A DNA stretch of 64,000 bases. It comes from Prochlorococcus marinus XMU1406 (GTDB lineage Bacteria; Cyanobacteriota; Cyanobacteriia; PCC-6307; Cyanobiaceae). Location: positions 558,001 to 622,000 of the forward strand of contig NZ_JAAORG010000001.1 in the NCBI RefSeq assembly GCF_017696055.1. Reading direction: 5' to 3'. The notes under the pieces were generated by a model. It did not search any database. It saw only the letters and a list, made by a program, of their open reading frames with translations, and was not told the origin of the DNA. The position numbers were made by a program, and so were the translations under genes. Positions 1 to 64,000 of the stretch are shown here, in pieces (within the stretch, counting starts at the first letter, position 1; every line of letters starts with the position of its first letter).

Positions 1-378
1 CCTCTACTTCTTGTTACTGGAGATTTGGCTTTTATTCATGATATAAACGGTTGGCTGATTGAAAATTCAATCGACATGAATTTAACAATTCTTCTGATAA
101 ATAATAATGGCGGAAATATATTTAATCGTATTTATAAAGAAAATTTAAAAGAAGATGAATTAAAAAAACTTTTTCTTATGCCAAAAGATATAAACTGGCC
201 AAAACTCGCAGAGGGCTATCAAGTAAATTTTAAAAGTGTGACAAATTTTAAAAAATTACGAGAGGCATTCGATTGGAGCATTTCTATCCAAAAATCTGTA
301 ATAATTAAAGTTGATATTGATCCAGAAAATGAAATTTTTGAAAAAAATGCCCTGCTAGAAAAAATAATTGGCGGTTAA
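1..378 (+). CDS. menD: MenD C-terminal part (SEPHCHC synthase), cut by window start
   Basis: This is the last ~125 residues of the thiamine-diphosphate enzyme that joins isochorismate and 2-oxoglutarate in menaquinone/phylloquinone synthesis. The reading frame is open from base 1, and codons 1-8 encode PLLLVTGD, which runs into [10 protein letters not shown]. This resembles the GD(L)xxxHDxNG part of the MenD diphosphate/Mg-binding site, so the TTG at 25 is an internal Leu and not a start. The gene lies 35 bp upstream of menB on the same strand, as expected for a phylloquinone pathway pair; phylloquinone is the A1 cofactor of photosystem I. Only the TPP-binding C-terminal domain is visible, so the call rests on that motif and on the neighbour. 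Confidence 0.85.
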
Positions 379-413
379 ATTTATCATTTTCTATCTTTAA
401 ATAATTAGGTTTC

Positions 414-1271
414 ATGAAAGTATTACCTGGTAAAACAACTTTAAATTGGTCAGAATGCAAATCTTATGAGGATATATTGTTTCACAAATCAGATGAGGGA
501 ATTGCGAGAATTGCAATTAATCGGCCTGAAAAAAGAAATGCATTTAGGCCACAAACTGTAGATGAACTCATTAATGCATTTAATATCGTAAGAAATGACG
601 AAACTATTGGCGTAGTTCTCTTTACAGGTGCGGGACCTGACAAGAAAGGAATTTATTCTTTTTGCTCTGGAGGTGATCAGAGTGTAAGAGGTGAAAATGG
701 ATATAAAAATGATGAAGGGAAGCACAGATTGAATGTACTTGAACTTCAAAGATTAATAAGAAGTTTGCCTAAAGTGGTTATTGCTTTAGTTCCTGGTTTT
801 GCAATTGGAGGAGGCCAGGTACTTCATTTAATTTGTGATCTCAGTATCGCCTCTGAAAATGCAATATTTGGTCAAACAGGTCCAAGAGTTGGTAGTTTTG
901 ATGCGGGTTTTGGATCTAGTTATTTGGCAAGACTTGTTGGGCAAAGAAAAGCAAAAGAAATTTGGTTTTTATGTAGAAAATATAATTCCAAGGAAGCTCT
1001 TAAGATGGGCTTGATAAATGCAATTACAAAGATTGAAGAATTAGAAGCTGAGGGTGTAATCTGGGCAAGAGAGATTTTACGAAATAGTCCAACTGCTATT
1101 CGTATTCTTAAAGCTTCATTCAATGCAGAGAATGATGGTATTGCGGGTATTCAAGAATTATCTGGATACACAACTCAATTATTCTATTCGACTGAAGAAG
1201 CTCAAGAAGGGAGAGATGCCTTTCTTGAAAAGCGTCCACCAGACTTTTCTGACTATAAGTGGACACCCTAG
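414..1271 (+). CDS. menB: 1,4-dihydroxy-2-naphthoyl-CoA synthase (MenB)
   Basis: A crotonase-fold enzyme that closes the ring of o-succinylbenzoyl-CoA to give 1,4-dihydroxy-2-naphthoyl-CoA in phylloquinone synthesis. At 285 aa it has normal family length. Seen: CSGGDQ at residues 84-89, the oxyanion-hole segment GFAIGGGQ near 128-135, and [10 protein letters not shown] at 161-170 with the Ser/Asp pair typical of MenB rather than generic enoyl-CoA hydratases. The C-terminal [10 protein letters not shown] ending is also MenB-like. The ATG start follows the end of menD by 35 bp, so the two are probably co-transcribed. Cytoplasmic and homo-oligomeric in the family. Confidence 0.95.
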
Positions 1272-1306
1272 TTAATTTTCAAAAGAACTTTTTTAAATAA
1301 TTATCA

Positions 1307-2764
1307 ATGAGAATTCTTCTTGCCGCTGCTGAATGTGCTCCAATGATCAAAGTTGGAGGTATGGGAGATGTGGTTGGTTCGTTACCTCCATCTTTGATAA
1401 AACTTGGTCACGATGTAAGGGTAATAATTCCAGGATATGGAAAATTGTGGAGTCTTTTAGAGGTATCAAATGAACCAGTTTTTAGAGCAAATACGATGGG
1501 CACTGATTTCGCCGTATATGAAGCAAAACATCCCATTCATAATTATGTGATTTACCTAGTGGGTCATCCAACATTTGACTCTGACCAAATATACGGAGGC
1601 GAAAATGAGGACTGGCGCTTTACATTTTTTGCTAGTGCCACTGCAGAATTTGCTTGGAATTGTTGGAAACCTCAAGTTCTCCATTGCCATGATTGGCACA
1701 CTGGAATGATTCCTGTGTGGATGCATCAGGACCCCGAAATTAGTACTGTCTTCACAATTCACAATTTAAAATATCAAGGACCTTGGAGATGGAAGCTTGA
1801 AAAAATGACTTGGTGTCCTTGGTATATGCATGGAGACCACACAATGGCTGCGGCAATGCTGTATGCGGATAGAGTTAATGCTGTTTCTCCGACTTATGCA
1901 GATGAAATTAAAACCCATGAATATGGGGAAAGCCTTGAAGGATTACTTAATTACATTTCAGGTAAATTAAGGGGAATTCTTAATGGCATAGATCTTGATG
2001 AATGGAATCCAGCCAAAGATCCAGTTTTACCTTCAAAATTTAGTATTAATAATTTAGAAAATAGGCTAGAAAATAAAAAAATTCTGCAGAGAGAAATGGG
2101 TCTCGAAGTTAATCCTAAAAAATATCTTTTAGGTATGGTCAGTAGGTTAGTTGATCAGAAAGGGGTTGACTTACTTCTACAAGTTTCAAGAAGACTTTTA
2201 GCATATACAGATTCGCAAATAGCTGTTTTAGGTACTGGAGATAGATATTTAGAGTCAGGATTATGGCAACTTGCATTAGATTACCCAGGAAGATTTTCTG
2301 TATTTCTTACATATGATGATTCTTTATCAAGACTTATATATGGTGGCTCTGATGCATTTTTAATGCCAAGTAGATTCGAACCTTGTGGTATTAGTCAACT
2401 ACTTGCTATGAGGTATGGTTCTATTCCTATAGTAAGGCGAGTAGGAGGTTTAGTTGACACAGTTTTACCTCATGATCCGGAAAATAATAGTGGCACAGGC
2501 TTTTGCTTCGATCGCTTTGAACCTATAGATTTTTATACATCTTTAGTAAGGTCTTGGGAGGCCTTCAGGCATAAAGATAGTTGGGAATTATTGCAAAAAA
2601 GAGCAATGAGCCAAGAGTTTAGTTGGCAAAGATCCGCACTCGAATACGAAATTATGTATAAAGATGTTTGTGGAATAAAAGAACCATCTCCAGATTTTGC
2701 TGAAGTTCAAAAGTTCTCTTACGGACAATCTGCTGATCCATCTTTAAAAAAAAGTATGACTTAA
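1307..2764 (+). CDS. glgA: Glycogen synthase (ADP-glucose type)
   Basis: A GT5 glycosyltransferase that transfers glucose from ADP-glucose to the growing alpha-1,4-glucan, the daytime carbon store. The protein is 485 aa, normal for bacterial GlgA. Seen: the N-terminal ADP-glucose signature [13 protein letters not shown] at residues 15-27 (Lys15), HCHDWHTG near 125, and a C-terminal GT-B half with [20 protein letters not shown] and the [11 protein letters not shown] loop. It starts 35 bp after menB and ends 7 bp before murF, so the four genes menD-menB-glgA-murF may form one transcript although their pathways differ. Confidence 0.95.
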
Positions 2765-2771
2765 TTTATTA

Positions 2772-4145
2772 ATGGAATTCTCTTTATCAGAATTAAACGA
2801 TGTTTTGGGGGATATTAGAAATCTGGGCGAGGGGAAAAGAGACTTTTTTAATTTTAAGAATATAAGTATTGATAGTAGAACTTTATTAAAAACTGATCTT
2901 TTTATCGCTATTAAGGGTAAAAATTTTGACGGACATAGCTTTCTTTCAGAGGTTTTAAATAAAGGAGTCAAATCAGTAGTAATACAAAAAGGGATGCAGA
3001 GATTACTTCCTAGTAATTTTCCTTATTGGGTTGTGAATGACACAACAGAGGCATTTCAAAAATTAGCATTGCTAAAAAGAAAAAAATTAAATATTCCTAT
3101 TGTTGCAATAACTGGCTCAGTGGGTAAAACAACAACAAAAGAAATGATAGGTGGAGTTTTAAATAAACTTGGAAAAATTAAATTATCTCATGCAAATTTC
3201 AATAATGAGATTGGAGTTGGTCTTACTATTCTTGCTACAGATATAAAACATAAAGTTTTAGTTCTTGAGATGGGGATGAGAGGTCTTGGGCAGATCGAGA
3301 ATTTATCTAAATATAGTGAACCCGATATTGCAGTTATTACTAACATTGGCACTGCTCATATTGGATTGTTAGGCTCAAAAAAAAATATTACTCATGCAAA
3401 GTGTGAAATTAGTAAGTTCTTAAATCCAGAAGGAGTTGTAATAATTCCAGCAAATGATTTATTCCTAGAAAAAACTTTAAAGGAATTTTGGAAAGGTAGA
3501 GTTATAAAAGTAAAACTTTTAAATATAAAAAATTATAAGGAGAGTTTTAAGAAAGATGATAATTTGAGAGGATTTTATAATCCCTCGAATAAAACAATTT
3601 TAATTGGAGAAAAAACCTTTGAAATTTCATTTGAGGGATTTCACAATGCTTCGAATTTCTTATTTGCCTACGCAGTTGCTAAAGAGCTAGGCATTGATTT
3701 TGCAAGTTTTAATAAATTTGATTTTGTAAGTTTAGGTGGAAGGAATAAAATTCTTAAATCAGTAAAAACAACAATATATGATGAATCATATAATGCATCA
3801 CCAGAGTCAGTAAAAGCATGTATTAAAAACCTGCTTGAAAAACCGAGAAATAAATTTTTCATATTTGGAAGTATGCAAGAATTGGGAGAGGAATCTGAAA
3901 AACATCATAAAGAAATATTCAACTTAATAAATAATTCAGACATAGAAAAGTGTTTATTTATTTGCGATAAAAAAAATGAAAAAATTTACACCAATTATTT
4001 AAAAGATATGAAAAAATTTTTAGTTTTAAATAATATTGAAGATGTACCTAAAGAGATAAACAAATCAACAAAAAAAGGTGATTCTATACTTTTAAAAGGG
4101 AGCAGATGTTGGCAACTGGAAAAAATTATTGGATTAATTAATTAG
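2772..4145 (+). CDS. murF: UDP-N-acetylmuramoyl-tripeptide--D-alanyl-D-alanine ligase
   Basis: A Mur ligase that adds D-Ala-D-Ala to the UDP-MurNAc tripeptide, the last cytoplasmic step of peptidoglycan precursor synthesis. At 457 aa it has normal MurF length. Seen: an N-terminal UDP-binding domain with SIDSRTLL near 33, the ATP P-loop GSVGKTTT at 115-122, the central NIGTAHIGLLGS segment, and YDESYNASPESV in the C-terminal domain, where DxYNANP is typical of MurF. It begins 7 bp after glgA and is convergent with glmU, with only one base between the two stop codons. GlmU also feeds the wall pathway (UDP-GlcNAc). Confidence 0.93.
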   Translation: MEFSLSELNDVLGDIRNLGEGKRDFFNFKNISIDSRTLLKTDLFIAIKGKNFDGHSFLSEVLNKGVKSVVIQKGMQRLLPSNFPYWVVNDTTEAFQKLALLKRKKLNIPIVAITGSVGKTTTKEMIGGVLNKLGKIKLSHANFNNEIGVGLTILATDIKHKVLVLEMGMRGLGQIENLSKYSEPDIAVITNIGTAHIGLLGSKKNITHAKCEISKFLNPEGVVIIPANDLFLEKTLKEFWKGRVIKVKLLNIKNYKESFKKDDNLRGFYNPSNKTILIGEKTFEISFEGFHNASNFLFAYAVAKELGIDFASFNKFDFVSLGGRNKILKSVKTTIYDESYNASPESVKACIKNLLEKPRNKFFIFGSMQELGEESEKHHKEIFNLINNSDIEKCLFICDKKNEKIYTNYLKDMKKFLVLNNIEDVPKEINKSTKKGDSILLKGSRCWQLEKIIGLIN

Positions 4146-4146
4146 A

Positions 4147-5496
4147 TCAAGGTTTCTTTCTTTCCCAATTTTCTATATTTACTTGCTTAGTTCTTGAGAT
4201 TGCTAATGAATTATCTTTTGAGTCTTTTGTGATCACAGAACCAGCTCCTGTCGTAACCGATTCCCCAAGATTTATTGGCGCTACAAAAACTGTATTTGCA
4301 CCAATACTTGAATTTTTACCAATTTTTGTTTGATGTTTTTTCTTACCATCAAAATTTGCAGTAATAGTACCTGCTCCAATATTTGTAGATCTTCCAATAA
4401 TAGAATCGCCAATATAACTTAAATGGTTTACTTTAGATTCTTCCTCTAATTGACTATTTTTGATTTCAACAAAATTACCTATTTTGCTAAAGGAAGATAT
4501 TTTGGAATTAGGTCTTATATGACTATAAGGGCCAATTTTTATATAATCCATTATCTGAGAAGCATAAACAGTAGAGTTTGAAATTTCACAATTTAATCCC
4601 ACATTAGAATTCTCAATAAAAGTATTTGGTCCGATAATGCAATGACTATTTATTTTGGTATTTCCTCTTATATGTGTATTAGCCTCTATGATTACATCCT
4701 TACCAATTTCAGCTTCTTCACTAATTGAACAACTTGCTTTATTTATAAAAGTTACGCCATTAAGCATATGCTTTTCTTTAATTGAATTCTGAATACTTTC
4801 CTCGCACTCTGATAATTGAATTCTGTTATTAATTCCTTGAAGTTCTCCATTATCCTCTATCTCGAGGCTCAAGGAATTTTTTAGCAAAGATATTGTATCT
4901 GTTAAGTAAATCTCTTTTTGATTATTATTGCTTTTCAAGGCATTAATTATTTCTGACAAGTTACTCCAGTTAAAACAGTAGATACCTGCATTTACCAATG
5001 GATTTTCTCTTTCTAGATCATTGCAATCTTTTTCTTCAACAATTCTCTCAATAAAATCCCCTTTCAAAAAAACTCTGCCGTATCCATGGGGATTTTTTTT
5101 CTTTGTAGTAATTAAAGAAACATCAGCATTTTTTGAATCGTGTAAATACAAAAGTCTTTTTAGAGTACTAGGCCTTATGAGTGGCACATCGCCGTTAAGT
5201 ACCAAAAGTTTTCCTTCATGTTTTTTTACTTCTCTACAAAGTACCTGGATAGCATGACCTGTTCCTGATTGAGGTTCTTGAACTACAAAATGGAATTTTT
5301 TATCGTTTGGGATTGACTTTTGTACTTCTTTTGACTTGTGTCCAGTAATTACGAAAATTTGATCAGGTTTTAATTCGACACATGAATCAATTACTCTTTG
5401 TAGAAGACTTTTACCAGAAATTTTATGTAAAACTTTTGGCAATGAGCTTTCCATCCTAGTGCCCTTTCCTGCAGCTAATATTGCAACACTTAACAT
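4147..5496 (-). CDS. glmU: Bifunctional GlcN-1-P acetyltransferase / UDP-GlcNAc pyrophosphorylase
   Basis: Makes UDP-GlcNAc from glucosamine-1-phosphate by acetylation and then uridylylation; the product feeds peptidoglycan and LPS. The protein is 449 aa. Seen: N-terminal nucleotidyltransferase signature [18 protein letters not shown] (residues 7-24), LNGDVPL near 99, and a C-terminal left-handed beta-helix of imperfect hexapeptides from about 250 onward, with [11 protein letters not shown] and [11 protein letters not shown] typical of GlmU. Start ATG at 5496. It leads a minus-strand run glmU / methyltransferase / aroA read in the opposite order; glmU itself is the most downstream of the three. 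Confidence 0.95.
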
Positions 5497-5521
5497 GTTT
5501 ATTTAAAATCTTTATTTAAAT

Positions 5522-6427
5522 CTAACTCTTAAAGGATAACTTCGTCATTCCCCACTTCTCTCTCCATTTATTTGTAGATAATAGATTTGAGAATAATTGC
5601 TCATCTAATCTTCTCTTGATTATATCGTCTTTACTTGAGTTCAAATTTTGATCTCTATATGGAATACTAGCTTTAGTTAAGAGATGTTCCTCTTCCATTA
5701 AAGATAACTTTTCAAAATTAAAATTAGGTTTCAATTTATTCTTATCAAATTTTGATATTGCGACAGTTCCCTGACTCCAAAAAGTTCTGTTTTTAAAACT
5801 TGGCTTAATAGTAAAAATTTCTAATCCAAGATTTCTTAAAGTTTTTCTTACTGCCGCTGAAGAAGAATAAGTTATTAAATAACCCTGAGAATTAAGATTT
5901 TCTGTGACTTTAGATAAAAATTCAATTGTCCATAATTGTGGGCATTTTTGAGGAGAAAAACCATCTAAATAAATCAAATCGAATTTAGTAGAGGAAGGAA
6001 TTATGTTGATTTTTTCTCTAGCATCACCCCACAAAACATTGCATTTAAAAAATTGATCCTCAAAGTAATCTTTTCGATACAGTGATTCAAATATTTTTTT
6101 GACTTTTGGAGCCCATAATTTAAGGAAAGATTCATTTCTAAGCGAATATTCAAGAGGCTTTTTATCAATCTCCAACGCATACAAATTCAAATAAGATTTT
6201 TGTTTAATTAATTCATCTAATAAAGAAGCGGAATTGTATCCTAAACCAAAACATATATCCAAAACATTAAGAGATTTACCCTTAAATCTTTGCAAATTAG
6301 AAGTAGCTGTAAACTTTAACTTTGTTTCCTCCAATGCGCCCAATAAACTATGGAAGTTCTCTTGAAAAAACACACTTTTTAAAGAGTAACTACCATCTTT
6401 AGTTAAAACTTCTATTAATTCAGACAA
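5522..6427 (-). CDS. MnmC/MnmD-like SAM-dependent methyltransferase (DUF752)
   Basis: A Rossmann methyltransferase of the family that forms the N-terminal half of E. coli MnmC, which methylates the aminomethyl group of wobble uridine 34 in some tRNAs. The protein is 301 aa with no C-terminal FAD oxidase domain, so it corresponds to a stand-alone MnmD-type enzyme. Seen: LDICFGLGYNSASLLDEL (motif I, near residue 55), the acidic YALEIDKKPLEY stretch, and YLDGFSPQKCPQLWT, which is characteristic of this family (DGFSPxKNPxLW). It sits 12 bp downstream of aroA and 25 bp upstream of glmU on the same strand. Function in tRNA modification is by family only. Confidence 0.8.
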   Translation of the reverse strand: MSELIEVLTKDGSYSLKSVFFQENFHSLLGALEETKLKFTATSNLQRFKGKSLNVLDICFGLGYNSASLLDELIKQKSYLNLYALEIDKKPLEYSLRNESFLKLWAPKVKKIFESLYRKDYFEDQFFKCNVLWGDAREKINIIPSSTKFDLIYLDGFSPQKCPQLWTIEFLSKVTENLNSQGYLITYSSSAAVRKTLRNLGLEIFTIKPSFKNRTFWSQGTVAISKFDKNKLKPNFNFEKLSLMEEEHLLTKASIPYRDQNLNSSKDDIIKRRLDEQLFSNLLSTNKWREKWGMTKLSFKS

Positions 6428-6439
6428 AAGCTTTTTAGG

Positions 6440-7750
6440 CTAGTTAGTTAGTTTGGCCAGCTCTTCCCAAAAAGTGGGATACGAGACGCTAGCCGCATCT
6501 GCCCTCATTATTTTTGAGGTACCTTTGGCAAGAAGTGAAGCAATAGCGAGACTCATTGCTACTCGGTGATCTGTTTCACTGTCTACCTCCGCAGAGTGAA
6601 ATTTTGATTCCCCATTAATAATTAACCCATCCTCTTTTTCTGTTATTTCAGCACCGAATTTTTGTAACTGTCGTGCCATGACTTTTAATCGATCTGTCTC
6701 CTTAACTCTTAATTCTTGTGCATCCTTAATTTCAGAAACTCCATTACAAAAACAGGCAGCAACAGTAAGGATAGGAATTTCATCTATAAGTTTTGGGAGA
6801 ATATCTCCTTCAATAGTGAATGATCTTAAATTATTTGAAGTCTTTACTTTAATAGATCCAATAGGTTCACCTGCAATAGTCGATTTATCTAAAATCTCAT
6901 AATCACACCCCATTGAATCCATTACATTTAAAATCCCTGTTCTAGTGGGATTTAGTCCAACATTCTGAATTAAAACCTCTGAATTTGGAACAATAGATGC
7001 AGCAATCATCCAAAAAGAAGCGGAGCTTATGTCTCCAGGGATCAATATTCTCTGGCCAATTAAGTTGTCCCCTGACTTGATAACTACATTCCTTCCTAAT
7101 TCTCCTCTGATACTGATGTCTGCTCCAAATGCTTTTAACATTCTTTCAGTATGATCTCTTGAAGATGCTGGTTCAATAACAGAAGTGGTTCCAGAAGCTT
7201 TGAGGCCTGCCAATAAGATTGCAGATTTTACTTGAGCACTCGCTACAGGGGTTCCTATAACACACCCTTTTAATTTATTCCCATCAATTGAGATTGGAGC
7301 TTTGTTTCCTTTTTCTCTACCAAAAATTTTGCCACCCATCAAAGATAACGGTTTGCCCACTCTCCCCATTGGCCTTTCATTAAGAGAAATGTCACCTGTT
7401 AAGATGAAATTCTTGCCTTCTTGACCGGCAAGTAACCCCATTAATAATCTCATGGTGGTTCCCGAATTCCCACAATTTAGAATTTCTTTGGGCTCTTTAA
7501 ATCCATCAAGACCCAATCCTGAAATCGTAAAAGGCTCATTTTTTTTTATTTCTGGTATTTTTACACCTAACTTTCTTAGACAATCAGCAGTTGAAAGTGG
7601 GTCTTCTGAATGTAAGAACCCCTCAATAGTCGTCTCACCCTTAGCAATACTTCCTATTATTAGAGCTCTATGAGAAATAGATTTATCTCCAGGTACTTTT
7701 ACTTTTCCTTTTAAATTAACTCCACCTTTTATTGTGCGGATATTATTCAT
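6440..7750 (-). CDS. aroA: 3-phosphoshikimate 1-carboxyvinyltransferase (EPSP synthase)
   Basis: Transfers the enolpyruvyl group of PEP to shikimate-3-phosphate on the way to chorismate, and so to aromatic amino acids and phylloquinone. Seen: [16 protein letters not shown] near the N-terminus, [18 protein letters not shown], and [12 protein letters not shown], all EPSP synthase signatures. The frame stays open to an ATG at 7789, but the internal ATG at 7750 ([10 protein letters not shown]) is closer to the usual start of the family and is chosen here, giving 436 aa. The gene is divergent from the comB-like gene, with a 129-bp spacer that must hold both promoters. Confidence 0.95.
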
Positions 7751-7879
7751 TTTCAAATTAATTACTTGAGAAGATTTCTGTAAAAACAAATTAGTTTTAT
7801 ATTATCAATAAGTTTGTTTTTTAAAAAAAAATAATCAAATTAAGTAACTGTTTTCTATAATAAATTCAGAAAAAAGGAT

Positions 7880-8614
7880 TTGATTATTAATCTTACTTAT
7901 TATCACGTTGCAAAGGATGTTCCTGAAAATTGTCCAGACATTGCAGTGGTCATTGATGTTTTAAGAGCTACAACTACAATTTCTTGGGCTTTAAAAAATG
8001 GAGCTGATTCAATACAAGTTTTTGCAGATTTAGATTTATTAAAAGAATCTGCAATTAAGTGGCAAGCTGAAAAGAGACTAATGCTTGGAGAAAGAGGCGG
8101 AAAGAAGATTGAGGGCTTTGATTTAGGAAATTCTCCTTTATCAGTTACAAAAAAAGTTGTTAATGGTAAAAGACTATTTATGAGTACGACTAATGGGACT
8201 AAATCATTGCAAAAAGTTCAAAATGCTAAGCATTTATTTGCTATGGGTCTCCCAAATAGGAAAGCAGTTGCCGAAAAAATTATTTCATTAAAAAGTGAAA
8301 ATGTTTTAATACTTGGTAGTGGTTGGGAAGGCTCTTATTCACTTGAGGATTCTTTAGCTGCTGGCGCTTTGGCCACATACCTAAAACAGAACTGTGATTT
8401 CGAAATTAATATTCTGAATGACGAATTACAGGCTGCTTTGGCACTTTGGGATGTCTGGAAAAATGATATTTTGAAATGTTTAAAAACAGCAACCCATGGC
8501 AAAAGATTGACAAGTCTTGGAGATTATGAGGATGATTTTAAATGTTGCTCTGAACTTGATTGCTTAGATATTGTTCCAGCTCAAGTTGAAAGAGGTGTGA
8601 TTCGTGCCTCATGA
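7880..8614 (+). CDS. 2-phosphosulfolactate phosphatase-like protein (ComB family)
   Basis: Related to ComB, which hydrolyses 2-phosphosulfolactate in coenzyme M synthesis of archaea. Cyanobacteria do not make coenzyme M, so the true substrate here is unknown; sulfolactate or another phosphate ester is possible. The protein is 244 aa, normal for ComB. Seen: VIDVLRATTTISWALKNGA near residues 25-43, LGERGGKKIEGFDLGNSP near 73-90, and STTNGTKSL near 112, the ComB signature blocks. The start is TTG at 7880, preceded by an AAAAAGGA stretch that may act as ribosome binding site. Next gene begins 30 bp downstream. Confidence 0.8.
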   Translation: MIINLTYYHVAKDVPENCPDIAVVIDVLRATTTISWALKNGADSIQVFADLDLLKESAIKWQAEKRLMLGERGGKKIEGFDLGNSPLSVTKKVVNGKRLFMSTTNGTKSLQKVQNAKHLFAMGLPNRKAVAEKIISLKSENVLILGSGWEGSYSLEDSLAAGALATYLKQNCDFEINILNDELQAALALWDVWKNDILKCLKTATHGKRLTSLGDYEDDFKCCSELDCLDIVPAQVERGVIRAS

Positions 8615-8644
8615 TTCACGAATTGGTTCATTAGGAGTAAAGTC

Positions 8645-9472
8645 TTGACTGATTTTTTGGTAGCTGCATTGCAAATTACAAGTACTTCAAATGTTGAAGC
8701 AAATTTTACTGAAGCAGAAGAACAGATTGAATTAGCTGCTAGAAGAGGTGCTGAGTTAATAGGATTGCCTGAGAATTTTGCTTTTTTAGGAGGAGATGAT
8801 GAAAAACTTAGATTAGCTTCTGAATTGTCAGAGAAGTGTGCAAATTTCCTAAAAACTATGTCACAAAGATATCAAGTATTTCTTTTGGGAGGAGGGTATC
8901 CTGTCCCTGCTGGTGATGATAGTCATACTTTTAATAGGTCAGCCTTATTTGGGAAAGATGGACAGATTTTGGCAAAATACGACAAGATTCATTTGTTTGA
9001 TGTTGATTTGCCAGATGGAAATTTATACAAGGAATCATCCACTATTTTATCTGGAGCAGAGTATCCACCTGTTGTAGATGTCCCAGGTTTATGCAAAATA
9101 GGATTGTCGATTTGTTACGACGTTAGATTTCCTGAACTCTACAGATATCTGTCTGCCAATGGTGCAGAGCTAATTATGATTCCCGCAGCATTTACAGCAT
9201 TTACTGGAAAAGATCATTGGCAAATCCTGTTACAAGCAAGAGCAATTGAGAATACAGCATATGTAGTCGCTCCAGCTCAAACTGGGATTCATTATGGAAG
9301 AAGGCAAAGTCATGGCCATGCAATGGTAATTGACCCTTGGGGTACAGTTTTATCTGATGCTGGAAAAACTCAGGGAGCTGCAATAGCACCTGCTGATAAA
9401 GAAAGAGTAAAGAAAATTAGGGAGCAGATGCCAAGCCTTAAACATAGAAAAAACAAATTGTTTTCAAACTAA
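8645..9472 (+). CDS. Carbon-nitrogen hydrolase (nitrilase superfamily, Nit1/omega-amidase type)
   Basis: A cytoplasmic amidase of the nitrilase fold. The catalytic Glu-Lys-Cys triad is visible: Glu43 in LPENFAF, Lys114 in KYDKIHLFD and Cys157 in SICYDVRFPELYR. The RFPELYR context matches the Nit1/Nit2 branch, whose known members hydrolyse deaminated glutathione or omega-amides of 2-oxo acids; the substrate here is inferred only. At 275 aa it has normal length. It uses a TTG start at 8645, and its TAA stop overlaps the ATG of the amidase gene by one base (TAATG), which suggests translational coupling. Confidence 0.88.
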   Translation: MTDFLVAALQITSTSNVEANFTEAEEQIELAARRGAELIGLPENFAFLGGDDEKLRLASELSEKCANFLKTMSQRYQVFLLGGGYPVPAGDDSHTFNRSALFGKDGQILAKYDKIHLFDVDLPDGNLYKESSTILSGAEYPPVVDVPGLCKIGLSICYDVRFPELYRYLSANGAELIMIPAAFTAFTGKDHWQILLQARAIENTAYVVAPAQTGIHYGRRQSHGHAMVIDPWGTVLSDAGKTQGAAIAPADKERVKKIREQMPSLKHRKNKLFSN

Positions 9473-10557
9473 TGATAAAGTTTTTAGACAATAAACTTTT
9501 TCGTTATTTATCCGTTTTTTTATTTTTAAATTCTTCAACCCTTCCAATTAAATCTTCAAGTGCTCTTGCTGCATGGGCTATAAATACTAATGGGGTTTTA
9601 GAATTAAGAACTAAATCAAATACAAATTTAAAAGCATACTTTCAGAAGGCTAACCAAATATCGGGAGATAGATTCTGGGTAGATTTTCCAGGAGAATTAA
9701 AAAATCCCAGAAAAATAAAAGGTAATGGCCCAATAAAAGAAATTAGATTAGGTAAACCAGATAAGGGTAAAACAAGACTAGTAATTGAATTTAAGGAAGA
9801 GACTTATTTGAAACCTTTGACTTGGGAAATGGTTGGCTTAGATCAAAATAAATGGAGAATTAAACTATTTAACCCAAAATATGCTTTTAAGAAGATTGGT
9901 GAAGGTTTAGTTGAAAAGAAAAGAGGAAATATTAAAGCAAAGCAAAATTTAATTCATAAGAAGAAAAACAATTATGGTTACTTGAAACTACCAGAGGTAA
10001 GACGAAACAAGTTTGAAGTTGTAATCGATCCAGGGCATGGAGGACCTGATCCAGGAGCGATAGGTATTGGTGGTATTAGAGAAACAGATGTTGTTCTAGA
10101 AGTTTCAAAAATAGTTAAAAATTTACTTTCTAAGAAAGGTGTCAAAGTAAGGTTGACTAGAACAAATGACGTTGATTTGGATTTGCCTCCAAGAGTTTCC
10201 ATTGCTAATAATACGGATGCAGATATCTTTGTAAGTATTCATGCAAATGCCTCAAGAGGTAAAAGAAGAGACATAAATGGATTGGAAACCTTTTATTACA
10301 GAGGGTGGAGAGGAAGATTACTCGCGAAAAGAATTCAAAAACAAATTTTAAGAGTTTCCCCTGGGAGTCCTGATCGAGGGGTTAAACAAGGTCGATTTTT
10401 TGTAATTAAAAATACTAGGATGCCTGCAGTCCTTGTAGAAATTGGATTTTTAACGGGAAGATTAGATGCAAGAAGATTAGAAAAAATAACCCATCGAAAA
10501 AGATTAGCCTATGCAATTGCAAAAGGGATACTCGAATATCTAGATAAAGTAGGGTGA
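9472..10557 (+). CDS. amiC: N-acetylmuramoyl-L-alanine amidase (AMIN + Amidase_3)
   Basis: An exported zinc amidase that cuts the MurNAc-L-Ala bond, needed for separating daughter cells. Seen: an N-terminal hydrophobic signal segment to about residue 34, an AMIN-type beta domain at about 35-135, a Lys-rich linker at 138-182, and the Amidase_3 domain from about 183 to the end. Zinc ligands are apparent: His189 in IDPGHGG, Glu204 in RETDVV and His257 in VSIHANA, with the catalytic Glu in LVEIGFLTG. Starts inside the nitrilase stop codon, and its own stop overlaps the murI GTG start by 4 bp. Symbol given by domain order; cyanobacteria can have several paralogues. Confidence 0.88.
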   Translation: MIKFLDNKLFRYLSVFLFLNSSTLPIKSSSALAAWAINTNGVLELRTKSNTNLKAYFQKANQISGDRFWVDFPGELKNPRKIKGNGPIKEIRLGKPDKGKTRLVIEFKEETYLKPLTWEMVGLDQNKWRIKLFNPKYAFKKIGEGLVEKKRGNIKAKQNLIHKKKNNYGYLKLPEVRRNKFEVVIDPGHGGPDPGAIGIGGIRETDVVLEVSKIVKNLLSKKGVKVRLTRTNDVDLDLPPRVSIANNTDADIFVSIHANASRGKRRDINGLETFYYRGWRGRLLAKRIQKQILRVSPGSPDRGVKQGRFFVIKNTRMPAVLVEIGFLTGRLDARRLEKITHRKRLAYAIAKGILEYLDKVG

Positions 10558-11348
10558 AACTTAAAATAGGTATATTTGATAGCGGAATAGGTGGTTTTAC
10601 TATCCTTAATTCTTTACTAAAAACACGTAAAGATGTAGAAGTTTTTTATTTGGCGGATACAAAAAGAATACCTTTTGGGAACAAAAATTCTAAAGAGATA
10701 AGATTAATTGCAAAGGAGATTTGTACTTTTTTTGTTGATAAGAATTTGGATGCACTTTTAGTTGCTTGTAATACTACAAATGCGTGTGCATTTGATATTC
10801 TAGAAGATGATCTAAAGGTCCCTTGTTTTGACCTTATAAACTCAGTATCGGAAATAGTTGATAAACAAGTAATTGGTGTCCTAGCCACACAAACAACTGT
10901 TCGATCATCGTATTACAAGAAAGCTATAAATGCTAAAAAAGAGAATACGATAATATTTCAGCAAGAATGTCCAGAATTTGTATCAGAAATTGAAAAAGAA
11001 AAATTAAATCTTGATAAGTTAAATAGTCTTTCAGACTTATACTTAAGACCACTAATAAACAAAAATATTGAAGAATTAATACTTGGATGTAGTCACTATC
11101 CATTAATTTATGACTTTTTAAGAAAAAAATTAGATTCAAATATAAAAATTACTGATCCATCGGTAGCATTAATAAAAAAATTTAATGAATCTTTTGCTAT
11201 TCCAGAAACTGACCGCTATGAGAGTATTTCTTTCGAAAATGTAAAATTTTTTGTTACTTCAGAAAGAGATGAGTTTTCCAATAAAGTAAAATCTTGGCTT
11301 GGAATTAATAAAGAAATTAGGTTAGTTAACCTCCGAAGTAATGTTTGA
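10554..11348 (+). CDS. murI: Glutamate racemase
   Basis: Interconverts L- and D-glutamate, supplying D-Glu to peptidoglycan. The protein is 264 aa. Seen: FDSGIGGFTIL (residues 8-18), the first catalytic cysteine in ACNTTNACA (Cys72), and the second in LGCSHYPL (Cys179, followed by His181), the two-base machinery of the family. Start is GTG at 10554, overlapping the amidase stop (GTGA). With the upstream amidase this gives a small wall-building and wall-cutting operon. Confidence 0.95.
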   Translation: MKLKIGIFDSGIGGFTILNSLLKTRKDVEVFYLADTKRIPFGNKNSKEIRLIAKEICTFFVDKNLDALLVACNTTNACAFDILEDDLKVPCFDLINSVSEIVDKQVIGVLATQTTVRSSYYKKAINAKKENTIIFQQECPEFVSEIEKEKLNLDKLNSLSDLYLRPLINKNIEELILGCSHYPLIYDFLRKKLDSNIKITDPSVALIKKFNESFAIPETDRYESISFENVKFFVTSERDEFSNKVKSWLGINKEIRLVNLRSNV

Positions 11349-11375
11349 TTCCTTAAGATATAGAAGAGGTCAATC

Positions 11376-12347
11376 ATGAATACAGTTACAGAGCTACTAC
11401 AACCAGTTGAAAATGATCTTGATGATCTTATTTTAGAACTGAAAAATCTAATAGGAGCTGGTCACCCAATTCTTCAAGCCGCCGCAGAACACCTTTTTAG
11501 TGCTGGGGGGAAAAGATTGAGGCCTGGTATAGTTTTATTGATTTCAAAAGCTATATCTCCTGAATTTTGCTTGACAACCAAACATAAAAGGCTTGCTGAA
11601 ATAACTGAGATGATTCATACAGCTTCATTAGTCCACGATGATGTTGTTGATGAGGCGTCTACAAGAAGAGGAGTAGATACAGTTCATAGTAGATTTAATA
11701 CCAGAGTAGCTGTTCTGGCGGGTGACTTTTTATTCGCTCAAGCAAGTTGGCACCTAGCAAATCTTGACAATGTAAATGTAGTTAAATTACTTAGTAGAGT
11801 AATAATGGATTTAGCAGAGGGTGAAATCAAACAAAATTTAAATAGATTTGATTCGGCTCAATCTTTTTCCAAATACATCAATAAAAGTTATTGTAAAACA
11901 GCATCATTAATAGCTAATAGTTGCAAAGCAGCTGGAGTTTTGAGTGGTATTAATGAGGAAAACTTAACCTCTTTGTACGATTTTGGCAAAAATATTGGTT
12001 TAGCATTCCAAGTTGTAGATGACATTCTTGACTTTACTGGAAATGATAAACAGTTAGGAAAACCTGCTGTAAGTGATCTTGCTAGTGGTTATCTTACAGC
12101 CCCAGTTTTATATGCCTTAGAAGAAAATAAACAATTGTCAGTTCTTATCAACAGAGAACTTGCTGAAAAAGATGATTTAGATGATGCTCTTAATATCATC
12201 ATGAACTCTAAAGCTATTGAAAGTTCCAGGAAACTAGCTCAGGATTTTGCAATGCTTTCTAAAGAAGCTATAGTCTGGCTCCCTGATTCAGAATATAAGA
12301 GAGCTTTAATGGCTCTTCCAGAATTTGTTTTAAGCCGTATTTATTAG
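11376..12347 (+). CDS. sds: Long-chain all-trans polyprenyl diphosphate synthase (solanesyl type)
   Basis: Extends farnesyl or geranylgeranyl diphosphate with isopentenyl diphosphate to make the long side chain of plastoquinone. At 323 aa it fits the family. Seen: GKRLRP at residues 45-50, the first Asp-rich motif HDDVVDEASTRRG (Asp88, Asp89, Asp92) and the second, VDDILDFTG, near 216-224. In the first motif the residues before DDxxD are small (ASLVH), consistent with a long product. The symbol sds/preA is by analogy to other cyanobacteria. It starts 27 bp after murI, so it may share its transcript. Confidence 0.88.
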   Translation: MNTVTELLQPVENDLDDLILELKNLIGAGHPILQAAAEHLFSAGGKRLRPGIVLLISKAISPEFCLTTKHKRLAEITEMIHTASLVHDDVVDEASTRRGVDTVHSRFNTRVAVLAGDFLFAQASWHLANLDNVNVVKLLSRVIMDLAEGEIKQNLNRFDSAQSFSKYINKSYCKTASLIANSCKAAGVLSGINEENLTSLYDFGKNIGLAFQVVDDILDFTGNDKQLGKPAVSDLASGYLTAPVLYALEENKQLSVLINRELAEKDDLDDALNIIMNSKAIESSRKLAQDFAMLSKEAIVWLPDSEYKRALMALPEFVLSRIY

Positions 12348-12441
12348 ATTTATTAGAAATAAATCTTTGAGCTAAATTAATATTAAAATTTTTGAAAACC
12401 TTAATTTTTTCGTCTAAATTTATTAAGCATAGATTTATTTA

Positions 12442-14424
12442 ATGTCATTAGATAAAAAAAATTCAATCAATAACATACTTGAAGAAAAGAGAATTTTCCC
12501 TCCATCAAAAAAATTTGCAGAAAACTCAAATATTAGCTCTCAAGAAGAATTACTAAGTCTAAAAAAACAAGCATCAGATAATCCTAATCAATTTTGGGAA
12601 TCTTTTGCAAAATCTGAATTAGATTGGTTTGAGCCATTTCAAACTGTATTAGATAATGAAAATGCGCCCTTTTTTAAATGGTTCAAAGAAGGGAAACTTA
12701 ATATTACATATAACTGCTTAGATAGACATATTAAGAGAGGACTTGGAGGAAAGACTGCACTTATATGGGAAGGCGAACCTGGAGATAGCAAAAAATATAC
12801 TTACGAAGAACTTCTAAAAGAGGTATGTAAAGCAGCTAATGCATTAAAAGCAATTGGTGTAAAAAAAGGAGATTTGGTTTGTATTTATATGCCGATGATT
12901 CCTGAAGCGATGTTTGCTATGTTGGCTTGTGCAAGAATTGGCGCGCCTCATTCAGTTGTCTTCGGAGGATTTTCTTCAGAAGCTTTAAAAGATCGGTTAA
13001 TTGATGGAAACGCCAGGTTTGTTGTTACTGCTGATGGTGGCTTTAGAAAAGATAAGGTGATTGAACTTAAGAAAGCAGTTGATGCGGCCATTGAAAGTGG
13101 GGCAGATAAAGTTGTTGAAAAAGTAGTTGTTGTTCAACGATCACAAGAAAATATTTCGATGGTTGATGGTAGAGATTTTTGGTGGCACGAATTATTAAAA
13201 GATCAAAAAGATCATTGTGAACCAGAAATAATGAATAGCGAAGATAGACTTTTTATTCTTTATACTTCAGGCTCTACTGGAAAGCCCAAAGGTGTAGTTC
13301 ACACTACAGGTGGTTACAATCTTTGGTCCCATTTGACATTTAAATGGATTTTTGACTTAAAAGATGACGATATTTACTGGTGTACTGCTGATGTTGGCTG
13401 GATTACAGGTCATAGTTACATAGTATATGGGCCTTTATCTAATGGTGCTACAACCTTAATGTATGAGGGAGTACCAAGACCCTCAAATTTAGGAGCTTTT
13501 TGGGAAATTGTTCAAAAATATAAGGTTTCTATTTTTTATACTGCACCAACTGCAATAAGAGCATTTATGAAGTCTGGGCGTGAAATACCTGATAAATATA
13601 ATTTGGAGAGTCTTAGACTTTTGGGCACAGTTGGCGAACCAATTAATCCTGAAGCATGGATGTGGTACAAGGATGTTATTGGTAAAGATAAATGCCCTAT
13701 TGTTGATACTTGGTGGCAAACTGAGACTGGTGGTGTGATGATAAGTCCCTTGCCTGGAGCCGTTGCTACAAAGCCAGGTTCAGCTACTTTCCCTCTGCCA
13801 GGAATCGAAGTTGAAATTGTTGATAAGAATGGAGATAAGGTTAAGGAGAACGATGGTGGCTATTTAATTATTAAGAAACCTTGGCCAGGAATGATGAGAA
13901 CAATTCACGGAAACTCAGAAAGATATTTGGAGAGTTATTGGGAATATATCTCCTTTAAAGGAGAAAAAAATGTTTATTTTGCTGGAGATGGAGCACGCAT
14001 TGATGAAGATGGATATATATGGATTATGGGAAGAGTTGATGATGTCATAAGTGTTTCAGGACATCGGTTAGGAACAATGGAAATAGAATCTGCTTTGGTA
14101 AGTCATAAATCAGTTGCAGAGTCTGCAGTTGTTGGCAAAAAAGATGATTTAAAAGGTGAAGTTATAGTTGCTTTTGTATCTCTAGAGAAAGACGTGAACG
14201 GTTCTTCAGAATTAGTAGAGGATCTAAAGAAACATGTTGTTAATGAAATTGGAATCATAGCAAAGCCTGAAAAGATTATAATTTCTGACTCTCTTCCAAA
14301 AACACGTAGTGGAAAAATTATGAGGCGAATTTTAAGATCTTTGGCTGCTGGAGAAAAAGTTAACGGTGATATAAGCACCCTTGAAGATAGTTCTGTTTTG
14401 GAAAAGCTGAAAGAATTATCCTAA
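12442..14424 (+). CDS. acs: Acetyl-CoA synthetase (AMP-forming)
   Basis: Activates acetate with ATP and CoA through acetyl-AMP. The protein is 660 aa, full family length. Seen: the P-loop-like A3 motif [11 protein letters not shown] at 274-284, TWWQTETGG near 428, [20 protein letters not shown] in the hinge region, and the C-terminal [10 protein letters not shown] with the catalytic lysine near 625, which in this family can be switched off by acetylation. The 94-bp upstream gap is the likely promoter site. Its 3' end overlaps the convergent DUF1350 gene by 4 bp. Confidence 0.94.
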
Positions 14425-15143
14425 TCAGATTCATCAATTAAATTGGAAATTTTTTTTATAGTATTTCTTTTGAATTCATCATCGGCCCAGTCTCCCAAAA
14501 AATTTTCTCTTAGTCCTGCACTTGCAATTATAGTGTGTGTGCCTTTTAAAATTACCCCCTTAGAATTATCTTCTTTTCTTGCTTTCAGACAAGACAATAA
14601 TTTATCTGTTTGATCTAATTCGTCTGAGTTGAATTTTATTAGGAAGTTATTTTTTTGATGATATGTTTTTTTAATTAATCGCAAAGTTCTTTCAGGGCTT
14701 GGACTGAATTCACTGTTGAATTCTAATTTTTGAGAAATTTGTTTCAATAATGGAATAGATTGGTTAGCACTGAAGTTATTAAAACTTATTGATATGAATT
14801 TTTCGCAATTTCTTCCACCATCAGGAGAAATTAGATGAATTTTGCAGCCTAGGCTATGACCAATTCTTATTGAAGGGATTGTTGCTCCTATTCTCTTTGA
14901 TAAAGATATTCGGCAATTCTTGAAATCCCTCCATGATTTAATAGCAAGTTGTTGGTGATCGAATTGTGGAGTGTATTTATAAGCATGTACTGCATAGTTT
15001 TTATTAATTAAACTCTCTATGAATCTTCTATAAGTTAAATCTGGTTTAGAAGCTAGATAACTTCCACCAATAAATTCAACAATTTTTTTAGGATTTGAAG
15101 GCCAATAACAAAAATTATTAAATTGATATTTTGTAAAAGTCAT
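14421..15143 (-). CDS. DUF1350 family protein, alpha/beta-hydrolase-like
   Basis: A protein of unknown role found in cyanobacteria and plastids. Seen in its 240 aa: [20 protein letters not shown] near residue 24, [11 protein letters not shown] near 57, and [12 protein letters not shown] near 94, a nucleophile elbow of alpha/beta hydrolases with Ser96. The GGxxx-P-xxTYR and FDHxxxA blocks match what I recall of DUF1350. No signal peptide or membrane segment is visible. Convergent with acs and divergent from the exonuclease gene across a 116-bp AT-rich spacer. The enzymatic activity is inferred from fold only. Confidence 0.7.
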
Positions 15144-15259
15144 CTTTCATAAACTAAAAATGTTTCAAAAATTATTTTTAACCATATTTCTTAATTTATA
15201 TTAATTTAAGAGAAATTTTTATTAAATGCGTCAAGATAAATGAAAGTGTTTTCAGTTAA

Positions 15260-16039
15260 TTGGAACTATCTAACAAAAAAGAATTAAATCAATTGGATAT
15301 TCTTCAGGATCAAGTTATCAGTTATCCCTCTGTAGAGAGTGTTGCTAATCAAAATAAAAAAATTGAAAAAATTTTAATTCTTGATACTGAAACAACAGGT
15401 TTAGACGAAAATAAAGATGAAGTGATAGAGATAGGTTGTATTTTGTTTGATGTATCTTTTAAGTGCGTACTTTCACAAGTTTCATTTTTATTCCCAGTTA
15501 ATAATAATGAAGCCGAACATGTTAATGGTATATCTGCTGAAGTAACTAATATCTCTCAACCATGGGAAGATGGATTGAATTTCTTTCTGAAACTTGTTGA
15601 TTGTTCGGATTTCATTGTCGCGCATAATGTAGAGTTTGATAAGAAATGGTTTGGGAAAGGACGATTACCTAAACTTAATAAAAAATGGATATGCAGTTTG
15701 GAGGATATTAATTGGTCTTTTCAAAAATCACTAAAAAATAGACCCTCAGTAACTGATCTAGCTTTATCTTTTTCAATACCAGTTTGGAATTTACATAGAG
15801 CTTTATCTGATTGCTTTTACATATCTGAGGTTTTCAAAAAATGCAATAATCTAGAGGAACTTTTAATTAAAGCTACCGAACCGAGGTTTTTATACAAGGC
15901 GCTTATTAGTTACGAAGATAGATCTTTAGCTAAAAATGCTGGGTTCAGATGGAATAGTCCTGTGCAAGGAGCTTGGTCAAGAAAATTAACTACTGATGAG
16001 GCAAAAAATCTTGATTTTAGAGTAGAGATTTTGAATTGA
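15260..16039 (+). CDS. DnaQ-like 3'-5' exonuclease (DEDDh) with extra C-terminal region
   Basis: An exonuclease of the DNA polymerase III epsilon type. Seen: Exo I ILDTETTGLDE (near residue 41), Exo II FIVAHNVEFDKKWF (near 116) and Exo III NLHRALSDCFYISE (near 176, the DEDDh His and Asp). After about 200 residues there is a C-terminal piece (YKALISYEDRSLAKNAGFRWNSP...GAWSRKLT) that looks like the segment that follows the exonuclease in other cyanobacterial proteins of this type. Start is TTG at 15260; the codon directly before it is an in-frame TAA, so no longer start is possible. Whether it proofreads for PolIII or acts in repair is unknown. Confidence 0.8.
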   Translation: MELSNKKELNQLDILQDQVISYPSVESVANQNKKIEKILILDTETTGLDENKDEVIEIGCILFDVSFKCVLSQVSFLFPVNNNEAEHVNGISAEVTNISQPWEDGLNFFLKLVDCSDFIVAHNVEFDKKWFGKGRLPKLNKKWICSLEDINWSFQKSLKNRPSVTDLALSFSIPVWNLHRALSDCFYISEVFKKCNNLEELLIKATEPRFLYKALISYEDRSLAKNAGFRWNSPVQGAWSRKLTTDEAKNLDFRVEILN

Positions 16040-16069
16040 TATTCAATAAATTTTTGACTAAGAAAATAT

Positions 16070-16492
16070 CTAGTGCATCTTACAGGGCATCCATTTTTTA
16101 CCCATTTTATGTGCTCCAATACATCCGTATTTTGAGGCAGCCTTTTCTGCTTCTTGTTTAGTGTTAAATAGATCTGACATCATATTTTCTTTGCTTGAAT
16201 TTGAAATTTGTTTGGAATGATTATGATGATTGTTTTGAGAATTAGGTGAATACTCCCATATTCCCATAGTAGTTACCCCAGCTGAGATAATTCCCATCCC
16301 AACTAATGATAAATTGACTATTCCCATTGCTACTGCACCAAAAGAGAATACACCCATTGGAACTACTCCAATACTTATTACTCCCATTGGCACTATTCCT
16401 ACCGAAACTATACCAAGGGGTGCTATTCCAAAAGCAATTTTTTTTGGTTTTGTACCGCAATGCAGATTCTCTTTATTTTTATTAATTTCCAA
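16070..16492 (-). CDS. Six-fold decapeptide-repeat protein with C-terminal DUF3721-like metal-binding tail
   Basis: No function is known to me. The 140-aa protein has three parts: a polar N-terminus (1-20, with HCGTKPKK), six consecutive ten-residue repeats at 21-80 (FGIAPLGIVS, VGIVPMGVIS, IGVVPMGVFS, FGAVAMGIVN, LSLVGMGIIS, AGVTTMGIWE), and after an Asn/His-rich linker a C-terminus with GCIGAHKMGKKWMPCKMH. That tail, with spaced Cys, His and Met, resembles the DUF3721 motif and could bind a metal such as copper. The Gly-hydrophobic repeats could form a beta-solenoid or a membrane-buried sheet. The stop is only 30 bp from the convergent exonuclease stop. Start ATG at 16492. Confidence 0.75.
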   Translation of the reverse strand: MEINKNKENLHCGTKPKKIAFGIAPLGIVSVGIVPMGVISIGVVPMGVFSFGAVAMGIVNLSLVGMGIISAGVTTMGIWEYSPNSQNNHHNHSKQISNSSKENMMSDLFNTKQEAEKAASKYGCIGAHKMGKKWMPCKMH

Positions 16493-16590
16493 TACTTTTT
16501 CTAAATGTTAAATTAAAATTGTCTCACAAAACAATCAATTAAAGATTAATTCCTACTTGATTTAAAAATTTTGAATTATTTTCTAGAACT

Positions 16591-17871
16591 TTGAATAACT
16601 TAAAAAATCTTAGAGGAACAGTCGACCTATTGCCTGATAACTTAATAAAGTGGCAAAACGTTGAGAAAATTTTATTAGAACAGCTTGCAAGAGCATCCAT
16701 CAAAGAAATAAGAACACCAATATTGGAAATGACAGAATTATTTATTAGAGGAATTGGTGAAGGAACAGATGTTGTCAGTAAGGAAATGTATACTTTTCTT
16801 GATAGGGGGGAGAGATCCTGCACTCTTAGGCCTGAAGGAACAGCTTCCGTTGCGCGAGCGTTAATACAAAATGGGATGTCGTCTAATCCACTTCATAAAC
16901 TTTGGTACATGGGCCCTATGTTTCGATATGAAAGACCTCAAGCAGGCAGGCAAAGACAGTTTCATCAGTTAGGTGTTGAGTTTATAGGATACGATTCAGT
17001 TAGAAGCGATGTTGAAATTATTGCTTTAGCTTGGGATGTCTTAAGTAAATTAGGAATAAAAGAACTTAATCTTGAAATAAATACATTAGGCGATGTAAGT
17101 GATAGATTAAATTTTCAGAAATACTTTTTAAAATGGCTTGAAATAAATAAAAATTCTCTAGATTTAGATTCTCAGAATAGGATTACTAAAAATCCTTTAA
17201 GGATTTTCGACTCTAAAGATATTCAAACAAAAAAAACCCTTGAAAATGCTCCAAGATTATTTGATTTTTTGTCTGAAAAAAGTCACAAAAGATATTCAGA
17301 CTTTAAAAAACAATTAGAGGTTTTAAAAATACCTTTCGTGGAAAATTTTAATCTAGTAAGAGGTTTAGATTATTACACCCATACAGCTTTTGAAATTACT
17401 AGTGGCGCTTTAGGCTCCCAAGCTACAGTTTGCGGAGGAGGAAGATACGACAATTTAATAAAACAAATGGGAGGGCCAAATACCCCGGCAATTGGATTCG
17501 CTATTGGTTTAGAAAGATTAATCTTACTAGCGGGAAAAGAGCTCGAAGTACCAAGAAATACTGATATTTATATTATTAATCAGGGCGTCATTGCTGAACC
17601 ATTAGCTATGGATCTATCAAGAAAATTAAGAAATTTTGATTTGTTAGTTGAGTTGGATTTAAGTGGATCTTCATTCTCTAAACAATTTAAAAAGGCGAAT
17701 AAACTAAAATCTAAAAGTATTATTGTTATTGGTGATGATGAGGCGACTAAAAGAGAATTTATTATAAGACTCTTTGATCAATCAGGTAATGGGAATAAAG
17801 AAGAGGTTATTTCTTTAGAGAATGATTTTGAATTAGAAAAGTGGATAAATAATAACTTACTTGAAAAGTGA
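16591..17871 (+). CDS. hisS: Histidyl-tRNA synthetase
   Basis: Class II synthetase that charges tRNA-His. At 426 aa it has normal length. Seen: class II motif 2 region FRYERPQAGRQRQFHQLGVEFIG near 110-132, the histidine-specific RGLDYYTHTAFEI near 253-265, GGGRYDNL, and motif 3 AIGFAIGLERL near 301-311, with an anticodon-binding domain at the C-terminus. Start is TTG at 16591 (NNLKNLRGTVDLLP, the usual N-terminus). The stop TGA shares a base with the ATG of the next small gene (TGATG), so these are coupled. Confidence 0.95.
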   Translation: MNNLKNLRGTVDLLPDNLIKWQNVEKILLEQLARASIKEIRTPILEMTELFIRGIGEGTDVVSKEMYTFLDRGERSCTLRPEGTASVARALIQNGMSSNPLHKLWYMGPMFRYERPQAGRQRQFHQLGVEFIGYDSVRSDVEIIALAWDVLSKLGIKELNLEINTLGDVSDRLNFQKYFLKWLEINKNSLDLDSQNRITKNPLRIFDSKDIQTKKTLENAPRLFDFLSEKSHKRYSDFKKQLEVLKIPFVENFNLVRGLDYYTHTAFEITSGALGSQATVCGGGRYDNLIKQMGGPNTPAIGFAIGLERLILLAGKELEVPRNTDIYIINQGVIAEPLAMDLSRKLRNFDLLVELDLSGSSFSKQFKKANKLKSKSIIVIGDDEATKREFIIRLFDQSGNGNKEEVISLENDFELEKWINNNLLEK

Positions 17872-18161
17872 TGCTCTTAAAGTTAGTAATAATTTTTCTT
17901 TTTATATTTATTTTTTTTAATTTAAGGCATTTTCTTAAATTAAATAGAAAACAAAAAGTTTTGAAGGCTAAAAAATTAACAACTTTTAATAAGAAGAATC
18001 TTAATAATTGGATGAATTTAACTAAAAAAGAAAGATATAACTTATCAAAACAAGATTCTGTTAAATATTTGGATAGAAGAAAACTTTTATTAGATGAAAT
18101 TAGAAATGAATATAAAAAAATATCTAGAGAAAACTCTAAGGAGAACATTCAGAAAAAATAA
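17871..18161 (+). CDS. Small basic membrane-anchored protein, unknown function
   Basis: A 96-aa protein not recognised by family. Residues 1-18 (LLKLVIIFLFIFIFF) form one hydrophobic segment, probably a membrane anchor; the rest is very Lys/Asn-rich and predicted helical, and ends in charged residues, likely cytoplasmic and possibly coiled. The ATG at 17871 overlaps the hisS stop by one base; a GTG three bases earlier would add a single residue. Ends 2 bp before the next gene, so hisS and these two small genes probably form one operon. Low-complexity composition makes homology hard to judge. Confidence 0.65.
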   Translation: MLLKLVIIFLFIFIFFNLRHFLKLNRKQKVLKAKKLTTFNKKNLNNWMNLTKKERYNLSKQDSVKYLDRRKLLLDEIRNEYKKISRENSKENIQKK

Positions 18162-18163
18162 TT

Positions 18164-18463
18164 ATGGAAAATTTCTGGACCTCTAATAAATCCATAAATG
18201 GATTGAGACATTTTGTTTTAGTAAATGAGACTAAAGAAAAAGGAAATATTACTTTTTTAATGGTTTCTGCAGTTGATTCTGAAATTAATTTAGAAACTAC
18301 TTACGAAGAATTAATAAATAGTGGAAATTGGCATAAGGGTTGGATTAAGCTTCCAAAGCTTCAATCGATAACTGAAGAATATGTAGAATATAAATCCCTC
18401 AAAAAAGGAGAAATTATCGATGAGATATTTATTAATGAAGATTCTTTATTTAATATTTCTTAA
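18164..18463 (+). CDS. Conserved hypothetical protein, 99 aa
   Basis: Not assigned to a named family. The protein begins MENFWTSNKSINGLRHFVLVNE and is mostly beta-strand-like with an aromatic, acidic profile; there is no signal peptide or transmembrane segment. The block GNWHKGWIKLPKLQS in the middle looks conserved because of its Trp/His/Lys spacing, and similar short proteins follow hisS in other picocyanobacteria as far as I recall. ATG start 2 bp after the preceding gene, so it is the last gene of the hisS run. A cytoplasmic role of unknown kind is all that can be said. Confidence 0.65.
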   Translation: MENFWTSNKSINGLRHFVLVNETKEKGNITFLMVSAVDSEINLETTYEELINSGNWHKGWIKLPKLQSITEEYVEYKSLKKGEIIDEIFINEDSLFNIS

Positions 18464-18599
18464 TTTTAAATAAATCTTTCAAATCTCTTCTCTTTATAAA
18501 TACTAGGTTTTTTGTTACTTAATGATTATTTAAAAGTTTTACCCCTTTCAAAAAAATAAAATTAACGTTATCAAGGATTAATAATATTTACTTAATTCA

Positions 18600-18833
18600 A
18601 TGTTAGGGGATATATGGAGCTCATCTGAGTTGACCGCTGAACAACTAGGAATAACTGAAAATAAACTTTCTTTTTTACGTGAAAATGGAATACTCAAGCC
18701 TGGGATTCATTGGAAAAGCTCTCCACTCGGTCAGAAAAAACCTTGGAAACCAAAAGCTCTTTATAATATAAAAATGTGCAGAAAAATAATTAATAAATTT
18801 TATCTTGAAGAAAATTATAATTTTGCAGCTTAA
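18600..18833 (+). CDS. Small putative DNA-binding protein (helix-turn-helix-like)
   Basis: A 77-aa protein. Residues 9-32 (SELTAEQLGITENKLSFLRENG) read like the first two helices of an excisionase/MerR-type HTH, with LG-I-T at the turn, followed by ILKPGIHWK, a pattern also seen in small winged-helix proteins that choose between DNA sites. The remainder is basic (KKPWKPKALYN). I do not recognise a named family; a regulator role is inference. It stands alone in an AT-rich stretch, 136 bp after the hisS operon and near the pcb gene. ATG start at 18600. Confidence 0.55.
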   Translation: MLGDIWSSSELTAEQLGITENKLSFLRENGILKPGIHWKSSPLGQKKPWKPKALYNIKMCRKIINKFYLEENYNFAA

Positions 18834-18875
18834 AATAATATATTTTTTTATTGAATTGGAAAAATAAATAAAACT

Positions 18876-19052
18876 TTATTCGATTAGGTTCTCATCCTTA
18901 CACTCAATTAAAGTGTTTTGCAAAGTTGGATATAAGTTAATCATATTTATATATTGTTTTGATTTTCTGTAAGATTTTGCAGCCTTTTTGTAATGAACTT
19001 CAGATTTCATTTCTAGTGAAAATTTTCTAGAAGACTCTTGAGAAGTAGTCAT
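18876..19052 (-). CDS. Short basic hypothetical protein, 58 aa
   Basis: A complete minus-strand reading frame, ATG at 19052 and TAA ending at 18876, encoding MTTSQESSRKFSLEMK... and ending ...CKDENLIE. The sequence is basic and helical (KSEVHYKKAAKSYRKSKQY) with no membrane segment. It has a believable start, amino-acid composition like genuine Prochlorococcus small proteins, and occupies a gap that has no other gene. No family is recognised. It ends 42 bp from the convergent stop of the 77-aa gene and its 5' end faces pcb, so the pcb upstream region may carry a divergent promoter. Confidence 0.5.
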   Translation of the reverse strand: MTTSQESSRKFSLEMKSEVHYKKAAKSYRKSKQYINMINLYPTLQNTLIECKDENLIE

Positions 19053-19382
19053 AATAATAGATATCTTATCTCATATTTAATAATTGTTTGAAAATGAGGC
19101 AATAACTAGGATGGTTTAATGAAACAAAACATCGTTTAATGTCAGCAAAATGAAATTTATTAAAATTATTTGAATTGGAAAATAATGGTTTATTTTATGA
19201 AACTTATATATCTGAGAATAATTTTTCTTCATTAAATCTACCTTCTTTGCTCTTGGATTGCCTTATGAAGATTTTTTGTTTAGTAATTACTAGGATTACT
19301 AACCTTTACAATTTTGTTATTAATTCAACTGTTTGGTGAAATATAAAGTATTCTCAAAACGTTTAAGCTAATCAATTCCTAA
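19053..19382. other. Upstream region of pcb (330 bp, no gene)
   Basis: No open frame here looks real. It must hold the promoter of the strongly expressed antenna gene and probably that of the divergent 58-aa gene. A perfect 12-bp palindrome, TAGTAATTACTA, lies at 19281-19292 and a -10-like TACAAT at 19307-19312, which would give a leader of about 60-65 nt. There is no good Shine-Dalgarno sequence before the pcb ATG. Confidence 0.4.
19281..19312 (+). promoter_or_regulatory. Possible pcb promoter: palindrome plus -10 hexamer
   Basis: TAGTAATTACTA (19281-19292) is a perfect inverted repeat placed 14 bp before TACAAT (19307-19312). The palindrome occupies the place of a -35 box, as expected for an activator or repressor site. 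It does not fit the NtcA consensus GTA-N8-TAC, since the spacing to the next TAC is 11. Assignment is by position only. Confidence 0.3.
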
Positions 19383-20441
19383 ATGCAAACCTATGGAAAT
19401 CCAGATACTACCTATGGATGGTGGGCTGGTAATTCAGGTGTAGCGAATCGCTCAGGAAAATTCATTGCTGCTCATGTAGCTCATGCAGGATTAATTGTTT
19501 TCTGGGCGGGTGCATTCACCCTTTTTGAACTTTCACGATTTGACCCAAGCGTCCCAATGGGTCATCAACCTCTAATCGTTCTTCCTCATTTAGCAACTCT
19601 TGGAATAGGGTTCGATGCTAATGGTGTTGCTATGGGAGATACTAAACCTGTTCTAGCGATAGCAATAGTTCACTTAGTCTCTTCTATGGTTTTAGCAGCC
19701 GGGGGACTTTTACATTCTTTACTTCTTCCTGGAAATCTTGAAGATTCTGATATTGCAAGAGCTAGAAAATTCAATATTGAATGGGATAATCCAGACAAAT
19801 TGACATTTATTCTTGGCCACCATTTAATTATTCTTGGTTTCGCAGTTATTGCTTTTGTCGAATGGGCAAGAGTTCATGGAATTTATGATCCAGCTATTGG
19901 TTCTGTAAGACAGGTTGAGTATGAATTAAATTTGGCCAAAATTTGGAATCATCAGACAGACTTTTTGACTATTGATAGTCTTGAAGAAGTAATGGGAGGT
20001 CATGCTTTCCTAGCTTTCGTTGAGATTACTGGTGGTGCTTGGCATATTGCTACTAAGCAAGTTGGTGAATATACCAAATTCAAAGGTAAAGGTCTTCTCT
20101 CCGCAGAAGCTGTTCTCTCATGGTCATTAGCTGGAATAGGCTGGATGGCTATTATTGCAGCCTTCTGGAGTGCAGCTAACACAACAGTTTATCCAACTGA
20201 ATTCTTTGGTGAACCACTTGAATTGAAATTTAGTATTTCTCCATATTGGGTAGATACTGTCGATCTTCCTGATGGTGAGTACACTTCAAGGGCGTGGTTA
20301 GCTAATGTTCATTACTATTTCGGATTCTTCTTTATTCAAGGCCATCTATGGCACGCTTTAAGAGCACTAGGCTTTGACTTCAAGAGAGTTACAAATGCTA
20401 TCAGTAATATTGATAGTGCAACGGTTACTCTTAAAGATTAA
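19383..20441 (+). CDS. pcbA: Divinyl-chlorophyll a/b-binding light-harvesting protein Pcb
   Basis: The main membrane antenna of Prochlorococcus, a CP43/IsiA relative that binds divinyl chlorophylls a and b and surrounds photosystem II (or I). The protein is 352 aa, lacking the large lumenal loop of CP43, as expected for Pcb. Six hydrophobic segments are visible, with paired histidines such as [15 protein letters not shown] near residue 28, [10 protein letters not shown] near 142, [24 protein letters not shown] near 204-227 and [20 protein letters not shown] near 318. It is monocistronic: long upstream region, strong terminator 25 bp after the stop. Start ATG at 19383 ([17 protein letters not shown]), the usual N-terminus. 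Confidence 0.97.
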
Positions 20442-20465
20442 TTCTTAAATTTAATTACTTATATC

Positions 20466-20495
20466 AAAAGGCTCCTCTTACAGGAGCCTTTTTTA
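20466..20495 (+). terminator. Rho-independent terminator of pcb
   Basis: AAGGCTCCT (20468-20476), a five-base loop CTTAC, then AGGAGCCTT (20482-20490) form a perfect 9-bp stem, extended by two A-T pairs and followed by a T tract. This is the strongest hairpin in the first half of the window and fits a highly expressed single-gene transcript. Confidence 0.9.
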
Positions 20496-20534
20496 TTTGA
20501 AAAATTTTGTTTATTAATTTAGATTTAGAATTAT

Positions 20535-21923
20535 ATGTCTTTGAAATCATTGAATATTTTTTCTTTACAGAATAAAGATATTTTTTCAAATTCTCTTTTA
20601 ATAAGTTTTTTTGGATTGCTAATAATATTTTTTTTGTTGATTTTTGGGAGGAAATTTAAACTAGCTGTACAACTTGAGAGATTTGGCTTACCGATAGCAG
20701 TTATATCAGGAATTTTAGGTATATCTATAGGCCCATTTGGAGCGATACACTTTTTACCAAAAGAAACAATCAATGTTTGGAGTAATTTTCCTACTCCTCT
20801 TTTGTCATTAGTCTTCGCAACTTTAATGATGGGAAGACCTATTCCGAATATAAATGGTTTAGTTAAACCAATTTTTAATCAATTTCTATTAGCTCTTTCC
20901 CTAGGTTTCGGACAGTTTTTTGTTGGCGGTTTGGTTGTTAGATATTTTTTGCCCTCATCTATGGATACAAATCCTCTAATGGGATGTTTAATAGAGGTCG
21001 GTTTTGAAGGCGGTCATGGAGCTGCATCGATAATCGGCGAAAGTTTTAATAAGCTAGGTTTCCCGAATGGTTTAGATCTTGGTTTGGCTATGGCAACAAT
21101 GGGTCTTTTATCCTCTTCAATATTGGGCAGTATATTTATTTTTCTTGGTAGAACTTTAGGTCTTTCAGATACTGAAGAAATTATTGAACAAAAAGATAAT
21201 CCAAAGGAAAAAAATAAGATAGGAATTTTTGCAGATTTAAGAATTTTTTTAATAAATCTTGGATTCGCAGGTTTGGCAATTTCTTTTGGTATTTTGCTCC
21301 TTAAATTTTTAAGGTATATTTCAAGTTCTTTTGGTGAATTTTCAAAGGAAATTATTTTTTCACTACCAGTATTCCCTTTTATCCTTATAGGCTCCCTCCT
21401 TATAAGATATATTTTAGAGAAAACCAAAAATACAGAATTTATTTCAAATATTCTCCAGAGGGAAATTGGTATTTTATCTACAGACTTATTGATTTTTACA
21501 GCTATGGCGAGTTTAGATATTGCAGTTGTTTTTGATAATTGGATACTTATTTTAGTGTTTACTATGTTTGGGTTATTTTGGAATTTAATCTGCATTGCTT
21601 ATTTTGCTTACTTTATTTTTGATGATTATTGGTTTGAAAAAAGTTTGATAGAGTTTGGGAATTCTACAGGTGTGGTAGCTTCTGGGTTACTTCTTTTAAG
21701 GCTTGCGGATCCTAAAAATATTTCTAAGACTTTACCAATTTTTACTTCAAAACAGCTATTTGCTCAGTTAATTCTTTCTGGGGGACTATTTACAGTTCTT
21801 GCACCATTAATGATTTCTAAAATTGGATTAGATTATTGGACAGAAATTTGTGCCCTAATTACGTTCTCAATTCTTTTTATTGCATTGATTTTTAATAAAG
21901 CAGAGATTAAAAAGTTTCAATAA
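20535..21923 (+). CDS. Sodium/glutamate symporter-like transporter (GltS/ESS family)
   Basis: A 462-aa inner-membrane protein with about ten to twelve hydrophobic segments in two halves. Seen: ERFGLPIAVISGILGISIGPFG near residue 53 and LIEVGFEGGHGAASIIGESF near 150, where the GGHG(T/A)A block is the selectivity-loop motif of the GltS family, and in the second half FGNSTGVVASGLLLLRLADP, its inverted partner. A glutamate or related amino-acid substrate is inferred. A central acidic/lysine loop (EEIIEQKDNPKEKNK) joins the halves. It follows the pcb terminator and precedes a small gene by 36 bp. Confidence 0.8.
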   Translation: MSLKSLNIFSLQNKDIFSNSLLISFFGLLIIFFLLIFGRKFKLAVQLERFGLPIAVISGILGISIGPFGAIHFLPKETINVWSNFPTPLLSLVFATLMMGRPIPNINGLVKPIFNQFLLALSLGFGQFFVGGLVVRYFLPSSMDTNPLMGCLIEVGFEGGHGAASIIGESFNKLGFPNGLDLGLAMATMGLLSSSILGSIFIFLGRTLGLSDTEEIIEQKDNPKEKNKIGIFADLRIFLINLGFAGLAISFGILLLKFLRYISSSFGEFSKEIIFSLPVFPFILIGSLLIRYILEKTKNTEFISNILQREIGILSTDLLIFTAMASLDIAVVFDNWILILVFTMFGLFWNLICIAYFAYFIFDDYWFEKSLIEFGNSTGVVASGLLLLRLADPKNISKTLPIFTSKQLFAQLILSGGLFTVLAPLMISKIGLDYWTEICALITFSILFIALIFNKAEIKKFQ

Positions 21924-21959
21924 TAACCCTAGAATGGTTTTAGGTTTAATTTTATTTTA

Positions 21960-22217
21960 ATGTCATTTACTCCCTACGATATTCCACCTCAAGAAAATAA
22001 AGGGAAGTGGTTTAGGAGTCATTTACTTGGAAGGGAAATCGAACTTGGTGAATTGTATAGTCTTGGATCAAATGATTTAGATTTGCTTATGGCGGAGACT
22101 GCAGAAATCAGAAGCGATCTTGAGTTTAAGGAAAAAAATATAGGAAAATTTAGGACTGCAGGATATTTTTTGGAGTTAGCAAGAATAATTGAGAAAAGGA
22201 AGTTGTTGGAAAGTTAA
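21960..22217 (+). CDS. Conserved cyanobacterial hypothetical protein, 85 aa
   Basis: Function unknown. The sequence MSFTPYDIPPQENKGKWFRSHLLGREIELGELYSLG... is soluble, with two helical blocks (SNDLDLLMAETAEIRSDLEFKEK and TAGYFLELARIIEKRKLLE) and no signal peptide. Proteins that begin in this way occur in marine Synechococcus and Prochlorococcus as I recall, but I know of no role. It lies 36 bp after the transporter gene on the same strand and overlaps the convergent GST stop by 4 bp. Confidence 0.65.
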   Translation: MSFTPYDIPPQENKGKWFRSHLLGREIELGELYSLGSNDLDLLMAETAEIRSDLEFKEKNIGKFRTAGYFLELARIIEKRKLLES

Positions 22218-22873
22218 TTAGATGGAAAATAATTCTTTCTAGAGGATGGTACCCATAATTCGTATTTATACATTAAAGATTTAAATTCTCTATTTTTCTC
22301 AAACGAATCTAACCAGTTTTTTATTGAGGGCTCGAAATAATTTGTTCTTTTTTGACTTTCACAAGCGATTCTAAATTGTCTTACAAAAGGCCAAATAGAC
22401 CAATCAGCGATTGTGGGTCTATCTCCAAAAAAGTATTTGTTTTGTGCAAGTAGTTCGTTCCATCTTTTTATAAATTTATTCGCCTTCCTGAAATGAAATT
22501 CTTCATTACTATTCTGATATCTCGTGGCATATTTAAATCGATCTAAGTGATATTTGAATTCTTTATCGTTTTCATTAATTATTTCAAAAATATCTTTCTT
22601 TTTATTATCAGGGAAATAAATTAATTTAATGTTTTCCTTTTTAGACTCTGAGAGTGCCCATAAGATGATTTCAAGACTTTCTTCAATAACTTCACTATTT
22701 TTTTTTATAAGTATTGGAACCGTTTTTGTCCTAGATTTATTAAGAAAATCTAGAGGTTTATTTTTTAAATCAATTTCTCTTATTTCTACTTTTATTTCAC
22801 AAATTAACAGGGCCCATCTTGCACGAATTGCATATGGACATCTTCGAAATGAATATAAAATATCGTTTTTCAT
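22214..22873 (-). CDS. Glutathione S-transferase-like protein
   Basis: A 219-aa two-domain protein. Residues 1-75 form a thioredoxin-like fold with YSFRRCPYAIRARWALLIC (Cys12-Pro-Tyr, as in omega/beta GSTs), ID-L-K-N-K-P-L and KTVPILIKK containing the conserved cis-Pro, then a helical C-terminal domain with FFGDRPTIADWSIWPFVRQF, the N-capping/hydrophobic staple motif of GSTs. The usual SNAIL-like Glu-Ser pair appears as VIEESLEI. Substrate unknown; detoxification or thiol repair is inferred from family. Confidence 0.82.
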   Translation of the reverse strand: MKNDILYSFRRCPYAIRARWALLICEIKVEIREIDLKNKPLDFLNKSRTKTVPILIKKNSEVIEESLEIILWALSESKKENIKLIYFPDNKKKDIFEIINENDKEFKYHLDRFKYATRYQNSNEEFHFRKANKFIKRWNELLAQNKYFFGDRPTIADWSIWPFVRQFRIACESQKRTNYFEPSIKNWLDSFEKNREFKSLMYKYELWVPSSRKNYFPSN

Positions 22874-22947
22874 ATTGTAAAAACTTTTAATTTCCCTAAA
22901 TCTTTTAGTATTATCTAAGTAGGAACAGTATTAATTTTACAACGCAA

Positions 22948-23490
22948 ATGTCGGGATATGTTTACCTTATAAGAGTAGGTGACCTTTATAGGATTGGGAA
23001 AACGGGTAATCTTGAAAAGAAAATTAAGAAAATAAAGCCAGATGAATTGTTAACATCAATAATGACTAAGGAGCCAGAAACTCTTGAAGCAAGATTACTA
23101 AGAAAATATAAGTCGCAAAGAATTCCTGAAACTGGTTATTTAAAGCTTTCTAAAAGACAAATTAGAGAATGTAAAAAGCAATTTGAATTAAAGGGTAGCT
23201 TACCTCACACTTTAGATGCAGAAGTTTCCATAACTCTATTTGCATCTTTTTTATTGTTTTCATTAAGTTCCTTTATTTTTAATTATTTAAATTTTGGATT
23301 TCTAAAAGCTATATCTTATTCTTTTGGAATGGCATCTCTACCAATGGTTGTATTGTTTATTACAGGTAGTTTTGGTGGATACTTTTCTGAAGATTTATCT
23401 CTTTTTTCTTTGTTAACTAATCGAATAAAAGGTTTATTTATAGCAATTGCAATGCTTTCAATGGCTTACTTAATTTTCAATTTAGGTTAA
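22948..23490 (+). CDS. GIY-YIG-like domain fused to a two- or three-pass membrane domain
   Basis: A 180-aa protein. Residues 2-75 look like a minimal GIY-YIG/T5orf172 (MUG113) fold: YVYLIRVGDLYRIGKTGN contains the Y-Y...G-I/R-G-K core, and TKEPETLEARLLRKYKSQR resembles the helix that carries the catalytic Glu of such nucleases; RIPETGYLKLS follows. From about 90 to the end are hydrophobic stretches (LFASFLLFSLSSFIF, MASLPMVVLFITGSFGGYF, GLFIAIAMLSMAYLIFNL). The combination of a nuclease-like domain with a membrane anchor is unusual; nuclease activity is not demonstrated. Divergent from the GST gene, convergent with the SDR gene (4-bp overlap). Confidence 0.65.
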   Translation: MSGYVYLIRVGDLYRIGKTGNLEKKIKKIKPDELLTSIMTKEPETLEARLLRKYKSQRIPETGYLKLSKRQIRECKKQFELKGSLPHTLDAEVSITLFASFLLFSLSSFIFNYLNFGFLKAISYSFGMASLPMVVLFITGSFGGYFSEDLSLFSLLTNRIKGLFIAIAMLSMAYLIFNLG

Positions 23491-24194
23491 ATTTCATAAT
23501 TACAATTTAAGGCAATTTCAAATGGAACTGATTGGGTAGGTAACTTTAGAATAGTTGAGCATATTTCAGCAATATCTTCAGGCTGTGTCATGCTTGATTT
23601 GTCTAGGGAAGAGATATTTTGGGCCATTTCTGTATTAACCCAACTTGGGCAAATTGCTGAAATCCTTATATTTTCATCCCAACCTTTATTTTTCATTGTT
23701 TGGCATAATCCCATCAAAGCAAATTTTGAAGAAGAATAAGCGGCTAAATCCCCTTTGGATCTTTTCCCACTCATTGAAACTAAAACAATAATTCTTCCTC
23801 TACCTGAGGCAGATAAGTGTTCCCAAGAAAGCCTACATAAATTCCAAATTGCCAAAAAGTTGATATTGAGTGTATTTAAAATATCTTCTTCATCTCCATC
23901 TTTGAATAAGAAAGGAACCTTCGATAATACTCCAGAACAATTTATTACTGAATCAAAACCTCCAAATTTATCGACAGTGTTTTTTATCCAATTTTCGGCT
24001 GTAATTTTTTTTAATGCTTCATAGTGGTTGATTATTATTCTCCCTTCAGGCCATTTATTTGGATCAATAGAGCTTCCTTTTAATGATTCTAAATCTCTTA
24101 TGCCAACACTAATTCTATTTCCTTCTTTTAATTCTCTATGTGCAATGTTGAGGCCAATACCTCTATTAGCTCCACTTATCAATATGGTTCTCAT
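23487..24194 (-). CDS. Short-chain dehydrogenase/reductase
   Basis: A classical SDR of 235 aa with the cofactor motif SGANRGIG near residues 7-14, NCSG near 85 in the place of NNAG, the catalytic Ser in VSMSG near 141, and YSSSK (Tyr-x-x-x-Lys) near 153-157. The substrate is unknown. The ISAICPSWVNTEM segment is the normal loop after the active site. It lies 7 bp downstream of the lycopene cyclase gene on the same strand, so the two are likely co-transcribed; a link to carotenoid or isoprenoid redox is possible but not shown. Confidence 0.85.
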   Translation of the reverse strand: MRTILISGANRGIGLNIAHRELKEGNRISVGIRDLESLKGSSIDPNKWPEGRIIINHYEALKKITAENWIKNTVDKFGGFDSVINCSGVLSKVPFLFKDGDEEDILNTLNINFLAIWNLCRLSWEHLSASGRGRIIVLVSMSGKRSKGDLAAYSSSKFALMGLCQTMKNKGWDENIRISAICPSWVNTEMAQNISSLDKSSMTQPEDIAEICSTILKLPTQSVPFEIALNCNYEI

Positions 24195-24201
24195 TCTTAA
24201 A

Positions 24202-25485
24202 CTATATATTTGGAAATATTATCCTAAGTAACATTTTAAATTCTCTACCATGCATAATCATCAGACCTTTCTTAACACTCCATGGAGCCTTTATAAACAT
24301 AATGCACATCGCATACACAATCTCTCTTAAGGAAAGAGTATCAGTTAGAAAACCATACCATTGATTTTTAGGTAATTGGAAAAAACTGCCAAAAAATTCT
24401 CTCAATAGTTTTTCGTCAAACCTCATGAGTTTTTCTAACCCAAATTGGTAAAGTGATTTCTTTCTAATTAATTCTTTTGACCATAAAGTTTCCCAACCTT
24501 TTCTTGCAATGTGATAGGTGCTAAGATTTTTGTTTTTAATAGCTTCTGATACTGCTTTTGCTACAAGTGGAGCTCTTCTTAAAAGATTACCAATTAAGTA
24601 TCCTGATGCGGGATGTACCATTGAAGCAGCACCACCATATCCAAGTATTTGTTGTTTGAAATCTGGGATTGGCATATTCATAGGAAGAAATAAGCCAAGT
24701 TCTTCATGTTGCATGCTTGTGATTGATATATTTCGATAAGAAAGCCTCTTCTCAAGTCTCTTTTTTAAATTTTCCATTGTTAGAGGATTTACTAAACCAA
24801 GAGATGTCTCTTCAAGAAAATATTTCCCATCCCCCATATCCATGGCATAAAGAAAAGTAGGCGGTTCTTTTTTTTGCTCATCGTTAAGATGGTCATTTCT
24901 ATAGTCCATTAATACAAACTGCCCTTTCTTAAGTGGAGGTTTACTAAAATTACCTACTATTCCATAACAAGTTTGGACTGCTAAAGGACCACAAGATTTT
25001 AATTTAAGAAAAATAGGATCATATCCTGTTGCATCTACTACTAATCTTGCAGAGTAAGTTTTACCATCTTTTGTCGTTACTGTACTTTTGTATTTTTCAA
25101 AATGTATTTTGTTTGCAAAGCCTTGATGCCATTTAATAAGAGACTTATTGCATTCATTAAACCAATAATTATGGAGTTTCTTCTTATCAAATAGTCCATA
25201 ATCTAGTGAATGTTCCGTGGCTTTATTCTCGTCGTCCTGTTCTTCTAAAGCTCCATGCCCAAAAAAACTTACAGTATTCTTCCATCTATATTCAAGTAAA
25301 TCCTGAAGCCCGAGTTGGTCAACTTCTTTTCCCCAAATGCCATATGTGTTTGGCCAAGGTTCATCTGGTCCATTTGGAGAAAGTACTTCAACATTTAATT
25401 TTTCCTTTCCTAAAGCTGAGGCAATCGCCATACCTGCAGGCCCTGCACCCAAAACAAGAACATCTGGCATATTTTCTTTTGACAT
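24202..25485 (-). CDS. crtL-e: Lycopene cyclase (CrtL type, probably the epsilon cyclase)
   Basis: A flavoprotein that closes the ends of lycopene. At 427 aa it has CrtL length. Seen: the Rossmann motif VLVLGAGPAGMAIASALG at 10-27, NTYGIWGKEVDQLGL near 46, and the cyclase signature GYGGAASMVHPASGYLIGNLLRRAP near 290. In Prochlorococcus MED4 two CrtL genes are known, a beta cyclase and an unusual epsilon cyclase that makes both ring types and so alpha-carotene; from memory the epsilon gene lies a few genes from pcb, as here. The beta versus epsilon call is therefore based on context rather than on residues. First gene of a two-gene minus-strand run with the SDR. Confidence 0.82.
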   Translation of the reverse strand: MSKENMPDVLVLGAGPAGMAIASALGKEKLNVEVLSPNGPDEPWPNTYGIWGKEVDQLGLQDLLEYRWKNTVSFFGHGALEEQDDENKATEHSLDYGLFDKKKLHNYWFNECNKSLIKWHQGFANKIHFEKYKSTVTTKDGKTYSARLVVDATGYDPIFLKLKSCGPLAVQTCYGIVGNFSKPPLKKGQFVLMDYRNDHLNDEQKKEPPTFLYAMDMGDGKYFLEETSLGLVNPLTMENLKKRLEKRLSYRNISITSMQHEELGLFLPMNMPIPDFKQQILGYGGAASMVHPASGYLIGNLLRRAPLVAKAVSEAIKNKNLSTYHIARKGWETLWSKELIRKKSLYQFGLEKLMRFDEKLLREFFGSFFQLPKNQWYGFLTDTLSLREIVYAMCIMFIKAPWSVKKGLMIMHGREFKMLLRIIFPNI

Positions 25486-25709
25486 TAAATGTAAATCTTA
25501 TGATTAAGGAAATTTATGGGACAAATTATTACTTCTGCACTTAGGATTATATATTTCATCCAATACTTGTAATGAGAGTAGATTAATAATAATCAAATTA
25601 CTCAATTACTAGTGACTAAGTTTTCAGTGTTTTAACAATAATTTATAAGATTACAAAATAAAAAATACTTATAAATTTTCTATTATAAAAAAAATATATA
25701 GCAAGTTAA

Positions 25710-26711
25710 ATGATTAAAAATAAAAATACTTTAATTACTGGAGGTAATTCAGGCATAGGGCTTTTTGCCATCATTAATTTACTAAAGATGAAAAATAATT
25801 TATACGTTGTAATAAAATCTGAATTAAGAAAGAAAGAATTTCTCAAAACAATTGAGAAATATTTTGATAAAAATTACTTTAGTAAATATTTAAATATTAT
25901 TGAAAATTGTGATCTTTCAAATCTAGAGAATATTAAAAAAATTAAAGATTACTTTATTAGTAAAAAGATTTTCTTAGATGTTGTTGTTTTAAATGCAGGA
26001 TTGCAATATACGGGTTCTTTTTACCCTAAAGTATCAAAACAAGGCATAGAACTAACTTTTGCAGTTAATCATCTTGCACATTTTTATTTAGTGAATATCT
26101 TAAAAGATTTAATTAGAGATCAAGAAGAATCTAGAATCATTATTACATCATCAGATGTGCACGATCCCAAAAGTTCAGGTGGCAATATAGGAAAGAAAGC
26201 GGGACTTAATAACCTAGTTGATTTCAGAAAAAAAGTAACTGGGCAATTTTTAAATTTTAATGCTGATGAAGCTTATAAAAATAGTAAGTTATGTAATATT
26301 TTGTTTGCTAAAGAACTTGAAAAAAAATTAAAAATTTCCTCTAGTAAAATTTCTGTAATTACTTGGGCTCCTGGTCTAGTAATACCAAATGATGATTCCG
26401 GTTTTTTTAGATATAGTAAACGTTTTAATCTCTTTGGGTATTTGATCTTTTCTAAAGCTGCAAAAAATATTTTAGGAATTTCTGAAAGTATAGAAAATGC
26501 TGGTAAGATTCTTTCTGAAATTGTTTTTGATTCAAATTTAAATAATATTGGTTACGTTCATTTAAGTAATAAACTTATATCTTTTAAAAAACATAAATTA
26601 GTTGAAAGTAAGGTTAGTGATGAGGCTAATAATTCTGAGTTGGCTTCAAAACTCTGGATTTTTAGTGAAGAGATTTGTAGATTATTTGGCTTTGTTACTT
26701 TCAATATTTAA
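25710..26711 (+). CDS. SDR related to light-dependent protochlorophyllide reductase
   Basis: A 333-aa SDR. Seen: TGGNSGIGLFAI near residues 10-21, VVLNAGLQYTG near 91-101, the active site SDVHDPKSSG with NADEAYKNSKLCN (Tyr-x-x-x-Lys) near 190-196, and a long C-terminus. The YKNSKLCN block resembles YKDSKVCN of light-dependent POR, and the protein length also fits, but the N-terminus has extra insertions and POR itself is normally more conserved. It may be a POR-like paralogue with another substrate, and I do not call it POR. Upstream is a 224-bp AT-rich spacer; it overlaps the convergent mscS gene by 30 bp. Confidence 0.72.
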   Translation: MIKNKNTLITGGNSGIGLFAIINLLKMKNNLYVVIKSELRKKEFLKTIEKYFDKNYFSKYLNIIENCDLSNLENIKKIKDYFISKKIFLDVVVLNAGLQYTGSFYPKVSKQGIELTFAVNHLAHFYLVNILKDLIRDQEESRIIITSSDVHDPKSSGGNIGKKAGLNNLVDFRKKVTGQFLNFNADEAYKNSKLCNILFAKELEKKLKISSSKISVITWAPGLVIPNDDSGFFRYSKRFNLFGYLIFSKAAKNILGISESIENAGKILSEIVFDSNLNNIGYVHLSNKLISFKKHKLVESKVSDEANNSELASKLWIFSEEICRLFGFVTFNI

Positions 26712-27719
26712 GGTTTGTGTTGGGAAAGCAAACTCTATATTATTAACCGCAAATTCCTCAATAATTCTTAGATTTATAGATTGTTGTGCTTCCATTGCAG
26801 CGAGATAATTATTTGTTGGGATGTAATAAACAAGTTCGAAATTAAGACTGAAGTCGCCGAAATCTGTGAAATGACATCTATCAAAAGACGCATCTTTTGT
26901 CTCTTCAACTATTTTTTTAATTATTATTGGAATCAATTTCATAAGTTCTGGAGAGGTTTCATAAACAACTCCCAATTTATGCACCAACCTCCTCTTTTCC
27001 ATTTGTGCGTAATTTGAAATTATTCCATTTGTTAGGGCGCTGTTGCTCATTACTATTACTTCTCCATTAATACTTCTTATCCTTGAGGATCGTACTCCCA
27101 CTCTCTCAACCATTCCAAGGACTCCATCAGATTTTATAAACTCACCTTTTTGAAAAGGTTTATCAAGCAAAATTGTTATATATTCAAAAAACTCCTGAAC
27201 TGGATCTTTCAAAGCTAATCCTGCTCCAATACCTCCTGCACTTAGTAAAGCCCAAATAGCAGTCATTTGAACACCTATATTTTGTAAGAAAAATATTGAG
27301 CCAATAGTCCATGTTAATGCCTTTATCAATGGAGTTAGTGAAGATACCATTGAACTAATTGAGGAATCATTAATTTTCGAGGTGGATTCAGTTAAAGATC
27401 TTATTAAAACTTTGTTGAGAGCTTTTATGATGATTATTAATATAAATAATTTCAAAATATTCAATAAGACAGAGATAAAAGTTATTTCATCAGTAAAAAA
27501 ATAGTCAATTGAAAAATAAAATGAGAGGAGGAAACCTATAGGTTTTATAATTCCAGAGATCACCTCAAAAATAAAATCATCGAAATTGGTTTTTGTTCTT
27601 TTGGAAATCTTTTTAAAAAATATTTTTGAAATTTTAGAAATTATTATCGACAATAAAGTTCCAATAAAAAAAATTGATATTGCCAGAAGGAAGTTTTCAG
27701 TAACTAATTTCATATTCAA
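26682..27719 (-). CDS. MscS-family mechanosensitive ion channel
   Basis: A small-conductance-type channel that opens on osmotic down-shock. The protein is 345 aa with about five hydrophobic segments, more than the three of E. coli MscS. Seen: the pore-lining helix and following loop SAGGIGAGLALKDPVQEFFEYITILLD near residue 160, the beta domain KGEFIKSDGVLGMVERVGVRSSRIR with the conserved VxxI/VxxRxTxIR form, and MSNSALTNGIISNYAQ. The C-terminal alpha/beta domain ends with FAVNNIEFAFPTQTL. Start at 27719 in the inner-membrane N-terminus MNMKLVTENFLLAIS. Confidence 0.88.
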   Translation of the reverse strand: MNMKLVTENFLLAISIFFIGTLLSIIISKISKIFFKKISKRTKTNFDDFIFEVISGIIKPIGFLLSFYFSIDYFFTDEITFISVLLNILKLFILIIIIKALNKVLIRSLTESTSKINDSSISSMVSSLTPLIKALTWTIGSIFFLQNIGVQMTAIWALLSAGGIGAGLALKDPVQEFFEYITILLDKPFQKGEFIKSDGVLGMVERVGVRSSRIRSINGEVIVMSNSALTNGIISNYAQMEKRRLVHKLGVVYETSPELMKLIPIIIKKIVEETKDASFDRCHFTDFGDFSLNFELVYYIPTNNYLAAMEAQQSINLRIIEEFAVNNIEFAFPTQTLNIESNKAK

Positions 27720-27791
27720 ATAAACCCTAAAAATTAATCTTTAATAAGATTTTAAATTATCTATAAACAACAAACCAGTATTTATTTTTCT

Positions 27792-28361
27792 TTAACTCAT
27801 TATTATATTTCTAATTTCTTTAAATTCTTTTCTATCCGCAGTTTTGCATAATTCAAAAATTATTGATTCAGTTGTTGTTAAGATCGCCCCACTCTGAGTC
27901 ATTCTTTGTAATGCTATTTCATGATCTAACCTATTTCGACTTCCCATGGCATCTGATATGAGAACAACTTCAAATCCTTTGCGTAAACAATCTAAGACTG
28001 TTTGTTGAATACAAATATGCGTTTCGATCCCACAAACTATCAAATTAGTAATTTTCTTATCTTTAAGTTCTTTTAAAAATTCTTCTAATTTAGCTAGGCT
28101 GAATTCCATTTTTTCAAATTTTCTTAATCCTGCTACGGGTGATAATTCAGGTATCGTTACCCCCAATTTGAGTGGGTTCTGTTCAGATATAAATATGTTC
28201 TCGTCTAAAATTTGGTAAGCATCTATTAGCTTTTTGATGTTTTTGATTATTGAATCCTTTTTAAAAATTGGTCTTATTATTTTTTCCTGAATATCAATAA
28301 TCAGCAAGGCATTTACTTTCGATGATAATTTATCAGAAGAGATTTTTTGATCATTCATCAT
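27792..28361 (-). CDS. Isochorismatase-family cysteine hydrolase (nicotinamidase-like)
   Basis: A 189-aa cysteine hydrolase. The triad is visible: Asp23 in LLIIDIQEKI, Lys84 in KFEKMEFS and Cys117 in VCGIETHICIQQT, with the cis-peptide region before it. The family includes nicotinamidases, isochorismatases and N-carbamoylsarcosine amidases; the short sequence and the GIETHIC context are nearer the YcaC/nicotinamidase-like branch, but the substrate cannot be chosen from sequence. Start is ATG at 28361, divergent from the Fur gene with a 116-bp spacer when the shorter Fur start is used. Confidence 0.82.
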   Translation of the reverse strand: MMNDQKISSDKLSSKVNALLIIDIQEKIIRPIFKKDSIIKNIKKLIDAYQILDENIFISEQNPLKLGVTIPELSPVAGLRKFEKMEFSLAKLEEFLKELKDKKITNLIVCGIETHICIQQTVLDCLRKGFEVVLISDAMGSRNRLDHEIALQRMTQSGAILTTTESIIFELCKTADRKEFKEIRNIIMS

Positions 28362-28477
28362 TTACATATAAAGATACAATTAAAATAATATTTAGAAGAA
28401 CTTTAGTAAACATTTTAAATCAAAAAGTTGTTTTACTCTCATCTAGAGTTATTATTGAGAATAGCCAAAGGTTAATT

Positions 28478-28930
28478 TTGTCAATATCCTCGCAATACAA
28501 TGTCTTTACATCTCCTCTTGGTGATGGTTTGCATAAAGATGGGAAGAGGTTAACTCCTCAGAGGCTAAAGGTTCTTAATTTATTTGAAAATATTGGCTCT
28601 GGAAAGCATCTTAGTGCTGAAGAGGTTCATGAAAAGTTAGTTAAAACAAGCTCCAAAGTTTCACTAGCAACAATTTATAGAACTTTAAGACTTTTAGTAC
28701 AAATGGGTTTGCTTCATGAATTAGAACTCAGTGAGGGTGGACACAGATATGAATTGCTTAGTAACGACACACCGGACCATCATCATTTGATTTGTATTAG
28801 GTGTGGAAGAACAGAAGAATTTGAAAATGACGATGTTTTAGAGGCAGGCAAAGTTGCAGCAAAAGTTAATGGTTTTAAACTAATTGAATCATCTTTAAAT
28901 GTTAGAGCTATTTGCCCTAATTGCATTTAG
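28478..28930 (+). CDS. fur: Fur-family metal-responsive repressor
   Basis: A Fur-type regulator, 150 aa from the TTG at 28478 (SISSQYNVFTSPLG). Seen: winged-helix domain with RLTPQRLKVLNLF near residue 26 and SLATIYRTLRLLVQMGLLHEL near 62-82, the metal site region DTPDHHHLICIRCGRTEEFE near 99-118 and a terminal CPNC for structural zinc. The frame stays open further upstream (to 28322), but that extension would overlap the divergent hydrolase gene and does not look like Fur, so the shorter start is preferred. Iron is the likely ligand, but Zur or PerR cannot be excluded. Confidence 0.85.
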   Translation: MSISSQYNVFTSPLGDGLHKDGKRLTPQRLKVLNLFENIGSGKHLSAEEVHEKLVKTSSKVSLATIYRTLRLLVQMGLLHELELSEGGHRYELLSNDTPDHHHLICIRCGRTEEFENDDVLEAGKVAAKVNGFKLIESSLNVRAICPNCI

Positions 28931-28936
28931 CAGGTT

Positions 28937-29884
28937 TTAACTTAAAGTCCCTCCGCAGCTTGATCCTGCACCTGCAGTGCAAGCAAAACAATGTTCTTTT
29001 ACAGCTACCCCGTAGTCAAAAGTAAATGATTCATCCAATAGATCAAAAAGTAACTTTGGTCCTTTATTCTTTCGGAAATTTATCTGCTGGTTAAAGTCAC
29101 AATCATAAATTTCTCCTAGCCAATTAACGCTAATTGTCTTTTTACACATAAGATTTTCTAAATTTTTTTCATTAAAATTCTCTTTTAGTAATTTGTAATA
29201 AGTATTTAGTTTCCCTTCTCTTCTAAGAGATTCTTCATATCTATTTATTGGCATATTAGTTATTGTGTATAAATTATTAAAAACGATTTTGTATTTATCA
29301 AATAGTATTTTTTTATAATCCTTCTCCAATATTTCCTGAGAAGGAGGAAGAATTGGGCTTACAGGGTTGTAAACAAGATTTAATTCTAATCCATTCTTTT
29401 TCTTTCCATAGCCTAAATTATTAAGAATTTTTAAGGCATTAATACTTTTTTCATAAACCCCAAAACCCCTTTGAAATTCAACATTATTTTTTTCATAACA
29501 AGGTAGCGAAGCCGTAACTATCACTTTATTCTTTGCAAGAAATTGAGGAAGATCTTCATAACCTTCTTCAAAGAAAATTGTCAAATTGCACCTATCAATA
29601 ATACTAACTTGTTTTGTGCTCAAACTAGTTATTAGGTTTTTAAATTCTGGGTGAAGTTCTGGCGCACCACCTGTAATATCTAAAGTCTTGATTTTGTATT
29701 TTTCAATTATCTTTGGAATAAGAGATATCATTTCAGTGGACATCTTTTCAGTTCTCAGGGGACTCGAATTGACATGACAATGCTTACAAGCCTGATTGCA
29801 TTTATAACCTATGTTAATTTGCAATGTTTCTATAGATTCTTTATATATTGAGGGGAATTTTTCTTTCATAAATCTATTATTCAT
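28937..29884 (-). CDS. arsS: Radical SAM protein of the ArsS / Cys-rich type
   Basis: A 315-aa radical SAM enzyme. Cluster cysteines Cys29-x3-Cys33-x2-Cys36 lie in GYKCNQACKHCHV, followed by TGGAPELHPEF near 75. The second half carries LMCKKTISVNWLGEIYDCDFN and ends HCFACTAGAGSSCGG, the Cys-rich ending of the DUF3641 family. In other cyanobacteria members of this family (ArsS) add the deoxyadenosyl group to dimethylarsenite for arsenosugars; some relatives are selenoproteins. No ArsM methyltransferase or arsenic-resistance gene lies nearby in this window, so the arsenic role is from family only. Convergent with fur with a gap of 6 bp. Confidence 0.8.
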   Translation of the reverse strand: MNNRFMKEKFPSIYKESIETLQINIGYKCNQACKHCHVNSSPLRTEKMSTEMISLIPKIIEKYKIKTLDITGGAPELHPEFKNLITSLSTKQVSIIDRCNLTIFFEEGYEDLPQFLAKNKVIVTASLPCYEKNNVEFQRGFGVYEKSINALKILNNLGYGKKKNGLELNLVYNPVSPILPPSQEILEKDYKKILFDKYKIVFNNLYTITNMPINRYEESLRREGKLNTYYKLLKENFNEKNLENLMCKKTISVNWLGEIYDCDFNQQINFRKNKGPKLLFDLLDESFTFDYGVAVKEHCFACTAGAGSSCGGTLS

Positions 29885-29909
29885 AAATTGTCATTCGAAA
29901 AATAAAAAG

Positions 29910-31130
29910 TCAACTATTTTTTTTAAAGTTTGATCTTTTACTAGCAAGTTCAATAAACCAACTTATGTATTCTTTGGGACCATTTTTAAAAACCATGTCA
30001 AACTTTAAGTTGTCATAAACATCACTGATCCCTATCAAACCAGTTTTTTTTGTAGAGGGTCTTTCAACTTCGCCAGAACTACTATCTACAAAAATTATTT
30101 TATTATTAATCCCAAATTCATTACCTAATATTTGTATTAATTCTAGGAAAGACCTGTCACTTCCTCCTCTTAAATAACTTTTTTCATCATTATTTTTTTT
30201 TGATGTAACTGTGTCACCAACTCCTATAATCAAAGGCATATCTTCTTTTTGAATAGTTCTTTTGCATAAATCAATTTTTTCCGTGACAGAATTTGGAGAG
30301 TTTCTAAAATTAAAATTTCTTCCAAAAGGAGCTTTACCAGTTTTATCCGCAATAAATTTATTTAAAAGAAATAAAACTCCTGAATCTTTAACTGCTCCTT
30401 TAATAAGTAATTGTATATCTGTTGATCCGATATCATCTTGAGTAGAAAGTTTAATTGTTTCTCTACCATTCTTATTACCTAAATTTGGTGAAATATGAAG
30501 GAAGAATGAGTTTTTGAGTCCTTCGGATTCAGCTTTTAAGATGATTTCATTCATCATTTTTTCAAAACTAATTTGAATAAGCACTCTTTTATCAGAATCT
30601 TTGTGAACTAAATCAAATAGACTATTGAAATTAATCGTTGGCGAGAATCGTGTTTCACATATTGATTTTACTGCGTGAAAATTGATATCTTCTTGGCTAA
30701 GTTCAGGAAAAATATTCTTAACAATAAAATTAAATTTTGGTCTTATTAAACTAGGTACTTTAGATAAAAAATTTAGTTCTTTTTCTGAGACTCCTTCAAA
30801 ACTTATTTCACCTTTGTTGTCTTGATACTCTACTCCACAGGCTGCTAAACCTCTTAAATATAGTTCTTTGTTTTTAGGCTCAGTAGTGCTTTTTAAACTC
30901 CTTTCTATTATTCTGTTAACCCCTCTTGGACCTTCATGTTCCCCGCAAGTTAATACAAAGAATTCATCGGCAAATTCTTTTACTGCATAGATATATTTTG
31001 ATTCTAACTTTCTAGTCATTGGATCTTTAACTAAAGGGATACAAACCCCATCAATATCTTGAATAATTAAGATATTTTTAGAAGAAATTAATTTTTTTTG
31101 TGCCTTTAAATCACTTGCCTTATATTCCAT
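29910..31130 (-). CDS. stpA: Glucosylglycerol-3-phosphate phosphatase-like protein (StpA family)
   Basis: A HAD-type phosphatase of 406 aa. Near the N-terminus IIQDIDGVCIPLVKDPMTRKL (residues 22-42) carries the DxDG nucleophile motif and matches what I recall of StpA, which removes phosphate from glucosylglycerol-3-phosphate to give a compatible solute. Other segments: CGEHEGPRGVNRIIERSL near 62 and GVGDTVTSKKNNDEKSYLRGGSDRSFLELI near 303-332. No GgpS-type GT20 synthase is in the window, so it may work on another sugar phosphate. The gene lies 25 bp downstream of no other minus gene and reads toward arsS, with a 26-bp gap. Confidence 0.7.
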   Translation of the reverse strand: MEYKASDLKAQKKLISSKNILIIQDIDGVCIPLVKDPMTRKLESKYIYAVKEFADEFFVLTCGEHEGPRGVNRIIERSLKSTTEPKNKELYLRGLAACGVEYQDNKGEISFEGVSEKELNFLSKVPSLIRPKFNFIVKNIFPELSQEDINFHAVKSICETRFSPTINFNSLFDLVHKDSDKRVLIQISFEKMMNEIILKAESEGLKNSFFLHISPNLGNKNGRETIKLSTQDDIGSTDIQLLIKGAVKDSGVLFLLNKFIADKTGKAPFGRNFNFRNSPNSVTEKIDLCKRTIQKEDMPLIIGVGDTVTSKKNNDEKSYLRGGSDRSFLELIQILGNEFGINNKIIFVDSSSGEVERPSTKKTGLIGISDVYDNLKFDMVFKNGPKEYISWFIELASKRSNFKKNS

Positions 31131-31296
31131 ATTTATAATTATTTATCTTTTAATTTAATTTTCATTTTTAATAAAAATTATAAATTAAAAAATTCAATAT
31201 TTAAAATAAATAATTTGCTATGGTCAAGAATTGCTTTAATGTAGAAAAATATTGGTATGGGTAAGAAATTAAAAAAATTTACAAGAATTTCCAAAA

Positions 31297-32805
31297 ATGA
31301 AGAATAATTTCATAGAAAACATTAATGATAAAAAATATTTTTATTCATTGATTGAAGATATTGAGAATAGCAAAGTTGGATTTTACAGTGTTGGTTTATA
31401 TCCTGCTTCATTAGCATATAACTGTGCTATGCATGGAAATTCAAATAATATTCTCTTAGCTCCTAGGGAAGATAGAGATTTGTTAGGTGCTTTCTCAAAT
31501 GATGTTCTTTCTGATATGGATAATGAGACTATTGAAAAGATTAAGAGAATGGGACATTATTCATCAGAAGGAATAAGAAAGTCTTTTGATCTAAAAGATC
31601 TTCTCTTGGGATGCGAAATAGTTATTCTTGCTTCAAATAGTAATCACATACAAGATGATGTTAAACATGCTTTAGAACTCAGAAAAACTTTAAAAAGAGA
31701 AAATGTAGTTCTTGGCTGTCTAGTCGGTTCTTTTTGCATTGATAATAAAAGTAAAAACCCTTTTATTCTCTGTAAAAAATATCCAAATTTAGCTTTTTTT
31801 ACAGGATTTCATCGTCACGGAGCTTTAAGAAATCCTCATGATAGTTTTACTGCAAATTTCTGCCATCCTGATGCCTTAACTGCTTTAATAGGAGCTCGTA
31901 TTTTGAATCAATTGTCCCCGAAAATTCAAGTTTCTCCTGGAGTTCATAATATTGAATGTCAATATATAAAATCAATAAAAAACATCTCATCCATATTTGC
32001 AGGTTTTGTAAATAACTTTCATTCCGATAAGCCAGGAATGCTACCTACCATAAATACGATTTTGTTAACTCAATGTTTAGATCAGGCCGCGTCAGTATCA
32101 TTAAAAGTTAGAAAAGAAAATAAATTAGATAACAAATATCTTTCATTAAAAGAACTTGGTTATGGTGAAGAAGTAATTAGTGCAAAGGAATTAATTAATG
32201 ATAAATTTTGTGAAAAAGGAGATTATACTTTCTCTCAGTTAAATGCTGTTAAGGCTGATGTCTTAGGTAGCATGACTCTACCAACTGAAGGAAAACCAAC
32301 AAGGAATTTTCAGGCAGGGCAAGTTTTATCAGATATGCTTTTAAAACTCAAAAGATGTCCTAAAGATGTCTCAGAATTTTTAGATTGGTGTAATAAAAAC
32401 TCTCTTAGTCAAGGAGGTTTAGAAGGTCTAAAATCTTTAAAATTTTGGCCAGATATTTATAAACAATTCAAAATCAAAAATAATAATTGTTCAATGATTA
32501 ATATGATTTATTTATGCTTTAATGCTAATTCAGAAGAAAAAAAAGAAATTTATAAGGTTTTAATTAGTTCAGAAGAAATCACTAATTTTTGCCAAGAATC
32601 TGTGAAATCTGAATTATCTTTAGAACTAAATGAAAAGTTAAAAGGAGATTATCTTTTTAATGATATTGAAAACCTTTATAAAAAATTGTTTATTTACAAA
32701 GAGGGAAATGATCTTAAAAATAATGAATCTAGTAATCAAATTCTTAAAAAAAATCCAAGTTATATTAATGTATTGAAAATTATTAATAACTATTTTAATA
32801 ATTAA
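31297..32805 (+). CDS. Glycerol-3-phosphate dehydrogenase-like NAD(P)-binding protein
   Basis: A 502-aa protein. Residues 23-120 resemble the Rossmann domain of GpsA-type enzymes (SKVGFYSVGLYPASLAYNCAMHGNSN, then LAPREDRDLLGAFSND and LLGCEIVILASNSNHI). A helical segment KSIKNISSIFAGFVNN near 225 resembles the NxxA/G lysine helix of the catalytic domain. It is much longer than GpsA (~330 aa) and lacks a canonical GxGxxG, so it may be an unusual dehydrogenase or an inactive relative. It is divergent from the StpA-like gene with a 166-bp spacer. Making or sensing glycerol-3-phosphate would fit that neighbour, but this is inference. Confidence 0.55.
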   Translation: MKNNFIENINDKKYFYSLIEDIENSKVGFYSVGLYPASLAYNCAMHGNSNNILLAPREDRDLLGAFSNDVLSDMDNETIEKIKRMGHYSSEGIRKSFDLKDLLLGCEIVILASNSNHIQDDVKHALELRKTLKRENVVLGCLVGSFCIDNKSKNPFILCKKYPNLAFFTGFHRHGALRNPHDSFTANFCHPDALTALIGARILNQLSPKIQVSPGVHNIECQYIKSIKNISSIFAGFVNNFHSDKPGMLPTINTILLTQCLDQAASVSLKVRKENKLDNKYLSLKELGYGEEVISAKELINDKFCEKGDYTFSQLNAVKADVLGSMTLPTEGKPTRNFQAGQVLSDMLLKLKRCPKDVSEFLDWCNKNSLSQGGLEGLKSLKFWPDIYKQFKIKNNNCSMINMIYLCFNANSEEKKEIYKVLISSEEITNFCQESVKSELSLELNEKLKGDYLFNDIENLYKKLFIYKEGNDLKNNESSNQILKKNPSYINVLKIINNYFNN

Positions 32806-32898
32806 TTATTTGTTGAATTTACAAAAAAAACTATGTTTTTCATTTATTTACTAATCTTGATTGCAGGGTTAGAATTATTATGGTTTTAAAGGTTTTTT

Positions 32899-33558
32899 TT
32901 GAAAAAGGAATTATCACATCGTTCTTATGAACTGAAAGCTCTTGGTTGGAATCAAGAAGATTTAACAAGATACGAAGATTTATGGGACTATAGTCAAAGA
33001 TGGGGATTAATAAATTTAGAAAGAGAAGACAGACAGTTTTTAAAGAAAGCAGAAAAGTTACTCCCAAAGATCCAAAATAAAAAGATATCCGTTAAAAAAA
33101 CTATTGAAGAAAAATCATATTATTTATGGTTAAATTTTTACCTAGATGAAATCAATATTTTTAGTAAATCTAATATCCCTAAAAATAAACATGGTGTTTG
33201 GACAATCTTAATTGAAGAGGAAATAAAACTTCTTAAGGAATTACAACCAGTTATGGGTCTTCCAGATACTTTAAAAGCCAAAAATCTATTCGAAAATAGA
33301 AAAAATCTTATAAATAAAGCGTTTAGCGAATTTGATGCTCAAAACAACGATAAGGTTTTAAACTTTGATGAGGTTTTAAATAACTCTGAAAAAGATATTG
33401 GTAAGAATTGGAAATCAATTACCGAAAAAGATCCTGAGGCTAATAAAACTTTCCCAATAATTGAATCTGCAGATATTGAAAAACTCAGATCTGCGATAAA
33501 AGAGGATTTGAGTTTATATATGAAAGATAATTACCCCTCATTAAAAAAGGATTTATAA
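32899..33558 (+). CDS. Hypothetical protein with an EF-hand-like loop
   Basis: A 219-aa soluble protein with no family that I recognise. N-terminus is charged and helical (KKELSHRSYELKALGWNQEDLTRYEDLWDYSQRWGLINLEREDRQFLKKAEKLL), middle block YLWLNFYLDEINIF. At about 147-159, FDAQNNDKVLNFDE has acidic/polar residues at the 1, 3, 5 and 12 positions of a calcium-binding loop, but Gly at 6 is replaced and 12 is Asp. Starts 94 bp after the dehydrogenase-like gene; the TTG at 32899 is followed by KKELSH. The actual start may be at a different codon. No sign of export. Confidence 0.55.
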   Translation: MKKELSHRSYELKALGWNQEDLTRYEDLWDYSQRWGLINLEREDRQFLKKAEKLLPKIQNKKISVKKTIEEKSYYLWLNFYLDEINIFSKSNIPKNKHGVWTILIEEEIKLLKELQPVMGLPDTLKAKNLFENRKNLINKAFSEFDAQNNDKVLNFDEVLNNSEKDIGKNWKSITEKDPEANKTFPIIESADIEKLRSAIKEDLSLYMKDNYPSLKKDL

Positions 33559-33614
33559 ATATTTATCTTCTTTTTGTTTTTTTTTTGGACTTTTCTAAGT
33601 TAAATAGATAATAG

Positions 33615-34958
<1,344 letters not shown>

Positions 34959-34971
34959 GAAAGGAGATTTA

Positions 34972-35862
34972 TTGGCTTTAATAATTCCTAGTAATTATCA
35001 CAAGATTAGTGATGTTGAGAAAAATCATATATCTTGGATCGAACCAGAATTGGCAAAAAGACAGGATATACGTCCTCTCAGGATTGGTATTTTGAATATC
35101 ATGCCTCTTGGCAAGCAGTATGAATTTAACTTACTACATCCACTTGGTTTATCTCCTCTTCAAATTGAGCCAGTTTGGATAAAGCTTGAAACTCACTCTT
35201 ATAAAACATGGGATCTTAATCATCTAAATAATTTATACATAACTTGGGAAGAGGCAAATAATCCAGAACCGATAGATGGAATCATTATTACTGGAGCACC
35301 TATTGAGCACTTAGCCTTTGAGGATGTTAAGTATTGGGATGAATTTGTGAAAATTGTTAATGAAGCCAGAAATTCTTGTGCTAGTACTCTTGGATTATGT
35401 TGGGCAGGCTTTGCGCTGGCTTATTTGGCAGGGGTTGATAAGCAAGTTTTTGATAGGAAATTATTTGGGGTATTCCCTTTAAAAAGTCTTGTTCCTGGAC
35501 ACCCTTTGATGGGTACACAAGATGATGAATTTATATGTCCTCAAAGTAGATTTGCGGGATTACCAGATTTGGAAATGGAGAAGGCCCAAAAAGAAGGTAA
35601 ATTGAATTTGTTGGCTTATGGAGAAAACGTCGGGTATACAATATTTGAATCTAATGATCAAAAACAACTTATGCATTTAGGTCATCCTGAATATACGGTG
35701 CATAGAATTATTAGTGAAATTGAACGAGACAAAGAAAAGGGAGATGTTCCTCCTCCTAAAAATTTTGATCCAAATAGTTCAAAAACCGCTTGGAGATCTC
35801 ATAGGAATTTGCTTTTTCAGCAATGGCTTTGGTTTTGTTATCAACAAGTTAGTCTTAATTAA
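34972..35862 (+). CDS. metA: Homoserine O-acetyltransferase (MetA family)
   Basis: Acylates homoserine, the first committed step to methionine. The 296-aa protein has the catalytic Cys143 in LGLCWAGFALAY and FGVFPLKSL near 167. The residue at the position that separates acetyl from succinyl enzymes is Glu112 in TGAPIEHLAFEDV; in the family Glu here favours acetyl-CoA and Gly favours succinyl-CoA, so this MetA should be an acetyltransferase, which suits the upstream O-acetylhomoserine sulfhydrylase. Start is TTG at 34972, preceded by the purine-rich AAAGGAG, a good Shine-Dalgarno. Convergent with the SulP gene with a gap of 5 bp. Confidence 0.92.
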   Translation: MALIIPSNYHKISDVEKNHISWIEPELAKRQDIRPLRIGILNIMPLGKQYEFNLLHPLGLSPLQIEPVWIKLETHSYKTWDLNHLNNLYITWEEANNPEPIDGIIITGAPIEHLAFEDVKYWDEFVKIVNEARNSCASTLGLCWAGFALAYLAGVDKQVFDRKLFGVFPLKSLVPGHPLMGTQDDEFICPQSRFAGLPDLEMEKAQKEGKLNLLAYGENVGYTIFESNDQKQLMHLGHPEYTVHRIISEIERDKEKGDVPPPKNFDPNSSKTAWRSHRNLLFQQWLWFCYQQVSLN

Positions 35863-35867
35863 CTTTT

Positions 35868-37433
35868 TTAATGAGCGCTTTCCATACCACCTAGTCTTTC
35901 AAATAAGTTAAGACTTTCTTTATTTAATCCTACAATTTCAACTTTAGAACCACCATTCTGGAATTTTCTAATAATTTGCTCAAGAGCAACAACGCCACTT
36001 TGATCCCAAATATGAGCTAAAGACATATCAATTACAATATTTTCAGGATGTTCATGAATATCAAACCCTTGTAAAAAATAAATTTTACTTACAAAAAATA
36101 ATTGTCCTTTTACTTTGTAGGTAGTCAAATTATTTTCTTTAGCTCTTGAGACAGTTATAACTTTTGCGACTTTTCTGCTGAAAAGAATTGCAGCTAATGC
36201 AACTCCTGCAATAACTCCAAGTGCAAGATTATGAGGTTTTGTAAGCATTGTAACTGCAAAAGTCATAAGCATTACTGCAGTATCGCTTTTAGGTATCTTT
36301 CTAATATTTTTTAATCCATTTATATCTGCTGTACTTGTTGCGATCGTTATCATGATTGCTACTAAAGCAGCCATAGGGATTGCTCCAATCCAAGACTTCA
36401 AGAGGATAATCATAATTAATAGAGATATCCCTGAGGAGAGGGTTGATAATCTAGATTTACCACCATTTTCAGTATTCATAACAGATTGCCCAACTAAGGC
36501 ACATCCTGCCATTCCTCCAAATAAGGATGCCACAATATTTGCGATTCCCTGTCCTCTTGCCTCTTTATTTTTATTAGAACTTGTATCAGTTACATCGTCT
36601 AAAATATCTTGAGTTAAAAAGGTTTCCATTAAACCCACGAGAGATATTGCAAGTGAAGTCGGTAAAATTATCCCTAATGTTTCAAGACTAAAAGGTACTT
36701 TCCCATTTTCTATTGATCCAAAAGGAAGAGAAATACTTGGTAATCCATCAGGTAATTTACCCAAATCGCTAACTGTTGGGACATCTAGATTAAAGAATAT
36801 GCTTATAAGAGTAATTACTACAATTGCTATAAGTTGAGATGGGACTACTTTTGTGATTTTTGGAAGCCCATAGATAATTACTAATCCTAGGATTACAAGA
36901 ATCCAAACTACTGGAATTTGAGAGTTAATTGGATATTGACTTATAGTTTGTTCAACTAATCCTTTTGATTCTTTAATACCTATTCCTAACTGAGGTAGTT
37001 GTGCTTGAAATATTAAAAGTGCCAGTGCATTTACAAATCCACTTAATACCCCTGTTGGCACGAATCGCATTTGGTAGGCAAGTCTTAAATATCCCCAAAG
37101 AATTTGGAATATTCCAGTTAATATTCCAGCTGCAATAAGATATGGGACTCCTAATCCAGGAGCTTGTGATTCTCCGTAAGCAACAAGTCCAGTCATTAAA
37201 AGAGCTGTTGAACCTGTGGCTGAAGTGATCATCCCCCTTCTTCCTCCAACAATCGCAATTGTTATGGATAAGCAAAATGCACCAAAAAGGCCAACTTTAG
37301 GATCTACACCAGCTATACCTGAAAAAGCAATTGCTTCTGGGATCATTGCAAAAGCAACAACTAAGCCAGAGAGAATATTTGACTTTGGATCATCTAACCA
37401 ATTTTTAGATAAATATCTTGAGAAATTTGACAT
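35868..37433 (-). CDS. SulP-family anion transporter with STAS domain
   Basis: A 521-aa inner-membrane protein with ten or more hydrophobic segments in the first ~400 residues and a C-terminal STAS domain at about 430-515 (GFDIHEHPENIVIDMSLAHIWDQSGVVALEQIIRKF). The SulP core is seen in AGVDPKVGLFGAFCLSI, FGGMAGCALVGQSVMN near 312 and GATTxL-like repeats. SulP members carry sulfate or, in cyanobacteria, bicarbonate (BicA); the sequence does not decide between them here. The neighbouring methionine genes would suit sulfate, but the gene is convergent to them. Start ATG at 37433, divergent from none; the FAD oxidase gene ends 31 bp away. Confidence 0.85.
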   Translation of the reverse strand: MSNFSRYLSKNWLDDPKSNILSGLVVAFAMIPEAIAFSGIAGVDPKVGLFGAFCLSITIAIVGGRRGMITSATGSTALLMTGLVAYGESQAPGLGVPYLIAAGILTGIFQILWGYLRLAYQMRFVPTGVLSGFVNALALLIFQAQLPQLGIGIKESKGLVEQTISQYPINSQIPVVWILVILGLVIIYGLPKITKVVPSQLIAIVVITLISIFFNLDVPTVSDLGKLPDGLPSISLPFGSIENGKVPFSLETLGIILPTSLAISLVGLMETFLTQDILDDVTDTSSNKNKEARGQGIANIVASLFGGMAGCALVGQSVMNTENGGKSRLSTLSSGISLLIMIILLKSWIGAIPMAALVAIMITIATSTADINGLKNIRKIPKSDTAVMLMTFAVTMLTKPHNLALGVIAGVALAAILFSRKVAKVITVSRAKENNLTTYKVKGQLFFVSKIYFLQGFDIHEHPENIVIDMSLAHIWDQSGVVALEQIIRKFQNGGSKVEIVGLNKESLNLFERLGGMESAH

Positions 37434-37463
37434 TTTAAGTTTCTTTATAGTTAAGAAGTTACC

Positions 37464-38741
37464 TCATAAAGGAGGCAAAATACCTTGTGGGTCAAAAATA
37501 TTCTTTAAAGTTTTTAATTCATTCATTCTAGTTCCAAAGGCTAAAGTAACTTCTTCTTCATGAGAATTCAAATGATTATGCAATTGAGCTAAGTGAATAT
37601 TGGGATAAAACCTTTTTAGCTTGCTCCATGATTTATATATCCACTCTAGAGCTACTTCTTTTTCTTGAAGATCATTCTTTTTCCATGATGCATATATCCA
37701 TGGTTTCCAAGTACTTTTTCTATGAACAAAAAAGCTTGAGCCATTATTTAACTTTTTAGTTTTGCAACCTAATTGTTGAGAAGCAATATAACAGGAATTA
37801 TTAGGTTTATTATCCATTATTTCATTCAAACATTTTATTAAAATTGGGATATCATTTTTTAAATCTTCTCCAAGAAGACTAATTACCTCAGAATGGTTAT
37901 TTGCATTCAGCTCATATAAATTCAATTCCTTTGGAAAAAAATTAATTTTGTTAAAGTTCTCATAAAATTGTTTTTCTAGAGCAGGGAATTTATCTAGAAG
38001 CATTAAGTATTCTTCAGTTGTTTTATCCTCTAAATTATTTTTGAGTTCAGCAAAAATATATATATAAATTTTTTGGGCGTAAATCCATTGAAGACTAATA
38101 TTTTTTGGAAATTCCTCTGATAGTTTTATTATTTCTGAAAGTTCATTTGGATTTACAAATCCTTCAATAACCTTTATTGGATTAGATTGGATAGTCTTAA
38201 GTTCTATTTCGGTAATAATGGAGAAGAAGGGTGCTGCACCTTTAATTGCTTCCCAAATCAATTGTTCTTCTGGATTTATTTGATTTTTTTTTAAAGAGAT
38301 AAATGTGCCATTTCCTAAGAAACCTTTTATTGATTCAATATTATCAATGGCTAATCCGTAGGCTCTACTTAGCGGGCTTACTCCACCAGTAAGTATATAG
38401 CCTGCTCCAGGAAGTTTAGACAGTCCGATTGGAAAACTTCGATTATGTTTTTGTAAATGATTTACTAGATCCCCCATTATTACTCCACCTCCAATTGTTA
38501 CTAAATTGGTTTTTCTATCTAGGTGAATTTTGCTGTGATTTTTTCTTAGATCAAGAGTTGTAAAACCATTTTTTGCACAGCTAGAGGTTGTACCTCCACT
38601 ACATACGCAAAGGTGCTCGAATTTTTCATTAGAATAATTATCCTCATTAAATAAGGAGTCATCAACGTCATAAATTAATTTCTTTAATTTTGCATCCTTT
38701 GAGTTTATATTTGGAACTTCAAGCAAATTATTATTTTTCAC
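37464..38741 (-). CDS. FAD-linked oxidoreductase (PCMH-type FAD-binding domain)
   Basis: A 425-aa flavoprotein of the GlcD/BBE family. The FAD domain is seen in HLCVCSGGTTSSCAKNGFTTLDLRKN (44-69), VTIGGGVIMGDLVNHLQKHNRSFPIGLSKLPGAGYILTGGVSPLSRAYGLAIDN (84-137), which has the typical GG and GGGxG-like stretches. The C-terminal ~200 residues vary. The usual covalent His is not obvious in the expected RSGGH position (SGGTTSS is present). Substrate unknown; a glycolate or other hydroxy-acid oxidase is possible. The gene is divergent from cbiX, with a 41-bp gap when the shorter cbiX start is taken. Confidence 0.75.
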   Translation of the reverse strand: MKNNNLLEVPNINSKDAKLKKLIYDVDDSLFNEDNYSNEKFEHLCVCSGGTTSSCAKNGFTTLDLRKNHSKIHLDRKTNLVTIGGGVIMGDLVNHLQKHNRSFPIGLSKLPGAGYILTGGVSPLSRAYGLAIDNIESIKGFLGNGTFISLKKNQINPEEQLIWEAIKGAAPFFSIITEIELKTIQSNPIKVIEGFVNPNELSEIIKLSEEFPKNISLQWIYAQKIYIYIFAELKNNLEDKTTEEYLMLLDKFPALEKQFYENFNKINFFPKELNLYELNANNHSEVISLLGEDLKNDIPILIKCLNEIMDNKPNNSCYIASQQLGCKTKKLNNGSSFFVHRKSTWKPWIYASWKKNDLQEKEVALEWIYKSWSKLKRFYPNIHLAQLHNHLNSHEEEVTLAFGTRMNELKTLKNIFDPQGILPPL

Positions 38742-38782
38742 TACATGTTATTGTTCTTTACTATTATGGTATAAGTAACAAC

Positions 38783-39907
38783 TTGATTTTGGATAATTTG
38801 GATTCAAAGTTAAATAATCAAGTCGCGATACTTATCTGTGGACACGGGAGTAGAAATAAACTAGCCATTACTGAATTTCAAGAATTAACTAATTTCATCC
38901 AAAAAAGATATCCAAACTTTTTAGTTGAATATGGCTTCTTGGAATTCGCTAAACCTTCACTTGTTGATGCTCTAGACAAGTTAAGAGATCTGTCTATAAA
39001 AAAAGTAATTGCAATACCCGCAATGCTTTTCGCTGCTGGCCATGTAAAAAACGATATACCTAGCTTGCTTATGAATTATTCAAGTAAAACAGGTATTGAA
39101 ATAATTTATGGAAGAGAGTTAGGTATTAATAATTTAATGATTAGTGCAGCTTGTGAAAGAGTTAAAGATGTATTTAAACAAAATAATACTCTCAAACCTG
39201 AAGAATCATTATTAGTTGTTGTTGGTAGAGGTTCTTCTGACCCAGATGCGAATTCCAATGTTTCAAAAATTACGAGAATGATCGTAGAGGGTATTGGTTT
39301 AGGGTGGGGGGAAACAGTTTTTTCTGGAGTAACTTTCCCTCTTGTTGAACCTGGCTTAAAAAATGTTGTGAGACTTGGTTATAAAAATATCATTATTTTC
39401 CCTTATTTTCTTTTCTCAGGCGTCCTTGTCACAAGAATAAAAAGGCAAAGTGATTTAGTTGCGATTAATAATCCTAAGATTTCATTTATACATGCAAAAT
39501 ATCTTTCATCACAGTCTTATGTGGTCGATACTTTTGTAGAAAGGATTGAAGAGATTCTTAATGACGAAGATAAGAATTTTATGAATTGTTCAACTTGTAA
39601 ATATAGATCAAATTTATTTGGCTTTGAAAAAGAAGTTGGAATGGTACAAGAAAGTCATCATGACCATGTAGAGGGCTTGGGTATCAGCTGTGATTTATGT
39701 GATCCTGAATGTAATGGTGCTTGTGAAATACAAAAGCAAATCCCAACTCATAACCAAGAAAAATCAAACTCAGGTGAAGGTAATTACTTAGAACATGAAC
39801 ATGTGGAGGTTCATCAAGATGAACATAACCACCATCACCATCACCATAGTATTTATCCAAATTCAAATCACCCCTTGGGACCTGTCACGCTTCGCTTGTT
39901 AAATTAA
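38783..39907 (+). CDS. cbiX: CbiX-type sirohydrochlorin cobalt/ferrochelatase with Cys/His-rich tail
   Basis: Inserts a metal into sirohydrochlorin in cobalamin or siroheme synthesis. Two chelatase halves are visible: AILICGHGSRNKLAITEF near residue 16 (with catalytic-type His) and LLVVVGRGSSDPDANSN near 143, followed by IIIFPYFLFSGVL. The last ~110 residues are metal-binding: FMNCSTCKYRS, SHHDHVEG, CDLCDPECNGACEIQ, then HEHVEVHQDEHNHHHHHHS, closing with PNSNHPLGPVTLRLL. The frame is open farther upstream, but that would overlap the divergent FAD gene, so TTG at 38783 (alternatives 38789, 38798) is chosen. Cobalt would suit the B12-dependent NrdJ of the window. Confidence 0.82.
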   Translation: MILDNLDSKLNNQVAILICGHGSRNKLAITEFQELTNFIQKRYPNFLVEYGFLEFAKPSLVDALDKLRDLSIKKVIAIPAMLFAAGHVKNDIPSLLMNYSSKTGIEIIYGRELGINNLMISAACERVKDVFKQNNTLKPEESLLVVVGRGSSDPDANSNVSKITRMIVEGIGLGWGETVFSGVTFPLVEPGLKNVVRLGYKNIIIFPYFLFSGVLVTRIKRQSDLVAINNPKISFIHAKYLSSQSYVVDTFVERIEEILNDEDKNFMNCSTCKYRSNLFGFEKEVGMVQESHHDHVEGLGISCDLCDPECNGACEIQKQIPTHNQEKSNSGEGNYLEHEHVEVHQDEHNHHHHHHSIYPNSNHPLGPVTLRLLN

Positions 39908-40295
39908 GACTAAATCTTAAGAAAACCCGTTGAAAACCAATGAATCACCTGTCTCTTTCTCGACTAAGTCTTAATAGACTCAGTATATATAAGTATTCTT
40001 AATATAAAATTTTGAAAGTATTTTAAGCTAGATTTTCCACAATTTACAGGCTGTTTTCCACGTCCAAATCCACATTGGATTAGAAATGCCAGCATTTTTT
40101 TTAAAAAACAGGACTTCAACATTATTGTTGACTTTTCTTTAAGAAGTATTCAATTTCCTCATTTAAAAAGGCAGTTTTTAAAAAACCTATTTATAACATG
40201 AGTCTCATTTGATAATTTGAAAAGTTTCATAGCAGATATTTTTTGATTTTTTTAGAAAAAAATATCATTATGGTTATGTAGAAAAATATAGGTTT
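39908..40295. other. Intergenic region with a cluster of DnaA-box-like sites (388 bp)
   Basis: No gene is supported here. It follows cbiX and precedes the DUF2811 gene. The segment 40033-40074 holds three copies of a DnaA-box-like nonamer (separate entry). A weak hairpin AGTCT-TAAT-AGACT lies at 39967-39980 but is not followed by a T tract. The rest is A/T-rich. Confidence 0.5.
40033..40074 (+). promoter_or_regulatory. Three DnaA-box-like nonamers
   Basis: TTTTCCACA at 40033-40041, TTTTCCACG at 40054-40062 and AAATCCACA at 40066-40074, all in one orientation. TTTTCCACA is the form of DnaA box known from cyanobacterial origins. The region is next to no dnaA or dnaN gene, so it may be a regulatory or titration site rather than an origin. 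Established fact: cyanobacterial oriC of Synechococcus elongatus lies by dnaN. Confidence 0.5.
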
Positions 40296-40553
40296 ATGGA
40301 CAAAATCTGCCAATCAAATTTAACTGAAAAAAAACTCCTAGAGTGCTCTTCAAATAAAGTCTCATTAGAAACAGAGCTTTCAGAAACTCTCTACAACACT
40401 ATGAAAGATTTTGTATTAAGTAACCCAACTTGGGATCAATATAAGCTTATAAATTCTGCATTAGCTTCTTTTCTGATTCAAAACGGATGTACTGATAATT
40501 CTGTCTCAGAGATTTATTTAAATCAACTATTTACTCCTTCTAAATCTTTTTAA
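40296..40553 (+). CDS. DUF2811 family protein
   Basis: A small 85-aa protein. After a polar N-terminus, residues 26-79 (LETELSETLYNTMKDFVLSNPTWDQYKLINSALASFLIQNG) match the pattern of DUF2811, cyanobacterial proteins with a ribbon-helix-helix-like arrangement: a short strand that begins LETEL, then two helices. It may therefore bind DNA or protein, but no role is known to me. It is preceded by the DnaA-box cluster about 220 bp upstream. The last 14 bp overlap the convergent GMC oxidoreductase gene. Confidence 0.75.
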   Translation: MDKICQSNLTEKKLLECSSNKVSLETELSETLYNTMKDFVLSNPTWDQYKLINSALASFLIQNGCTDNSVSEIYLNQLFTPSKSF

Positions 40554-42180
40554 TATTTAGGCATGCTCTCCTGCACAAAGCCATCATCGTAAGTGTTGGG
40601 CTTTGCCAAGATGAAGTTGGCCAGCAAGCTCCATCTAGCACAAGTACATTCTTGCATCTCCATAATCTATTAAATTTATCAACTACGCTATTTTCTTCAT
40701 TAGATCCCATTGGTGCGCCTCCTACTTCATGTATGTAATAACCTGGGGGAGGGGTACTATCTGAAAGTGCTATCAAGTTTTTTGTAAGTAAACTACCAAA
40801 TGGGATATTTATTAGTTCATCAATATTTTTTATTTCTCCATCTGCAGCTTTTATTGATTTTCGGATTGTTTTTTCCATATGTTTTGCCATATTTAACTCA
40901 TTCTCGCTCCATTCGAATTCAATGTAGGGAATTGGTATCCCCCATTCATCTGTTTTTTTTGAGAGAGAAACTGAGTTTTTCTCTCTGGGAAGGACCTCAC
41001 CATGAGCGATAAGAAAGCCAATGGATGAGTGTTTATCTTTTTGCAGAAATTTAGGTATCCCTAATCTATCAATTGCTCCCCATATTCCATACCCTCTATG
41101 GAAATTTATACCTTCAATTTTTGGTAAATTTGAACCAAATGGAATAAAGAAGCTGCCTGCTCCAGAAAGATCGGGAGGGTCAAATAATTGTTTATCTGAG
41201 TTTTTTGTTTTTGAGACTGAAAAAAATCTACAGATAGATATGTGATCCATGAGGTATTTACCTAATTTCCCAGAATTATCTGTAAACCCTAAGGAATTTG
41301 ATTTATTTTCTGAGTTAAGTAGTATTCTCAGCGTAGAAATTGTTGATGCGCAAAGAAGAATTAAATCACAATCTAATACTTCTTTGTGTCCATTTTCTAG
41401 GTTTACGATCGTTAGTTTTGAGGCAAGCTCTGTTATCTTGTTAATTTCAAAAGACTCCACTAAGTGATTAGAGATTATTTGCACATTTCCAGTATCTAAA
41501 GCTTTTTTTAAAGAGCTTCCTACACTAGAGGATTTAGGCCATTTTTTATCTTTTACTGATGAATTACAGTTAAATCCTCTTGATTGGATAAATGGATAGT
41601 TTAATTTTGCTTGAACTTTGCAGCCAAAAATATTTTCGTTTTCTGTAAGAGGGATTTCTCCAATAAATTTCCCGTTTGGAACTTCTTTAATGTCATCTTT
41701 TCGTCCATAGATTCCACAGAAATTTTCAATGAAATCATAGTGAGGTGATAGATCATCGTATGAAATAGGCCAGTTTGGTCCGAATCTGTCATTTTTAGCT
41801 GGATGAAAATCTTCTGAGGAAAGTCTTAATGTTATGCCTCCCCACGTTAATGATCTTCCCCCATATTGTTTACCTTGGGTCCAAAGAAATGGCTTTTTTT
41901 TTGGGAAGTCATAAGGATGCTTCAATTCATTTGAATATAAGTCAGGATTATTCTTCCAATAACCAGGATGTTGACATTGTTTGGCATGTTTTTTTGTTAA
42001 AACTCCTGATAATCTTTTTAATGTACTTTTTGGCTCATGATTACTAGCTTCATGCCTTTTAACTTGAGGCCCTGCTTCTATTACTAAAACTTTGATCCCT
42101 TTTTCTGCCAATGTTAGTGCTGCTATTCCTCCTGTAGCTCCAGAACCAACTACAATTGCATCATAAGGACTTATATCCAA
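40540..42180 (-). CDS. GMC-family FAD oxidoreductase
   Basis: A 546-aa flavoprotein of the glucose-methanol-choline family. Seen: DAIVVGSGATGGIAALTLAEKGIKVLVIEAG (7-37), the FAD-binding loop QGKQYGGRSLTWGGITLRLSS near 106-126, and a C-terminal active-site region YYIHEVGGAPMGSNEENSVVDKFNRLWRCKNVLVLDGACWPTSSWQSPTLTMMALCRRA, where the conserved His is in HEVGG and Asn/His pair in the SPTLT region. Substrate unknown; other bacterial members oxidise sugars, alcohols or choline. It stands alone on the minus strand with its promoter in the 106-bp spacer shared with the pentapeptide gene. Confidence 0.88.
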   Translation of the reverse strand: MDISPYDAIVVGSGATGGIAALTLAEKGIKVLVIEAGPQVKRHEASNHEPKSTLKRLSGVLTKKHAKQCQHPGYWKNNPDLYSNELKHPYDFPKKKPFLWTQGKQYGGRSLTWGGITLRLSSEDFHPAKNDRFGPNWPISYDDLSPHYDFIENFCGIYGRKDDIKEVPNGKFIGEIPLTENENIFGCKVQAKLNYPFIQSRGFNCNSSVKDKKWPKSSSVGSSLKKALDTGNVQIISNHLVESFEINKITELASKLTIVNLENGHKEVLDCDLILLCASTISTLRILLNSENKSNSLGFTDNSGKLGKYLMDHISICRFFSVSKTKNSDKQLFDPPDLSGAGSFFIPFGSNLPKIEGINFHRGYGIWGAIDRLGIPKFLQKDKHSSIGFLIAHGEVLPREKNSVSLSKKTDEWGIPIPYIEFEWSENELNMAKHMEKTIRKSIKAADGEIKNIDELINIPFGSLLTKNLIALSDSTPPPGYYIHEVGGAPMGSNEENSVVDKFNRLWRCKNVLVLDGACWPTSSWQSPTLTMMALCRRACLNIKKI

Positions 42181-42286
42181 AACCTAGTTCGTGATTTGCT
42201 ATTTCAATAAATATAGCATTCAGTAAATAATTAATTTTTAGATTTCAGCTTAAGAAGTTAGAATTTATTGAAATACTACTCAAAAA

Positions 42287-42760
42287 ATGAGATTTATAAT
42301 TTTAACTTTTTTAATAATTGTTTTAATCCTCCCTTCTAGAAGCTTCGCTGCGTTGGATTATGGTAAACAATCCTTGGTAGGGGCTGATTTTTCTGGATCT
42401 GATTTAAAAGGAGCAACTTTCTATTTGACTGATTTACAAGACGCAAATTTATCAGATTGTGAGCTCCAAAATGCGACTCTTTATGGAGCAAAATTAAAAG
42501 ATACTAATTTAAGTAACTCTAACTTGAGAGAAGTAACTTTAGACTCAGCTGTTTTAGATGGAACAGATTTATCAAATACTAACTTGGAGGATTCATTTGC
42601 TTATAGTACCCAGTTTGAAAATGTAAAAATACAAGGTGCTGACTTCACAAATGTTTTTTTGCCAAAAGATATTATTAGGAAATTTTGTGAAAGTGCCACT
42701 GGAACTAATCCAATCACAAATAGAGAAACCAGAGAAACTTTAGAGTGCGATTACATTTAA
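42287..42760 (+). CDS. Exported pentapeptide-repeat protein
   Basis: A 157-aa protein. Residues 1-22 form a signal peptide (IILTFLIIVLILPSRSFA, cleavage after SFA). Residues 32-127 are pentapeptide repeats A(D/N)LxX such as GADFSGSDLKGATFYLTDLQ, ANLSDCELQNATLYGAKLKDTNL, NLREVTLDSAVLDGTDL, which build a right-handed square beta-helix. The C-terminus holds two cysteines (KFCESATGTN and ETLECDY), perhaps a disulfide. In cyanobacteria many such proteins are lumenal or periplasmic and of unknown function. ATG at 42287; convergent with the 130-aa gene by 2 bp. Confidence 0.85.
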   Translation: MRFIILTFLIIVLILPSRSFAALDYGKQSLVGADFSGSDLKGATFYLTDLQDANLSDCELQNATLYGAKLKDTNLSNSNLREVTLDSAVLDGTDLSNTNLEDSFAYSTQFENVKIQGADFTNVFLPKDIIRKFCESATGTNPITNRETRETLECDYI

Positions 42761-42762
42761 AT

Positions 42763-43155
42763 TTATGCAAATACAAGTTCTTTTTTTATCATTCTTTGTT
42801 TATAAAGTGATCTTCCAACAGGCCAACCTAAAATAGATAAATGTCTCATTAAAGAACTTGAGTATTTGAAATAAAAATTGTCTGAATATTTGATACCAAG
42901 TTCTTTTAGAGTGGTTATTAATAAACAAAGATCTTTCTTGTTGCCTTTTTTCATATCCAATAATATCAATGCTTCTCTTGATAATTTTTTTTCTAGAACC
43001 TTATCATTTTCAGCAAAACCAACTTTAAGTGAATTTAATTCATCAGAATAAAGAGTATAAATTATTCCATCTTTGAATTTATCTATATAAGTATCTACAT
43101 TAAACCTTGATGATTTTAATGTTTTGTATCCTTTAATGATTTTTCTGTTATTCAT
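42763..43155 (-). CDS. Hypothetical protein with a degenerate GIY-YIG-like N-terminus
   Basis: A 130-aa protein. Residues 28-52 (DGIIYTLYSDELNSLKVGFAEN) have the Y-x-Y...K-V-G spacing of the T5orf172/MUG113 branch of GIY-YIG domains; the lysine-rich N-terminus and SREALILLDMKKGNKKDL could supply the rest. A catalytic Glu or Arg is not evident, so this may be a non-nuclease relative. The last segment ILGWPVGRSLYKQRMI is conserved-looking. It lies 2 bp downstream of the RHH-like gene, so the two are co-transcribed. Function unknown. Confidence 0.6.
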   Translation of the reverse strand: MNNRKIIKGYKTLKSSRFNVDTYIDKFKDGIIYTLYSDELNSLKVGFAENDKVLEKKLSREALILLDMKKGNKKDLCLLITTLKELGIKYSDNFYFKYSSSLMRHLSILGWPVGRSLYKQRMIKKELVFA

Positions 43156-43157
43156 AA

Positions 43158-43655
43158 TTATTTGATTGCATTCTGAGCTATTTCGTATTTCTCCAATAGA
43201 TTGTTTACTTCTGCTAGTGCAATTCTCTTTTGACAGGCTGAGTCATATCTATTTACTGCTACTGAAGGTATTGAACCTTTGCTTTTCATTTCCCTTATAC
43301 CAGTTTCTAAACATTGAAAAGCAACACTTGATAGATCTCTTCCTTCTGCTGCTGCCCAAACTTTCAAAAGATAAGTAAGATTTGATGGTACTGAGATCTG
43401 TACTTTGTTTGAATTTGAAGTATTTAATGCAATATCATCGAGACTAATTTCTTTAGAGGAAATAGTTTCTTTAACCTTTTTCTTCAAAAATTTTACTTGG
43501 CTTATAGCGTCCTCTTTATTCTTTATTTTTTGTTCTATTTCAAATAACTCTTCTTCAGAATTAATTAAAGCTTCTAATGCCCATTTAGCATCATCTTTAG
43601 CAACAGCGGTTCTATCAAGCCATTCATCTCTTATTTTTGACCAATTACTAGGCAT
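43158..43655 (-). CDS. Coiled-coil / ribbon-helix-helix-like regulator candidate
   Basis: A 165-aa protein. Residues 30-62 (LINSEEELFEIEQKIKNKEDAISQVKFLKKKVKETI) form a helical, probably coiled-coil segment. Residues 85-117 (KVQISVPSNLTYLLKVWAAAEGRDLSSVAFQCLETGIREM) fit a ribbon-helix-helix fold: a strand, then two helices as in Arc/CopG/MetJ. This would be a dimeric DNA-binding protein. Its promoter region carries three direct repeats in helical phase (43689-43733), as expected for autoregulation. Next gene downstream is the GIY-YIG-like one. The assignment is by eye; no search was run. Confidence 0.6.
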   Translation of the reverse strand: MPSNWSKIRDEWLDRTAVAKDDAKWALEALINSEEELFEIEQKIKNKEDAISQVKFLKKKVKETISSKEISLDDIALNTSNSNKVQISVPSNLTYLLKVWAAAEGRDLSSVAFQCLETGIREMKSKGSIPSVAVNRYDSACQKRIALAEVNNLLEKYEIAQNAIK

Positions 43656-43921
43656 AAGCTTTATGTGATAATTCTATAATATATAAATCTAAATAGATTG
43701 TCTATCAATTCTAAATAGATTTTATATAGATTGTAAAAGTTGAAATTTTATTTTTTGATAATTCCTCATCTTAGAAATAATGTTTTACAACAATTTAAAC
43801 TGCAGAATCTATTAAATATGATCTTGAGATATTTTTTCGTTAATTGAAAAAGATATATTAGATAATTCAATCTTTTAAAAAATTTAGTTATTTTTTTATT
43901 TAATTAAAGACTTTTGATCCT
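43656..43921. other. Intergenic region with operator-like repeats (266 bp)
   Basis: Lies between the start of the RHH-like gene and the end of the glyoxalase gene. It holds the direct repeats listed separately at 43689-43733. Beyond them the sequence is A/T-rich and I see no gene, RNA or terminator in it. Confidence 0.5.
43686..43733. promoter_or_regulatory. Three direct repeats spaced 22 and 11 bp (candidate operator)
   Basis: CTAAATAGATTG (43689), CTAAATAGATTT (43711) and TTATATAGATTG (43722) begin 22 and 11 bp apart, one or two helical turns. The first is also the right arm of AATCTA-AA-TAGATT (43686-43699). They are 31-78 bp upstream of the ATG of the RHH-like gene on the minus strand. 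RHH proteins typically bind tandem sites of this size. Confidence 0.6.
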
Positions 43922-44311
43922 TTAATTTCTTTCAATAAGTTCAATTTTATAACCATCAGGATCCTCAATAAAAGCCAAGACAGTAGTACTGTTTTTCATT
44001 GTTTTAGGTTTGGTTGTTATTTTACAACCATTATTTTCTAATTTTTGGCAAATTAGATGAATATCTTTTACTCCAATAGCTATATGACCATATTTATCTC
44101 CAAGCTCATAGTCTTCAGACTTTTTGTCCCAGTTATAAGTTAATTCAATTACTGTGTTTTCTTTTTCTGAGCCATAACCAACAAATGCCAAAGTGAATTT
44201 TCCATGAGGGTAATCCTTTTTTCTTAATAAATTCATTCCTAATCTATTGACGTAGAAATCAATCGATTTATCTAAATCTCCAACCCTCAACATTGTATGT
44301 AGGATACGCAT
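43922..44311 (-). CDS. gloA: Lactoylglutathione lyase (glyoxalase I)
   Basis: Converts the hemithioacetal of methylglyoxal and glutathione to S-lactoylglutathione. At 129 aa it has normal bacterial length. Seen: [34 protein letters not shown] (2-35, metal ligand His5), [31 protein letters not shown] (51-81, metal ligand Glu and His near 75) and [11 protein letters not shown] at the end (Glu near 126). It is alone on its strand and is preceded by a 110-bp spacer to the Tic20-like gene. Confidence 0.95.
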
Positions 44312-44420
44312 TTTGAATTATGAACCTTAATTAATTATCTAATATTTAATAACCATCTGCCAAAATTAATTTTTTCAAGGGCTGAGTCTTTTATTAAGTT
44401 CAGAAAAATTAGGTTAAAAT

Positions 44421-44879
44421 ATGAATACGAAATTTTATAATATATTGAATCAGATATTCCAGAGACTCTCATCAGTATTTTTGTATACTTTGCCATTAAA
44501 GGCATCAATACCTTTTGGATATTATTTGTTCTATAAATATTCATTTTTAAAAATACTATTATTACTAACTTTCCCGATAGCAATAATTGAAAAATCTTTG
44601 CCTTTTGGTAGTTTTTTATTATTTATAATTTTGTTTGCTGGATTAGCAAGAAATCCAAATGTTCCCTATTTCGTCAGATATAACGCATGCCAAGCATTAC
44701 TTATTGATATTGCTTTGATAATAATTTCATATTTCTTGAGAATATTTCCCATAGTTGAACTAGGCTCAATAATTTTTATATTTACACTATGTATTTTTAT
44801 TTATTCGATTTCTCAATGTATTTATGGGGTTGAACCTGAAATTCCTTTAATAAGTAAATCTGTAAGAATGCAAATTTAA
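44421..44879 (+). CDS. Tic20-family membrane protein
   Basis: A 152-aa inner-membrane protein with four hydrophobic segments. The segment LARNPNVPYFVRYNACQALLIDIALIIISYFL near 78-108 contains the (Y)FVRYNxxQALLLDI motif of Tic20/Ycf60, a cyanobacterial family related to the plastid protein import channel. Role in cyanobacteria is unknown. It stands alone between gloA and a lipid or envelope-type unknown. ATG at 44421 (MNTKFYNILNQIFQ). Confidence 0.8.
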   Translation: MNTKFYNILNQIFQRLSSVFLYTLPLKASIPFGYYLFYKYSFLKILLLLTFPIAIIEKSLPFGSFLLFIILFAGLARNPNVPYFVRYNACQALLIDIALIIISYFLRIFPIVELGSIIFIFTLCIFIYSISQCIYGVEPEIPLISKSVRMQI

Positions 44880-44906
44880 AAAGATTTATAGATTTACTTA
44901 CTTTCT

Positions 44907-45236
44907 TCAGCACTCATTCAGAATAGATTCCCATCTTTGTTGACTTGCCTTTATTGCTTGCATTGGTGGATTAGTTCCCTCTATTTCAAAGGCTTTAATT
45001 AATGATTTATTAGCTAATAGACCTAATCTTGCTGCCTCTCTTTGCCTAGAGCATACTTTTTTTCTTGATCCCTCTTTTAGGCTATTTTCGATTTCTTTAA
45101 GAATCTGGCTAGCTTCATTCGATTTAGAATAAAAATCATTCATGTAAACATCAAGTGCCGTATCAGCAAAGATCTCAACTGGAGAGATTATTCTGACTAA
45201 GCACACTATAAAACTTACAAATATAAATGTTTTCAT
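44907..45236 (-). CDS. Exported hypothetical protein, 109 aa
   Basis: Residues 1-25 (KTFIFVSFIVCLVRIISPVEIFAD) look like a signal peptide with cleavage after FAD/ADT. The mature part of about 84 aa is helical (LDVYMNDFYSKSNEASQILKEIENSLKEGSRKKVCSRQREAARLGLLANKSLIKAFEIEG), with two cysteines that could pair. It is 8 bp from the upstream membrane gene on the same strand and so probably shares its transcript. No family is recognised. Confidence 0.65.
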   Translation of the reverse strand: MKTFIFVSFIVCLVRIISPVEIFADTALDVYMNDFYSKSNEASQILKEIENSLKEGSRKKVCSRQREAARLGLLANKSLIKAFEIEGTNPPMQAIKASQQRWESILNEC

Positions 45237-45243
45237 AAGAATC

Positions 45244-45828
45244 TTAATTAAATTTTTTGTCTGATCTCTTAAGTACGAAATAAAAGGTAAGAACGCTAAT
45301 CGTTCCAGATGGGCCTATTAAAACATGCCAAAATTGATCGCCACTAATTGAGAGCCTTGTTCCAAAGAAAGTCGTAAAAAAAATACCAAATATTGGGTAA
45401 AAGATAAAAAGCCAATCTTTAAAAACTCTTTGCCAATTTATAATTAGGAGGATACTTATTATTATTTGAAAAAGAAGAGCAATAGTTTTATCAAATAAAA
45501 AATATGAGATTATTGAACATAAAGAAATGCAAAAATTAGTTTTTTGAATAAATTTATTTTTTATAACTGATATTGATAAACATGTTAGGCCTAAAGATAG
45601 GAAAGAATAAAATAACCAATTAAATAGAGAGGAATGATCTACATAAATCCAAGATGTTTGGGTATGGTCTATCATTTCAGAAATCGATGCCAATCCTAAA
45701 AAAATAAAACCGAAAGGTATCAATTCGTTCTTGCGAATGTGTTTAAATTTTTTGATCGATCTAATTCCTAATAATATTGGGATTATTGCCGCCTGAAAAT
45801 GAGCTAATAATAAAATTGAAAAAAACAA
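45244..45828 (-). CDS. Multi-pass membrane protein, unknown function
   Basis: A 194-aa protein with about six hydrophobic segments and His/Asp residues in loops (LAHFQAAIIP, MIDHTQTSWIYVDHSSLFNWLFYSF). The C-terminus is positively charged (LKRSDKKFN). The layout of histidines at segment ends could suggest a heme- or metal-binding membrane protein, but I recognise no family. First gene of a pair with the exported 109-aa protein. ATG at 45828. Confidence 0.6.
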   Translation of the reverse strand: MFFSILLLAHFQAAIIPILLGIRSIKKFKHIRKNELIPFGFIFLGLASISEMIDHTQTSWIYVDHSSLFNWLFYSFLSLGLTCLSISVIKNKFIQKTNFCISLCSIISYFLFDKTIALLFQIIISILLIINWQRVFKDWLFIFYPIFGIFFTTFFGTRLSISGDQFWHVLIGPSGTISVLTFYFVLKRSDKKFN

Positions 45829-45883
45829 AATAGATTCTCAAACTCAATTTATCTGAAATTTAAATACAAAAACCATGTTCAGT

Positions 45884-46084
45884 TTATCTTAGTAGAGATA
45901 AATACCATTGCCCGATTACTATGATCAATATTGTAAGAACTAAAGGGAAAGCAGGATATCTTGTCTGAAAATTAGCAGGTGGCCAAGGAGACCAAGATAT
46001 TAATCTTCCTTGAGGTTCATTTGAAATTAACTTTTTTTTGGACTTTTTGGATATTAAATTATCTGTGGCGAAACCTTTACTCAT
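45884..46084 (-). CDS. Small single-pass membrane protein, 66 aa
   Basis: N-terminal 40 residues are basic and polar (SKGFATDNLISKKSKKKLISNEPQGRL), then SWSPWPPANFQTRYPAFPLVLTILIIVIGQWYLSLLR ends in one hydrophobic helix with a Tyr/Trp belt. The WSPWPPANFQTRYP block looks conserved. It may be a small subunit of a membrane complex; role unknown. It lies just outside the tRNA-Ser island (46171 onward). Confidence 0.6.
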   Translation of the reverse strand: MSKGFATDNLISKKSKKKLISNEPQGRLISWSPWPPANFQTRYPAFPLVLTILIIVIGQWYLSLLR

Positions 46085-46170
46085 TAATCAAATAAAAATT
46101 TATCTTAACAAAGACATACCAAAAAGGCGTTTATATTTTTCTCTTTAACTTAAGCTGCTTTTTATTAGAA

Positions 46171-46230
46171 CGGAGGGGGTGGGATTCGAACCCACGGTGC
46201 CCTTGCAGACACGCTAGTTTTCAAGTCTAG
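46171..46230 (-). pseudogene. 3'-half copy of tRNA-Ser (attachment site, outer left)
   Basis: About 60 bp identical to the anticodon arm, variable arm, T arm and acceptor end of the complete tRNA-Ser at 48493-48579, except for one base in the anticodon stem (TCAAGTCT instead of TCAAGACT). Similarity stops at the anticodon stem, and the 5' half is missing, so it cannot make a tRNA. This is the signature left by an integrating element that uses the tRNA gene as attB. Confidence 0.85.
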
Positions 46231-46266
46231 TGGTTTTTTTGTCATACCAATTAATTTGATAGTCTT

Positions 46267-46300
46267 TAAGGAACAGAGTTCACCGAAAGTTCACCACTTA
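46267..46300. repeat. TAAGGAAC site plus 11-bp-spaced pair TTCACC
   Basis: TAAGGAAC (46267-46274) is followed by TTCACCGAAAG and TTCACCACTTA starting at 46279 and 46290, 11 bp apart. Comparable pairs occur next to each of the other tRNA-Ser copies. They may be arm-type recombinase sites; this is inferred from position. Confidence 0.5.
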
Positions 46301-46367
46301 TAAAATTAGAAGATATTTTTAAATTTCTCAAACCTCCTCTTTGTTATGCAAGTAGCAAGCGTTTGAT

Positions 46368-47087
46368 TTAAAGACCTAATATTTCTTTTTTCTTTTTATT
46401 AAACTCTTCCTCGGTAATTATGCCTTTGTCTTTCAAGTCTGCAAATTTCTTTAACTCATCTGCTTCAGAAAAACTGTTTACTTGAATATTTTTAGGATTT
46501 TTAATTGCATTAAGTTTCATATCGTAATACTTTTTACAGTTTGAATTATATAAATTTGTTTTGCAAAATATTTTTAATTGATTTTTATCTGATGGTACTG
46601 AAGGTAACTCAAGTGCTATTTCTTCAGCTGTTTTCTTTCTGCATTTTCTTTTCTTTTTACCTTTGTTAAATTTATCTTTTTCCCACGTACAAACTTTTTT
46701 CTTAACGACCTTACTTTCATTTTGTTTATTTGATGCAGACACATAAAAATCTGGACAATTAGCTTCCATAGTTTGCTGAATACCTGGTCTTAATGAATTC
46801 ATTCTCATTACAGCTGTAAAACCATCAACTATTCCAGAAGCTATTCCAGAAGCTATTGCTCCTTCTGTAGTTCTTGTTGGAGACCAAGGTGCATAAGGAT
46901 CACCCCTTTGATAAGAAGGAGGAACATTATTCATAACTGAATCACTTATGATTTTTTGAGCTTCAAAAGGATCCATCCCACTACTCATCATCTGACACAT
47001 TTGCATCCCATAACCAAAAGCATTATCTGCCCTAACAGCAGTAGGTAAAGAGAGAGCAGCTAGTAGTGGGAGTAGTAAGCGTTTCAT
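46368..47087 (-). CDS. Exported protein with C-terminal SHOCT domain
   Basis: A 239-aa protein. The N-terminus MKRLLLPLLAALSLPTAVRA is a clear signal peptide. The mature part has MCQMMSSGMDPFEAQ, a Cys/Lys-rich middle (KVVKKKVCTWEKDKF, KKRKCRKKT, FCKTNLYNSNCKKYYD; several cysteines) and a C-terminal SHOCT-like helix pair ELKKFADLKDKGIITEEEFNKKKKEILGL, a short oligomerisation domain. The frame is open to 47102, but the ATG at 47087 sits exactly at the signal peptide and overlaps the previous stop by one base (TAATG), so that start is chosen. Cargo of mini-element 2. Confidence 0.75.
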   Translation of the reverse strand: MKRLLLPLLAALSLPTAVRADNAFGYGMQMCQMMSSGMDPFEAQKIISDSVMNNVPPSYQRGDPYAPWSPTRTTEGAIASGIASGIVDGFTAVMRMNSLRPGIQQTMEANCPDFYVSASNKQNESKVVKKKVCTWEKDKFNKGKKKRKCRKKTAEEIALELPSVPSDKNQLKIFCKTNLYNSNCKKYYDMKLNAIKNPKNIQVNSFSEADELKKFADLKDKGIITEEEFNKKKKEILGL

Positions 47088-47329
47088 TAAAGACCGTAGC
47101 AACCTCTTTTTTTATAGTCTTTTAATGCTCTTTCTTTAACTTCATTGTAAGGAGTCTCATCAAATTCACCTAATTTCCCCAAATCATATTTAAGATCCCA
47201 TTCCGCATCTCTTTGCCTTTGTGTTCTTGAAATCAAAGAATAAATTGCCTCACATTCAACATAGTTGGTGGCATTTGCTGTAGTAGGTAAGGCTATAACT
47301 GCTAATAAAGAAATTAAAAATTTTTTCAC
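47087..47329 (-). CDS. Small exported protein, 80 aa
   Basis: Starts with MKKFLISLLAVIALPTTANA, a signal peptide with cleavage after ANA, much like that of the next gene (LPTAVRA). The mature 60 residues are polar and charged (TNYVECEAIYSLISRTQRQRDAEWDLKYDLGKLGEFDETPYNEVKERALKDYKKRGCYGL) with two cysteines likely to form a disulfide. Start is GTG at 47329. Upstream lies the island-end block shared with the other mini-element. No family recognised. Its stop is fused with the start of the SHOCT gene. Confidence 0.65.
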   Translation of the reverse strand: MKKFLISLLAVIALPTTANATNYVECEAIYSLISRTQRQRDAEWDLKYDLGKLGEFDETPYNEVKERALKDYKKRGCYGL

Positions 47330-47462
47330 AAAAAAAGGAGCTAATTGACCCTTATTGTAGATCGACTGTCAATATTTATTTATACCCGAAATGTACCCGT
47401 TTTGTTCCCTAATATACGGTAACTGAGAGGAACTCTAAGGAACTTACTTAAAATTGAAGAAA

Positions 47463-47484
47463 ATAAAAAACTCCTAAAAGGAGT
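47463..47484 (-). terminator. Terminator next to the tRNA-Ser half copy
   Basis: AACTCCT, loop AAA, AGGAGTT (47468-47484) gives a 7-bp stem; on the minus strand it is followed by a T run. It is a copy of the terminator after the complete tRNA gene, and here it follows a tRNA fragment, so it travelled together with the 3' end. Confidence 0.75.
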
Positions 47485-47511
47485 TGTCTCTTTAGAAGTC
47501 AGTTGTGTAGT

Positions 47512-47570
47512 ACGGAGGGGGTGGGATTCGAACCCACGGTGCCCTTGCAGACACGCTAGTTTTCAAGACT
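47512..47570 (-). pseudogene. 3'-half copy of tRNA-Ser (internal attachment site)
   Basis: About 59 bp identical to the 3' half of the complete tRNA-Ser at 48493-48579, including the anticodon loop, and diverging right after TTTTCAAGACTA. The copy lies between the two mini-elements. It marks the junction created when a second element inserted at the tRNA. Confidence 0.88.
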
Positions 47571-47608
47571 ATAAGATATTAAGTGATAGCAGTCGATTAG
47601 CTAGCATC

Positions 47609-47643
47609 TAAGGAACAAATATGACCGAAATATACCCGTTTTT
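47609..47643. repeat. TAAGGAAC site plus TGACCG/TACCCG pair
   Basis: TAAGGAAC (47609-47616) followed by TGACCGAAATA (47622) and TACCCGTT (47633), 11 bp apart. It is placed 39 bp after the internal tRNA copy, the same place as the TTCACC pair after the outer copy. Together they are candidate arm-type sites of the left element end. Confidence 0.5.
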
Positions 47644-47677
47644 AAAAGAGATTAATTTATTAATACATACAGGATTT

Positions 47678-47701
47678 TGCAAGTAGTCAGCGTTTCATTT
47701 A
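47678..47701 (-). other. Relic of a signal-peptide start (MKR-LLA)
   Basis: On the minus strand, TAAATGAAACGC is followed by TGACTACTTGCA, which would read M-K-R-stop-L-L-A. It is about 87% like the relic at 46347-46370 (read I-K-R-L-L-L-A-stop) and like the real start of the SHOCT gene (MKRLLLP). It may be a scar of a lost gene beginning. Confidence 0.45.
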
Positions 47702-47729
47702 TATCGACTTGTAATCATGCATTAATACT

Positions 47730-47942
47730 TCATCCCATCCATTCTCTACCGGCATAAAAAAATAAAAAGATTAGATATGGAATCCACAAAACAAATAAAA
47801 CTGGGAGGATACATGAAACTATAAAACCTCCAAAAAGAATCCATAATAAGGTCGCTTTGGTACTATTTTTTCGTTGTTTCTTTTCAGCCCCCTTTCCTGA
47901 TTTTTCGTAACTTTTAAGGTAATTTTTAAAATCGTCCGTCAT
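47730..47942 (-). CDS. Small membrane protein, 70 aa (mini-element 1 cargo)
   Basis: A 70-aa protein with a basic N-terminus (TDDFKNYLKSYEKSGKGAEKKQRKNSTK) and two hydrophobic segments (ATLLWILFGGFIVSCILP and VLFVLWIPYLIFLFFY). The end AGREWMG is soluble. Overlaps the upstream gene by 4 bp (ATGA), so translation is coupled. No family recognised; small membrane proteins are common cargo in integrated elements. Confidence 0.6.
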   Translation of the reverse strand: MTDDFKNYLKSYEKSGKGAEKKQRKNSTKATLLWILFGGFIVSCILPVLFVLWIPYLIFLFFYAGREWMG

Positions 47943-48193
47943 GATATTTCTCTTTTAAAGTTGTAGTAATGAAAAGTTACTCCATTTGCTTGATTATCTT
48001 GGTTTACTACATGGCTAACCATTTCCCATCCATCAGCACCAAGCCTTGAAAACATTTCAGGCAAAGTAGGAACTTCAGTATTATCACCCCACGCCCTAAT
48101 TCTTTCACCATCAATATCTAGTATATTTATTTCTTGAGTAATACCTCTTCCTTTGTAATCTAAGCGAATGTGTTTGTATTCAAAGCCTTTCAT
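47939..48193 (-). CDS. Small DUF4177-like protein (mini-element 1 cargo)
   Basis: An 84-aa soluble protein. The pattern FEYKHIRLD (strand), MFSRLGADGWEMVSHVV (helix-turn-strand with GxxGWE) and a terminal aromatic strand TFHYYNFKRE resembles DUF4177, in which small proteins begin with a W/FEYK strand and contain LNxxGxxGWE. Unknown role. Start ATG at 48193 and the stop overlaps the next gene by 4 bp. The upstream block carries the palindrome ATTGACTGTCAAT (48297-48309). Confidence 0.6.
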   Translation of the reverse strand: MKGFEYKHIRLDYKGRGITQEINILDIDGERIRAWGDNTEVPTLPEMFSRLGADGWEMVSHVVNQDNQANGVTFHYYNFKREIS

Positions 48194-48296
48194 TTCTAAT
48201 TAATTTATTTTTCAAAATTATATACAGAAAATCTAATCGTGACATTTAAGAATAACAGGACGATTATAAAACTGAGCTAATTGCTCCTTATTTTAG

Positions 48297-48309
48297 ATTG
48301 ACTGTCAAT
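48297..48309. promoter_or_regulatory. Perfect palindrome upstream of the DUF4177-like gene
   Basis: ATTGACTGTCAAT is an odd palindrome with a central T. The relative at 47361-47373 upstream of the 80-aa gene has one changed base (ATCGACTGTCAAT). Because it is the same in the promoter regions of two cargo operons, it may be an operator or recombinase site. Confidence 0.45.
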
Positions 48310-48333
48310 TATTTTAAATTCTCTAGTTTACTA

Positions 48334-48383
48334 TGACCGGTTATACCCGTTTTGAAATTTATGACCGAAATATGACCGATTTT
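48334..48383. repeat. Two pairs of short direct repeats at the element end
   Basis: TGACCGG (48334) and TACCCGT (48344) are 10 bp apart; TGACCGAAATA (48362) and TGACCGATTTT (48373) are 11 bp apart, 28 bp further. The same words occur at the other end of this element (47622) and at 47383. These are candidate arm-type integrase sites. Confidence 0.55.
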
Positions 48384-48442
48384 GTTCTCCAATATACGGC
48401 AACTGAGGGGAATTCTAAGGAACTAATCTATTTTCAAGAAAA

Positions 48443-48465
48443 TAAAAAAACTCCTAAAAGGAGTT
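48443..48465 (-). terminator. Terminator of tRNA-Ser
   Basis: AACTCCT (48449-48455), loop AAA, AGGAGTT (48459-48465); on the minus strand it is followed by seven Ts and lies 28 bp after the tRNA 3' end. A copy is at 47463-47484. Confidence 0.8.
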
Positions 48466-48492
48466 GACTCTTTAGAAGTCAGCTATGTAGTA

Positions 48493-48579
48493 CGGAGGGG
48501 GTGGGATTCGAACCCACGGTGCCCTTGCAGACACGCTAGTTTTCAAGACTAGAGCCTTAAACCACTCGACCACCCCTCC
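48493..48579 (-). tRNA. tRNA-Ser (anticodon UGA)
   Basis: An 87-nt class II tRNA on the minus strand. Acceptor 5' strand GGAGGGG pairs with CCCCTCC, followed by discriminator G, as in tRNA-Ser. The anticodon stem CTAGT/ACTAG closes the loop CTTGAAA with anticodon TGA at 48543-48545, the long variable arm is present, and the T arm is GTGGG-TTCGAAT-CCCAC. The CCA end is not encoded. It is the only complete copy here; partial copies flank it on both sides, so it is the attachment target of the island. Confidence 0.95.
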
Positions 48580-48637
48580 AGGCAAAAAATATTTAATTTT
48601 GAGCTTTTTTATTATATCAAAACATGGTTAAATTTTT

Positions 48638-48659
48638 CGGAACTGATCCGGAACTGCAC
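48638..48659. repeat. CGGAACTG pair 11 bp apart
   Basis: CGGAACTGATC (48638) and CGGAACTGCAC (48649). They lie outside the complete tRNA, between it and the 5'-half relic, so they probably belong to an older element end. Same 11-bp spacing as the other pairs but a different word. Confidence 0.45.
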
Positions 48660-48680
48660 GTCAAGTTATCTCCCAAAACG

Positions 48681-48743
48681 TTGGTATAACTAAAAAAAAT
48701 CCAGTTTTCAAGACTAGAGCCTTAACCCACTCGACCACCCCTC
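48681..48743 (-). pseudogene. 5'-half relic of tRNA-Ser with adjacent arm (outer right attachment site)
   Basis: Bases 48703-48743 match the 5' half and anticodon loop of the complete tRNA-Ser over 41 bp with one mismatch (in the D loop), and lack its 3' half. The first base pair of the acceptor is also lost. Before it lies TTGGTATAAC and an A run, the inverse of the arm TTTTTTT-GTCATACCAA that follows the outer left copy. The two half copies would together make one original tRNA gene split by an element. Confidence 0.7.
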
Positions 48744-48956
48744 AAAGGGTTATTCAGTTTTATTGAACTTAAAACTATAATATAAGAAATTAGTCACAGT
48801 TTATAAATTCAAAGATTTAAAAATTATTTCTAGAAACTATTTTGGGATATGAGTTTTTTTTAATAATGATGAGTTAAATCGTTATAACAGTCTATTTTCC
48901 GTCATATTTAATCCAAAGAATTAGTCCACAAAAAATCTAGTCTGCTACCAAATAAA

Positions 48957-49106
48957 TCACCCAAAGTTGACATTCTGTTGAAATAAACCAAATAAGTTAT
49001 TTCCAACTATGGCAGCGATTATTAAAACGAAGGCAACTATGGCGAAAAGAGCACTTACATCTTTTATGTCATAAGGTGCTTTAAATAAAGGTTTTTGGTC
49101 TGCCAT
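48957..49106 (-). CDS. 49-aa single-pass membrane protein
   Basis: A complete frame with ATG at 49106 and TGA at 48957: MADQKPLFKAPYDIKDVSAL followed by FAIVAFVLIIAAIVGNNLFGLF and QQNVNFG. One strong transmembrane helix with an Asp/Lys-rich N-terminus, a layout like small photosystem or NDH subunits or assembly proteins. I cannot assign a family. It lies right after the tRNA island, and its clean composition and start support it as real. Confidence 0.55.
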   Translation of the reverse strand: MADQKPLFKAPYDIKDVSALFAIVAFVLIIAAIVGNNLFGLFQQNVNFG

Positions 49107-49184
49107 AGTTATCAAAAAAATTAAATCATATAATTTTAATACTTATTAAAAATAATTAAGTGATTTTTTTAGATTAAGTTTGGA

Positions 49185-49213
49185 TAAAAAAAAACCACTA
49201 AAAGTGGCTTTTT
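49185..49213 (-). terminator. Hairpin terminator after the DUF4278 gene
   Basis: CCACT (49195-49199) and AGTGG (49203-49207) with a 3-base loop, flanked by A and T runs on each side, so it can act on both strands. On the minus strand it lies 26 bp after the stop of the DUF4278 gene. Confidence 0.65.
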
Positions 49214-49232
49214 TATTTATTGGAAAAATGAA

Positions 49233-49334
49233 CTAGCTTGTGTAAGTTTTTCCTCTATAAGTTAGTTCGAGGTGTTGCTTTTTAGCTGCTTCTTTGTTCT
49301 GGACGTATTTTTGTCCTCTGTAAATTAGGGTCAT
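49233..49334 (-). CDS. DUF4278 mini-protein, 33 aa
   Basis: Start ATG at 49334, TAG at 49233. The product is MTLIYRGQKYVQNKEAAK..., ending ...LTYRGKTYTS. The repeated L(T/I)YRGxxY pattern is the DUF4278 signature known from small cyanobacterial proteins, here twice in 33 residues. Function is unknown. It follows a G/C-richer leader and has a purine-rich CCGGAG 8 bp ahead of the start codon. Followed by a terminator. Confidence 0.7.
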   Translation of the reverse strand: MTLIYRGQKYVQNKEAAKKQHLELTYRGKTYTS

Positions 49335-49640
49335 TTTTTAAACTCCGGTTTCGCTTAAGTCCCCGTTCCATGGCTTAAGTCGATTTGCGGCTTGCTATAC
49401 GCAAGTTGAACGTTTTGGTAGCTGTTGCTACAATTTAAGCATAACATTTAAGAAAATTATTTGTCTAGGTCTTTAAAAAATAAACTTAATACTTTAAAAA
49501 ATGAAATAGGCTTCTACTAAAGAAATTTATGTTTTTCTTTATGTGGTTTCATGCAGGTTACATTTTGTTCGTTTTTGAGAAGTATTTTTTATTTAATGAA
49601 CTTTTAAATGTAAAATTCTTAAGATTATAAAATTTGTTTT
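49335..49640. other. Leader and divergent promoter region (306 bp)
   Basis: It lies between the DUF4278 gene (minus) and the 64-aa gene (plus). The part near DUF4278 (49340-49430) is richer in G/C than its surroundings. GCTTAAGT occurs at 49353-49360 and again at 49373-49380, exactly 20 bp apart, and CTTGC-TATAC-GCAAG forms a hairpin at 49391-49405. The remaining part is A/T-rich without visible features. Confidence 0.45.
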
Positions 49641-49835
49641 ATGTTTTCTAAAAGCAAAAAACCTACTGTAAAAAAATCAGCAATAGTTGAAGAGACTCCA
49701 TTATTTGCTCAATTATTACCATTCGCAAACAAAATGAATGATAAGGTTCAATTGGTAAATGCTTTGGCTTTTACTTTTATTATGGGATTCTCAATTTTTG
49801 GAATTGCTCTATGGAAACTATCAGGGCTGACCTAA
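49641..49835 (+). CDS. Small membrane protein, 64 aa
   Basis: N-terminus is basic (FSKSKKPTVKKSAIVEE), then TPLFAQLLPFANKMNDKVQLVNALAFTFIMGFSIFGIALWKLSG with one hydrophobic helix. Size and layout recall high-light-inducible (Hli) proteins, but the chlorophyll-binding ExxNGRxAM is absent (VQLVNALAFTF is in that place). I therefore leave it unassigned. It may be a degenerate Hli or an unrelated thylakoid protein. ATG at 49641. Convergent with the 88-aa gene by 4 bp. Confidence 0.6.
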   Translation: MFSKSKKPTVKKSAIVEETPLFAQLLPFANKMNDKVQLVNALAFTFIMGFSIFGIALWKLSGLT

Positions 49836-50098
49836 TTATTTGATTTTTGCAAAGCATCAATTTTTGATTCTTTGTTTTTAATTATGGTTATTAACCATCT
49901 AGAGGCTAGCCCTCTTGATATTGATCTGTTTTTTAGAAATCTACATATATAAACGTGTAGATTTTTTTCGTTTTTGGAGTTAAATTTTTCCTCAAAATCT
50001 AATATATCCTCTTCTGATGTTCTTTTTCTTAGCTCATCCACTAATGCATGACTAGAGGAATCATTAAATAAGCTCCCAATATTTAGGCTTAATGTCAT
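49832..50098 (-). CDS. Conserved hypothetical protein, 88 aa
   Basis: A soluble helical protein with a conserved-looking middle (ALVDELRKRTSEEDILDFEEKF) and a basic C-terminus. LASRWLITIIKNKESKIDALQ suggests an amphipathic helix. No signal peptide. It is separated from nrdJ by an 86-bp spacer on the same strand. I recognise no family. Confidence 0.55.
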   Translation of the reverse strand: MTLSLNIGSLFNDSSSHALVDELRKRTSEEDILDFEEKFNSKNEKNLHVYICRFLKNRSISRGLASRWLITIIKNKESKIDALQKSNN

Positions 50099-50184
50099 AA
50101 ATAATTTATGTCCCTATTTAAGAGGTAGCATAAATTAAATATTTAAAAACTAATTTATATTTTTTTTTACAAATAAATCAAAAA

Positions 50185-52518
50185 TTAATCTTTTGGTTTA
50201 GCCAAAGGAAGTAAGCATTTATCTGAATCACAACCTGCTGGTCCTGCTTCAGATAGTTCTCCAACATCATATTTATTAAGAGCATCAAAGAAATCGTTAT
50301 TAACTTTCCTTTCTATTACTTTATTTTGCAATGCTAAATATTCCTCTTTACTTATTGGTTCAAAGGGTAATCTCGGGAAAGTAGCGTTAGCACTAAATCG
50401 AGCTAGCAATGCCGCTGAAATATATCCCTCATTATTTTCAATTGCATTATGAATAGCCTTAGCTAAATCCTCGATTTCATTTTCTCTAAATTCTACGGTT
50501 GCAGAGGTATTGTGCTCTGTGTAAAATTTCTGCACTTGCATGTAAAAATCAAATTGAGCTAATGCTGAGAAATTATTGATATCTATTTGGTCTGCACCGT
50601 CTATATTTGCCCAACTAACTTCTGTAGGGATTTCAACTAACCATTCTGTACATCTTGGATCAAATGGATTATCGAGCAAGCAACCATTTTCATCTTTATC
50701 AGATTGAGATGGAACAACTGAGTAACCATAATCCATGCAAGCTAAAGCAATTGGATCATTTTTTCTGAAAGTTATTCTTCTTATGAATCTTTGAGCCTTT
50801 GGAGGATGCCATCCTGGAGCTGCTCCAGTAAGAAGACTTTTAGTCCCTGCTGGCTGAACTGTTGTGCATCTATTTGGTCTCCTTAGATTATGCTTATCAC
50901 AATATTCCCATACAGTTTCTTTTACTATTTTTCTCCAAGAATCTAAGAATTTAGCTTCCTTTTCTTTGAAGGCCTTCCCTTCTTTGCTATTGGGCCTTCC
51001 TGATTCCCACCACTTCAACCATGGTGTTCCAAATGCGTGAACGCAGAAATCAAACAATCCAGTGAAACTTACCCCTACAATAGGGTCATATTCTCTACTT
51101 TTCCTGTAACGCTCAACTTCAAATTCATGATTGAGTAAGCATGCCACAGAAAGAGCTGCAGCTTTGAAAGCCTTTTTCTGATCTTCAAAATTTCCGGGAT
51201 CAATCTGATTCAAATGAACTTCAGCTAAATTGCAGTGAAAATCATTTCCCAATATCTCCCCACAGGGGTTAAGTCCATATCTGCTCATCCTGTGATCTAA
51301 CTCTTCTTCAGAAAATGGTCCATAACTACTATTTATCCAATTTCTCGCTTCATCCTTACCTTGTTCTGAATAGATTTCAATAAATTCCTTTTTTAATTCA
51401 TTGTCTTTGAGAATATCAGCATTTGATCTTGCGATTGCTTCTGGAGCAAATTGAATAGCCCCTTCACCTGAATGGAATTGTTTTGTTACGGCATCTAAAA
51501 CAGTTTGGTATGTGGGTTTTGTATGGTAAACCCTGGTATGATTAGCCATCCTGAGGGCATCTTTTTCAGGATCTATTCTCCAATTACCATTTGCATCTTG
51601 ACTCCATAGATTTTCTTTTGCAGATGCCGCCTCCTTATCATCTGAGGCAAATTGTCTCATTCCTGCACTTCTTCTTATATTCCCAGCAACTATAGTTACT
51701 GCCGCTTCATCAATTAATAAACAACACTCTACTGTACTTAATTTCCTACCTATTGCCTTTCCAAGAAGTAATGCGACTCTGGAGTAGAGATCTTTCAATT
51801 TGATGGGATTTGCCATCCCACCAAAACCTTTTAATGATTCTCCAGCAGGTCTAATATCTTCCAAATTTATAAAAACATCAATTTCTCTTTCAAGATTTTC
51901 ATTACTTGATGCCTCAAGAAGATATTTGTAGCTATCTACCCAGCCTCTTCTGCTATCTCCAACTTTGATGTGAAGATCTTTTCCTTTGATTTCTAATGAT
52001 GATTTTTCTTCTCTTTGATCTTTAGGAGTTATACCAACTTCACTGACTGATTTAATATTTATTTTGTTTAAAACCGTAGGTAGTTTGTTTATAAAATGAG
52101 GTTCAATTATTGCTCCTGTTCCACATCCCATCATTGCTAAGTCCATCATTAATGCGAAGGCTTCCCAATCAATTAGGTTTGTTGAAGTACAGTTGTATGC
52201 TCCCGAGAAATTTTGGTTCTTATTAATCCAGGGGGTTCCTCCTATCCATAACCATCTCCCTGAAGGTTGGGCTTTTTGATTACTTTGCATCTCTTTCATT
52301 AGGATCAATTCTTCCTCAGAAAGTTTGCCTAGTTCTTTTAATCCCGATAAATTCCTTTCGCCAACTTCGCTCCAGTTTTCCCTTTTGCCAGATAAAGTTT
52401 TTCTACTGTAAGATCTGAAAAAAACAGGATAAGCAGCTGGCGCAGTCTTTGGAAAATCATCTTTTTTAAGATTATTGGAATTGCTCTCCGAAGAAGCTTT
52501 ATTTGGTGCAACAGTCAC
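50185..52518 (-). CDS. nrdJ: Adenosylcobalamin-dependent ribonucleotide reductase (class II)
   Basis: Reduces ribonucleotides to deoxyribonucleotides with a B12-derived radical, so it needs no oxygen or iron. The protein is 777 aa, near the size of the monomeric RTPR type. Seen: AYNCTSTN (Cys110), LNPCGEILG (Cys419 and Glu421 of the active site), IRRSAGMRQF, RFIRRITFRKND, and a C-terminal CDSDKC that serves the thiol shuttle. Start is GTG at 52518; an in-frame TAG directly upstream rules out a longer form. In Prochlorococcus this is the sole reductase as I recall. Depends on cobalamin, which the CbiX chelatase of this window may help make. Confidence 0.95.
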   Translation of the reverse strand: MTVAPNKASSESNSNNLKKDDFPKTAPAAYPVFFRSYSRKTLSGKRENWSEVGERNLSGLKELGKLSEEELILMKEMQSNQKAQPSGRWLWIGGTPWINKNQNFSGAYNCTSTNLIDWEAFALMMDLAMMGCGTGAIIEPHFINKLPTVLNKINIKSVSEVGITPKDQREEKSSLEIKGKDLHIKVGDSRRGWVDSYKYLLEASSNENLEREIDVFINLEDIRPAGESLKGFGGMANPIKLKDLYSRVALLLGKAIGRKLSTVECCLLIDEAAVTIVAGNIRRSAGMRQFASDDKEAASAKENLWSQDANGNWRIDPEKDALRMANHTRVYHTKPTYQTVLDAVTKQFHSGEGAIQFAPEAIARSNADILKDNELKKEFIEIYSEQGKDEARNWINSSYGPFSEEELDHRMSRYGLNPCGEILGNDFHCNLAEVHLNQIDPGNFEDQKKAFKAAALSVACLLNHEFEVERYRKSREYDPIVGVSFTGLFDFCVHAFGTPWLKWWESGRPNSKEGKAFKEKEAKFLDSWRKIVKETVWEYCDKHNLRRPNRCTTVQPAGTKSLLTGAAPGWHPPKAQRFIRRITFRKNDPIALACMDYGYSVVPSQSDKDENGCLLDNPFDPRCTEWLVEIPTEVSWANIDGADQIDINNFSALAQFDFYMQVQKFYTEHNTSATVEFRENEIEDLAKAIHNAIENNEGYISAALLARFSANATFPRLPFEPISKEEYLALQNKVIERKVNNDFFDALNKYDVGELSEAGPAGCDSDKCLLPLAKPKD

Positions 52519-52654
52519 GATAAAAAAAAACGTATGTAAATAACCCGTACTGGAAGAATAACTCTACCTGTGGCGTCTGCAACCATTCTTACCACTATTT
52601 AACGGTTTGTGTAAAATTATGTTTAATATGAAATTTTTTTTTTAAGAAAGGATT

Positions 52655-53350
52655 ATGGAAAGAATCCCTGAACCTGAATTAATGGTAGAAAAAGAGCAGG
52701 TCATTTCTTATGATGAAGCTGATTTTTCAGAAGGGGAAGTTAATCTAATTAATCAAATATATTATTATCTTTTGAGAAAAAATATTTCTTTAGGTGAAAA
52801 AGATCTAATAGTTGATTTAGGATGCGGCCCAGGAAATATTTCTGAGAAGTTAGCAATAAAATGGCCTAATACTGAAGTAGTTGGAATAGATGGTTCTAAA
52901 GAGATGATTTTAAGAGCAGAATATAATAAAAGTATTTCTACTAATCAAAAAAAATTTAAAAATTTACGCTACATTTGTTCTGATATCAAAGACATTAAAT
53001 CAAATAATTTTTTACTTAAAAAAAAAATTAGTTTACTTGTAAGCAACAGTTTGATTCATCACATTACCAATCTTGAAGATTTCTTCAACACCATAAGAAG
53101 TTTGTCTAGTAATATAACTGTAAATTTTCATAAGGACTTAAAAAGGCCATTAGATGAAAAGTCTGCTTTAGAACTCAAAGCACAATGTTCAACTAAATAT
53201 AATGAGACTTTAACTAATGATTATTATGCATCTTTAAAAGCTTCTTATACTTTTAAAGAGTTAAAAAATTTCATTTTAGAGAATGATCTATCCTCTTTAG
53301 ATGTGTTTGAAGAAGGTGATAATTATTTAGTAGTCTATGGTAATGTTTAA
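52655..53350 (+). CDS. Class I SAM-dependent methyltransferase, unknown substrate
   Basis: A 231-aa Rossmann methyltransferase. Seen: IVDLGCGPGNISEKLAIKWP (50-69, motif I), VVGIDGSKEMI (75-85), RYICSDIKDI (105-114) and LVSNSLIHHITNLEDFF (128-144, motif IV/post-I). The N-terminus MERIPEPELMVEKEQVISYDEADF resembles a subgroup of cyanobacterial methyltransferases of unknown role. No ArsM cysteines are visible. It is divergent from nrdJ across a 136-bp region and 31 bp ahead of prfC. Confidence 0.8.
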   Translation: MERIPEPELMVEKEQVISYDEADFSEGEVNLINQIYYYLLRKNISLGEKDLIVDLGCGPGNISEKLAIKWPNTEVVGIDGSKEMILRAEYNKSISTNQKKFKNLRYICSDIKDIKSNNFLLKKKISLLVSNSLIHHITNLEDFFNTIRSLSSNITVNFHKDLKRPLDEKSALELKAQCSTKYNETLTNDYYASLKASYTFKELKNFILENDLSSLDVFEEGDNYLVVYGNV

Positions 53351-53381
53351 GAACTAAGTGAAAGGCCCTTATATTATATAA

Positions 53382-55019
53382 ATGAGCTTAGGTACTAAAA
53401 ATCTAAATAATAAAGAAATACTGGATGCGGTAAATAAAAGAAGAAATTTTGCTATTATTTCGCATCCAGATGCGGGGAAAACGACTCTTACCGAGAAACT
53501 TCTTTTGTATGGAGGAGCCATTCAACAGGCAGGAGCAGTAAAAGCTAGGGGTAATCAGAGAAAAGCTACCTCAGACTGGATGGAACTTGAGAAACAAAGA
53601 GGTATTTCTATTACATCAACTGTATTGCAATTTGAATATGAAAGATCAGTAATCAACCTATTAGATACACCGGGACACCAAGATTTCTCCGAAGATACTT
53701 ATAGAACATTAGCTGCTGCTGATAATGCAGTTATGTTGGAAGATGCGGCTAAAGGACTAGAACCTCAAACTAGAAAATTGTTTGAAGTTTGCAAGATGCG
53801 AAAAATACCAATATTTACTTTCATAAATAAAATGGATAGACCAGGAAGAGAGCCATTTTCTTTACTTGATGAAATTGAATCAGAACTTGGATTAAATACT
53901 TTACCTATTAACTGGCCAATTGGGAGTGGTGAGGAATTTAGAGGGGTTATTGATAGATTTTCGAGAGAGGTGATTTTATTTGATAAAGCTTTGAGAGGGA
54001 AACAATCGAATGAGAAAAGATTAAGTCTTGAAGATAAAGAGCTATCAAAATATGTAGAGAGAGATTTACTTGAAAACTCACTTGAAGAATTGGAGGTTCT
54101 TGATGAGGCAGGATCAAAATTTGAAAAAGAAAAAGTTTTTAATGGCTCTTTAACCCCAGTTTTCTTTGGATCTGCCATGACTAATTTTGGTGTAAGACCA
54201 TTTTTAGATAGTTTTTTGAAAATGGCACAAAAACCAACTTCGAGAAATAGTAATAAAGGGGATATTGAACCTGCAAGCGATGAATTTAGTGGGTTTGTTT
54301 TTAAGCTTCAGGCAAATATGGATCCAAAGCACAGAGATAGGGTTGCTTTTATAAGAGTCTGTAGTGGCAAATTTGAAAAAGATATGTCAGTTAAACATTC
54401 CAGAACTGGGAAAACAATCAGATTATCAAGACCACAAAAAATATTTGGGCAAGATAGAGAAGTAGTTGATGATGCCTATCCTGGAGATGTTATTGGTTTG
54501 AATAATCCAGGAATGTTTTCTATTGGAGATACTCTTTATACTGGTGCTCATTTGGAATATGAGGGCATACCATCCTTTAGTCCTGAAATATTCAGCTGGC
54601 TAAGAAATCCAAATCCCTCAGCATTTAAAAACTTTAGAAAGGGTGTTAATGAACTGCGCGAAGAAGGTGCTGTTCAGATTCTTTACGACTTTGATGAGAG
54701 CAAAAGAGACCCTATACTCGCAGCTGTTGGTCAATTGCAGTTGGAGGTAGTAACTCACAGATTAAAAAGTGAATATGGTGTAGATGCAAACCTTGAAGCA
54801 ATGCCATATCAATTGGCTAGATGGATTTCTGATGGATGGCCAGCCATTGAAAAACTAGGGAGAATATTCAATTGTAAAATAGTTAAAGATTGTTGGAATA
54901 GGCCAGTTATTCTTTTTAAAAATGAGTGGAATCTAAATCAATTTGTTGAAGATAATAATCAATTAACTTTAAACAAAGTTGCTCCTGTTGTTAGTGGAGT
55001 CGAACCAATTGTTTTATAA
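53382..55019 (+). CDS. prfC: Peptide chain release factor 3
   Basis: A translational GTPase that recycles RF1/RF2 after termination. The protein is 545 aa, typical of RF3. Seen: P-loop [14 protein letters not shown] at 27-40, the switch I GISITST near 74-80, [14 protein letters not shown] at 95-108, [12 protein letters not shown] near 145, and the RF3-type domain with [21 protein letters not shown]. The last 150 residues have the EF-G-like ending without the extra EF-G domains. ATG at 53382; spacing to the next gene is 51 bp. Confidence 0.95.
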
Positions 55020-55070
55020 ATCCTTAATGGATTACAAAATTAGTTAATCTGTTATTATTGGTAAAAAATT

Positions 55071-55745
55071 TTGGATTCAAACAGTAATAAAAACAATAAT
55101 GAAAAATCACCTTATGAAATTTTAGGTGTAGAAAAAGGTGCTTCTTTTGAGGATATTCAAAGGGCCAGAGACCTTAAAGTTAAAGAGGCTGGTGAAGATT
55201 TAATTTTGAAAGCGAAAATAGAATCCTCCTTCGATCAATTACTGATGGGTAGTTTGAAAGCTAGGCAATCTGGGAATGTAAGCTATGAAGCTGTGAGTGC
55301 TTCAAAAAAAGAAAAACAAATTAATCAATTTACCAATAACAATTTTCCACTGCTATCTAAGATAAAAAATTTAAATAATAACTCTAACAACTCAAGTCAG
55401 TATAGTCTGCCGAAAATAACGCCCCCATCATTTGATAATCTTTCAATAAAAATATCAGTTGGCCTATTATTTTTAATTTTTTTATTTATTAGTCCAGACT
55501 CAAATAATAGACTTTTGCTTTCTATCTCAACACTAATACTTACCTATACTCAAATTAAATCAGGTAAAAGATTTATAGGTTCTCTAGGATGGAGTGTTAC
55601 TTTTCTTTCGATAGGATTAATATTCGGGGGATTACTTGAAACTAATTCTTTTATTCAGGAAGTATCAAACAATTCTTTATCTATACAAAAAATTCAATCT
55701 ATTCCAGCCATGGTTATTTTATGGATAGGCGTAATTTTTTTATGA
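55071..55745 (+). CDS. J-like membrane protein (CPP1/DUF3353 family)
   Basis: A 224-aa protein. Residues 12-70 resemble a reduced J domain ([31 protein letters not shown]), without the catalytic HPD. The second half has three or four hydrophobic segments ([55 protein letters not shown]). This layout fits CPP1, which in plants stabilises protochlorophyllide oxidoreductase, and its cyanobacterial relatives. Role here is inferred. Starts with TTG at 55071 ([10 protein letters not shown]...). Convergent with hslO by 6 bp. Confidence 0.75.
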
Positions 55746-56651
55746 TTGATTTTCTATCATCGATTTAATTTCTTCATAATCTATAAAATATTTATTCTTA
55801 CAAAATTCGCAAACCAATTCTGCTTTGCCATCTTTCTCAAGAATGTCTTCCAACTCGCTCTTATCAAGCATTTTCATTGCATTTAAACTTCTTTGTTTGG
55901 AACACTTGCATTTAAAACTAACTTCTTGGGAACGAGCTTTTTCAGAGATTGATTTATCGTCAATATCGGGAAAAATATTTCTTATTAACGAAAGAAGATT
56001 ATGTTTTGACTTAAATAGGTCTTCGCTAAAAGAGTTAATTTCTTTACATCTTTCTTCAAGTAGTGAGACGAGTAGAGGGTCAGTGTCTTTTTTAGGTAAA
56101 ACTTGAGCTAATAGTCCACCACTACAAATAACACTTTTATTTTGAATTTTTTCTCCAATAAATACAGCAGAGGGAGTTTGCTCTGAATGATATAAATATG
56201 AAGCTAAGTCTTCTGCAATATTTCCATTTACTAATTCAACAGTGCTTGTAAAGGGTTCTCCAAATCCACTATCTCTAATTACATTTAAATAGCCTGTACC
56301 TAATGCTTTTGTAAAATCAAAGGAATATTTATTATTGTCTATTTTGACTAGGTCCAATTCTAAATTAGGATTCCCTACATAACCCCTAACTTTTCCGTCT
56401 CTACCTGCATCAACTAGTAATCCCTTTAAAGGTCCGTCAGATCTAACTCTTAGAGTAACTCTCCCATGCATTATCTTCATCGAGCTTGCTAAAAGCAGTG
56501 AAGCACTAAATGCTCTTCCTAAGATACAGGTGGTTAAATAAGAAAGATCGTGTCTTTTTTTTGCCTCTAAAGAAGATTCTGTTGTTAAGACCGCAACTAA
56601 TCTTATTCCTCCATTTGCTGCAGTAGCCCGAACTATCCTATCCTTCATCAT
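55740..56651 (-). CDS. hslO: Hsp33 redox-regulated chaperone
   Basis: A holdase chaperone that unfolds and activates when oxidised. The 303-aa protein has the N-terminal core with [20 protein letters not shown] and [17 protein letters not shown] (near 45), and the C-terminal redox switch zinc site SFKCKCSKQ plus [10 protein letters not shown] (CxC and CxxC) near residues 240-280. Full family length. Overlaps the start of the upstream ABC ATPase gene by 14 bp (its ATG at 56651 lies inside the ATPase end), so they share a transcript. Confidence 0.93.
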
Positions 56652-57285
56652 TTTCTTTTATAAAATTTTTGATTTTCCCTTTTTCCAAGAATAATATCCT
56701 AGAAGGAATTCCCTCAAATAATGCAGGTTCATGAGTAACAATAATAATTGTATTTTTATTTTTTAGATCAAGAATTAAATTTTTTACCTCATTTCTCATT
56801 GAATAGTCTAATCCAGCAGTTGGTTCATCAAGTAAAAGAATTGAGGGGTTTCTAAGTAGTTGAACTGCTACAGCTAATCGCCTTTGTTGTCCGCCACTTA
56901 GTTGTTCTGGTGGTTGGGTAAGGTTAATTCTTTTCAAACCAACTTTATTTAAAATTATTTCTATATTTTTTTCTTTTAAAGATTTATGGCCTATTTTTAA
57001 TTCTTTCCCAATGGTTGTTCCTACAAAGTATCTTTCAGGAAATTGGAATACTACTCCACAAAACCATCTTCTTTGTCTAGAAGATAAAATTTTATTCTTC
57101 CAAGTAATTTTTCCTTTTTGTGGAGTTGTTAATCCGCTTATTATTTCGAGTAGTGTCGTTTTTCCAGAACCACTATTTCCGCAAATTAAAATAATTTCAT
57201 TTTCATGAACTTTTAAATTTAGATTGTCTATTATTTTTCTTTCTCCAGTTTGAGGTTGATAAGATATTTCTTTTAAATCAAGCAT
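56638..57285 (-). CDS. ABC transporter ATP-binding protein (ECF/cobalt type)
   Basis: A 215-aa ATPase. Seen: Walker [10 protein letters not shown] at 36-44, Q-loop [19 protein letters not shown] near 78-96, signature [16 protein letters not shown] near 129, Walker [14 protein letters not shown] near 148, and the switch histidine THEP near 183. The Q-loop [10 protein letters not shown] is a mark of the energy-coupling factor group that imports vitamins or metals. No membrane subunit is in the window, so its partner must be elsewhere. It overlaps hslO by 14 bp, an unusual pairing. Confidence 0.85.
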
Positions 57286-57368
57286 TATTAATTAAGTTTT
57301 AGGTATGAATTTTAATCTAGTAATAACTTACTTATAATAGCTATAGATCTCAAAAGCTATTAGTCAAT

Positions 57369-57812
57369 ATGAATATTATTTTTAGAGAAGTTGATCCTTT
57401 TAATTGTTGGATATGGATAAGGTTTTCAGAATCACCAACTCAAGATGAAAAAAATTATTTAGATGGTGTTTTTGATAGTTGGTACGTTTTAGGAAGGTTA
57501 GGTGGATTTAATTCTGAAAATTTGCAAACTCATGAAGAGGGTTCCGATTTAAGTTGGATGACCTATAATAATGAACAAAAAAACGAATCTCTTCCTGCCT
57601 TAATGCATAATTTAGGAATTATGGAATACCAAAACCTGTGGGGAAGATGTTGGGTTGATTTTGGAACTTCAGACTCCATTTCAATAGATATATTAATAAA
57701 TTCTTTGAATCAGATATCAAATAATTATGTAAAAATAGAAGAATTAATTATTGGTGGTGAAAATAATGATTGGGCTATTGAAGAACATGAAGATTTAGTT
57801 TTCAAAGATTAA
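57369..57812 (+). CDS. DUF3531 family protein
   Basis: A 147-aa soluble protein found across cyanobacteria and plants. Seen: NIIFREVDPFNCWIWIRF, EKNYLDGVFDSWYVLGRLGGFNSENLQ, MEYQNLWGRCWVDFGTSD, with very high Trp content, and a C-terminal IEELIIGGENNDWAIEEHE. These blocks agree with DUF3531 in my memory. Function unknown; cytoplasmic. 84 bp from the divergent ATPase and 9 bp before rsmE. Confidence 0.8.
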   Translation: MNIIFREVDPFNCWIWIRFSESPTQDEKNYLDGVFDSWYVLGRLGGFNSENLQTHEEGSDLSWMTYNNEQKNESLPALMHNLGIMEYQNLWGRCWVDFGTSDSISIDILINSLNQISNNYVKIEELIIGGENNDWAIEEHEDLVFKD

Positions 57813-57821
57813 GTGTTTTAG

Positions 57822-58595
57822 ATGGAAGACTTAACAAGATTAATTATTTCCAATGAAAGAATTGAAAATATCCAGAACAATAATATAAAACTGACTTGCG
57901 ACGAGGCGCATTATATAAACAAAGTAATGAGGATAAAAAATGGTAAAGAAATATTTATAGCTAATGGAGAGGGTTCATTATGGAAAGCTATAAAAGTTAA
58001 AAATGATTGTTTAGAAATAAGTCATTTAAAAAAACCTTACTTATTTCAAGAACAAGAAATTTACTTATTAGGAATAGCTGTTGTTATACCAAAAAGTGGT
58101 TTTGAGGATATTTTAAAAATGTGTACTGAAATAGGAATTGATTTTATACAACCATTATTTTCAGAAAGACAGGTAAACAAAAATTATAATTTTTCTAGAA
58201 AACTTTTGAGATGGAATTCAATTATCAAAGAAGCAGTTGAGCAAAGTGAGAGATTATGGAAACCATATATTTTAAATGGTATGGAGATTATTGAATGGCT
58301 AAAAAGTAGAGATAATCAAGAAAGAGTTTCAATTTCAATTACTAGAGAAAATACACATTTTGATTTAAATCAATGGTTAAGAAATGAGCAAGAATTTGAA
58401 AATAAAAAAGGAGGTATTTTCTGGAATGTAATTGGCCCTGAAGGAGGGTGGTCCTCCAATGAAATTGATTTTTTTAATAAAAACAAATATACCTTTGTTA
58501 AACTCTCTGAAACTATCTTAAGAACTTCTACAGCTAGTATTAACGCATCATCAATTCTAAATCAGTGGAGAATTGATTTGAAATTAAGGAATTAG
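57822..58595 (+). CDS. rsmE: 16S rRNA (uracil-1498-N3)-methyltransferase
   Basis: A SPOUT-class enzyme that methylates U1498 in 16S rRNA. The 257-aa protein has the N-terminal PUA-like domain (HYINKVMRIKNGKEIFIANGEG), then the knot region: EAVEQSERLWKP near 148, NVIGPEGGWSSNEIDFF near 210-226 and LSETILRTSTASINASSI near 235-252, all RsmE signatures. ATG at 57822; 9 bp after DUF3531 and 6 bp before the next gene, so it is one transcript. Confidence 0.93.
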   Translation: MEDLTRLIISNERIENIQNNNIKLTCDEAHYINKVMRIKNGKEIFIANGEGSLWKAIKVKNDCLEISHLKKPYLFQEQEIYLLGIAVVIPKSGFEDILKMCTEIGIDFIQPLFSERQVNKNYNFSRKLLRWNSIIKEAVEQSERLWKPYILNGMEIIEWLKSRDNQERVSISITRENTHFDLNQWLRNEQEFENKKGGIFWNVIGPEGGWSSNEIDFFNKNKYTFVKLSETILRTSTASINASSILNQWRIDLKLRN

Positions 58596-58601
58596 ATAAA
58601 T

Positions 58602-59339
58602 ATGGATTTAATAAGAAATCAATTTTTTATAGGTTTTTGCATTAATTTTATTTTGATTTATATATTTTGCAAGATTCCTTTGATGACAAAAGGTGGTTGG
58701 ATAAGTGCAGGAATTTTAGGAACAATTATGTGGGGATGCTTGTCTTGGCAGGGATGGATGTCAGTTGTAATTTATTTATTACTTGGATCTCTTGTTACCA
58801 AAATAGGTTTTAAATTTAAAAAAGAACAAGGAATAGCTGAAAAAAGAGGTGGGAGAAGAGGTCCTGAAAATGTATGGGGCTCTGCAGCTACAGGATTATT
58901 TTTCGCCATTATGATCAAATTTAATGCTGCCAACGTAGTGATGTTTAAATTAGGATTTGCTGCAAGCTTTGCTGCGAAGTTAGCGGATACTTTTGGCAGC
59001 GAAATTGGAAAAAGATTTGGTAAAGACACATATTTAATAACTTCACTTAAAAAGGTTGAGAGAGGAACTGAAGGAGGAGTAAGTTTAGAAGGAACATTAG
59101 CTAGTGTTTTGGGATCAATATTTATGGCTTTTGTAATGCTTCGTCTATCAATTATTTCTACTAAATATCATTTCATTGTTGTTACAGTTTCGGGATTTTT
59201 AGCCACACTTTCTGAGAGTATTATTGGTGCTAAATTTCAAAATAAATATAAATTAAGTAATGAATTGGTAAATGCTATTCAGACAAGTATTGCTTCTGTT
59301 TATGCTATCTTTGCTCTTTTTTTATATTCATATTTTTAA
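58602..59339 (+). CDS. DUF92 family membrane protein (phytyl-phosphate kinase VTE6-like)
   Basis: A 245-aa membrane protein with about six hydrophobic segments. Seen: KGGWISAGILGTIMWGCLSWQGW, EKRGGRRGPENVWGSAATG near 84-102, KLADTFGSEIGKRFGKDTYLITSLKKVERGTEGGVSLEGTLASVLGS near 126-172, typical of DUF92. In plants VTE6 phosphorylates phytyl phosphate for tocopherol and phylloquinone synthesis; in cyanobacteria a similar role in phytol salvage is likely. The name VTE6 is inferred by family. Confidence 0.82.
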   Translation: MDLIRNQFFIGFCINFILIYIFCKIPLMTKGGWISAGILGTIMWGCLSWQGWMSVVIYLLLGSLVTKIGFKFKKEQGIAEKRGGRRGPENVWGSAATGLFFAIMIKFNAANVVMFKLGFAASFAAKLADTFGSEIGKRFGKDTYLITSLKKVERGTEGGVSLEGTLASVLGSIFMAFVMLRLSIISTKYHFIVVTVSGFLATLSESIIGAKFQNKYKLSNELVNAIQTSIASVYAIFALFLYSYF

Positions 59340-59360
59340 ATTAAAAATATTTGGGAAGAC

Positions 59361-60005
59361 CTAGGATTCCTTCCATTTTGTAAGAATCTCCCAGCTCTTC
59401 AGTCTTTGATAAAGCCAGAAATGACCTTTGGAATTTAGATGAATTCCATCATGTGTAATCCAATTTTTACTCCTTTTATCAGAGTACATTTCTCTAAAAG
59501 TAGGAAGAAATGGGACATTCTGATTGAGGCATACTTCCTCCATTCTCCTTTCATAAGAATTACAAAAATCATTTGAGTACCATAGACATCCTGCGAAGGG
59601 CATTTTTCTTTCTTCAACAGGTGTCAGACCAATAACAAAGACATTTGTTTGAGAGTTCATTTCATTAATTAGTCTCTCTAATCCATATTCAAATCCATCT
59701 ATATCTAATTGATGTCTTCCGTTTTTCTGACCAATTGCTGCAGTGTCGTTAAGACCAACATTTAGCAGGATTGCTTTAGGTTTATTTCTTCTCGTTTCTC
59801 CTCTAGATGACCATTCTTTTTCCCATCTAGATGAAACTTTTTCTATCCCATCTCCCCTAACGCCAAGTTGATAAATAACTGGCCCATTGTGGTTATTGCA
59901 CCAATCTTTTCTAAGCCTCTCACACCATCCACCACCTTCATTATCTCCCCATCCATAAACTGAGCTATCTCCAATTACAACTAGCTGTTTTGGTAAACTA
60001 ATCAC
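59361..60005 (-). CDS. SGNH/GDSL-family hydrolase
   Basis: An esterase-like protein of 214 aa. Seen: VVIGDSSVYGWGDNEGGGW (9-27, nucleophile Ser in GDSS), the Gly in QLGVRGDG, LLNVGLNDTA (near 85, the Asn block III) and THDGIHLNSKGHFWLYQ (near 188, Asp-x-x-His of block V). All four SGNH blocks are present. Substrate unknown; lipid, acyl or sugar ester. Start at 60005; it is convergent with the DUF92 gene across 21 bp. Confidence 0.85.
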   Translation of the reverse strand: MISLPKQLVVIGDSSVYGWGDNEGGGWCERLRKDWCNNHNGPVIYQLGVRGDGIEKVSSRWEKEWSSRGETRRNKPKAILLNVGLNDTAAIGQKNGRHQLDIDGFEYGLERLINEMNSQTNVFVIGLTPVEERKMPFAGCLWYSNDFCNSYERRMEEVCLNQNVPFLPTFREMYSDKRSKNWITHDGIHLNSKGHFWLYQRLKSWEILTKWKES

Positions 60006-60054
60006 TATAACCGGAAAAAAAATAATTACTTGATTTAAAAATTATTCTTACAAA

Positions 60055-61557
60055 TCAAGTTAAACTATTTTTGATTTTACCATTTATTAATTCGCCAACT
60101 ATTGCGATGGAGCTATAAGCTATCAAAACTAAGGTAACTTCTTTCCATGCGAAGGAACTTAGTGATTCTTGCAATTGCCAACCTAGACCAACACTTCCAA
60201 TGACCCCAACAATTGCAGTTTCTCTAATAATGATGTCAGATCTATAAGCGCAATATGCTAAGTAACTTTTTGCTTGTTGAGAAAATAAACCTAAAAGCCA
60301 ACTGGTCTTTTTTGAGATTCCTAGAGATTTCATTGCAATGTAATTTCTCCTGTCTTGGCTATCTAGATTTTTAAAAAGTAATTTGCTTGTAATGCCAGAG
60401 TTGTGAAGACCTAATGTTAAAGCTGCTAAAGATAAAGAAGGATTATTAAAAGTTAATAGAGTTAGAAGTATTACAGGTGTAGGTATTAAACGTAATAAAA
60501 ATGCAAAAATTTTTATAAAGATTTTAGAAGTATTGTTGTTAAAAATTCCTATTAATAATGGAGGTAAACTAATTGCGATTCCTGTTGATAAAAGACTTAA
60601 AATTATTGTTTCTAATATAAGTTTTAAGAAATCAAATAATCCTAAATCTGAGCTTGATTTAAACAGAGAACTAACGGAATTAAAATTTTCAAAATTATTA
60701 TTAAAAATAAAATAAAGAAAATATGAAAAAGAAAATAAAATTGTTATGAGAAAAACTGCAATAAAAAAAATAGATAGGATTTTATTTGTAGTGTTAAATT
60801 TTATTTTTTTGAATATTAATCCACAAAGAATTATCAAAATTGCTAAGGACCATAAATAAGTCCATAACTCTCTAAAATTCAAAGTTTGGAAAGATAAAAA
60901 AATACTGGTACCTATTCCTCCAATTCCAAAAAGTCCCAAAATCACCGTACTTCTTATTGCACACTCTAATCGATATAAACCAAAGTTTTTAAATGTGTTT
61001 ATTATTGGATTCCATACTATAGTTAGTAAAGAAGAAAATTTAGGTGCATTTATTTGATTTATAGATTCAAAACTTTTGTAGTCAATAGTTTCTAATTGTT
61101 CAGCAAAAACTTTTGAATTTACAGCAATATAAGGTATACATATAGCTATTATTCCTATTGAAAAATTTATTCCATATATTTGCATTAATAGTATTCCCCA
61201 AACTACTTCATGAATAGATCTAATTATTGTTAGAAAAAACCTTATTATGCGGTAAAAAAAATTTGGAATATTAAAGATTTTATAAAAAATATTTGAGGAT
61301 AATATTCCAAAAATTGCTCCAAAAATAATACTTACTATCCAACTAAAAAAACCAATTAAGATAGTTTCATTTAATCGATTAATTACGGTAATAATAATTT
61401 CATTATCGATCTTGGGATTAAATGCAGAAATTAAGAATTCTTGAAATAATTTAAATCCTCCAAAATGAATATTATTTATTAGTTGATACCCTAGAGGTAT
61501 CCAAACCAAAATTGGAAGAAAAGATAATGAGGTATAGTTTAATTTTAATTTATTCAA
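60055..61557 (-). CDS. phnE: Phosphonate/phosphite-type ABC permease, double-length PhnE
   Basis: A membrane permease of 500 aa, about twice a normal PhnE (~250-290). Two halves are visible: about 1-260 and 290-500, each with several hydrophobic segments and the EAA-like loop (FAEQLETIDYKSFESINQINAPKFSSL near 155-180 and LFKNLDSQDRRNYIAMKSLGISKKTSWL near 395-422). This is a fused tandem of two permease domains, so one chain may make the whole channel. Partners phnC and phnD lie just upstream. The substrate may be phosphonate, phosphite or phosphate esters. Confidence 0.85.
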   Translation of the reverse strand: MNKLKLNYTSLSFLPILVWIPLGYQLINNIHFGGFKLFQEFLISAFNPKIDNEIIITVINRLNETILIGFFSWIVSIIFGAIFGILSSNIFYKIFNIPNFFYRIIRFFLTIIRSIHEVVWGILLMQIYGINFSIGIIAICIPYIAVNSKVFAEQLETIDYKSFESINQINAPKFSSLLTIVWNPIINTFKNFGLYRLECAIRSTVILGLFGIGGIGTSIFLSFQTLNFRELWTYLWSLAILIILCGLIFKKIKFNTTNKILSIFFIAVFLITILFSFSYFLYFIFNNNFENFNSVSSLFKSSSDLGLFDFLKLILETIILSLLSTGIAISLPPLLIGIFNNNTSKIFIKIFAFLLRLIPTPVILLTLLTFNNPSLSLAALTLGLHNSGITSKLLFKNLDSQDRRNYIAMKSLGISKKTSWLLGLFSQQAKSYLAYCAYRSDIIIRETAIVGVIGSVGLGWQLQESLSSFAWKEVTLVLIAYSSIAIVGELINGKIKNSLT

Positions 61558-61561
61558 CTAA

Positions 61562-62305
61562 CTAATATATTTTGTCTAAATGAAGCTTCTTTAAATTATT
61601 TCTTTTTATATTGAAAAAAATTTTACCATCCCTTATTCCAATAACTTTATCGAAATCGTTCAGCAAATCTAATCTATGTAATGCAACTAATGCCGTCTTT
61701 GGGGATTTTTTTGTATTATTTTTATCTTCATTTTCTAGCAGCAAGTTTTTAATTGTTGTTATCAATTTTGGATCTAAATTATTAAAAGGCTCATCTGCAA
61801 GTAATATATTTGATCCTTGAATTAATGATCTAGCTATAGCCACCCTTTGTCTTTGCCCCCCAGATAGTTTTCTGATTTTTTTGTCGTAAATAGAGTTATG
61901 AAGTCTACATAATTGCATACATTTATGCGCCTTCTTAAAAGAACTTATATTTAGTAAATTTTTAAAAGCGAAATAAAAATTGTGTTCCGCTAGTATTCCA
62001 CAATTAACATTTTGTTCTGCAGAGAGATCTTCTATTAATCTTAAATCCTGCCAAATAGTTGTTATTTTACTTTTCTGCTTTCTATCTAATTTCTCGAAAC
62101 TTTTATTGAATAATTTAACCTCACCTTGAGTTGGCTTGATAGTGCCATTAAGTACTGATATAAGTGTAGTTTTCCCTGAACCACTTTTACCTAAAAGTGC
62201 AATTTTTTCCCCAGAATTTATTTTTAAATTTATTTTATTTAGAATCAGATTATTTTTGTTTTTATAAGATATATTTTTTAATTCTAAGAGAGTATTATTA
62301 TTCAT
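61562..62305 (-). CDS. phnC: Phosphonate/phosphite ABC transporter ATPase PhnC
   Basis: A 247-aa ATPase. Walker [19 protein letters not shown] at 36-53, signature KLSGGQRQRVAIARSLI near 143-159, Walker B ILLADEPFNNLDP near 164-176 and switch His in LVALHRLDLL near 206. The Q-loop is in TTIWQDLRLIEDLS. Its start overlaps the phnD stop by 4 bp and its stop is 4 bp from the phnE start, so the order phnD-phnC-phnE forms a tight operon. Confidence 0.88.
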   Translation of the reverse strand: MNNNTLLELKNISYKNKNNLILNKINLKINSGEKIALLGKSGSGKTTLISVLNGTIKPTQGEVKLFNKSFEKLDRKQKSKITTIWQDLRLIEDLSAEQNVNCGILAEHNFYFAFKNLLNISSFKKAHKCMQLCRLHNSIYDKKIRKLSGGQRQRVAIARSLIQGSNILLADEPFNNLDPKLITTIKNLLLENEDKNNTKKSPKTALVALHRLDLLNDFDKVIGIRDGKIFFNIKRNNLKKLHLDKIY

Positions 62306-63195
62306 CTAATTTTATTTAATTTCCTCCCGATATCCTCTATATTTTTATATTGTTTTGCTTCTGCATTTATAAATCTTTTTGCATTAAACATATCTAATAT
62401 CTTTTTATGTGATTTTTGCTTTATATCTAAATTTAGAATTACTGATTTAAGTTCGTTTGTAAACCCTTCCCCGAATCTATTTTCAAGATCCCCTTGAGCT
62501 ACCCAATGATAGTCAACATATTCTGGGGTGATCCAGAATAATTCTAAATTACTTGTTCTTTTGGGATTATTTTTACGATTGTTTTCCCAAACTTGTTTAT
62601 TTAAAGCTCCAGCATCAAATGCCCCACTATTAACTAAAGCTATAGTGGTATCATGACTCCCACTAAAACCTGCTTTTTTCCCTTTAAAGTGTTTAATTTC
62701 TACTCCCGCTTGATTTAAAAAATATTCTGGCATTAATCTTCCAGAAGTTGAGTTTTCAGAGCCAAAAGTAAATCTTAAATTCTTTAGATTTTTAAGTCCT
62801 TTAATGTTTGAAATTGAGTTAAGTTCTAAATTTTTGTTTACTATAAAAACACTTTTAAATTCCTTATCAATATCTCTTTGAGCTATGACAATTGAATTAG
62901 GAGTTTGTAATCTTGCTTGCACTCCTGATAACGCGCCAAACCAAACTAAATCTAGATCTTTAGTTCTAAATCCAGTTACTGCTGCAACATAATTAATAAC
63001 AGGAATGTATTTAACTTCTACATCAAGTTGTTTGGATAATTCTTTTGAAAATAAATTAAATCTTTTATCCAAAACATCTTGGTTTTGATCAGGTATTGCT
63101 CCAACTTTTAAAACTTTGGGATTTGAAAATACAGGTGATGAAAAAATAGAAAATAATAAAGATGAACTTAGTAGGATTTTTTTTAAATTGAACAT
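62302..63195 (-). CDS. phnD: Phosphonate/phosphite-binding protein PhnD
   Basis: The periplasmic solute-binding protein of the transporter. The 297-aa protein has a signal peptide at 1-24 (FNLKKILLSSSLLFSIFSSPVFS). Seen: LKVGAIPDQNQDVLDKRFNLFSKELSKQLD near 30-58, the binding-site region WFGALSGVQARLQTP near 85-99, and FTFGSENSTSGRLMPEYFLNQAGVE (140-164), followed by FSGSHDTTIALVNSGAFDAGALNK (175-198), all in the PhnD/PtxB family. The ligand is not fixed by sequence. Gap to the aminotransferase stop upstream is 27 bp. Confidence 0.88.
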   Translation of the reverse strand: MFNLKKILLSSSLLFSIFSSPVFSNPKVLKVGAIPDQNQDVLDKRFNLFSKELSKQLDVEVKYIPVINYVAAVTGFRTKDLDLVWFGALSGVQARLQTPNSIVIAQRDIDKEFKSVFIVNKNLELNSISNIKGLKNLKNLRFTFGSENSTSGRLMPEYFLNQAGVEIKHFKGKKAGFSGSHDTTIALVNSGAFDAGALNKQVWENNRKNNPKRTSNLELFWITPEYVDYHWVAQGDLENRFGEGFTNELKSVILNLDIKQKSHKKILDMFNAKRFINAEAKQYKNIEDIGRKLNKIR

Positions 63196-63200
63196 AATTG

Positions 63201-63230
63201 TTTTTAATCAATAATTTTTTAATCAATAAT
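63201..63230. repeat. 15-bp perfect tandem duplication
   Basis: TTTTTAATCAATAAT occurs twice in tandem (63201-63215 and 63216-63230), covering the aminotransferase stop codon (63223-63225) and the spacer before phnD. It probably arose by slippage. It may alter the distance between the two genes. Confidence 0.7.
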
Positions 63231-64000
63231 ATTTTGAAATTGCTTTCACAAGCCTTCCTATGCCATCTTTTATTTTAACCTCTGAAGCGGCACAAGAGAT
63301 TCTTATACATTCGTCAGCCCCAAAAGCTTTTCCAGGAACAACAACTAATCCATAATCTTGAAGAGCTTTGTTGCAGAAATCAACAGAAGTAATTGAGGAG
63401 TTAGGTAATTTTGGAAATGCGTAAAATGCTCCATTAGGCTCTTCAATATAAATACCATTTATATTCTTAAGGCCCTCATAGAGAAGACTTCTTCTTTGAT
63501 CATAATGGCTATTTATCATTGAGAAAAATTCATTATTAATTTTTAAAGCCTCTAAAGCACCTTTTTGAACAAAAGAGCAAACATTGCTTGTGCTTTGACT
63601 TTGTAATGCTGAGGATGCTTTGATTACATCTTTGGGACCTACTAAATAACCTATCCTCCAGCCAGTCATAGCCCATCCTTTCGCAAATCCATTTATTATA
63701 AAAATCCTATCTTTTAAGTCATTTGCTAATGAAGATATACTGTAGTGTTTAAATTCTTTTTTAAGGATTAGCTCGTAAATCTCATCAGAAAGAATATTGA
63801 TCTTTGGATTTTCTCTGGCTAAATCGGCAATTTGCAACAATTCTTCCTTTGACATAACTCTTCCAGTAGGGTTATTAGGAGAATTGATAATTATAAATTT
63901 AGTTTTAGAGGAGATTTTAGACTTTAAGTCTTTTATATTTATTTTAAATCCATCTTCAGCTGAAGAATTTGTAAAGATTGGCTTTCCACCAGCCAACCTA
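63223..64000 (-). CDS. Aspartate/aromatic aminotransferase, class I, cut by window end
   Basis: The C-terminal ~259 residues of a PLP aminotransferase; the frame is open through base 64000, so the TTG at 63996 is internal (Leu in RLAGGKP). Seen: INSPNNPTGRVMSKEEL near 38-54, LSDEIYELI, the PLP lysine in INGFAKGWAMTGWRIGYLVG (near 99) and the substrate Arg in the C-terminal CIRISCAAS. The FAKGWAMTGWRIG form fits the aspartate aminotransferase I-gamma group. Start lies beyond the window. It is 27 bp upstream of phnD but probably belongs to a different unit. Confidence 0.85.
   Translation of the reverse strand, partial: RLAGGKPIFTNSSAEDGFKINIKDLKSKISSKTKFIIINSPNNPTGRVMSKEELLQIADLARENPKINILSDEIYELILKKEFKHYSISSLANDLKDRIFIINGFAKGWAMTGWRIGYLVGPKDVIKASSALQSQSTSNVCSFVQKGALEALKINNEFFSMINSHYDQRRSLLYEGLKNINGIYIEEPNGAFYAFPKLPNSSITSVDFCNKALQDYGLVVVPGKAFGADECIRISCAASEVKIKDGIGRLVKAISKYY

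Follow-up and report, generated by a model that had tools for sequence, protein, structure and literature searches.

The window, a 64,000-nucleotide stretch of the Prochlorococcus marinus XMU1406 genome, contains one tRNA gene by ARAGORN, a tRNA-Ser(UGA), together with partial copies of that gene (Table 1). Rfam agrees on the complete gene, and a repeat finder recovers the two 3'-half copies and the one 5'-half copy that the initial annotation had recognized by inspection. The two minus-strand gene pairs of that annotation stand as well. Its two tandem units correspond to those we call A and B, but the count was short by one: three units (A, B, and C) lie between four tRNA-Ser(UGA) anticodon cores, and the gene-less C, on the 5' side of the complete tRNA gene, had been missed. 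Because host flank adjoins the leftmost 3'-half copy, we read that copy as the original 3' half and as an attachment end. The rightmost 5'-half copy is read as the original 5' half, and the complete gene as a composite rebuilt from the 3' half of B and the 5' half of C.

Table 1. Positions of the tRNA-Ser(UGA) copies, units, genes, and arm repeats in the window
Feature	Position	Strand	Remarks
Leftmost 3'-half copy	46171..46230	minus	borders host flank
Unit A	46218..47559		1,342 bp core to core; two genes, no recombinase
A left arm repeat	46277..46295		AGTTCACCGAAAGTTCACC, period 11
A gene 1	46368..47087 or to 47102	minus	239-244 aa by start chosen
A gene 2	47087..47329	minus	80 aa; signal-peptide-like start (by eye)
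A right arm repeat	47383..47399		TACCCGAAATGTACCCG; offset -177 from core
Terminator-like hairpin	47469..47485	minus	27 bp past 3'-half copy
3'-half copy separating A and B	47512..47571	minus	repeat finder
Unit B	47560..48539		980 bp core to core; two genes, no recombinase
B left arm repeat	47620..47643		TATGACCGAAATATACCCGTTTTT, imperfect
B gene 1	47730..47942	minus	70 aa; hydrophobic (by eye)
B gene 2	47939..48193	minus	84 aa; DUF4177 and Sp36 matches, both subthreshold
B right arm repeat	48360..48379		TATGACCGAAATATGACCGA
Terminator-like hairpin	48449..48465	minus	27 bp past complete tRNA
Complete tRNA-Ser(UGA)	48492..48580 (ARAGORN), 48493-48579 (Rfam)	minus	
Unit C	48540..48704		165 bp; gene-less; new 5' half, upstream region, and one arm
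C arm repeat	48638..48656		CGGAACTGATCCGGAACTG
Rightmost 5'-half copy	48703..48743	minus	repeat finder

The repeats exceed the tRNA pieces. Positions 46166-46305 match 47508-47647 over 140 nt (79%) and hold 3'-half copies, positions 47395-47571 match 48375-48551 over 177 nt (88%) and hold a 3'-half copy, and the 5'-half copy at 48703-48743 matches 48538-48578 over 41 nt (98%). Similarity continues for about 117 bp beyond the end of the tRNA at its 3' side; on the other side, it passes the 3'-half copy by about 75 bp. Terminator-like hairpins occur at three sites in the stretch against 1.7 +/- 1.4 in shuffles, which is no excess.

The cargo of the units is largely without named families. The product of A gene 1 has a signal-peptide-like start, judged by eye, and a SHOCT domain at its C-terminal end (PF09851; E = 2.8e-9), the only family above cutoff in the cargo of A and B. 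The SHOCT assignment of the initial annotation is thus borne out, but its DUF4177-like assignment, which falls on B gene 2, is subthreshold (E = 0.027; 15.1 bits against a cutoff of 25). Family searches returned nothing above cutoff for A gene 2 or B gene 1, PHROGs gave unnamed SHOCT-tail families only, and PADLOC gave zero matches among 10 cargo proteins, four of them from the window. Relatives of A gene 1 occur in Prochlorococcus AG-903-E23 (79%) and HNLC1 (73%), and 21 relatives on viral contigs align over the C-terminal part only, mostly the SHOCT end. Pfam searches of eight cargo proteins from other units found TPR in one and DUF6882 in one. Across genomes, 36 of the 58 ORFs in units of 700 to 3,500 bp were singletons.

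Occupancy of the site in relatives

Joining the outer flanks of the stack restores an intact tRNA-Ser, and the joined flanks align in one piece, over 921 to 930 columns, to empty sites at L102, L114, L074, L069, and L064. Comparison among relatives, which the initial annotation had proposed, found the same tRNA empty, with a single unit, with a double unit, or with a full-size integrase-bearing element. Among 76 Prochlorococcus loci with an intact tRNA, a nonrandom set mostly picked from best matches, units were present on the 3' side at 19, 5'-side units longer than 300 bp at 12, and units of the size of C at 33, while 29 had no further half copy. L043 (no tRNA match) and L041, L101, L110, and L113 (no intact tRNA) were dropped before this tally. 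Occupancy varies even next to nearly identical flanks, as nrdJ is 99.1% identical between L049, which holds an 890-bp unit, and the empty L074.

Arm repeats and recombinases

Most unit ends bear a short word repeated at 11 bp. Its distance from the core is nearly constant, and the two ends of a unit usually have matching words. In the arm survey, identical units were counted once and units shorter than 300 bp (35 of 77) were left off the list. Units on the 3' side have left arms at +59 to +66 and right arms at -177 to -181, with a single exception at -194. Small 5'-side units have left arms at +185 to +192 (four units) and right arms at -121 to -127, L060 has another repeat at +251, and the full 5'-side elements of G050, G151, and G102 have arms at +189 and -70. 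For 21 3'-side units of 700 to 4,000 bp, similarity between a unit's own ends was 15.5/19, against 13.4 +/- 0.4 when ends were permuted, and 0 of 20,000 permutations reached 15.5, a result inflated by the common ancestry of the units. For nine small 5'-side units of 900 to 1,300 bp, the P value was 0.018, the control being weak at that number. No clear arms were seen in the 3'-side units L057, L079, and L098, and one end was without a clear arm in L040, L045, and L072. Under the same rule, the long, recombinase-bearing 5'-side elements L248, L250, and L259 had an exact arm at neither end.

Their position, their matching at both ends, and the occurrence of this layout in elements with an integrase lead us to infer that the words are attP arm sites serving a recombinase or its partner. 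The left and right words of A differ, and A may therefore be a hybrid that has since lost mobility. On the 3' side of tRNA-Ser(UGA), the satellite-like element L207 has the arm GTGAGCCGAAAGTGAGCC, which also occurs at the right end of the small L059 unit and, with one spacer change, at the right end of the small L246 unit.

Units A, B, and C encode no recombinase. Consistent with what the initial annotation had said of its mini-elements, 26 recombinase queries matched none of the 32 units of 700 to 3,500 bp, A and B included; the same queries matched 7 of 10 longer units. Full elements at tRNA-Ser(UGA) carry recombinases and a VapE-like gene, and Prim-Pol too in G050, and the arm layout is the same in tycheposon-like satellites and in the integrase element of G050. 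The latter is 6,120 bp long and encodes a 429-aa integrase, which we label P4-type because it groups with integrases such as that of L116 (Arm-DNA-bind_3); its own Pfam matches are subthreshold only. The units of G171 (949 bp) and G104 (1,232 bp) are recombinase-less partners of this element, with ends 79 to 94% identical, and only for these two was a parent-like full element found. The words of A and B (TTCACC, TACCC, and TGACC) were found neither in a parent element nor in any integrase-bearing one, and exact scans of viral contigs with three arms of this kind returned no matches. L207 has a large and a small recombinase, and the XerC and integron-integrase matches of the small one are both below cutoff. 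Used as a query on viral contigs, the L207 recombinase retrieved only its own contig. In the window's genome, no recombinase lies near tRNA-Ser(UGA), and recombinase matches are located elsewhere. A search of that genome for a helper found none at tRNA-Ser(UGA); its small recombinase is on contig 2, where the surrounding 20 kb also hold tRNA-Pro(UGG) and a VapE-like gene.

Origin of the stacked units

We consider it likely, from the sequence, that A and B are nonautonomous integrative elements mobilized in trans by arm-matched satellite recombinases, and the small units probably move by borrowed enzymes. Each holds a few cargo genes and no recombinase, framed by attachment ends that look complete, and each carries a tRNA-Ser(UGA) 3' half and a terminator-like hairpin. 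Because A and B each carry a 3' half, insertion at the anticodon core would rebuild the tRNA and push the old 3' half away, as the arrangement and the empty sites show, and serial insertion at the rebuilt tRNA would give the stack. The recombinase may be supplied by a coresident or incoming satellite with the same arm word. Movement in trans, as the initial annotation had proposed, fits the absence of recombinases and the arm layout common to full elements, but a helper carrying A's or B's words was sought without success. Unit C, in the simplest view, would be the residual end of a 5'-side satellite, because the full 5'-side element in G050 has the same arm word, CGGAACTGATCCGGAACTG. If this is true, some of the variable genes of a phototroph that ranks among the most abundant travel as enzyme-less units hardly above one or two genes, and matching arm words predict, readably from sequence, which helper moves which unit.

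More tentatively, the site might support a tRNA-anchored, cassette-like economy of units of about 0.8 to 1.6 kb, in which an element-specific word, spaced at 11 bp, serves as an address by which unit and helper are matched. Such an economy would involve complete attP-type ends, several different satellite recombinases acting in trans, and cargo that is often secreted proteins behind a common promoter-like and signal-peptide module.

Alternatively, A, B, and C may be decayed full-size satellites or prophages that a deletion stripped of the recombinase and that now pass on by vertical descent. C is a gene-less end only, and C-size units at 33 of 76 loci fit an inherited scar. The different words at the two ends of A, the missing arms of L057, L079, and L098, and a genome without a helper at tRNA-Ser(UGA) also agree with decay. 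We nevertheless find decay doubtful, as none of the 32 units of 700 to 3,500 bp retains a recombinase match, many units retain arms at near-constant places, cargo frames are open and mostly different, and occupancy varies beside 99% identical flanks. Decay and nonautonomous movement are compatible, as a unit could be nonautonomous in origin and dead now, and their odds overlap. Far less probable is local duplication, in which homologous recombination between half tRNA copies built the stack and no separate elements were integrated site specifically. The 3' half and about 117 bp beyond it are indeed present as tandem copies, and A and B also resemble each other in their end sequence, in a promoter-like block, and in a short repeat at the signal-peptide start. 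The repeat finder, however, found no repeat family in the interiors of A and B apart from these blocks, and the breakpoints lie at the anticodon core. We disfavor duplication because five empty sites align in one piece across the junction and units of other genomes hold other cargo. The arm-like repeats at near-fixed distances in most units and the differing contents indicate that the half copies did not come from local duplication alone, an origin that the initial annotation had itself raised.

It is also conceivable, though improbable, that the tRNA is an integron-like depot that gathers small cassettes, which several recombinases capture and the arm word sorts. Twelve of the 58 unit ORFs cluster, mostly via a common signal-peptide-like start, and a promoter-like 37-mer (up to three mismatches) occurs within the window's genome only in A and B. 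Cargo also appears without unit ends, that of B (97%) beside tRNA-Ser(GCU) in G101 and that of A (81%) in G048; in L041, the place of B's cargo adjoins tRNA-Ser(GCU). The 37-mer, however, is genus-wide (75 of 87 genomes), with the copies listed mostly at other places, no dedicated integrase is tied to the tRNA-Ser(UGA) site, and the helper for the words of A and B is missing from the elements found.

Comparison with known mobile elements

At the level of titles and abstracts, we recognized no description of such recombinase-less tRNA-Ser units. Tycheposons are defined by a site-specific tyrosine recombinase, insertion at tRNA genes, and replication or satellite hallmark genes, and Hackl et al. 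reportedly described them in Cell in 2023 as Prochlorococcus elements with tRNA attachment and tyrosine recombinases. PMC11389934 lists them among phage satellites, and PMC10872708 gives a size of 4 to 200 kb and insertion at Prochlorococcus tRNA genes. Units A, B, and C are likewise inserted at a Prochlorococcus tRNA gene, but they lack a recombinase and measure only 0.17 to 1.3 kb, and A and B have no replication or satellite hallmark genes, whereas VapE-like genes are present in the full elements there.

CIMEs, according to PMC5704250, are decayed ICEs or IMEs that have no integration or transfer genes and keep attL and attR. A and B also have neither kind of gene, and tandem accretion at one site is a further likeness. 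As for attL and attR, B has cores and candidate arms at both ends, whereas the two arm words of A differ. Unlike CIMEs as presented there, the neighbors here are satellites, and arm words vary between units. A CIME is further characterized by mobilization together with, or by, an element accreted to it. PICMIs are also very small marine elements, satellites with integrase, AlpA, and primase according to PMC10803314, but A, B, and C encode none of the three.

Integron cassettes are characterized by an integron integrase and an attC site; there is no integron integrase here, as the units are without a recombinase. Unit boundaries are tRNA halves. MITEs differ in their terminal inverted repeats; here the arms at the two ends of a unit point the same way, and the repeat finder listed no inverted end pair. 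Finally, the 6.1-kb element of G050 uses the tRNA 3' end (ACGGAGGGGGTG duplicate) instead of the anticodon core and has another word, but it occupies the same tRNA gene, has 11-bp arms at both ends, and is paired with 0.95- and 1.2-kb units that lack an integrase. G050, set against G171 and G104, provides a naturally occurring full element, together with partners that have no integrase, for studying how arm sites control recombinase specificity.

Insertions at the tRNA-Ser(UGA) gene

The DNA between the outermost copies of the tRNA-Ser(UGA) anticodon core is an insertion. In the window's genome (1.65 Mb, three contigs), four copies of the core (TTTTCAAG region) split 2.5 kb into three units, and units A and B each contain two minus-strand genes and no recombinase gene. 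When the DNA between the outermost cores was removed in silico, ARAGORN found one intact tRNA-Ser(UGA), and the joined outer flanks aligned as a single piece of 921 to 930 columns to five relatives (L102, L114, L074, L069, and L064); the same alignment fell into more than one piece for three other loci, L109, L099, and L049 (occupied). The half copies and units are as the initial annotation described them, save that a third unit, C, had been overlooked. The right-hand ends of A (a 3'-half copy) and B (the complete tRNA) each come with a terminator-like hairpin 27 bp past the tRNA 3' end; such hairpins were not in excess relative to shuffled sequence.

Features of the variable site in the window
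Feature	Position	Strand	Remark
tRNA-Ser(UGA)	48492-48580	minus	only such gene in the window
Unit A	46218-47559		core to core
Unit B	47560-48539		core to core
Unit C	48540-48704		carries a 5' half with upstream DNA
Promoter-like 37-mer	47337-47373, 48273-48309		the two copies in this genome, those of A and B
27-nt repeat	46344-46370, 47064-47090, 47675-47701		start of signal-peptide coding sequence
Glutamine-II riboswitch	49354-49415	minus	adjoins the variable site

Occupancy of the site differs among relatives. The 2.7-kb region was matched somewhere in 199 of 200 genomes of the genus, and 80 stretches were compared, which are not a random sample because most were picked from best matches and complete genomes. 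Units lie on the 3' or the 5' side of the tRNA, and those about as long as C are called C-size. Among 76 loci with an intact tRNA, the window included, 20 had a C-size unit only, 8 a 3'-side unit and a C-size unit, 7 a 3'-side unit only, 4 a 5'-side unit of >300 bp with a C-size unit, 4 such a 5'-side unit only, 3 units on both sides, and 1 units on both sides plus a C-size unit. The other 29 had no further half copy but include some with other DNA beside the tRNA and thus do not amount to 29 empty sites. Flanking nrdJ genes were 99.1% identical between L049 (890-bp unit) and the empty L074. The same figure was obtained for L105, with a 5'-side unit of 1.1 kb, against L063 or L069, both lacking a further half copy. 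The comparison among relatives that the initial annotation proposed thus yielded empty and variously occupied sites, including beside nearly identical nrdJ genes, and its reading of the units as mini-elements is backed by the empty sites, the occupancy polymorphism, and the arm architecture.

Arms, recombinases, and full elements

Near unit ends, short words are repeated at an 11-bp period, which we read as attP arm sites, and their position, counted from the core, is nearly fixed across genomes. In 3'-side units, left arms lie at +59 to +66 and right arms at -177 to -181, with a single one at -194. Small 5'-side units have left arms at +185 to +192 (four units) and right arms at -121 to -127 (six units), and arms of full 5'-side elements in G050, G151, and G102 lie at +189 and -70. 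Exact repeats, with at least seven matched bases and containing CC or GG, number seven in the window, of which three (46277, 48360, and 48638) lie within 2.6 kb, at unit ends, and four in the remaining 61 kb. Where both ends had an exact repeat, the two words agreed fully or almost fully in all but one of seven 3'-side units and all but one of eight 5'-side units. The exceptions were, respectively, unit A, with TTCACC at the left and TACCC at the right, and L060, in which the left repeat (+251) has another sequence. Moreover, the two ends of a unit resembled each other without pre-selection in 21 3'-side units (15.5 of 19 versus 13.4 [standard deviation, 0.4] for shuffled partners, with 0 of 20,000 shuffles reaching the score; 11.2 to 11.4 at control places shifted inward) and in 9 small 5'-side units (P = 0.018), a result inflated by kinship among units. 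Against this, no clear arm was seen in L057, L079, or L098, and an arm was wanting at one end in L040, L045, and L072. By the same rule, neither end has an exact arm in the long 5'-side elements L248, L250, and L259, in which recombinase matches are present. Words spaced at 11 bp also stand beside integrase genes at other sites (L118, L119, L124, L130, and L132), with a tRNA-Asn in L124 and tRNA-Pro in L130 and L132; L118 and L119 have related integrases, yet differing words beside them.

None of 32 units of 700 to 3,500 bp at tRNA-Ser, A and B included, was matched by 26 recombinase queries (tblastn, E <= 0.01); 7 of 10 longer units were matched, all seven on the 5' side. A PF00589 search of the window's genome found two genes, neither close to tRNA-Ser(UGA): a 198-aa frame (196-aa recombinase in L136) on contig 2, which shares its stretch with a VapE-like gene and tRNA-Pro(UGG), and a 389-aa frame of a type present in most genomes searched. 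With no recombinase near tRNA-Ser in that genome, A and B would depend on an incoming helper.

The clearest pairing of a full element with small units involves a relative, G050. Its second element, of 6,120 bp, lies at the 3' end of the tRNA-Ser(UGA) gene, is bounded by ACGGAGGGGGTG, has arms TCCCAAACACATCCCAAACACA at both ends, and encodes a 429-aa integrase (sub-threshold matches to PF00589, at 26.6 bits, and to Phage_int_SAM_3), relatives of which are present in 21 of 266 genomes and absent from the window's genome at E <= 1e-20. Units of 949 bp in G171 and 1,232 bp in G104 have the same boundary and no match to the 26 queries at that tblastn threshold (E <= 0.01). Aligned with the 6,120-bp element, the two ends of the G171 unit show 79% identity (124 bp) and 91% identity (76 bp), and those of the G104 unit 94% (106 bp) and 90% (218 bp). 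Among 87 genomes that are at least 90% complete, three contain exact copies of the 21-base arm (two copies each in G050 and G104, one in G095). Judged by sequence, the full element and the integrase-less units have common ends at the tRNA-Ser gene, which by analogy makes trans mobilization of A and B plausible, although the sublocation and the words of A and B differ from those of that element.

The full 5'-side elements of G050, G151, and G102 (8.1 to 8.8 kb) each encode a large (405 to 407 aa) and a small (190 to 211 aa) recombinase, and that of G050 also has VapE-like, Prim-Pol, and MerR/excisionase-like genes. Their left arms consist of ATTCGGAACT repeats in G050 and ATTCGGAAAC repeats in G151 and G102, with matching right arms. 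Since its arm is CGGAACTGATCCGGAACTG, unit C would most simply be the leftover end of a full element of this kind. In G151, two 3'-side units share one tRNA with the full 5'-side element. L207, a 12.5-kb IMG/VR contig with an nrdJ of Prochlorococcus type (92% identical), carries on the 3' side of the tRNA a VapE-like gene, a 188-aa recombinase, and a 381-aa recombinase-like gene, the product of which matched a PHROGs integrase (E = 6e-10) and nothing in Pfam. The L207 arm, GTGAGCCGAAAGTGAGCC, recurs at the right ends of two small units, unchanged in that of L059 (1.2 kb) and with one spacer change in that of L246; the left ends of both units have imperfect repeats. In L208, taken from a 46.9-kb viral contig, the tRNA 3' half (59 nt, 98%) lies just past a weak recombinase match (E = 5e-7), and by eye the sequence after the core looks like the L057 unit at its left end.

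Cargo and possible shared leader sequences

Likely export of some products is the sole hint to cargo function, and 0 of 10 cargo proteins tested matched in PADLOC. Mechanical calling gave 58 ORFs of 45 aa or more in units of 700 to 3,500 bp; 36 were singletons and 12 fell into one cluster, united mainly by the first 20 to 50 residues, a signal-peptide-like start of the MKRLLLPLLAALALPTAVNA type; ORFs of L044 and L100 were alike along their whole length. An A protein has full-length relatives in Prochlorococcus AG-903-E23 (79%) and HNLC1 (73%). The 37-mer, for which "promoter-like" is our own label, occurred with at most 3 mismatches in 75 of 87 genomes, its reversed control in 0. Sites in a sigma-70 scan of the stretch were not more numerous than in shuffles. 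Between the 37-mer and the start codon lie a short stretch resembling a hairpin and then, directly before the codon, a run of T; this arrangement recurs before many small genes genus-wide and may be a regulatory leader that island genes share. PRE1, a 48-bp Prochlorococcus repeat element of older genomic-island work, might be the same element.

The 27-nt repeat is also found truncated near the left ends of A, B, and, by eye, many small 3'-side units elsewhere, a pattern that would fit an exchange of cargo by way of this repeat. B cargo recurs at 97% in G101 (L041, 8920-9551), with a tRNA-Ser(GCU) (9897-9988) some 350 bp away and without the ends of B, and may there represent a related unit at another tRNA. 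At the same locus, a 20-nt piece of tRNA-Ser(GCU) (90%) recurs 7.1 kb off, with a 12-bp-period repeat (CGCCACACCTTT) in between. The cargo of A is present at 81% in G048 (L043, 8880-9621), where the tRNA-Ser unit ends are absent.

Relation to known systems

On the evidence of their sequence, we file the small units at tRNA-Ser as putative non-autonomous integrative elements. They fall outside the tycheposons, reportedly defined by Hackl et al. 2023, because they contain no recombinase. A picocyanobacterial integrase family of a different kind lies near tRNA-Phe or tRNA-Cys (PMC10187409). In how they would operate, the small tRNA-Ser units resemble an element dependent on tycheposons or a CIME, and they may qualify as CIMEs.
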